A stretch of DNA of 32,381 nt from the NCBI GenBank assembly GCA_027315505.1, contig DAHUXY010000125.1, forward strand, positions 1 through 32,381. Direction: 5' to 3'. The translations under genes were made by a program, and so were the position numbers. The notes under the pieces are model-generated. The model was not told the origin of the DNA. It saw only the letters and a list, made by a program, of their open reading frames with translations, and searched no databases. Of the stretch, positions 1-32,381 are shown in pieces. Numbering within the stretch: the first letter of the stretch is position 1; the number at the start of each line of letters is the position of its first letter. Source of the DNA: Vulcanimicrobiota bacterium (lineage in GTDB: Bacteria; Vulcanimicrobiota; Vulcanimicrobiia; Vulcanimicrobiales; Vulcanimicrobiaceae).

Positions 1-1
1 G

Positions 2-1114
2 CTGCTCATGCTCGAAGGCACGATGCTGGGGCTTTTTCTCGCCCGCGACGTGCTGGTCTTTGCGCTCTTCTGGGACTTGATGCTGCTGCCGGTATTCTTC
101 GGGCTCATCGGCTGGGGGGAGCATCGGGCGACGGCGTGGCGGTATTTCATCTACAATTTCGCCGGCGGACTGGCCTTGCTCTTGGCCACGGCCGCATTCG
201 GCGTTCTCAACGGATCGACCGACGTCATCGGCGGCAGCGCGCATCTCGTCGGCGCCTGGGTGCCGTGGATCTTCGCCGGATTCACCGTGGCGTTTTTAGT
301 GAAGACGCCGGTCTGGCCGCTCCATACCTGGATGCCCTTGACGTACGCGGATACGCCCGCGCCGATGGTCGCCGTCGTCAGTGCGGTGCAATCGAAGGCG
401 GGCCTCTACGGCTTCATCGCCATCTGCATGGCCTTCATGCCGGATTACCTCAAGGCTTACGCCGGTATCCTTATCGTGCTGGGCGTGATCTCGCTGCTCT
501 ACGGTGCGTTCGCGGCCTTGGTGCAAACCGACGTCAAACGCATCGTCGCATATTCGTCGCTCTCGCATCTCGGCCTGATCGTTGTGGCGATCGCTTCGTT
601 CAATGCGATGGCGCTGCGAGGGGCGATAATCTACATCATCGCTCACGGACTCTTCTCCGCGGCGCTCTTTCTGATTATCGGGTTCGTTGAAGAACGCGAG
701 GAGTCGCGTTCGCTCCTGCGACTCGGCGGGATCGGAAAAGCCAATCCGCGCCTGGCCGGCGCGCTCTGCATCGCGGCGCTGGCGGCGCTCGGGCTGCCGG
801 GGCTGGCAGGCTTCGCGGGCGAGATCGTCATCTTAACCGGCGTCTTTTCGGCGGGCTATCTCTGGCCCACGATTCTCGCGCTGGTTCCGATCGTCGTAGC
901 GGCTGCATATATGCTGCGGCTTTTCCAGGGTGTGATGAACGGCCCCGAACGCGAAGATCTTCCGGTTCGCCGGGATCTGAGCTGGCTCGAAGGGCTCGCA
1001 CTCGCTCCGCTGGTGTTGGCGCTCGTCTTCGTCGGCATCAATCCGCACGCCTTAACCACCTTCGATACCGCCGCGTTCAGTGCGGTCGCAACCACGTTAG
1101 GAGGGGCACGATGA
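2..1114 (+). CDS. nuoM: NADH-quinone oxidoreductase subunit M, 5'-partial (frame open to the window edge)
   Basis: Translation has NuoM/antiporter-like motifs (FWDLMLLPVFF, VKTPVWPLHTWMPLTYADTPAP, KRIVAYSSLSHLG); followed immediately by nuoN. Confidence 0.93.
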   Translation: MLMLEGTMLGLFLARDVLVFALFWDLMLLPVFFGLIGWGEHRATAWRYFIYNFAGGLALLLATAAFGVLNGSTDVIGGSAHLVGAWVPWIFAGFTVAFLVKTPVWPLHTWMPLTYADTPAPMVAVVSAVQSKAGLYGFIAICMAFMPDYLKAYAGILIVLGVISLLYGAFAALVQTDVKRIVAYSSLSHLGLIVVAIASFNAMALRGAIIYIIAHGLFSAALFLIIGFVEEREESRSLLRLGGIGKANPRLAGALCIAALAALGLPGLAGFAGEIVILTGVFSAGYLWPTILALVPIVVAAAYMLRLFQGVMNGPEREDLPVRRDLSWLEGLALAPLVLALVFVGINPHALTTFDTAAFSAVATTLGGAR

Positions 1115-2541
1115 CGAACATGGTGAACGGCGCGGATTGGGCCGCGCTCGCTCCGCTGGGTATCGTCGCCGTCACCGCGCTCGTGGTGCTGCTGGTCGAT
1201 CTGGTCGCCCGCGACCACGCATCGCGCAATGCCTCGATCGCGATCGGCGTAGCCGGAACGCTGGTAGCGGCGTTCGTCTGCGCGCGGGGATACGGCATCA
1301 ACTACGCAGCCTTCGGTGGCGCGTTCGTGCAAGGTGGCTTCAGCACCGTCTTTCAGGAGATCGTCCTCGCAGCGGTGCTCGGCTCGCTCGTTCTTTTCGC
1401 CGCGATCGGCAAGGAAACGCGCGTCGCCGCCGCCGTGGCGCTGATGCTCTGGTCGGCGTGCGGCGCGATGCTCATGGCCGGTGCAGCCAGCCTCATGACG
1501 ATTTTCCTCGGACTGGAATTGCTCTCGCTCGCGCTCTACTGCTTGTGCGGCCTCTCCGACCGGCCGACCGCGCGCGAAGCCGCACTCAAGTATTTGATTC
1601 TCAGTTCGACCGCATCGGGCTTCATGCTCTACGGCATGGCGTTGCTCTTCGGCGCGAGCGGCAGCGTGCAACTCTCTGCATTGGTCGCCCCGGCGCTCGC
1701 GGTTTCGCCGCTCTATTGGGTCGGCTCGGGTTTGTTCTTCGTCGGCATCGCGTTCAAACTGAGCTTGGTCCCCTTCCATACTTGGGCGCCCGACGTGTAT
1801 GAAGGCGCGCCCTTACCCGTCACGGCGTTCATGAGCGTTGCCACCAAGGCGGGGACGCTTGCGGTATTGGCCCGCTTCATCTACGCCGCCGTACCCAGCA
1901 CGATCGCCGAAAAGCTGTTGCTGCCGATTTGGGTGATCGCTGCGATTTCGATGATCGCCGGTAACGTCGGCATGTTGGCGCAGCACGATCTCAAACGCCT
2001 GATCGCGTTCTCGGGCATCGCGCAAGTCGGCTATATCCTCACCGCGCTCGCGGGCGGATCCGCGCTCGGACTGCGCTACGCTATCTATTACCTCGTGGCG
2101 TACGCGGTCATGAATCTCGGGGCGTTCGCGATCGCCGCGACGCTATCGGGGGATGGAGAAGAAGGCTCGCGCCTAGCCAACTATCGCGGTTTGGCCAAAC
2201 GCCGCCCGTTAGCAGCCGCGTTGATGAGCGTGTTCTTGATCGCGATGGCCGGCTTGCCGCCCACCGCCGGATTTCTCGGAAAGATCTTGATCCTCTCGAG
2301 CAGCGTGAGCACCGGCTACGCGTGGCTCGGCGGCGTCCTGATCGCCGGCACGGCGATCTCGCTCTATGCGTATGCGAAGATCGTGCGCGCGATGTACGGT
2401 CGCGACGAGCACGCGCACCCGCACGGCGCCGCCCCGGCCGTGCCTCTCGCGTGGGCGAGCGCGATAATCTGCGCGGTCGTTGTGATCGTCATGGCCTTTT
2501 ATCCCCTTACGCCGAGCAATATTCTGCCGCTCGTACGATGA
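1111..2541 (+). CDS. nuoN: NADH-quinone oxidoreductase subunit N
   Basis: 476 aa multi-TM protein with KLSLVPFHTWAPDVYEGAPLPVTAFMSVATKAG and HDLKRLIAFSGIAQVGY; ATGA overlap with nuoM. Confidence 0.94.
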   Translation: MTNMVNGADWAALAPLGIVAVTALVVLLVDLVARDHASRNASIAIGVAGTLVAAFVCARGYGINYAAFGGAFVQGGFSTVFQEIVLAAVLGSLVLFAAIGKETRVAAAVALMLWSACGAMLMAGAASLMTIFLGLELLSLALYCLCGLSDRPTAREAALKYLILSSTASGFMLYGMALLFGASGSVQLSALVAPALAVSPLYWVGSGLFFVGIAFKLSLVPFHTWAPDVYEGAPLPVTAFMSVATKAGTLAVLARFIYAAVPSTIAEKLLLPIWVIAAISMIAGNVGMLAQHDLKRLIAFSGIAQVGYILTALAGGSALGLRYAIYYLVAYAVMNLGAFAIAATLSGDGEEGSRLANYRGLAKRRPLAAALMSVFLIAMAGLPPTAGFLGKILILSSSVSTGYAWLGGVLIAGTAISLYAYAKIVRAMYGRDEHAHPHGAAPAVPLAWASAIICAVVVIVMAFYPLTPSNILPLVR

Positions 2542-2954
2542 GCCAGGACTTCTTTGCGGTTTTCGGGAGCGCCGTTCGCGGTTTACGCGCACGGCTCGAC
2601 CGCGTTCTGCAGAGCCACGGCTTGCGGCTGGGGCAGTACCAGGTGCTCCGCGTTCTGTGGGATCGCGACGGCTTGACGCCGCGAGAACTCGCCGATCGGC
2701 TCGATGTCGAGATGCCGACCGTCACCCGAACCGTGCAGCGGATGGTGCGCGACGGTTTGGTACAACGCGAAGCGCACGGGTCCGACGCGCGCTCCGTCCG
2801 CATCCGGCTCACGCCCCTTGGAAACGACAAAAAGGCCGAGGTCGCTCGCTTGTTCGGCGATGAGGCCGAGCGCGCACTCACAGGATTCTCGCCGGAAGAC
2901 CGCGCGGCGTTCGTCGCATTCCTCGAACGCATCAATACCAACGTCCGGAGCTAG
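2538..2954 (+). CDS. MarR family transcriptional regulator
   Basis: 138 aa, MarR winged-helix pattern (LGQYQVLRVLWDRDGLTPRELADRLDVEMPTVTRTVQRMVRDGLVQREAHGSDARSVRIRLTPLG); ATGA overlap with the nuoN stop. Confidence 0.88.
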   Translation: MSQDFFAVFGSAVRGLRARLDRVLQSHGLRLGQYQVLRVLWDRDGLTPRELADRLDVEMPTVTRTVQRMVRDGLVQREAHGSDARSVRIRLTPLGNDKKAEVARLFGDEAERALTGFSPEDRAAFVAFLERINTNVRS

Positions 2955-2993
2955 CCGCCGGGAAGACGCGAGCCCTCGGCGACGCGTGGCCCA

Positions 2994-3117
2994 CGGTTGG
3001 GGGAGCTGCGATTTTTTGGGCCTTCACAGGATGTGAACTTCAAAGCTTGCTTTGCCCAAAAAACGTAGCAGCGTTGGATTTTACAGGATGTAAAATCCAA
3101 CAGCGGTCCCCCAATCG
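2994..3117 (+). ncRNA. Candidate structured element, copy E1 (outer helix, internal multi-part helix, two C-AGGAT-G hairpins)
   Basis: P1 CGGTTGGGGGA:TCCCCCAATCG; P2 GCTGC..TTTTTTGGGC:GCCCAAAAAA..GCAGC; hairpin TTCAC-AGGAT-GTGAA (3023-3037); perfect 12-bp hairpin GTTGGATTTTAC-AGGAT-GTAAAATCCAAC (3073-3101). Same layout as 26758-26934 on the minus strand. Confidence 0.7.
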
Positions 3118-3161
3118 CGTATCCGGTCTCTCCGCCTCCGGGCTACAGCGCTAGCAGCGCC

Positions 3162-3563
3162 TCAATTCACGCGCATCGGGACGCCGCTGATGTTCGGGCG
3201 TTGCGGGCGCATCGGGGGTTGCGGCGAGGCCGGCGCTTCGACCGAGGCGGGCCAATAGCGAAGTGCGAGCGAGTACGCGAGATAGTCGTTGTACGCGTCG
3301 CAATCGTTCTGGATGGTGAAGCAGCGTACGATCCACAGCGGAATCGTAATGAGGACACCGACGCCGCTGAGCAGCGCGAGCGTCATCAGGATGCCGCGCT
3401 TGTAGTCGCCGAAATAGTACGATTCGCCGCCGACCAAGCCGAGCAGGATGGTGAGCATCAGCGCGATCGTGGGGTCCTTGGCGTAGCGCTGGTATTCATA
3501 CACGAACGTGGCCTGGGCTTCGGGGCGTAGTTCCCGGGCGAGCATCTGCGAGTACGGTGTCAT
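3162..3563 (-). CDS. TM2-domain-like small membrane protein
   Basis: MTPYSQMLARELRPEAQATFVYEYQRYAKDPTIALMLTILLGLVGGESYYFGDYKRGILMTLALLSGVG; TM2-like Gx..YFGDYKRGI between two hydrophobic segments; start chosen at 3563 rather than the longer ORF. Confidence 0.7.
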   Translation of the reverse strand: MTPYSQMLARELRPEAQATFVYEYQRYAKDPTIALMLTILLGLVGGESYYFGDYKRGILMTLALLSGVGVLITIPLWIVRCFTIQNDCDAYNDYLAYSLALRYWPASVEAPASPQPPMRPQRPNISGVPMRVN

Positions 3564-3582
3564 GGTGATCCTCCGCCGTTCA

Positions 3583-5364
3583 TTACGGTGACACGCCTCC
3601 GGGTGTTTCGCTCGGGGCGAGCAAATCGTAGGCGTCGCGAAGCTCGGCGGCGGATGGGATCGGAGCCCCGCAGAGGGTGCCGACGCAGACGTAAGCGGCC
3701 GGGCATGGGGAGCCCGGCAAGCCCGCCTCCCGAGCGCCGGCCCGGTCCAGCGTTCGCACGCTCGCGAACGGGGTGGGAAGGCGCCGCGCCGCTTCGCGGA
3801 AATCGCCGGTTTCATCCACGCTTCCCGTCACCTTGATCGTGACCTCGGGGGCGAGATAGCGCTGGACGGCTCGCACGTAGGTTGACGCGAAGGACCCGGC
3901 GGCGGCGAAGGAGCGGACGTAGAGGGCCAGGGTTCGTTCCGCGGCGGTGCGGAAGCGCGGCTCTGCGGTCATCGCGGCCAAGCGCAGCATGGCTTCGGCA
4001 AAGAGGCCGTTCTCCACGACGGGGCGATCGGGCACGTCGAGCCGGCCGAGCGTCGCTTCGATCCCGGCGTGATCGTAGACGCCGCCGTCGGGTGCGCCGA
4101 ATCGCTCGACGATGCGATCGGCGTGCGCCGCCGCGCGCTGGATGAAGCGGGCTTCCCCGGTCGCTTCGTGCAGATCGAGGAGCGCCCGCACGTAGGCGAC
4201 TTGGTCGCCGAGCAAACCGCGTACCCGGGGCGCTTCATCGGGCGCCAGAACGTGATAGAGCAGGCCTTCGGGGTCGCTCATGCGTTCGTGCAAGGCGTCG
4301 AGGGTGGCGGCACCGTGCGCGGCGAGGGTGTCGTCGTCGAGCGCGAGCGAGGCCCATGCGAAGGCCCCGGCCAGGCCCGCATTCCAGTTCGTGTAGGCTC
4401 GCCGGTCGACGAACGGCGCGGTCCGTTTCCGGCGCTCGTCCATCGGTAATGCAAAATACTCTTCGTCCGCGTCTTGGCTGCCGGCAAAAAAATGCGTTGC
4501 CGGATCCAGCAGTACCGTTTGGACGTAGCGTAGCGCGGACTGCAGGGTGGCGCGGGTATCGCCGGTCGGCGCCCAAAGCATCAATTGCGCGAGCACGCGC
4601 AAGAGGCCGCCGTGGTCCTCGGCCATTTTTTCGAAATGCGGAACCGACCAGTCACGGGTCGTGGAATAGCGGAAGAACCCGCCTTCGACGTGGTCGTACA
4701 TGCCGCCGCGCGACATCTCCCGCAGCGTCCGCGCGACCATCTCGTAAAGCCGATGCTCGCCGGTGTATCGCCACTGCGCGAGCAAGAGTTCGAGCATTTC
4801 GGGTTGCGGAAATTTCGGCGCTTCGCCGAAGCCGCCGTATTCGGCGTCGTAGCCGGCGGCGATCTCGTCCACGACGTGCGCGACCACGTTTTGATTGAGA
4901 TCTGCAACGGTTCCCGCTTCGTAGCTGCCGCTGCGCGAGCGTAGCTCCACCGCACGGGCGGCGATGCCTTCGCGTTGCTCGCGGTAGAAGCGAGCGATTT
5001 CTGCAAGCGCGCGCTGCATCTGCGGTGGCGCGAGATAGGTGGCGCCGGTGATCGTCGTGCCGTCGGCGGCGAGAAATACCGTCGTCGGCCAACCACCCAT
5101 GTTGTAACGAGCGTTGATATCGGGGCGCTCGTCGTTGTCGATGCGAACCGGTACGAAATCGCGGTTGATCGCAGCGATGATCTCCGGATCCGAATACGAC
5201 GTTTCGTCCATGACGTGGCACCAATGGCACCACACGGCGGAGATGGAAAGCAAGACCGCTTTTTCCTCGCGCTGCGCCCGGGAGAAAGCCTCCTCGCTCC
5301 AGGGCATCCATGCGATGTCGCTCGCGCGATTGGCGCGGGGTGAAAAGTGAAACTCAGTCGTCAT
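3583..5364 (-). CDS. DUF255/thioredoxin-domain-containing protein (YyaL/SPATA20-like)
   Basis: NPW-type start region then VWCHWCHVMDETSYSDPEIIAAINRDFVPVRIDNDERPDINARY..GGWPTTVFL, and GGxYDHVEGGFFRYSTTRDWSVPHFEKM; characteristic of the family. Confidence 0.93.
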   Translation of the reverse strand: MTTEFHFSPRANRASDIAWMPWSEEAFSRAQREEKAVLLSISAVWCHWCHVMDETSYSDPEIIAAINRDFVPVRIDNDERPDINARYNMGGWPTTVFLAADGTTITGATYLAPPQMQRALAEIARFYREQREGIAARAVELRSRSGSYEAGTVADLNQNVVAHVVDEIAAGYDAEYGGFGEAPKFPQPEMLELLLAQWRYTGEHRLYEMVARTLREMSRGGMYDHVEGGFFRYSTTRDWSVPHFEKMAEDHGGLLRVLAQLMLWAPTGDTRATLQSALRYVQTVLLDPATHFFAGSQDADEEYFALPMDERRKRTAPFVDRRAYTNWNAGLAGAFAWASLALDDDTLAAHGAATLDALHERMSDPEGLLYHVLAPDEAPRVRGLLGDQVAYVRALLDLHEATGEARFIQRAAAHADRIVERFGAPDGGVYDHAGIEATLGRLDVPDRPVVENGLFAEAMLRLAAMTAEPRFRTAAERTLALYVRSFAAAGSFASTYVRAVQRYLAPEVTIKVTGSVDETGDFREAARRLPTPFASVRTLDRAGAREAGLPGSPCPAAYVCVGTLCGAPIPSAAELRDAYDLLAPSETPGGVSP

Positions 5365-5641
5365 CGTCGGAAAACCCCCGTAGGAAGGATGTCCCGTAAA
5401 ACACCGCCAGGAGGGCAAAAGCCGCAAAAGTGGGGATGAGAATTGCGGTCGCGCCGGTTGCGGCGATGCCGGCGAACAGGGCGGCTAGGCCAAGGGCCAC
5501 GAACGCGTAGCGCCGATGGGTTGCCGCCGTCATACCGTACACGCTCGCGTCGTAGTACCCCCCGCCGCTGCGACTGCGGTACCAAGCCGCCGCGGCCAGG
5601 GCTACGCACAGGCCGGCGCCCAACACACTCCAGATCATCAC
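5354..5641 (-). CDS. Small hypothetical membrane protein
   Basis: 95 aa with three hydrophobic segments; 3' end overlaps the DUF255 start by 11 nt. Confidence 0.6.
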   Translation of the reverse strand: MMIWSVLGAGLCVALAAAAWYRSRSGGGYYDASVYGMTAATHRRYAFVALGLAALFAGIAATGATAILIPTFAAFALLAVFYGTSFLRGFSDDDD

Positions 5642-5730
5642 GGCCTCCTCATTCGCGATACGGGTTTACGCTTGCCTTGGAGCGGGAAAGAAACCGAGGT
5701 TAGATTCGGAATCTCTGCAGGAGCAATACT

Positions 5731-5970
5731 ATGAATAACGACCCGGTCATCATCAAGGAAAATGGCGGATCGAGTGCAGCGGCGCTCGGAATCACGGTCG
5801 TCGTTGTGGCGGCCATCCTTATCGCGCTCTTCGTCTGGCATCCGTGGACGATGACGAGCACGACCAATTCAACCACCACGACCACGCAGCCGGCCGCCGG
5901 ACAGGCCCAGCCGCAAACCCAAACGCAGAAGAGCACCACGACGACGAACGGAAACGGCGGGGGCCAGTAA
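5731..5970 (+). CDS. Hypothetical protein with one TM and a Thr/Gln-rich tail
   Basis: 79 aa; hydrophobic segment AALGITVVVVAAILIALFVW followed by low-complexity TNSTTTTTQPAAGQAQPQTQTQKSTTTTNGNGG. Confidence 0.55.
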   Translation: MNNDPVIIKENGGSSAAALGITVVVVAAILIALFVWHPWTMTSTTNSTTTTTQPAAGQAQPQTQTQKSTTTTNGNGGGQ

Positions 5971-6128
5971 TGGGCGGACTCCTCTGGGCGATCATCGTCA
6001 TTCTCTTCATCTTCTGGCTGGTGGGGCTTTCGTTCCACTTGCTGGGTGGTTTCATCCACATCATTTTGGTGATTGCATTGGTATTACTGGTCATTAATCT
6101 GATCACCGGGCGCGGCGCGCGCATATAG
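5970..6128 (+). CDS. Lmo0937-like (DUF5670-type) small membrane protein
   Basis: MGGLLWAIIVILFIFWLVGLSFHLLGGFIHIILVIALVLLVINLITGRGARI resembles the family pattern WLxG(F)..HxxGxxIHxLLVIAlilllinli.G. Confidence 0.7.
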   Translation: MGGLLWAIIVILFIFWLVGLSFHLLGGFIHIILVIALVLLVINLITGRGARI

Positions 6129-6144
6129 CCGGACGTAGGTAACG

Positions 6145-7749
6145 ATGCGCAAAACCGCGCAGAGTGGGGCACGGGCGAGCTCGCTTAGCGAGCCGCTCGC
6201 TGCCTATGCGGCAAAGCGCGATTTTGCGAAGACGCCCGAGCCCGGGGCGGTGCGCGCGAAAGCGTCGGCGCGGTTACGATTCGTCGTCCAGATGCATCGC
6301 GCATCGCATCTCCATTACGACGTGCGCCTCGAAGCCGGCGGGGTATTGGCTTCGTGGGCGGTCCCGAAAGGGCCGACGCTTGCGCCGGGCGAGCGCCGGT
6401 TAGCGATGCACGTGGAGGATCATCCGCTCGCGTATCGCGATTTCGAAGGGACGATTCCCGCCGGACAGTACGGTGCGGGCAGCGTCATCGTATGGGATCG
6501 CGGAACGTATACGCTGGCCGAAGGCTCCGATCCGGTGCGCGAGATCGCCGGCGGAAAAATCAAAGTCCGGCTCTCCGGCAAGAAATTGCGCGGCCTGTTC
6601 ACCTTCGTGCGCATCAAGTCGCGCGAAGGCGAGAGCGGCGAACCGTGGCTGCTCATCAAAGATGACGACGATGCCGCCGATCCGGGATACGATCCCGCCG
6701 ACCATCCGGAATCGGCCAAGAGCGGTAAGACGCTGGCGGATATCGCCGCCGACCCAAAAGCCAAAACGTGGCAATCGCGAAAAGCCGCGGATCCACCGCC
6801 GCGTGCCGACCCTTTGCCGCACGTGGAATCGCCCATGCTCGCAACCTTGATCGATGCTCCGTTCGACGGCGACGACTGGCTGTTCGAAATCAAGTGGGAT
6901 GGATACCGCGCCATTTGCACGATCGACGCGCACGGAAAGCTCTCGCTAACGTCGCGCAAGGGCGGCGACCTGCTCAAGACCTTTCCCGATCTTCGCGCCC
7001 TCGGCCAAGCGTTCGCGCATACGCCGATCGTCGTCGACGGTGAAATCGTGAGCCTGGACGCGCGGGGCCGATCCGATTTCAGCCGCTTGCAGCAACACGG
7101 TACCACGCCGGAGCAGTTGACGTTCGCGGCGTTCGACGTGTTATATGCCAACGGCCGCGACCTGCGGAAAATGCCGCTGGAGGAGCGCAAGCACATCCTC
7201 GAAGGCCTCTTCCGCGACGAGAGCGTCGTGCTTTACCCCAAACACGTGATCGGCACCGGCGTCGCGCTCTACGAGCGCGCCGTTCACAATCATCTCGAAG
7301 GCATCATTGCGAAGAAACGTTCGTCGCCGTATCATGAGGGACGCACCCGCGACTGGTGCAAAATCAAGGCGCTCGCAGAGCAAGAATTCGTGATCGGCGG
7401 ATGGACCGAGCCGCGAGCGGGGCGCCACGGATTCGGGGCGCTTTTGTTGGGCGTCTACCAGGGCAAAAAACTCGAATACGTCGGGCACGTAGGTACCGGA
7501 TTTACCGCTCGCTCCCTCGCGGATCTGAGCAAACAGCTTCGCGACATCGAGCGCAAGACATCGCCCTTTGCGGATGAAGTGCGCGCGAATACGCCCGCGC
7601 ATTACGTTAAGCCCGAGTTGGTGGCTCAGGTGCGATTTTCGGAATGGACGCGCGAAGGGCGCTTGCGCCAACCCGCGTTTCTCGGGCTTCGCGCGGATAA
7701 GGACGCTCGCGAAGTCCGCAAAGAAGTGGCGCAGGCGAGAACGGCATGA
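6145..7749 (+). CDS. ligD: DNA ligase D, phosphoesterase + ATP-dependent ligase domains (no polymerase domain)
   Basis: N-terminal PE motifs (FVVQMHRASHLHYDVRLEAGGVLASWAVPKGPTLAPGERRLAMHVEDHPLAYRDFEGTIP..YGAG) followed by ligase motifs (FEIKWDGYRAI, VVDGEIVSLD, EGIIAKKRSSPYHEGRTRDWCKIK). Confidence 0.95.
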   Translation: MRKTAQSGARASSLSEPLAAYAAKRDFAKTPEPGAVRAKASARLRFVVQMHRASHLHYDVRLEAGGVLASWAVPKGPTLAPGERRLAMHVEDHPLAYRDFEGTIPAGQYGAGSVIVWDRGTYTLAEGSDPVREIAGGKIKVRLSGKKLRGLFTFVRIKSREGESGEPWLLIKDDDDAADPGYDPADHPESAKSGKTLADIAADPKAKTWQSRKAADPPPRADPLPHVESPMLATLIDAPFDGDDWLFEIKWDGYRAICTIDAHGKLSLTSRKGGDLLKTFPDLRALGQAFAHTPIVVDGEIVSLDARGRSDFSRLQQHGTTPEQLTFAAFDVLYANGRDLRKMPLEERKHILEGLFRDESVVLYPKHVIGTGVALYERAVHNHLEGIIAKKRSSPYHEGRTRDWCKIKALAEQEFVIGGWTEPRAGRHGFGALLLGVYQGKKLEYVGHVGTGFTARSLADLSKQLRDIERKTSPFADEVRANTPAHYVKPELVAQVRFSEWTREGRLRQPAFLGLRADKDAREVRKEVAQARTA

Positions 7750-8711
7750 GCGAGCCACGCGTCGGCGTCCGGGTCGGCTCGCGCACGCTCTCGCTTTCGA
7801 ATTTGACGAAGGTGCTCTATCCGCGAGACGGGTTCACCAAGGGGGACGTGATCGATTACTACCGGCGCGTCGCGCCTCAGATCGTGCCGCATCTGCGCGG
7901 CCGTCCGTTGACGTTGCAGCGCTATCCCAACGGAATCGATGAAGAATCGTTCTTTGAAAAACACGCCCCCAAAGGTACGCCCGACTGGGTGGAGCGCTTC
8001 GACGCGTCGTCGTCGGAGGGCGGCAAGAGCGTTACGTACATCATCTGCAACGACGAGCCAACGCTCGTGTTCGTGGCAAATCTCGCGGCCTTGATCCTCC
8101 ACGTATGGACGTCGCGCATCGGAAGTATCGACGATCCCGACTTTGTTTTTTTCGATCTCGACCCCGGCGAGCAGTGCACCGTCAAAACGCTGGCGCGCGT
8201 CGCCGTGGCCCTGCGAGCGACGCTCCGGGAGATCGGCCTCGAATCGCTGGTAAAGACCTCCGGCGGTATGGGCCTGCATGTGGTCGTGCCGTTGCAGGCG
8301 GGTTACGGATACGCCGCGATCAAAGTCTTTGCCGAGGCGATCGCGCACCAACTGAGCGCGGTGTGCGGGCCCGACGTGACGTTGGAGCGCACGATCAAGA
8401 AGCGCGACGAGCGAGCGGTGTACCTCGATTACGTCCAAGTCGGCCGCGGGAAAACCTACGTCGCACCGTATTCGTTGCGCGCTCGCGACGGCGCTCCGGT
8501 ATCGACGCCGCTCGACTGGAGCGAAGTGGAGGCTTTCGCGCGCAAGCGTACGGAGGTGCTGCCCGAAGCCGCGTTCGTCGCTTACCGCATGCGCACGGTT
8601 TTCAAGCGGATCGAAAGAGACGGAGATCTCTGGGGCGCAAGGCTCTGGCACCCCCAGCGGCTCGAGGGCGCCGTCGCCCGCGCGCGTACTTCGTTCGCCG
8701 CCCCCGCCTGA
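7746..8711 (+). CDS. LigD polymerase-domain protein (primase-polymerase)
   Basis: SNLTKVLYPRDGFTKGDVIDYYRRVAPQIVPHLRGRPLTLQRYPNG..FFEKHAP; FDLDPGE; VKTSGGMGLHVVVPL; ATGA overlap with the upstream ligase. Confidence 0.94.
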   Translation: MSEPRVGVRVGSRTLSLSNLTKVLYPRDGFTKGDVIDYYRRVAPQIVPHLRGRPLTLQRYPNGIDEESFFEKHAPKGTPDWVERFDASSSEGGKSVTYIICNDEPTLVFVANLAALILHVWTSRIGSIDDPDFVFFDLDPGEQCTVKTLARVAVALRATLREIGLESLVKTSGGMGLHVVVPLQAGYGYAAIKVFAEAIAHQLSAVCGPDVTLERTIKKRDERAVYLDYVQVGRGKTYVAPYSLRARDGAPVSTPLDWSEVEAFARKRTEVLPEAAFVAYRMRTVFKRIERDGDLWGARLWHPQRLEGAVARARTSFAAPA

Positions 8712-8800
8712 TACCTATATCTAGTGGCCGGAACGGGCCTCCCCCACGAAATATCGGAGGGCGTGCGCTTCGGCCCAACCTTGGGTAGAATACGAGGGCT

Positions 8801-9646
8801 ATGGCACATGCAATTTGGTCGGGCGCAATCAATTTCGGCTTGGTGACGATCCCGGTTAAACTCTTTACCGCGATTCAGTCGGACGATCTCTCGTTCAACA
8901 TGTTACACGCGAAGGATGAGGGACGCATCAAATACGAACGCACCTGCAGCGTCGACGGTAAACCGGTTCCGTGGGACGAGATCGTCAAGGGCTACGAATA
9001 CGAAAAAGGCCGGTACGTCGTGCTGACCGACGAGGATTTCAAAAGCGTAAACCCGGTCGCGACGCAATCGGTGGATATTCTCGAATTCGTAGAGCTCGAC
9101 AGCATCAATCCGATGTACTTCGACAAACCGTACTACCTTGAGCCCAGCAAGCAGGGACGGCACGCTTACGCGCTCCTGCGTGAAGCATTGGCGCAAGCCA
9201 ACAAGGTCGCGATCGCTCGCGTTGTCTTGCGAACCAAGGAGTACATTGCGGCCGTCAAGCCGAGCGGCGATGCGTTGGTGCTCGAACTAATGCATTGGGC
9301 GAACGAGATCGTCGCTTCCGATACCATCGACGTTCCCGCCAACGAAACCTTACCGGCTCCCGAATTAAAAATGGCGAAGATGCTGATCGATTCGATGAGC
9401 GTTCAATCGTTCGAGCCCGAAAAATTCACCAACCGCTATCACGACGAATTGCTCGCGATGATCGACGCGCGCGCGAACGGTCGCGAAATCGGCAAGGCGC
9501 CCAAGGCGCCCACTCGCGCGAAGGTCGTCAATCTGATGGACGTGCTGGCGCAGAGCCTCGAAGAGAACAAAAAGCAGCGTAGCGGAACCAAAGAACAGAC
9601 CAACGCCGCACCGGCAACGAAACGTCGCAAGAAAACCGCGGCCTAA
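8801..9646 (+). CDS. ku: Ku protein (non-homologous end joining)
   Basis: MAHAIWSGAINFGLVTIPVKLFTAIQSDDLSFNMLHAKDEGRIKYERTCSVDGKPVPWDEIVKGYEYEKGRYVVLTDEDF; canonical bacterial Ku. Confidence 0.97.
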   Translation: MAHAIWSGAINFGLVTIPVKLFTAIQSDDLSFNMLHAKDEGRIKYERTCSVDGKPVPWDEIVKGYEYEKGRYVVLTDEDFKSVNPVATQSVDILEFVELDSINPMYFDKPYYLEPSKQGRHAYALLREALAQANKVAIARVVLRTKEYIAAVKPSGDALVLELMHWANEIVASDTIDVPANETLPAPELKMAKMLIDSMSVQSFEPEKFTNRYHDELLAMIDARANGREIGKAPKAPTRAKVVNLMDVLAQSLEENKKQRSGTKEQTNAAPATKRRKKTAA

Positions 9647-9659
9647 CCGGCCTGCCGCG

Positions 9660-10874
9660 TTAGCCCTCGGCGATTTCGATGCGTTCGAATACTTCGGCGG
9701 AGGCGTCCGCGCGCAGGAAGCGATGATCGCTACGACCGGTGACGAAGCCGATGATCAGCGCGATCGCCGCCAAAACGAATGACTCGAGGCCGGAGAACGG
9801 CGACCCGAAACGCGTGAGGAGTTCGGTCGAGGTGGGCGGCGCGACGATGCCGGAGAGCGAGTCGAGCGAAGAGCTGACGCCGAGCACCGTGCCCTGGTCG
9901 CGGTCGTCGGCGGCGTTGGAAATCAACGCGGTGATGCCGGTGCTCGCAAAGCCCATTCCGAGCGCGAAAAACAGAATCATCGCGATGACGCTACCGAGCG
10001 CGTGAACGAACGGGGTGATCGCGAACGCGACGATGAGGCACGCGAGGCCGAGGCTCGACATGGCGCGGTCTCCGATGCGATGCGAGACGCGTCCCACCAG
10101 GAATCCGTTGATCGCCACGTTCGCGAGCGCGAAGAATGCGAACAAGATCGTCGTTTGCGTAACGTCGTAACCGAGCTGTTGCTTGAGATAGAGCGCTTGC
10201 ACGCCGAACCACCCGTAGAGTGCGAGCGAGAGCGCCAGCTTCTGCCAAAGGATGCGCGAAACGTGGGGGTTGTGGAACGTGGCGAAGATTTCGTGCAGGC
10301 CGATCCGGGATTCGTCTTCCTCTTGCCTCGAACGGGATTCCGGCAGCACGACGATCGTGACGACGAGCGTGAGCAGTTGGAGTGCCGATGCGGCGAGAAA
10401 CGGTGCGGCGAAGCCGAACTTCGCGAACAGGATGCCACCGCCGAGCGGCCCGAAGACCATGCCCGCACCGAACGTCGCACCGATGAGCCCGAACGCGCGG
10501 GCTCGTTCTTTCGGTTCGACCAAATCCGCGACGTAGGCTTGCGTGATGCCGATGTTGCCGCCCGACACGCCTTCGACAATGCGCGCTACGAACACCCACG
10601 TGATGTTCGGGGCGAAAGCGAGCATGGCCCAGCCGATGGTCGCCCCGATTTGGCTGATGATGAGCACTGCTTTACGGCCGGCCCGGTCGGAGACGTTGCC
10701 CCAGACCGGTCCCGCGATCAACTGGCAGAATGAGAACGTCGAAAATAAGATCCCGACCACGAGCGGGCTCGCACCGAAATGCGTCACGAAATACGGCAGG
10801 ATCGGCAACAACATGCTAAAGCCGATGATGTCGATGAACGTGATTCCGAGAATCGGGAGCAGTTTACGAATCAT
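9660..10874 (-). CDS. MFS transporter (TetA-like multidrug efflux family)
   Basis: 404 aa, about 12 [23 protein letters not shown] motif [48 protein letters not shown]. Confidence 0.9.
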
Positions 10875-11824
10875 GCCGGCGATTCGACGGGAAGGATGAT
10901 CGGGGCAAGCCGTTCGCTCTTTCGCAGGATGTCGAGTTTGTACGCGCGGCGCAAATCGATCGACGTGAGCAGCGCGTGAAGGTGATCGATGCCGCGGATG
11001 CGTTCGTTTTCGAGTGCGAGCAAGACGTCCCCCGCGAGCAGGCGCGAAGTATCGGCGGGGCTCCCGGGTTCCACCGACGCGATCATCACCGCGCGCGGGT
11101 CGTCGAGGGCGAAGCGTCGCGACGCGGCGGGCGAGAGCACGATATCTTGGCCCGCGATGCCAAGGTACCCGCGTTTCACCTTTCCATGGCGGATGAGCAG
11201 GCCGCTCACGAATTTAGCGGTGTTAATCGCGATCGCAAAGCAGAGGCCTTGCCCGGGCAGCACGGCGGTGTTAACGCCGATCACTTCGCCGTTCGCATTC
11301 ACCAGCGGTCCGCCCGAGTTGCCCGGGTTGAGCGCGGCGTCGGTTTGAATGATGTTGTCCATCAGCCGGCCCGATTGCGAGCGAAGCGTCCGCCCGAGTG
11401 CGCTGACGACGCCTGCGGTAACGGTATATGCCAGGCCGAACGGATTTCCGACCGCTACGACGAGCTGCCCGGGCCGCAGCGCGGAGGAGTCGCCCAAGAC
11501 GGCGCACGGCGGGGCCGGCCCGTCTACGCGCAACACCGCGAGATCCGTATGCGGATCGTCGCCGATCAGTCGGGCCTGCAGCTCGCTTCCGTCCAGGAAA
11601 GCCACGCTGATACGCTGCGCTTCGTGGACGACGTGGCTGTTGGTGAGCACGAAACCGTCGGGAGTGAAGACGAATCCCGAGCCGCTTCCGCCCCCGGTCG
11701 CGGAGCGCACGGAAATTGCGACGACCGCCGGACTTACGCGTTCGGCTGCGTCGGTTACGGCCTGGGAGTAGGGGTCGAGCGGGGCCGGCCGGAGCCCGGC
11801 GATCGTTTGCAGGGGCAGGGACAT
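10871..11824 (-). CDS. S1C/HtrA-like trypsin-fold serine protease with PDZ domain
   Basis: Catalytic triad contexts [28 protein letters not shown]-terminal PDZ-like region; ATGA-type overlap with the MFS gene. Confidence 0.92.
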
Positions 11825-11911
11825 ACGTGGCCTCTGAAAACCGGCACAACGCTACCGGGTTGCGCACTGCGGCAGGGGCTCCGGCCCAGGGGGAGAACAC
11901 GCTCCGGCCGC

Positions 11912-11995
11912 GCCCAGATGGCGGAATTGGTAGACGCGCTAGTTTCAGGTATTAGTGGTGGCAACACCGTGGGGGTTCGAGTCCCTTTCTGGGCA
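11912..11995 (+). tRNA. tRNA-Leu (anticodon CAG)
   Basis: Acceptor GCCCAGA:TCTGGGC, D-arm GCGGAATTGGTAGACGCGC, anticodon arm CTAGT-TTCAGGT-ATTAG, class II variable arm TGGTGGCAACACC, T-arm GGGGGTTCGAGTCCCTT; CCA not encoded. Confidence 0.95.
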
Positions 11996-12020
11996 GGTAC
12001 GATCTGCTGTATCAACATGT

Positions 12021-12053
12021 AAAAAGAGGCGAACGTCGTTCGCCTCTTTTTTT
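12021..12053 (+). terminator. Rho-independent (bidirectional) terminator after tRNA-Leu
   Basis: AAAAAGAGGCGAA-cgtcg-TTCGCCTCTTTTTTT, perfect stem with U-tract. Confidence 0.9.
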
Positions 12054-12056
12054 AAC

Positions 12057-12713
12057 CTACCCGTGTGCCAGATCGCGGGCGTTGCTTCGTGAGGATTCCG
12101 GGGCCGTCATCGCGCGAATGTTGGTGACGAGGCCCGTCGACGCGACCATGGCGATGTGGACGATCGCGAAGGCGCAGAGCGCCCAGACCAATCCGAAGTG
12201 CCAGAGTTTGACGCCGCCGATGAAGAACGCGCCGAGCGGACGCAACGCATGGATGGGGAGCATGGCCGTCCCCGTGATCGCGATAAGCGGCGAGATAACG
12301 AACAGCACCATCGTGTACGCGATTTTCTGTAACGGATTGTATCCGTCGTACGAGGGCGGCGTTTTCCGCAAGCCGAGATAGTACAGCTGCATCGGCAGCG
12401 CCTTGCGCACGTCGTCCCCGCGAAGAACGAGCCGCGAGAAGTGGCCGCTGCGTATCCCCCAGACGATATACGTGATTCCGGAGAGCGCGAAGAGCGCGGC
12501 AAACACGTAGTGCATGATTTTCGGTTCGAATGGTATCGCCAGCCATGCAGGCAGGTGCGGCAAGACGTACGTGTGGCCGGATATCTTAAATTTCGGTGAG
12601 TGGTTGAAAATCGCGGCGCCGCTTCCGAACAGCATGATGAACGCCACCGTCGTACCCCAGTGCGTGAGGCGGGTGGTAAGAGAGTGCTGCTGCGCCGTAT
12701 GTGCGTGTGCCAT
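12057..12713 (-). CDS. Cytochrome b/b561-type membrane protein
   Basis: Four hydrophobic segments with spaced His (RLTHWGTTVAF, MHYVFAALFALSGITYIVWG, LWHFGLVWALCAFAIVHIAM). Confidence 0.8.
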   Translation of the reverse strand: MAHAHTAQQHSLTTRLTHWGTTVAFIMLFGSGAAIFNHSPKFKISGHTYVLPHLPAWLAIPFEPKIMHYVFAALFALSGITYIVWGIRSGHFSRLVLRGDDVRKALPMQLYYLGLRKTPPSYDGYNPLQKIAYTMVLFVISPLIAITGTAMLPIHALRPLGAFFIGGVKLWHFGLVWALCAFAIVHIAMVASTGLVTNIRAMTAPESSRSNARDLAHG

Positions 12714-12810
12714 GCAATCACGGTACCCGCGAAAGCTGCAGATTTACTGATAGGAAGGTGAGCGCAAGAAATGGATGGCGCGGCGCGCTGCGATACCGTA
12801 GACTAGACCT

Positions 12811-13896
12811 ATGCTGGATATCGAGGCATGCTGGGAGGCGGTACGGAGGCGGGATGCCTCGCAGGCCGGGCAGTTCTATTTCGGGGTCACGACGACCGGG
12901 ATCTATTGTTCCCCGCACTGCTCCGCGCGAGAGCCGCTCCGCAAGAACGTCCGGTTCTATGAATCCGCGCTCGATGCCGAGCGCGATGGGCTGCGTCCGT
13001 GCAAGCGCTGCCGCCCGTCGGAAAGCGGCGATCGTGTAGCCGAGCGGATGCATGCGATGTGCCGCTTCATCGAGGCCCACAGCGACGAGCCGCTCGATCT
13101 CGAGACGCTTGCGCGGGAGGCCGGCATGAGCCGCTTTCACTTCCAGCGCACGTTCAAGGCGGCCGTCGGCGTTACGCCAAAGCAATATCACGACGGGCTG
13201 CGCGTGAGCGCGCTGAAAAACGGGCTCGAAACCTCAGGCGGCGTCGCGGATGCGGCATTTGACGCCGGCTACGGCTCCACGAGCCGCGTCTACGGACGCT
13301 CCGCCGCGCGCCTGGGAATGACGCCGGCCCAATATCGCGGTGCGGGGCGAGGCATCACCATTCACTTCGCCTCTATGGACACGCCGGTCGGGTTGTTGAT
13401 GCTGGGAGCGACCGCCCGGGGCTTGTGTTTCGTGCAATTCGGCGAAAGCGAAGCCGAGCTGGAAGCGCTGCTTCGCGCGGAGTTCGAGCACGCGGACGTC
13501 CGGCCGATGCGAGAACCGCGCGACCCGCAATTCGACGCGTGGACGGAGGCGTTGCGCGCGCACCTTTCGGGAGCGCAGCCGCATGCCGATTTACCGGCAG
13601 ACATTCGCGCTACGGCATTTCAACAACGCGTCTGGATGTATTTGCAGCGCATACCCTACGGAGAAGTACGTTCGTATGCGGAGGTCGCGCGCGGCATCGG
13701 GCAACCGGCCGCCGCGAGAGCCGTTGCGCGAGCGTGCGCGAGCAATCCGCTGGCCATCGTCATCCCGTGCCATCGCGTCATTCGCGGGTCGGGCCAGCTG
13801 AGCGGTTATAAATGGGGCGTGGAACGCAAACGCGCGCTACTCGATCGCGAGAGCGCCCTTCGCCGCGTAGACTTTCGTGAACTCGGCGCCGAGTAA
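12811..13896 (+). CDS. ada: Bifunctional Ada: DNA alkylation-repair methyltransferase / AraC-type activator
   Basis: Ada Zn Cys set (GIYCSPHCSAREPLRKNVRFYESALDAERDGLRPCKRC), AraC HTH, and Ogt active site IPCHRVI. Confidence 0.95.
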   Translation: MLDIEACWEAVRRRDASQAGQFYFGVTTTGIYCSPHCSAREPLRKNVRFYESALDAERDGLRPCKRCRPSESGDRVAERMHAMCRFIEAHSDEPLDLETLAREAGMSRFHFQRTFKAAVGVTPKQYHDGLRVSALKNGLETSGGVADAAFDAGYGSTSRVYGRSAARLGMTPAQYRGAGRGITIHFASMDTPVGLLMLGATARGLCFVQFGESEAELEALLRAEFEHADVRPMREPRDPQFDAWTEALRAHLSGAQPHADLPADIRATAFQQRVWMYLQRIPYGEVRSYAEVARGIGQPAAARAVARACASNPLAIVIPCHRVIRGSGQLSGYKWGVERKRALLDRESALRRVDFRELGAE

Positions 13897-14703
13897 GAAG
13901 ATCTGAGCAGAGTAATACATCCACAAGACCAGCACGACGAGCGATCCGGCCGCTCCGAAGGCCGAAGCGGTTCCGGCGCGGCCCAGATACCAACTGAGCG
14001 CTAATTGGCCGATCGTGAAGAATACCGCGGCCACGACCCCGCCGGGCACCGCCGAACGCCAGGCGATCGCCGTATGCGGCAGAAATTTGAACGTCGCTGA
14101 GAAAATCGCGGCGATCGCAGCAAGCGAGAGTACGGAGCCGATCAGGGCCGTTGCGACGCCGGCGAGCGGCGAAGCTGCCCCCCCGCTTCCAACCGTGGCG
14201 GCGATGCGGGTATTGACCGCGAGCGAGATCATCAGGACCAGAGCGGCGGCTGCAATGAGCGCTACGGCGACGAGCCGGTCCTTGACCGCCCCCCACCATG
14301 GCTGCTTCGACCGCGTCACGTGCCATAAATCATCGAGCGCTCCCTGGATCGCTCCGAGCAGTCCGGTGGCCGCCAGCACGAAAACGACCCAGCTCAAAAG
14401 CCCCGCGACGATACCGCCGTGACGAGCTTGCTTGAGGGTGGCACGCAGGACGCCGTCGATGACCTGCGCGCTCTGCGCTCCGGCGCCTCGCGATAGCGCC
14501 TCGATGATGCTGCCACGCAATTGTCGCTCGTTGCCGCTCCCGCCTACCAAGAGCGCGGCCACTTCGAGGAGTACGATCAACAACGGCACCAGCGCAAACA
14601 GCCCGAAATACGCGAGCGCCGCGGCCTCCCGCGAAATATTGTCGTCGCGATATGCGGCAAATGTGTCGAGCACGAGCGTGGCGGCGTAGCGAAGTTTGCC
14701 CAT
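13837..14703 (-). CDS. YihY/BrkB family inner-membrane protein
   Basis: DNISREAAALAYFGLFALVPLLIVLLEVAALL; LDDLWHV; AVPGGVVAAVFFTIGQLALSWYLGRAGTASAFGAAGSLVVLVLWMYYSAQIFLLGAEFTKVYA. Confidence 0.93.
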   Translation of the reverse strand: MGKLRYAATLVLDTFAAYRDDNISREAAALAYFGLFALVPLLIVLLEVAALLVGGSGNERQLRGSIIEALSRGAGAQSAQVIDGVLRATLKQARHGGIVAGLLSWVVFVLAATGLLGAIQGALDDLWHVTRSKQPWWGAVKDRLVAVALIAAAALVLMISLAVNTRIAATVGSGGAASPLAGVATALIGSVLSLAAIAAIFSATFKFLPHTAIAWRSAVPGGVVAAVFFTIGQLALSWYLGRAGTASAFGAAGSLVVLVLWMYYSAQIFLLGAEFTKVYAAKGALAIE

Positions 14704-14775
14704 TCTAAGGGCTGTTACCCCGAAACGCCCCGGCCCATCGCAGGTGCGCCGACCCTTGCGTGCAAGGTGCGGGCA

Positions 14776-15612
14776 ATGCGCGCCTATTTGGCGATCAACG
14801 AACGTTCCCGGCGCGGCCGCGCGCTAGCAGATAACGTACGCGAAGCACTGGCGGTCCACGGCATCGACGTCGTTGAAGGCGACGGTGCGTTGCGGACGGG
14901 TGGATTCGACTGCGTCATCGGCGCCGGCGGGGATGGGACCGCCGTCGGACTCGTTGCGGCGGCCATCGAGTGGGGCGTGCCGCTCGGTATCGTTCCGCTG
15001 GGCACGTTTAACGAGCTCGCGCGCACGTTGGAGATTCCACTCGATATCGAAGGCGCGATCCACCTCATCGCGAGCGGGTGCGAGCGCCGGATCGATGTCG
15101 GGCGCGTCAATGGAGCCTATTTCGTCAACGAGGCGAGCGTCGGGATATCGAGCCGCATTACGCGCCTGCAGACGCCGGAGCTCAAGCAGCGCTTCGGGGT
15201 CCTCGGCGTGCTGGGCACCGCGTTCCAAGCGTTTCGCTACGCGCGGCCGATCCACGTGCTCGCTTACGACGACCGCGATCGCTGCGAACGCTTTAGGACC
15301 ATCCAATTGACGATCGCGAACAGCCATCGCTTTGGCGGACTGGTCTCGGTCGAATCGGCGGCGATCGACGACGGCTGGCTCGATCTCTATAGCGTCGAAA
15401 TCGATACCGTGCTCGAAGCCTTCCCGATTGCGTATGCGATGATGCAAGGAAGGCCTCATGCGGTACCGGGCTTGCGGACGCTTCGTTCCACGCGTTTTCG
15501 CATCGCAACCAGGCATCCCCACCATATCGTCGCCGACGGGGAACCGGCCGGGTTCACGCCGGCGCTCTTCGAAGTGCTTCCGAAGGCGCTCCGGGTCTTT
15601 GCGCCGCAGTAA
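14776..15612 (+). CDS. Diacylglycerol kinase-like lipid kinase (DAGK_cat)
   Basis: GAGGDGTAVGLVAAAIEWGVPLGIVPLGTFNELARTLEIPLDIEGAI: GGDGT and PxGTxNxxAR-type motifs; start placed at 14776. Confidence 0.88.
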   Translation: MRAYLAINERSRRGRALADNVREALAVHGIDVVEGDGALRTGGFDCVIGAGGDGTAVGLVAAAIEWGVPLGIVPLGTFNELARTLEIPLDIEGAIHLIASGCERRIDVGRVNGAYFVNEASVGISSRITRLQTPELKQRFGVLGVLGTAFQAFRYARPIHVLAYDDRDRCERFRTIQLTIANSHRFGGLVSVESAAIDDGWLDLYSVEIDTVLEAFPIAYAMMQGRPHAVPGLRTLRSTRFRIATRHPHHIVADGEPAGFTPALFEVLPKALRVFAPQ

Positions 15613-15618
15613 TCCGGC

Positions 15619-16593
15619 ATGCAATATCGTACGCTCGGCCACTCCGGCCTCAAGCTCTCCGTCATCGGTTTGGGCTCCTGGTTGACCTTCGGCAACAGCG
15701 TCGATCGCGATACCACGCGCGCGTGCGTTCTGCGCGCTTGGGAGCAGGGCGTCAATTTCATCGATACGGCGAACGTCTACGCGCGCGGCGCCGCCGAAGA
15801 AGTGCTCGGCCCGATTCTGCAAGAGCTCAATCGCGATGCGTTGGTGCTCGCAACCAAAGTCTATTTCCCCATGGGCGACACGGTGAACGAACGCGGGTTA
15901 TCGCGCAAGCACATCCGCGACCAGATCGATCGTTCGCTGCATCGGTTGCGCGTCGATTACGTCGATCTCTACCAATGCCATCGGTACGATGAAACGACTC
16001 CGCTGGAAGAGACCGCCCAAATGATGAACGATTTGGTGCGCGATGGAAAGATTCTCTATTGGGGCACATCGGAGTGGAACGCCGACCAGATCGCCGCGGC
16101 GGTTACGCTCTGTCGCGCGCGCGGATGGGCCGTCCCGATCAGCAATCAACCGCAATACAGCGCGCTCTGGCGCCGCATCGAGGATCGCGTGCTCCCGACA
16201 TGTGAAGCGTATGGTTTGGGGAACGTCGTGTGGTCCCCGATCGCCATGGGCATTCTTTCGGGAAAATACCTCGACGCCAAGCATCCTCCGGCGGGGACGC
16301 GCGCGGCCGGCGCCAGCGCCGATATGATGGATACCTATTTTACGCAGCCGGTGCTTGACGCCGTTCAACGATTGGTGCCGCTCGCGAAGCAGGCGGAAGT
16401 TTCGATGGTGCAACTCGCGCTAGCGTGGGTGCTGCGGCAGCCTGCCGTCACGAGCGCGATCGTCGGTGCGACCAAGCTCGCGCACGTCGACGATAACGTC
16501 CGAGCCGGCGACTTGAGCCTCGACCCGGCGATCTTCGAAGAGATGAATCGCATCATAGCGCCCGTGCTTCCATACGAACCATACCTCGCGTAA
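15619..16593 (+). CDS. Aldo/keto reductase
   Basis: MQYRTLGHSGLKLSVIGLGSW; GVNFIDTANVYARGAAEEVLG; SLHRLRVDYVDLYQCHRYDETTPLEET. Confidence 0.94.
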   Translation: MQYRTLGHSGLKLSVIGLGSWLTFGNSVDRDTTRACVLRAWEQGVNFIDTANVYARGAAEEVLGPILQELNRDALVLATKVYFPMGDTVNERGLSRKHIRDQIDRSLHRLRVDYVDLYQCHRYDETTPLEETAQMMNDLVRDGKILYWGTSEWNADQIAAAVTLCRARGWAVPISNQPQYSALWRRIEDRVLPTCEAYGLGNVVWSPIAMGILSGKYLDAKHPPAGTRAAGASADMMDTYFTQPVLDAVQRLVPLAKQAEVSMVQLALAWVLRQPAVTSAIVGATKLAHVDDNVRAGDLSLDPAIFEEMNRIIAPVLPYEPYLA

Positions 16594-16614
16594 CCGCCGC
16601 GCGATAAAATCACA

Positions 16615-16651
16615 TCAAAAGGGGATGGCCGAATCGGCCACCCCCTTTTGA
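16615..16651. terminator. Bidirectional terminator-like hairpin after aldo/keto reductase
   Basis: TCAAAAGGGG-a-TGGCCG-aat-CGGCCA-c-CCCCTTTTGA, 16 paired bp with one mismatch and A/T-rich ends. Confidence 0.8.
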
Positions 16652-16678
16652 CTTGCTGCACTCTAGGGGTAGGGTGTC

Positions 16679-16710
16679 GGGGCGGCGCCGGTGGAGGACG
16701 CCGCCGCCCC
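16679..16710 (-). terminator. Terminator-like hairpin downstream of the small ORF 16756-16914
   Basis: GGGGCGGCG...CGCCGCCCC 9-bp stem; a second hairpin TTCATC-CGTGCG...CGCACG-a-GATGAA lies at 16713-16742. Confidence 0.5.
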
Positions 16711-16755
16711 AATTCATCTCGTGCGCGTTTCGCACGGATGAAATCTATGGTTCGA

Positions 16756-16914
16756 CTAGTTCCAGCGAACGATCGAGCTGGAACCGGTGACGTTCGGGCC
16801 CCATCCGGCGAAAGACCCGCTTCCCGAAACCGACTCGATCACCTGAGTGAACGAGATGACGGGACGCGCTTCTTCGGGTTGAGACTCCACGATTGGTTCA
16901 ACGTCGGTACTCAC
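16756..16914 (-). CDS. Short ORF (52 aa), candidate peptide precursor: MSTDVEPIVESQPEEARPVISFTQVIESVSGSGSFAGWGPNVTGSSSIVRWN
   Basis: GTG start with AAGGAA(C) Shine-Dalgarno about 7 nt upstream; acidic N-terminus and Gly/Ser-rich C-terminus; followed by two hairpins; absent from the supplied track (too short); shares EAR-PV...F-x-GWGP with ORF 24142-24258. Confidence 0.6.
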   Translation of the reverse strand: MSTDVEPIVESQPEEARPVISFTQVIESVSGSGSFAGWGPNVTGSSSIVRWN

Positions 16915-17061
16915 GACAATGTTCCTTCATGTCGGCACGATGTGTGCCTGCGTGCTTAACTTTACACACGCCTTTACCGGCTCTCTATGCTTTTTGTTTC
17001 AGACGAAAAGCCGCGTCGTCGTTGCCTAAAGCGTTATAGCGGGCGCTCTGCGAACCGCTCT

Positions 17062-19290
17062 TTAGGTTCCTGCGTCGGCGCCCGCTCGGAAAACGTATTT
17101 GACGATGAGACGCTCGAGCGTGTAACTTGCCGCGGGGGTGCCGTAATTGATATACAGATCTCCCGAACGCAGCGCCATGTGAAAGCCCGCCGCGAGGTTG
17201 AGGCCCTGCTGTACCGCAAATCCCCCTAAACCGTTGATGTCCCGCAGCGAGAGCGTAAAGTTGCTGTTGCGACTCGTATCGATGCCCAGCGAGACGCGTC
17301 GCAGCCACTGCGAATCCAACGCGCCGGTAGCCAGGGCGCGCTGGAACGTCCCGTCGTACTCCAGGCCCAGCGTGAGGCGCTTTCCAATGGGATGCGATGT
17401 CGTCGCGGTATACAGGTGGACGTAGTTCGGGTAAAAATTGCCCCATTGCGCGCTGACGTCGATCGGCGTGGGCGTACCGTCGCGGTACCCGATCGGGACG
17501 AAGGCGAGGTTGAACGGGTCGGTCTCGCCGTTGCGGTAACACGGAAATCCCGTAAACGACGAGCGTCCGATCGTGGGGCCCGCGCAGTCGTTTTTCGCGG
17601 TGACATCGTAGCTGCGGAGCAGCCCGACGGATGTGCCCGCGCCGTCGATCGAAAACCCGTTGTTGAAGGTGGCGCTCAGGGTCGCGCTCGAGTCCACTTC
17701 GTGGAGGGCCCCGGAGCGATCGAAGAAACGGTCGCCGACCAGGAAGATATTCCACGATTTCGCAAAGCGCGTGCTTCCGTTGAAGGCCTGAAAGCCTTGA
17801 AAGCCGTGGATATCCGAATTACTCGTAAATCCGTCGATCGGATTGTAATTCGGGGAGATATCGACGTAGCCGAAGAGCGTCTCGTGATAGGTCTTGTGCA
17901 CGTCGAGAAAAGCGTTGGCGCTATGCGCGATGCCGCCCGGTACCCACGTGCCTCGTTCGAACGCGCCGTTGAAATTGTACACGAAGCCGTTGTGGAGGTT
18001 GCGCCCTTTCACGCCGTACTCCACCGTCGCGTCGCTTCCGGCCACGCTGTGGTGCGCGAAGACGCCGTCGGTGTAGTAGGCGAACGTCTGGTCCTGCAGC
18101 GCGTGCTTGTAGCCGTAGGCGACGTCGTCGAACGTGTTGCCGCTGGTTTGGTCGTAGCCGCGAAAATTCAGGACGCCGAACGATTGCTTTCCGAAGGTCC
18201 CCTCGAGCTTTTCGCCGCGGTCGAACGGCCCGACGCCGGCAGAGTAGAACACCAAATTTTCGGGGCCGTTGAAGTTGGAATACGGATCGATCGCCGGATT
18301 GATGAAGGCGGCGCCCTGCGAGAAGAACGGGCGGTACTCTTGCAGTTGGCGCCGGAACTCCTGGGGCGCGATCGTCTGCTGATCGATCTCCACATTGGAG
18401 AAATCGGGGTCGAGGGTGCCGACGAAATTGATGGTCGGCGTCAGAGGATAGCTCACGTCCACGCCTACCGGCCGCACGCGTTGGGGAAGAAACGTGCCGT
18501 CGGCCTGCTGGAAGAGGTCGCGGCCGCTGCCGAGGCTCTCGAGCCCGTAAATCTCGGCTCGCGGTTTGGGGCGGTTCGCGCTGTCCGCACCCAGCTTGAT
18601 GCCCTCGACCTTGGGCCAGAATTGCTCGTCGCTAAAGGTGGGCCACCCGTTTCCGTCCTGCATCAGCCCGGCGTAGGCCCAGGTATAGTGTTCGGCTACC
18701 GCCGCCACGCTGCGGACGAAATTGACGTGCCAGGATTGGGTGCCCCGCCCCGTGCGCAACACGCGCAGCGGAACGATCATGACGGCGCTCCAGCTGCCGC
18801 CCTTGCGCGTGGCGGCGGCGCGCCAGCGCGGGCGGTACCGGGCGTTCTCGCTCGCCTGCTGGTAGCGCACGCCGGTGGGCGTGGTTTCGAAGTAGTACGT
18901 TTGGCTGCCGCCGCTCCCGGTATCGATGCCGACGCCCACGAAATCGTCCAGGCCGAAACCGACGTCGTTCGTGCTCTGCGTTGCGACGATCGGCGTCCCA
19001 CGCTGCTCGGCCTCGAAACCGATGTAGAGGTTGCGCTCGTCGTAGAGCAGGTAGGCGACGGTGGCGTGCTCGGCCGGCCCCCGGCGCGTGATGTTCTCCC
19101 AAGGCCCATGCTCGGGCACCTTGCCCGCCTGCCAGGCCGGGTCCGAAAGGGTCGGGTCCAGGGCGAGCGGATGGGGAGCCTTCGCGATCGAGAACGAAAG
19201 GGTGGAGGGTACGGCAGCCGGAGCCGCAAGAGCGAAACTTGCCGCCGCGATGGCCGTAGAGAGCGTTAGTAGGAGACGTCGGACGAACAT
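17062..19290 (-). CDS. CBM9-like domain + DUF5916-type beta-barrel protein
   Basis: Signal-peptide-like N-terminus (MFVRRLLLTLSTAIAAASFALAAPA), then LDPTLSDPAWQAG..LYDERNLYIGFEAEQ, VDVSYPLTPTINFVGTLDPDFSNVEIDQQTIAPQEFRRQLQEYRPFFSQGAAFIN; typical of the family. Confidence 0.85.
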   Translation of the reverse strand: MFVRRLLLTLSTAIAAASFALAAPAAVPSTLSFSIAKAPHPLALDPTLSDPAWQAGKVPEHGPWENITRRGPAEHATVAYLLYDERNLYIGFEAEQRGTPIVATQSTNDVGFGLDDFVGVGIDTGSGGSQTYYFETTPTGVRYQQASENARYRPRWRAAATRKGGSWSAVMIVPLRVLRTGRGTQSWHVNFVRSVAAVAEHYTWAYAGLMQDGNGWPTFSDEQFWPKVEGIKLGADSANRPKPRAEIYGLESLGSGRDLFQQADGTFLPQRVRPVGVDVSYPLTPTINFVGTLDPDFSNVEIDQQTIAPQEFRRQLQEYRPFFSQGAAFINPAIDPYSNFNGPENLVFYSAGVGPFDRGEKLEGTFGKQSFGVLNFRGYDQTSGNTFDDVAYGYKHALQDQTFAYYTDGVFAHHSVAGSDATVEYGVKGRNLHNGFVYNFNGAFERGTWVPGGIAHSANAFLDVHKTYHETLFGYVDISPNYNPIDGFTSNSDIHGFQGFQAFNGSTRFAKSWNIFLVGDRFFDRSGALHEVDSSATLSATFNNGFSIDGAGTSVGLLRSYDVTAKNDCAGPTIGRSSFTGFPCYRNGETDPFNLAFVPIGYRDGTPTPIDVSAQWGNFYPNYVHLYTATTSHPIGKRLTLGLEYDGTFQRALATGALDSQWLRRVSLGIDTSRNSNFTLSLRDINGLGGFAVQQGLNLAAGFHMALRSGDLYINYGTPAASYTLERLIVKYVFRAGADAGT

Positions 19291-19371
19291 GGGTTCGAGC
19301 ATCCCCCGAAACGGTCGCGAGCGTCTTGAAATTCGAATCAAAAGTTTCTTGGCTGACAAGGATTGCGTGCG

Positions 19372-20796
19372 ATGAGTCTGTACGAGTTCGGCCCGTTCCA
19401 ACTCGACGCCGAGCAACTGTTGCTGTTGCACGAAGGCGCTCCCATGGCGCTCGGCCCGAAGGTGGTCGAAACGCTGCTTGCCTTAATCGAACATCCCGGC
19501 GAAGTCCTTGCCAAGACCGCGCTGCTCGACCGAATCTGGCCCGAAGGGTTCGTCGAAGAAGCCAATCTCGCGCAGAATATCTACGTGCTGCGCAAAGCCC
19601 TAAAGCCCTATTGCGCGGTCGATCCGATCGAGACGGTGCCGCGCCGCGGCTACCGGTTCGTCGCATCGGTTCGGCTGGCGGAGTGCGCCGAAGCCGTGGC
19701 GCCGAGGGCCGCCGCGGCCTCGGCGCCGGCTCGGCGAGAGCGGCTGCCCTCGCGCGCCATGTTGGCGCTCGCCGCGATGGCCGTCGTTGCGATCGTTGCC
19801 GCCGGCGTGTTGGTCGCGTCGGCATTCGCGCGGCCACCGGTGCGGCCGCAGCTTTCCAGTTCCGGCGCACGGCTCTACGCGATCGGCCGGTACTACTGGA
19901 ATTTGCGCACGCGCGAAGGCGTTGAAAAAAGCCTTGCGTATTTCGCGCAGGTGATCGATGCGGATCCGCACGATGCGAGCGGGTACGCGGCGCTGGCCGA
20001 AGCCAACGCGACGATGAGCGATTATCACTACGGGCCGCTCGCATCCGGCGTGTATCTCAACCGCGCTCGAGCCTATGCGGACAAAGCGCTGGCGCTCGAC
20101 GCCGATAGCGGGGAGGCCTATGCGGCGCTGGGGTTCATCGCGATGCGTCAGGGAAAGTGGACGCAGGCGCTGCAGGGTCTGAGGCACGCGCTTGCGCTGG
20201 CTCCGTCGTACGGTCCGGCGCACGAATGGTATGGCATCGCGCTGCTGCGCAGCGGCCACCTGCCGGCCGCATTTCGCGAGCTGAAGACGGCCGCGGATCT
20301 CGACCCGCTCTCGGTCGCTACGACGGCGTGGCTGGGGTCGGCGGCGTACCTCGACCGGCGCTATAACGAAGCCATCGCCTTCTCGCGCCAGACCCTCGAT
20401 CTCGATCCTCATCGCTGGGACGTCTATCAGACGATCGGCCTAGCGTACGAAGCGCAACGCCGGTACGCGCGCGCGGTTGTCGCCTTCGAGCGCTTCGGAG
20501 CCTCATGCGCGGACTGCCGGGCGGAGGCCGCGGCCCTGCTGGCGCACGCCTACGCCGAGGAACACCAATTGACGCGGGCCCGTTCGGAGCTGGCGTACGC
20601 GATCGGCCACGACCGTAACGTGGACCCGGCCGACCTCGCGATCGCGCTCAACGCGATCGGCGAGCGCCGCATCGCCTTCTCCTGGTTGCGACGCGTGCAC
20701 GGAAGCATCAGCTGGACCGCGATCGCCAACGATCCGCGCTACGATGCCATGCGCGAGGATGCGGGCTTCCGTCAGCTCTCCCAAGGAGCCGGGTAG
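19372..20796 (+). CDS. Winged-helix (OmpR/CadC-type) regulator with TM segment and TPR repeats
   Basis: N-terminal wHTH (GPKVVETLLALIEHPGEVLAKTALLDRIWPEGFVEEANLAQNIYVLRKAL..IETVPRRGYRFVA), TM LALAAMAVVAIVAAGVLVASAFA, C-terminal TPR-like helices. Confidence 0.88.
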   Translation: MSLYEFGPFQLDAEQLLLLHEGAPMALGPKVVETLLALIEHPGEVLAKTALLDRIWPEGFVEEANLAQNIYVLRKALKPYCAVDPIETVPRRGYRFVASVRLAECAEAVAPRAAAASAPARRERLPSRAMLALAAMAVVAIVAAGVLVASAFARPPVRPQLSSSGARLYAIGRYYWNLRTREGVEKSLAYFAQVIDADPHDASGYAALAEANATMSDYHYGPLASGVYLNRARAYADKALALDADSGEAYAALGFIAMRQGKWTQALQGLRHALALAPSYGPAHEWYGIALLRSGHLPAAFRELKTAADLDPLSVATTAWLGSAAYLDRRYNEAIAFSRQTLDLDPHRWDVYQTIGLAYEAQRRYARAVVAFERFGASCADCRAEAAALLAHAYAEEHQLTRARSELAYAIGHDRNVDPADLAIALNAIGERRIAFSWLRRVHGSISWTAIANDPRYDAMREDAGFRQLSQGAG

Positions 20797-21284
20797 TGCC
20801 GCGGCTTCCGCAGAGTACGCGCGACGCTGCGAGCGGCCCATACGGGCCGCTCGTTGCGGTTTTGGGAGAGCGTCCGGAGATCGCCCGGACGCTGGTGCGG
20901 CACGCCGGCGCGCTCGCCGAATCGGGCAGCGTTTCCAGGCGCGTCAAGGAACTCTGCGCGTTGATGGTATCGTGGCTCAACGCCTGCGATTACTGCACGA
21001 GTTGCCACGAAGATTTGGCCGAACGGCTGGGCATCGATCGCGCAACCTTGGACGATCTCGGTAACTACGCGCGCAGCCCGCACTTCGATGCGGCCGAGCG
21101 CGCGGCGTTGGCCGCCGCCGTGTCGCTTACGCGCGAACCGCGGGCACTGCCCGATATTTTATGGAGCGACCTGCAGGCGCATTTCGACGCCGGTGAATGC
21201 GTCGAGATCGTGGCGACGATCGGTTTTTATAACTACGTCAACCGTCTCGGGAACGCCTTACAGATCGGGGCTATGCTGGGATGA
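20796..21284 (+). CDS. Carboxymuconolactone decarboxylase/AhpD-like family protein
   Basis: RVKELCALMVSWLNACDYCTSCHEDLAERLGID: CxxC plus downstream His of the AhpD-like family; GTG start overlapping the previous stop. Confidence 0.85.
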   Translation: MPRLPQSTRDAASGPYGPLVAVLGERPEIARTLVRHAGALAESGSVSRRVKELCALMVSWLNACDYCTSCHEDLAERLGIDRATLDDLGNYARSPHFDAAERAALAAAVSLTREPRALPDILWSDLQAHFDAGECVEIVATIGFYNYVNRLGNALQIGAMLG

Positions 21285-22716
21285 CGCCGACGCGCGCCAT
21301 CACGCGTTCGCTCGTGATCAATCGCGTGCCCGAAAGACGGTCGTGGAGCATGATGCGGCGCGAGAACGGGCTTAAAAATGCGACCACGACGAAGAGCGGC
21401 CCGATCGCGACGAACAGATAGCGCAGCAGCGTTCTGAAGATGCCCGGGTGGCGGTAATCGACGGTGACGACCCGCAACCCGGCGATCATCATGCCGAACG
21501 TTTGCCCGGCCGTGGAGACCAGCAGGACGAAGTAGAGAGCGATCCACAGCGATGCGAACGCCACCGTCGCTGCGGCCGCCTCGGCAACGAGCCTATCGAT
21601 CGTATCGCGCTTCCGCGCACTGTTCCGAGGAATCGTGATTTTCGCACCGTTCGGGAGTTCGATCGTTTCGGCGGCGTCCGCAGATGCCGCGTTGCCCTTT
21701 GCCGCTGCGGTTTTCGCGCTGGAGACCGGGGCGACCGCAGCCGAGACGCTTTTCCCTTCGCGGACGATGAAAGGATGCAGCGAACCGATCAGCGCGCTGA
21801 CGAGAATAACGTCGACCGAGAGCGCGAAGAAACGACGCCACCAGCCGGGACAGTCGGCGGGAATCACGCGAGTCGCCCCCGGCGCGGGCAGCGACGGCGG
21901 TTCCCCCGCAACCTCGCGCAAGAACCACTCTTCGGCCTGCGCGTAGGCTTGGGTTCCGATGAAGCGACGCATCCATTCGATCCGTTTGGTGGCATACGGT
22001 TCCGAGCCGAGCCATTCGCCCCAGCGCAAGACCGCGTCGCCCTTGATTTCGGAGGCTTGTTCCGCAAACTGCGTCGCATCGATCTGACGCCCGAAGTGGT
22101 GGAAGGCGCTAACGATGATCGCGCGCGCGGCCGCATCGAGCGAACCGCATACCAGCAGCCCGACCTTATCGCAGGTAAGGTCGCATCGGCGCAGCCACGC
22201 ACCGAAGATCAGCGCGATGATGGGGTTTTCTTTGCCGTTAACGCTGAGCAGCGAGAGAAAGCGGGTATGGCCCGCCGCGATATGCCCGAGTTCGCGCCCG
22301 ACGACGAACGCCAACTCGTCGTCGGAGAATTGTTCGATCCAATTGCTCGAAATCACGAGCGAGTAGGGCTCGCCGAAACCGAGCGCCGCGACCGGCACGA
22401 ATTGGTCGTCGCGTACGAAGACCAGCGGCATGGGAATTTCGAGCGCGGCGCATGCCCGCTTGACGATTGAAAACACGCGCGGATACTGCGCCGCGTGGAT
22501 GCGTACGCTCGATCCCAAGAGCCGCCCGCGCGCGAGCGTCACGTAGACCATCGCGATCACGATGAAGAGCGCTACTTGCGAGAGGCCCACCGATTCGTGC
22601 AGAAAGAGCCCGAGTCCGGCGGCCGCGGGTAACGCGAAGAGCAGGGTCAGCCCGAAGGCTAGGTGCTCGCGTGGGTCGCGAAGCGATGCCGGGCCGGTGA
22701 AGAGGGGGCTGCGCAC
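21271..22716 (-). CDS. M48-like metallopeptidase-fold domain fused to RDD membrane domain; HExxH reads RELGH
   Basis: DELAFVVGRELGHIAAGHTRFLSLL (M48-like), C-terminal RDD-like region (FASLWIALYFVLLVSTAGQTFGMMIAGLRVVTVDYRHPGIFRTLLRYLF). Confidence 0.8.
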   Translation of the reverse strand: MRSPLFTGPASLRDPREHLAFGLTLLFALPAAAGLGLFLHESVGLSQVALFIVIAMVYVTLARGRLLGSSVRIHAAQYPRVFSIVKRACAALEIPMPLVFVRDDQFVPVAALGFGEPYSLVISSNWIEQFSDDELAFVVGRELGHIAAGHTRFLSLLSVNGKENPIIALIFGAWLRRCDLTCDKVGLLVCGSLDAAARAIIVSAFHHFGRQIDATQFAEQASEIKGDAVLRWGEWLGSEPYATKRIEWMRRFIGTQAYAQAEEWFLREVAGEPPSLPAPGATRVIPADCPGWWRRFFALSVDVILVSALIGSLHPFIVREGKSVSAAVAPVSSAKTAAAKGNAASADAAETIELPNGAKITIPRNSARKRDTIDRLVAEAAAATVAFASLWIALYFVLLVSTAGQTFGMMIAGLRVVTVDYRHPGIFRTLLRYLFVAIGPLFVVVAFLSPFSRRIMLHDRLSGTRLITSERVMARVGVIPA

Positions 22717-23948
22717 GCTGCGTTCTCGGCCGTTGGTGTTGGCGTTTCCTTCTCAAAACGGTCGCCGTTGGCGAGCTTCACGCCGCGACCGCCGTTGCGC
22801 TTCACCGCGTACATCTCACGATCGGCTCGATCGATGAGGCCGCTCGGCGTATTCGCGCAGCGCGGAAACGTGGCGACGCCGATGCTTGCGCTAATGGCGA
22901 TCCGACGCCCGTCGATCGTGAACGGCCGATCGAAGCTATGCAAGATTTTCCGTGCGGCATCGAGTGCGGCTTCGTCGCTCATCAGGTCTTCGATGAGCAC
23001 GACAAACTCATCGCCGCCGAGCCGCGAAACGGTATCCGTGGGTCGAACGTGCCGCGTGAGATGCTCGCCGACGGAGTTGATGAGGCGATCGCCCAGCGCA
23101 TGTCCGTGGCTGTCGTTAACGGCTTTGAAATCGTCCAAGTCGATAAAGAGCACCGCGCAGCGGAGGTCGTATCGTCCGGACCGCGAGACCGCCGTCGCCA
23201 GCCGTTCCTCAAGGAGGGTGCGGTTGGGCAGGCGCGTCAACGCGTCGTAGTGCGCGAGCTCGGCGAGTTCGGCCTCGCGAAGCTTGAATTCGGTAATGTC
23301 GACCAGCGTGCCGATGCGTGCGAATGGCAAACCGCGATCGTCGTACAACGCTCGAACGCGTTCGCGGACCATCCGAATGCGGCCATTTTCACAGAGAATG
23401 CGGTGGTCGTGCGTGTAGGCATGTTCTTCGCGAAGCATCGCCGCGATTTCGCGGGCCGTTACGTCGCGCTCGTCGGGATGGTCGAAATCGCGCAACGACG
23501 CCACGCTGCCGCGGTCGGTGCCGAGAAGCGTGGCCAAGCCGTCGGAGATGCTGAGCCCGCCGGCGCGCAGATCCTCGCTCCACGTTCCGATCCCCGCCGA
23601 ACGCTCGGCGACGCCGGCGACGTCGGCGCGAAAACGCGCTCCCAACCCGGCATTCGGCACCGCTCGGCCACAGACGCCGACGATCGCGCCTGCCGTATCG
23701 TATAAAGGTTCGATTTCAAAGTGGTAGGGCGTATCGCGGATGCTGCTCTCGAACGAGAGCGATTCGCCGTCGAGCGCCCAATGGTGGGCGACGACCACGC
23801 TGCCTAAGGGTTCGTCGGTACGCCAGAGATCGCTCGCGGAGAGCCCGGACGTCGTGCTACCGAGTCCCACAAGGTTGCGCAGCCGAGCCGTTAGCGACGT
23901 AACCTGCAGATTCGTGTCGGTATTCCAGACTAACGCCTGGTCGTGCAT
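22659..23948 (-). CDS. PAS-containing diguanylate cyclase (GGDEF)
   Basis: PAS-like region ending DITEFKLREAELAELAHYDALTRLPNRTLLEERL, GGDEF active site SRLGGDEFVVLIED; start chosen at 23948 (a longer start at 24002 is possible). Confidence 0.92.
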   Translation of the reverse strand: MHDQALVWNTDTNLQVTSLTARLRNLVGLGSTTSGLSASDLWRTDEPLGSVVVAHHWALDGESLSFESSIRDTPYHFEIEPLYDTAGAIVGVCGRAVPNAGLGARFRADVAGVAERSAGIGTWSEDLRAGGLSISDGLATLLGTDRGSVASLRDFDHPDERDVTAREIAAMLREEHAYTHDHRILCENGRIRMVRERVRALYDDRGLPFARIGTLVDITEFKLREAELAELAHYDALTRLPNRTLLEERLATAVSRSGRYDLRCAVLFIDLDDFKAVNDSHGHALGDRLINSVGEHLTRHVRPTDTVSRLGGDEFVVLIEDLMSDEAALDAARKILHSFDRPFTIDGRRIAISASIGVATFPRCANTPSGLIDRADREMYAVKRNGGRGVKLANGDRFEKETPTPTAENAACAAPSSPARHRFATHAST

Positions 23949-24062
23949 CGTTGTCCCATCTCTCCGAGAGCGAACCTCCGGTGCACCCATCCTAGCCCGC
24001 ATCGGTCCGGCCGCTCATCCGTGGAAACCCGTAAAATTTCTTGCGGCCTACCTACCGGGGGG

Positions 24063-24091
24063 TTGACATCGCCGGAGTATCGATCTATTGT
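24063..24091 (+). promoter_or_regulatory. Sigma70-like promoter for the peptide-GntR-ABC operon
   Basis: TTGACA (24063-24068), 17-nt spacer, TATTGT (24086-24091). Confidence 0.6.
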
Positions 24092-24107
24092 ACTAGTGTA
24101 CTAGTAC
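24090..24107. promoter_or_regulatory. Perfect palindromic operator GTACTAGT-GT-ACTAGTAC, probable GntR/YtrA-type binding site
   Basis: 8-2-8 perfect dyad overlapping the -10/start region directly upstream of the gntR operon. Confidence 0.75.
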
Positions 24108-24141
24108 GACAGATGATTAGTACGCACGAAAGGAAACACCA

Positions 24142-24258
24142 ATGACCCGCTTCATCAATCGTCCCGATGCCGAGCTCGGCCGTGAGGCCCGCACCCCGGT
24201 CCGTATTCCGGATCAACTATCGTCGCGTCTCTTCCAAGGCTGGGGCCCGAAGTTCTAA
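24142..24258 (+). CDS. Short ORF (38 aa), leader peptide gene of the operon: MTRFINRPDAELGREARTPVRIPDQLSSRLFQGWGPKF
   Basis: AAAGGAAA Shine-Dalgarno 6-7 nt before ATG; first ORF after promoter/operator; stop 7 nt before gntR; C-terminal GWGP motif shared with ORF 16756-16914. Confidence 0.7.
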   Translation: MTRFINRPDAELGREARTPVRIPDQLSSRLFQGWGPKF

Positions 24259-24265
24259 GCCCGTC

Positions 24266-24664
24266 ATGCCGGCCGTTTTAACGATCGATCCCCGCAGCGG
24301 CGTGCCGATCTACCTTCAGTTGATCGAACAGGTCAAGCGCTCGGTAGCTCTGGGTATCCTGCAAGCCGGCGAGCAGCTTCCCACGGTGAAGCAGCTCGCG
24401 CTGGATCTGACCGTCAATCCGAATACCGTCGCCAAGGCGTACCGCGATCTCGAGCGCGAGGGCGTGATCGAGACCGCCCCGGGCCGAGGCTCGTTCGTTC
24501 GCGCCGACGGCGCCGAAGGCTCGAGCCGCGCAGCCGCCGGCGACGTTGCCCGCGACGCCATCGAGCGAGCGGTGCGGGAGGCCAAATCGGTCGGACTGCG
24601 CCGTTCCGACGTCCGCGATCTGTTAGAACAGGCGCTTAACCACTGGCTCCCGGAGGAAGCATGA
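24266..24664 (+). CDS. GntR family regulator, YtrA-like (short, no large effector domain)
   Basis: DPRSGVPIYLQLIEQVKRSVALGILQAGEQLPTVKQLALDLTVNPNTVAKAYRDLEREGVIETAPGRGSFV; about 132 aa; upstream of ABC ATPase. Confidence 0.93.
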   Translation: MPAVLTIDPRSGVPIYLQLIEQVKRSVALGILQAGEQLPTVKQLALDLTVNPNTVAKAYRDLEREGVIETAPGRGSFVRADGAEGSSRAAAGDVARDAIERAVREAKSVGLRRSDVRDLLEQALNHWLPEEA

Positions 24665-25566
24665 GTACCATCACCATCGATCGCATTCGCAAATCGTACG
24701 GCGCGTACGCGGCGGTCGACGACTTCTCGGTTGAAATCCCGGCCGGAACCGTCTTTGGATTGCTCGGCCCCAACGGCGCGGGCAAGACCACCACGTTCAA
24801 GGCAATGCTCGGTTTGATTCGTCTGGACGGCGGTGCGGTGCGCTACGACGGCGAGCCCCTCGCTCCCGCAACCTTCGAACGTATCGCCTACGTACCGGAG
24901 CGCAGCGTGCTCTACGATTGGATGACCGTTACCGAGCACATTCAAATGACGCGCAGCGCGTTTAAGGGTTTCGTCCCCAAGATGGCTCTCGAGCTCCTCA
25001 CGCAGTTTAACGTCGATCCGCGCAAGCGGGTGCGACAGCTCTCGAAGGGCATGCGTACTGCAACGATGGTCGCCCTGGCCATTGCGCGCCAGGCCGATAC
25101 GCTCATTCTCGACGAGCCCACTAGCGGCTTGGACCCGATCAATCAGCGCCACGTGCTCAATCTCATGATCAATGAATCCGCCCGCGGCGCGACGATCCTG
25201 TTCTCGTCGCATCAGATCGGGCAGGTCGAGCGCGCCGCGGAGCGCATCGCCGTCATGGATCGGGGTAAGCTCGCCCTCGAAGGAACGGTCGACGACCTGA
25301 AATACGGACGCAAAATCGTGGAAGGCATCTTCCCCACGAGCGACGTTCCGCTCGACGAATTTCATCGCGACACGCGACTCTTGCGCATCGATCGCGACGG
25401 GCGCATCGTACGCCTGCTCACCAAAGAAGATGCGACGGCCTTCGCCGCCCGCCTCGAAGGCATGGGCGCCTCGGGCGTGCGCATCGTCGATCTCAATCTT
25501 GAAGATATCTTTTTATACGCCGTGTCTCCGGCGCTGCAGACTGCAGACGTCGTGGAGGGAGCCTAG
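24661..25566 (+). CDS. ABC transporter ATP-binding protein
   Basis: Walker A GPNGAGKTTTF, signature QLSKGMRT, Walker B DTLILDEPTSGLDP; ATGA overlap with gntR. Confidence 0.95.
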   Translation: MSTITIDRIRKSYGAYAAVDDFSVEIPAGTVFGLLGPNGAGKTTTFKAMLGLIRLDGGAVRYDGEPLAPATFERIAYVPERSVLYDWMTVTEHIQMTRSAFKGFVPKMALELLTQFNVDPRKRVRQLSKGMRTATMVALAIARQADTLILDEPTSGLDPINQRHVLNLMINESARGATILFSSHQIGQVERAAERIAVMDRGKLALEGTVDDLKYGRKIVEGIFPTSDVPLDEFHRDTRLLRIDRDGRIVRLLTKEDATAFAARLEGMGASGVRIVDLNLEDIFLYAVSPALQTADVVEGA

Positions 25567-25567
25567 C

Positions 25568-26593
25568 ATGGTCTACGCCCAGTGGTTGCGCGTTCGCAAC
25601 GTGCTCAAATGTACGGGCATCGTCTTTGGATGCATCTTTATCCTCGCGCTCGTGCTCCATTTCGCGCTCGCGCGCTTTGGATCGTACGATGCGATGGTCA
25701 ACGGCATAGCGCTCGATCCGGGTACCACGACCCAGCACGTGCTGCTACCCGACGGGACGAAGCGAACCATCCTCTATAACGCTAAAGACCATACGCATGT
25801 CGTCATCGACGACCGCGGCTACGCGGGAAAGCAAGTCACGATCACCGAGCCCAGTGCGCGGCAACACGCCACCCACGAGCACGTGACCATGGGTAGCGTC
25901 AGCGTCATCAGTTCGCGGAACGGTAAAACGGCAACGACCGTTATCGATACGAACGCCCCGACGGATTTGACGATTTACGTCGCTTTCGCCGTGACGGTGG
26001 CGTTTATATTAGCGACGATACTCGGCGCGCCGTTCGCCCGCGAGAACGACGGCCATTTGGAGATCGCGCTCACCAAACCAATCGCGCGAGTTCCGCTGGC
26101 GCTCCGGATGATGGCGGTCGACGCGATCGGCATCGCCGGCGGGTTCGTGTTGGCCATCGTGGCGTTCATTGCGATCAATACGATCTTCCAAGTACCCCAT
26201 ATTATCGTGGGCCGCGATTCCTGGGTGGTCCTCGTTAGCGGAATGGTGCTGGCCCTTGCGTGGTACGCATGCCTCGCGGCCGCGACCGCGTCCCTCCGTC
26301 GCGGCTACGGCGCCGTACTAGGCTTTGCGTGGCCGGTCGCGCTGGTCGTCGCGTTGCTGGCTTTACTCCCGTTAGGCGGATCGCTGCTTGGAGAAGCCTT
26401 GCACGTCATATTCCACACCCTAGCATTTTTCGATCCGCTCTCGTATGCGAGCTTCGCGTCCGGAAACGTTTCGCCGGATACGCAAACGTTATCCGCGGGA
26501 GCCACGATCGCGACGAGACTGCCCTACACCGCCGCACTTTTAATTCTGTACACCGCTCTGGCCGTCATCCAGTGGCGCCGCGTGGAGGCATAA
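25568..26593 (+). CDS. ABC transporter permease-like membrane protein
   Basis: MVYAQWLRVRNVLKCTGIVFGCIFILALVLHFAL, multiple C-terminal TM segments; start 2 nt after the ATPase stop. Confidence 0.8.
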   Translation: MVYAQWLRVRNVLKCTGIVFGCIFILALVLHFALARFGSYDAMVNGIALDPGTTTQHVLLPDGTKRTILYNAKDHTHVVIDDRGYAGKQVTITEPSARQHATHEHVTMGSVSVISSRNGKTATTVIDTNAPTDLTIYVAFAVTVAFILATILGAPFARENDGHLEIALTKPIARVPLALRMMAVDAIGIAGGFVLAIVAFIAINTIFQVPHIIVGRDSWVVLVSGMVLALAWYACLAAATASLRRGYGAVLGFAWPVALVVALLALLPLGGSLLGEALHVIFHTLAFFDPLSYASFASGNVSPDTQTLSAGATIATRLPYTAALLILYTALAVIQWRRVEA

Positions 26594-26596
26594 ATC

Positions 26597-26758
26597 ATGG
26601 AAATCCTCGGCACGAATTTCTCGATCACCCTGGGCTCGTGGCGCATGCGCTTCTGCGTCGCCATCGAAGACGTCGACGCCCCCGAACCCGCGAAGCCGCC
26701 GGCACCGCACCGCGTACGAGTCGTGCGGGACGACAACTATCAGCGCAGAAACGCATAG
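26597..26758 (+). CDS. Short ORF (53 aa) at the end of the GntR-ABC operon
   Basis: MEILGTNFSITLGSWRMRFCVAIEDVDAPEPAKPPAPHRVRVVRDDNYQRRNA; ATG 3 nt after the permease stop; codon usage GC3-rich. Confidence 0.5.
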   Translation: MEILGTNFSITLGSWRMRFCVAIEDVDAPEPAKPPAPHRVRVVRDDNYQRRNA

Positions 26759-26934
26759 GCTAACGCGGCCGGGAAAGGGGAGCGGTGATTGGGGAACCGT
26801 TCGTCAGCGCGCATCCTGCGCGCTTCCTACTCGTATGTTTTTGTGCAACATTCAAAGGAAGTTCGACATCCTGTCGATTGCACAAAAATCACACGTTCCC
26901 CAATCACCGCACCCCTTTCCCGGCCGCGTTAGCC
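26758..26934 (-). ncRNA. Candidate structured element, copy E2 (minus-strand orientation), with extended outer stem
   Basis: 40-bp arms 26758-26797 and 26895-26934 with one mismatch; inner helix TTTTTGTGC:GCACAAAAA (26838-26846/26880-26888); hairpins TCGAC-ATCCT-GTCGA (26863-26877) and AGCGCGC-ATCCT-GCGCGCT (26806-26824) on + = AGGAT loops on -; same layout as E1. Confidence 0.7.
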
Positions 26935-26947
26935 GACCGCGATGGAG

Positions 26948-28105
26948 CTAAACCACGAAGCCGCTAGGGATTGCCGCGCGGCTGAACGTGAAGCCGCCCT
27001 TGCCGATCGTATAGAGATAGATGTTCGCTAAGATTGCGTCGCCGTTGAAGTTGAACGAATATTGGCCGACGATCGTCGAGAAGCCCGACGGCTGCTCCTG
27101 GATCGTGTTGAGCAGCGTGAAGCGCGTGGTAGCGTTACTACGCTGCGAGGCGAAAATCAGAAGTTGCGCCGCGGCGTATCCGTACGCCGAGAACGCATTG
27201 ACCGAGCCGACCTCGCCCTCGAAATCGCGCAAAAGTTGGAAGATCGATGGGATACGATCGAGTGGCGGCATGACCGATGCTACCGTTGCGCCGTCGAGAA
27301 ACTTCGCGTACGTGTCGATGGTGGATTGGTTGTAGAAGCCATCGCTGGCGCTGAACGCGCCCGTGTAGCCCTCGAGGCGTAGCGCTTCGACCACGGGGCC
27401 GAGATCGCTCGGCTTGCCGGCGAGAAAGATGTGCGTGGGCTTGAACGCCAAGCACTCTTTGGAGGCGGCCGCGGGATCGATGTGATTCTCGTCGATCGTC
27501 ACGACCGCGGCATCGTGATGGCCGCTCTTTGCATACTGCACGAAGCCGCGCGCGACATCCGGGCCGTAGGCGCCGTTGGTTGTGAGCGCGACGGCGCTGA
27601 CGGCGCCGTGCTGCGGCAGGAGCGTGCGAGCCATGAGTTGGCCTTCGGTCGAATCTTTGGTCGGCAGGCGAAAGATATTGCGGTAGCCGCGCGAGGTGAT
27701 GACGTCGGCCGTCACCGTCGGTACGACGATGGCGAAGTTTGCGTTGGCGTACGCCGGGAGCGCGGTAAGCGTGACGGGAGCGGTGAGGTTGCCGACCATC
27801 CCGATGATGCTCGGATCGGCCTGCGCGATCTGCGCGTTGGTGACCGCGACCTGGCCGTTGTTTTGGTCGTCGAACGATCGGACGCCGTACGATTGCCGGA
27901 GCGAGACGGTAAAGCGATTGGTCTCGTCGACCGCGGCCTGTACGCCTTGCACGACGTTTTTGCCGAACGACGCAAGAGGCCCCGAGAGCGGAACGCTCAC
28001 GCCGATCGTGAGCTGTTGAAGCACCGGCCCGGTAAACTGCGCGCGCGCGATGCGCGGCGCGAGCGTGGCGGCCGCACCGGCCGCGAGAAAGGCTCGGCGG
28101 CGCAT
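26948..28105 (-). CDS. ABC transporter substrate-binding protein (branched-chain amino-acid/Peripla_BP_6 type), Tat-like signal
   Basis: MRRRAFLAAGAAATLAPRIARAQ signal; LTIGVSVPLSGPLASFGKNVVQGVQAAVDETN; VGNLTAPVTLTALPAYANANFAIVVPTVTAD. Confidence 0.88.
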   Translation of the reverse strand: MRRRAFLAAGAAATLAPRIARAQFTGPVLQQLTIGVSVPLSGPLASFGKNVVQGVQAAVDETNRFTVSLRQSYGVRSFDDQNNGQVAVTNAQIAQADPSIIGMVGNLTAPVTLTALPAYANANFAIVVPTVTADVITSRGYRNIFRLPTKDSTEGQLMARTLLPQHGAVSAVALTTNGAYGPDVARGFVQYAKSGHHDAAVVTIDENHIDPAAASKECLAFKPTHIFLAGKPSDLGPVVEALRLEGYTGAFSASDGFYNQSTIDTYAKFLDGATVASVMPPLDRIPSIFQLLRDFEGEVGSVNAFSAYGYAAAQLLIFASQRSNATTRFTLLNTIQEQPSGFSTIVGQYSFNFNGDAILANIYLYTIGKGGFTFSRAAIPSGFVV

Positions 28106-28959
28106 CAGCGGGTGAGGTATCCTGCGACCGTCGTTCCGAGAAAGACGACCGAGAAGCCCATGTTGGCGGTAAAGACCCGTTCGTTGAGCACGAAGAGATT
28201 CTCCGATCGATCGAACAGAGCGTTTTCGTAAACGGCGAGGCTCAGAGCAGCTAAGGCCCCGAGATAATAGGGCCATTGAACGCCGCCCGCGATGCCCGCC
28301 AGCACGAGCAACGCGAGCATCCCTAGGTGGAGCGCGATGGGTAGCCAGCGTCCGCTGCGCTCTCCGAAGCGTGCCGGTAGCGAATTGATGCCTTGTTCGC
28401 GATCGGTCGGAAGATCCATCAGCGCGTAGATGACGTCGAATCCGGCAACCCATAGCGTGACCGCGAGAAAGACCAGAATCGCGCTCCAACTCATGTGCCC
28501 GGTGACGCCGATGTAAGCGCCGAGCGGTGCGAGGCCATCGACCGCGCCTAAGACGAAATGCACCAGCCATGTGAAGCGCTTGCAGAGCGGGTACACGAGC
28601 ACGCCGAGCGCGGCGATCGGCATGAGCTTCACGCAGAGCGGGTTGAGCATCCACGCCGAGAACAGCAAGAGCGCGAATCCGAGCACGATGGCCCAGATCA
28701 TTACCGAGGGTGCGAGCGTCCCGCTCGCGAGCGCTCGCCGGGCGGTGCGCGGATTGCGAGCGTCGATATCGCGATCGAAGTAACGGTTGGCGGCCATCGC
28801 CGCGGTGCGCGCGCCCAAGACGGCGAGCGTAATCCAGAGCAGCGCGTGCCACGGCGGCAGCCCTTTGACGCCGAGTACCGCACCCACGTAGGCAAACGGC
28901 AGCGCGAACAGCGTGTGTTCGATGCGGATCTCGCGCAGGAACAGCGAGAGCGTCTTCAT
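28105..28959 (-). CDS. ubiA: UbiA family prenyltransferase
   Basis: IRIEHTLFALPFAYVGAVLG; AANRYFDRDIDARNPRTARRAL (first Asp-rich motif); DVIYALMDLPTDREQGINSLPARFG. Confidence 0.92.
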   Translation of the reverse strand: MKTLSLFLREIRIEHTLFALPFAYVGAVLGVKGLPPWHALLWITLAVLGARTAAMAANRYFDRDIDARNPRTARRALASGTLAPSVMIWAIVLGFALLLFSAWMLNPLCVKLMPIAALGVLVYPLCKRFTWLVHFVLGAVDGLAPLGAYIGVTGHMSWSAILVFLAVTLWVAGFDVIYALMDLPTDREQGINSLPARFGERSGRWLPIALHLGMLALLVLAGIAGGVQWPYYLGALAALSLAVYENALFDRSENLFVLNERVFTANMGFSVVFLGTTVAGYLTR

Positions 28960-30470
28960 CGGCGCATCAGCCTCTGGTACGCGCTGGGGCCCTGGCCGCT
29001 CCAGGCGTCGGGGACCAGCGCTTTGGAGATCGTGTCGAGGCCGTACTCGCGCCAACGCTTGGTTACGAGTTCTTGCGTCTTGAGATCCATGACGATATCC
29101 GGCGGCCATTCGCGTTCGTAGCCTTCGGCCGTGCTCTTGCGCGTCGCGTCGATGCCGATCTTGGTCCCGTAGGCGACGTTATAGGACCCGTGATCGAGGT
29201 CGTCAACCGGGCCCGGCATCATCACGATGTCGCGATCGGGCGCGAGATTGTTGAAGACGAACCATGCGACGCTGCGGGGGTCTTGCACGTCGATGTCGGC
29301 ATCGACGATGACGAGCGTGCGCGTGAGCATCATCATGTGTCCCAGGCCCCAGAGCGCGTTCATGACTTTTTTCGCGTGGCCGGGGTACTTCTTGTTGATG
29401 GAAACCAGCGCGAGATTGTGAAAGCCGCCTTCGACCGGCAGATTCATATCCACGACTTCGGGCAGCACCATCTGCAAGATCGGCAAGAAAATGCGCTCGG
29501 TGGCTTTGCCGAGCCACGCGTCTTCCATCGGCGGCTTCCCGACCACCGTCGCCGCATAGATCGGGTCGCGACGGTGCGTGATCGCGGTGATATGGAACGT
29601 CGGATAACTATCCGCTAAGCTATAGACGCCGGTGTGATCGCCGAACGGGCCCTCGGTGCGGATATCGGTGTTGTCGACGTAGCCTTCGAGAACGAACTCG
29701 GCATCAGCGGGGACTTTGAGATCGACGGTTTTGGCTTGCACCAACTCGACCGGTTTGCCGCGCAGCAGGCCCGCGAACGCATATTCGTCGAGGACGGGCG
29801 GTAGCGGCGCGGTCGCCGCATAGGTAAGGGCCGGGTCGGAACCGATCGCGACCGCGACCGGAATGCGATCGCCCCACGCATCCGCGTGCGCGCGCCCTTG
29901 CTTGTGGCGCTGCCAATGCATCCCGGTTTCGCGCGCGTTGTACGCCTGCATGCGATACATACCGACATTGGGGCGATTCGTGCGCGGGTCTTTCGTGATG
30001 ACGAGCGGGAGCGTGATGAAGGGGCCGCCGTCCATCGGCCACGTGGTGAGGATCGGCAGCGCGCGCAAATCCGGCTGCTTCATCACGACGTCCTGGCAGC
30101 TTCCGCTGCGCACGGTTTTTGGAATGGCGTTTGCGAGCGGCGCGAGGTGCATGAGGGCGCCGAATTTCTCCGCGAGCGACGCTCCCGGCGGCGTGATATC
30201 GATCAGCTTGCGCACGCGCTCGCTGACGTTCGCCAGCGTATCTGCATCGAACGCCATCGCCATCCGCCGTTGGCTGCCGAACTGATTGGTGAGGACGGGA
30301 AAGCGCGATCCTTTGACGTTGGTGAATAACAGCGCCGGGCCGCCGGCCTTCACCACGCGATCGGTAATCTCGCTAATTTCGAGATAGGGGTCGACGGGCG
30401 CCGAAATAACGTGGAGTTCGCCCGCCTTACGGAGCGCATCGACGTAGGAGCGCAGGGAATCGAAGGCCAT
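28956..30470 (-). CDS. ubiD: UbiD family decarboxylase
   Basis: SLRSYVDALRKAGELHVISAPVDPYLEISEITDRVVKAGGPALLFTNVKGSRFPVLTNQFGSQRRMAMAF; YRMQAYNARETGMHWQRHKQG; EGPFGDHTGVYSLAD. Confidence 0.94.
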   Translation of the reverse strand: MAFDSLRSYVDALRKAGELHVISAPVDPYLEISEITDRVVKAGGPALLFTNVKGSRFPVLTNQFGSQRRMAMAFDADTLANVSERVRKLIDITPPGASLAEKFGALMHLAPLANAIPKTVRSGSCQDVVMKQPDLRALPILTTWPMDGGPFITLPLVITKDPRTNRPNVGMYRMQAYNARETGMHWQRHKQGRAHADAWGDRIPVAVAIGSDPALTYAATAPLPPVLDEYAFAGLLRGKPVELVQAKTVDLKVPADAEFVLEGYVDNTDIRTEGPFGDHTGVYSLADSYPTFHITAITHRRDPIYAATVVGKPPMEDAWLGKATERIFLPILQMVLPEVVDMNLPVEGGFHNLALVSINKKYPGHAKKVMNALWGLGHMMMLTRTLVIVDADIDVQDPRSVAWFVFNNLAPDRDIVMMPGPVDDLDHGSYNVAYGTKIGIDATRKSTAEGYEREWPPDIVMDLKTQELVTKRWREYGLDTISKALVPDAWSGQGPSAYQRLMRR

Positions 30471-30510
30471 GATATACGCTCCTTTGCGCGCGCGAGAACC
30501 GGCTTCCTCG

Positions 30511-31431
30511 CTAGTCCGCCAAGAGCGGGATGCCCAGCTCAAAGACGGCACCGCTCGTGCTGCGTTCCTGAAAGGTAAGGGTGCCACCGTGCGCTTGCGC
30601 GACCCAGCGCGCAATCGATAGCCCAAGGCCGGAGCCGCCGGTTTCTCGATTTGCGACAAAACGCTCGAAAATATGGGCGCGCTCTTGTGGCAAGATTCCC
30701 GCTCCATCGTCCGCAACGGTGAGGCAAGCGCAGTTCTCAGTTGCCGAGCACGTGAGGTCGATCTTGGAACGAGCGTGGCGCAAAGCGTTGTCCAAAAGAT
30801 TGCGAACAACTTCGCACTATCGCCGTTCGTCGCCATCGACGATTGCCGAGCGGGTTTCAACCGTGAGCAAGATGCCCGCCGCGCTGGCACGGGCTTCAAA
30901 CTCGTTCGCGCAACGACGGGCTACAACGGCAAGATCGATCGGCTCAGGGGCGAGAAGCGCGCGATTGGGCTCGCGAGCTAACGTGAGTAAGTCGCCGACG
31001 AGCGCGCCCGCGTCGAGAGCGGTGCGTGCGATCAAATCGAGCGATTCGCGCAACCGTGCGTCCGTTACGTCGTTACGCGTGGCTTGGGCAACCGTTGCTA
31101 TGGTCGTAAGTGGGGACCGCAGTTCGTGCGCTGCATCGGCAACGAACGTTCGCTCCTGTTCGCGTGCCAGTATGAGCGGACGAATTGAAATACGCGCGAG
31201 AGCCGCGGATGCAAGCCCGACTAGCGCCAAGAGCGGGACGTCCAATCCGACTATGATAAGGATCAGCCGGCGGAGCTCGAGCGCATAGGTCGCTTGCCCT
31301 TCGGGCGTCGAGAGCGCCGGGAGCAGCAAGCTATGATATTCCGTCGCTACCAGCGCGTACGCTCCGATCGAAAGCGCGCAGAGCACGACGCTGAAAATCG
31401 CCAGATAGGCAGCCGTTAGCCGTACGATCAC
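30511..31431 (-). pseudogene. Sensor histidine kinase interrupted by an in-frame TAG (30817-30819)
   Basis: Upstream part has TM segments and H-box FVADAAHELRSPLTTI; after ...IVDGDERR-TAG-CEVVRNLLDNALRHA the same frame continues with N-box, G1 (VADDGAGILPQERAHIFERF) and G2 (GGSGLGLSIARWVAQAHGG); no frame change. Start placed at GTG 31431 overlapping the RR stop. Confidence 0.85.
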
Positions 31432-32096
31432 GCGATCAATTTGTAGCCGACGCCCCAAACCGTCGCTATAATGCCATGCGCGCCGGCTTGTTTGAGCTTG
31501 CGGCGTAATTGACTAATGTAAACGTCGACGATGTTCGGCGAACCGTCAAAGTCGTAGTCCCAAATGCGTTCGAGGAGGTCCGAGCGTGAAAATGCGATGT
31601 TTGCGTTCCGCACCAGAAGTTCGAGGAGACGAAATTCGGTCGTTCCAAGTGCGATGTCCACCCCATCAAACCGTGCGGAACGAGCCAACAGATCGATGCG
31701 AAGTGGACCCGCTTCGAGGATGTTGGAGATCGGGTTCGGAGCCCGCCGCAGTAACGCATTGAGCCGTGCGATCAACTCTTCCTCGGCGAAGGGTTTGACG
31801 AGGTAGTCATCGGCACCGACGTCGAGCCCGCGTACGCGATCCTCAACGGCATCGCGAGCGGTGAGCATTAGGATCGGCGTTTGGACGCCGGCTGCGCGAA
31901 CTTGGAGGGCCACGTCAAATCCGTCGCGACGCGGTAAACCGACGTCGATGATCGCCGCGCTATAGGTGCCGCGAAGGAGGTAATCGAGGCCCGTCTCTCC
32001 GTCGCCCGCAACGTCTACCGCAAACTTACGCAATTCAAGCATAGACCGCACCGCCGTGGCTATCGGCTGGGTATCCTCGACGATCAGAATTCGCAT
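31428..32096 (-). CDS. OmpR/PhoB family two-component response regulator
   Basis: MRILIVEDTQPIATAVRSMLE..AAIIDVGLPRRDGFDVALQVR..PILMLTARDAVEDRVRGLDVGADDYLVKPFAEEELIARLNALLRR; C-terminal wHTH ending VWGVGYKLIA. Confidence 0.96.
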   Translation of the reverse strand: MRILIVEDTQPIATAVRSMLELRKFAVDVAGDGETGLDYLLRGTYSAAIIDVGLPRRDGFDVALQVRAAGVQTPILMLTARDAVEDRVRGLDVGADDYLVKPFAEEELIARLNALLRRAPNPISNILEAGPLRIDLLARSARFDGVDIALGTTEFRLLELLVRNANIAFSRSDLLERIWDYDFDGSPNIVDVYISQLRRKLKQAGAHGIIATVWGVGYKLIA

Positions 32097-32106
32097 AATT
32101 GCTCGA

Positions 32107-32381
32107 TCAGAGATTCGCCGGCCAGGGGAAACCTACTGTTAAAGCGCCGCCAAAGTGGCTCGTGCCGTCGATCGTGTGAACGTCCTGTAGGAGGAGCCGC
32201 ACGTGTGGCGTGACGTTCGTGGCCGCGTAATACACGATATCCCTCAGGACGCTCGGGTTGGCGGCCGCGTCGTACCGGACCGCTAGGTAGGCGTGCGGCG
32301 TCGGATAGTACTTCAGGCGAAGATAACCCCCGCTGCTGCCGACTGCGCTCCCGAAGCCGTCGGCGTTCGCGTCGCGGCCCC
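32107..32381 (-). CDS. C-terminal fragment of an unidentified protein (runs off the window edge), possibly beta-barrel-like
   Basis: Open frame to the window end: ...DANADGFGSAVGSSGGYLRLKYYPTPHAYLAVRYDAAANPSVLRDIVYYAATNVTPHVRLLLQDVHTIDGTSHFGGALTVGFPWPANL*. Confidence 0.5.
   Translation of the reverse strand, partial: GRDANADGFGSAVGSSGGYLRLKYYPTPHAYLAVRYDAAANPSVLRDIVYYAATNVTPHVRLLLQDVHTIDGTSHFGGALTVGFPWPANL

Follow-up and report, generated by a model that had tools for sequence, protein, structure and literature searches.

Do the two branched inverted repeats that lie between genes in this stretch of DNA belong together, and what keeps their structure while much of their sequence changes? The window, by which we mean the whole stretch of 32,381 nucleotides analysed here, comes from a MAG (G000) whose 291 contigs total 2.44 Mb. 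The first repeat, E1, lies on its plus strand behind a gene for a MarR-family regulator, and its parts and neighbours are as follows.

2994-3117, plus strand: whole element E1, of the E1 subfamily; covariance model R1 matches 2998-3118 with 96.1 bits (E = 1.2e-21)
2994-3004, plus strand: 5' strand of outer helix P1, CGGTTGGGGGA, read from the sequence and paired with 3107-3117; P1 covaries family-wide
3107-3117, plus strand: 3' strand of outer helix P1, TCCCCCAATCG, read from the sequence
3005-3022, plus strand: 5' strand of the long arm P2, paired with 3054-3072; supported by sequence, fold and family covariation
3023-3041, plus strand: hairpin 1, TTCAC-AGGAT-GTGAA, and the conserved ACTTC; the family loop is GGA in 105 of 114 distinct copies
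3054-3072, plus strand: 3' strand of P2, running into the junction motif AGYA, whose Y pairs with the R of the 3' RCG
3073-3101, plus strand: hairpin 2, 12 bp with loop AGGAT; supported by sequence, fold and loop counts
2322-2954, plus strand: MarR-family regulator gene (PF01047, E = 1.1e-14), with its stop codon about 40 nt before E1
3162-3815, minus strand: convergent neighbour gene with a weak TM2 domain (PF05154, below cut-off)

The second repeat, E2, is read on the minus strand.

26785-26902, minus strand: core of E2, of the E2 subfamily; 132.8 bits (E = 5e-31) with R1 and 109 bits with a second model, R2
26758-26797, minus strand: 3' locus-specific arm with P1, half of a 40-nt inverted repeat, 98% complementary to 26895-26934
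26895-26934, minus strand: 5' locus-specific arm with P1, the other half of that repeat
26863-26877, minus strand: hairpin 1, TCGAC-AGGAT-GTCGA, read from the sequence
26806-26824, minus strand: hairpin 2, AGCGCGC-AGGAT-GCGCGCT, with GTAG and a GA/GA internal mismatch ahead of it; helix 6 of the alignment
26948-28852, minus strand: gene of the periplasmic binding protein family (PF13458, E = 2.4e-27), running into the 5' side of E2

All the helices that the original prediction had named for E1 and E2 are present at their coordinates. E1 folds at -69.7 kcal/mol (z = -5.4) and E2, taken with its arms, at -132.9 kcal/mol (z = -15.0), and in both cases every shuffle folds worse. The loop word ACAGGATGT occurs three times in the 32-kb window, where 0.07 occurrences are expected, and all three lie inside E1 or E2. 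E2 had been described as a diverged copy of E1; the two do share a family, but they represent two subfamilies that coexist in the genome. The outer helix proposed for E2 likewise exists, but it is really the 40-bp inverted repeat listed above. The outer helix of E1, at only about 11 bp, is unusual within the family.

Further copies, which had been suggested as something to seek with a covariance model, were found both in this genome and in its relatives. The first came from pattern searches, and R1, then built from 15 copies, detected 30 in G000, 36 in the one congeneric genome compared (G001), and the element in 36 of 100 relatives. R2, searched in genomes at least 85% complete, detected 1-41 copies per genome in 47 of the 71 genomes of the order (families f1 and f2) and no copy in 12 genomes of the sister family f3. 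Copy number varies from 1 to 14 within one genus, and genera g8 and g24 are wholly devoid of the element, which is therefore dispensable. These searches show that E1 and E2 are members of a previously uncatalogued family of structured repeats, specific to one order of Eremiobacterota, with a core of about 120 nt and arms of 25-45 nt. A protein scan for nuoD assigned the group to Candidatus Eremiobacterota, an uncultured phylum of bacteria. No named family had been recognised at the outset, and Rfam 15 indeed gave no match at the gathering score, only sub-threshold look-alikes among microRNA hairpins. An exact-pattern scan of named genomes, with a pattern that was probably too strict, gave no match, no plasmid or phage match was obtained, and two pattern matches in viral contigs were coincidences within coding sequence. 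Literature on the motif together with CsrA, and on Eremiobacterota together with csrA or repeats, yielded nothing relevant.

The element is a three-way junction in which the outer helix P1 encloses the long arm P2 and hairpin 2. P2 comprises a T-rich/A-rich stretch, a bulged A, hairpin 1 and the segment ACTTC, and hairpin 2 is flanked by AGYAG before it and RCG after it, Y and R being a covarying pair. RNAalifold recovered this junction unaided, from an alignment that had been fitted to R1. In the 53-sequence alignment 95.0% of cells are paired, and for 34 of the 35 pairs there are copies with both sides changed. The junction columns 84-85 pair with 120-121 in 100% of copies, and both sides of the pair 85-120 have changed in 12 of them. 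The covariation expected of a structured element was found well above background, with a score of 0.843 against 0.226 for column shuffles and at most 0.142 for slid controls, so that the family behaves as a conserved structured element. Both hairpin loops have the form C-A(N)GGAN-G; the stems below them vary freely, but the C-G pair that closes the loop is almost invariant. In hairpin 2 the loop carries GGA in 92 of 120 copies, CGA being a common variant outside the window's own genus. Most copies have GTAG or GCAG ahead of this hairpin, yet it is one arm of a 120-nt junction.

Pairing-preserving changes had been read as evidence for selection on structure. Such selection is supported, but these changes do not prove it, because the two arms change in concert, indels included, as template switching would produce. 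Better evidence of selection is the comparison of core with arms between species. At the 15 sites common to G000 and G001 the core has 20 mismatches in 1697, an identity of 98.8%, whereas both arms are 84% identical and the flanking blocks mostly 88-96%. Orthologous copies group together in the tree, which means that no genome-wide homogenisation of the copies is under way. The same site was occupied in G001 for 20 of the 24 copies tested, E1 and E2 included, although at these two the G001 contigs end inside or beside the element. These comparisons are the main evidence that the core is constrained in place, and the element is probably functional.

The arms behave in another way. Beyond P1 they are inverted repeats private to each locus, and between G000 and G001 they show 57 positions with double changes that leave the pairing intact in either species, against 51 other changes (register shifts counted), their indels being matched on both sides. 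The core has turned round between unmoved flanks at L077/L100 and L078/L097; the remaining candidate flips are located at contig ends, where assembly may have produced them. Such flips between sister species suggest that it matters little which way the element faces the gene. Polymerase template switching is known to homogenise arms and to invert the spacer (PMC8604942), and it can also create and maintain hairpin stems (PMC8794818). Concerted arm change together with flipped cores is the signature of this process, and compensatory change in the arms is consequently weak evidence for selection. Insertion into pre-existing terminator hairpins was rejected, since stems of this length are otherwise nearly absent, with just 4 other strong hairpins in 287 kb. 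One copy at a contig end, L070, shows a 109-bp inverted repeat of which only the inner arm was counted; comparison with the congener suggests that its outermost part is an assembly fold-back.

The position relative to genes was determined at 115 loci with a gene on both sides, orthologous pairs included, the genes being called by a simple codon-usage script and not by a standard gene finder. At these loci the neighbours are convergent in 57 cases, co-directional in 56 and divergent in 2, and in 96 of the 115 the stop codon of the 3'-side gene faces the element, at a median distance of 31.5 nt. In the window's own genus 31 of 43 loci are convergent. The element is sometimes found inside operons, such as the nuo operon, and the intergenic sites nuoD/nuoE, nuoF/nuoG and pyrD/pyrF (named by eye from the protein sequences) recur across genera. 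At nuoD/nuoE the two genes are split by the element in L124 and overlap without it in the close relative L174, so copies do come or go over longer times. No T-run follows the hairpins on either strand, and no enrichment of a sigma-70-type promoter was seen ahead of the element.

Insertions of the IS110 family break the element at one fixed point in a hairpin loop, in hairpin 1 at three G000 loci (L015:396-1358, minus strand, with junctions at L015, L028 and L029) and in hairpin 2 at three G001 loci (L090:13899, L107:10155 and L112:2631), where the transposase fragment scores below the Pfam cut-off. Bridge-RNA-type insertion sequences use the element as a landing site, and REPs are likewise hit by insertion sequences (PMC1525189).

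Which strand folds can be asked of the copies themselves. In 109 of 126 copies the better fold belongs to the strand whose loops read A(N)GGA, here called the loop strand, and in 12 to its complement; the arms of the loop strand hold 120 G-U pairs against 45 A-C. This bias holds in every gene context, whichever way the neighbours point, and favours a folded single strand, of RNA or of single-stranded DNA, over a double-stranded cruciform. In other genera the loop strand is mostly antisense to the adjacent gene (37 against 8 co-directional loci), so that at 37 of 72 loci the gene's transcript would contain the complement of the loop strand and not the loop strand itself. RNA of the loop strand at these loci would require an unseen promoter, given that no sigma-70-type promoter is enriched ahead of the element, and antisense placement with neither a promoter nor a terminator signal is the main difficulty for an RNA reading. 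A bias towards one replication strand was considered and rejected, as third-position skew shows none (12 vs 10); in 19 of 22 cases, the loop strand runs against the direction of most local genes.

The explanation we prefer, tentatively and at somewhat less than an even chance, is that a REP/ERIC-like repeat has become established at gene ends as a structured RNA, is read by a putative RNA-binding protein, and has had its arms perfected by template switching. The copies would go back to an old non-autonomous repeat of REP/ERIC type that once spread through the genome and is now held at its sites by a host function of the core. The folding strand would be the loop strand, and its RNA would fold, at the ends of transcripts and between cistrons, into a highly stable three-way-junction domain, which the putative protein may recognise through both GGA loops. 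Such a domain could block 3'-to-5' exonucleases or uncouple neighbouring cistrons, effects for which REP elements are known. Template switching at the hairpin during replication would be the main process that builds the outer arms and keeps them perfect, leaving arms unique to each locus and changing in pairs, and a core sometimes flipped. A bolder version, speculative and in our judgement improbable, makes the family a dispersed RNA regulon: dozens of gene ends would share the same GGA-loop junction RNA and one putative RNA-binding reader, CsrA in some lineages and another protein where csrA is absent, while template switching rebuilds the stem at each site.

A folded strand could also be DNA. 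The element might be a single-stranded mobile element, live or relict, whose loop strand, through its conserved loops and GYAG-like foot, is recognised by a recombinase, host function being secondary or absent. Precedents for recognition of a folded strand are TnpA-REP on REPs and IntI on attC. A strand asymmetry independent of gene direction fits this account, as do the multi-copy dispersal with variable copy number within one genus, the presence and absence at nuoD/nuoE among close relatives, and the G[T/C]AG foot that precedes an imperfect hairpin containing a GA/GA mismatch, an arrangement like that of REPs (PMC8266576). We nevertheless regard it as unlikely, if deserving of weight, because a Y1 (HUH) transposase was found in none of the 10 tested genomes and in only 4 of family f1, which are not the main carriers; the Y1 loci have no element beside them; 20 of the 24 copies stand at the same site in the congener; and a parked copy should not hold a 98.8% identical core. 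On the transposase findings, membership of REP/RAYT is rejected as well. Little weight falls on a double-stranded action, by a cruciform or a protein-binding palindrome that would absorb supercoils behind genes or bind a nucleoid protein or topoisomerase: the inverted repeats are very long and near-perfect and convergent placement prevails in the window's genus, but an asymmetry of wobble pairs is unexpected if both strands extrude together, and the conserved single-stranded loops and junction require a folded strand.

Alternatively, the loops may name their own reader. Each copy has two ANGGA loops, and the copies could form a dispersed CsrA-binding (Csr/Rsm) module that jointly titrates CsrA or brings it to transcript ends. 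The C-A(N)GGAN-G loops match the form of the high-affinity site, a hexaloop ANGGAX (PMC4005645); furthermore, the congener has csrA with fliW and flagellin, and csrA is present in 63 of the 71 genomes of the order. The element, however, occurs in 42 of the 63 genomes with csrA and in 5 of the 8 without it, which is no association, and CsrA as a general reader is not supported. G000, with about 30 copies, yielded neither csrA nor the congener's fliW-csrA-flagellin region (gaps in the MAG soften both absences), and its cores are no more changed than those of G001 even so. Since, in addition, hairpin 2 often reads CGA in other genera and Rfam gives no CsrB or RsmX/Y/Z match, we think this module quite improbable. 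That these are ordinary bidirectional terminators sharing a core by chance is scarcely credible: placement behind stop codons and between convergent genes would suit them, but the hairpins lack the T-run that, with a G+C hairpin, makes an intrinsic terminator, other terminator-like hairpins are far shorter and rare, and the core is a conserved family that occurs also inside operons.

Among known systems, ERIC and integron attC were compared with the element by their described features. attC sites keep their structure as sequence varies, lie just behind genes and have one folded strand; the element shares all three properties, but it is a three-way junction where attC is a single hairpin, and no cassette array was seen. 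ERIC/SLS families (PMC2267715) resemble it in being about 120 nt long, intergenic and strongly folded, with no transposase of their own and tens of copies, and the element is indeed multi-copy, intergenic, non-coding and strongly folded, as ERIC- and MITE-like repeats are; it differs in stems that covary across a whole order, in arms that differ completely between copies, and in having no Rfam match. With REPs and BIMEs it shares dispersal as extragenic palindromes behind genes and between cistrons (PMC8266576, PMC12306157), a GTAG-like foot before an imperfect hairpin and its use as a favoured landing site of insertion sequences (PMC8266576, PMC12306157, PMC1525189), but it is three times longer, is a three-way junction with locus-specific arms, and has freely covarying stems with no shared consensus as in REP. 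Csr/Rsm RNAs (CsrB, RsmX/Y/Z) have the same A(N)GGAN hairpin loops on C-G closed stems (PMC4005645); they are, however, one or a few sRNA genes, whereas the element is dispersed at gene ends with only two sites each, has no Rfam match, and is present in genomes where csrA was not found.

The family adds an order-wide structured repeat with direct evidence of constraint in place, and no described family of this kind was found for the phylum Eremiobacterota. A frozen core beside arms that change in pairs, at dozens of loci, is a natural case in which compensatory change can be separated from selection, and covariation as a sign of function can thus be tested directly against template switching. 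If the GGA loops are indeed read by a protein, the copies would constitute a distributed post-transcriptional network, a form for which we know of no precedent.

Some further observations concern the surroundings of the element. The congener's fliW-csrA-flagellin cluster lies at L168:3379-4235 and 4342-5625; no counterpart was found in G000, by loss or by a gap in the MAG, and G000 has another flagellin gene (L170/L172). Many contigs of both genomes end less than about 300 nt from an element (for example C118, C142, C194 and C45 of G000, and C36 and C43 of G001), so that short-read assemblies seem to break at the elements. At L060:1318/1501, L148:1601/1843 and L055:259/1501 two elements face opposite ways, separated by about 0.1-1.1 kb. 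A reduced copy at nuoD/nuoE (L175:6740-6828, minus strand) has kept hairpin 2, with an AGGAC loop, and the AGCAG/GAGCG foot, but lacks most of the long arm. Finally, a second short repeat, TGTCATCCTGAGC...GTCGAAGGA (L124:2700-2800, L173 and L175), accompanies the element or stands by itself between nuoD and nuoE.
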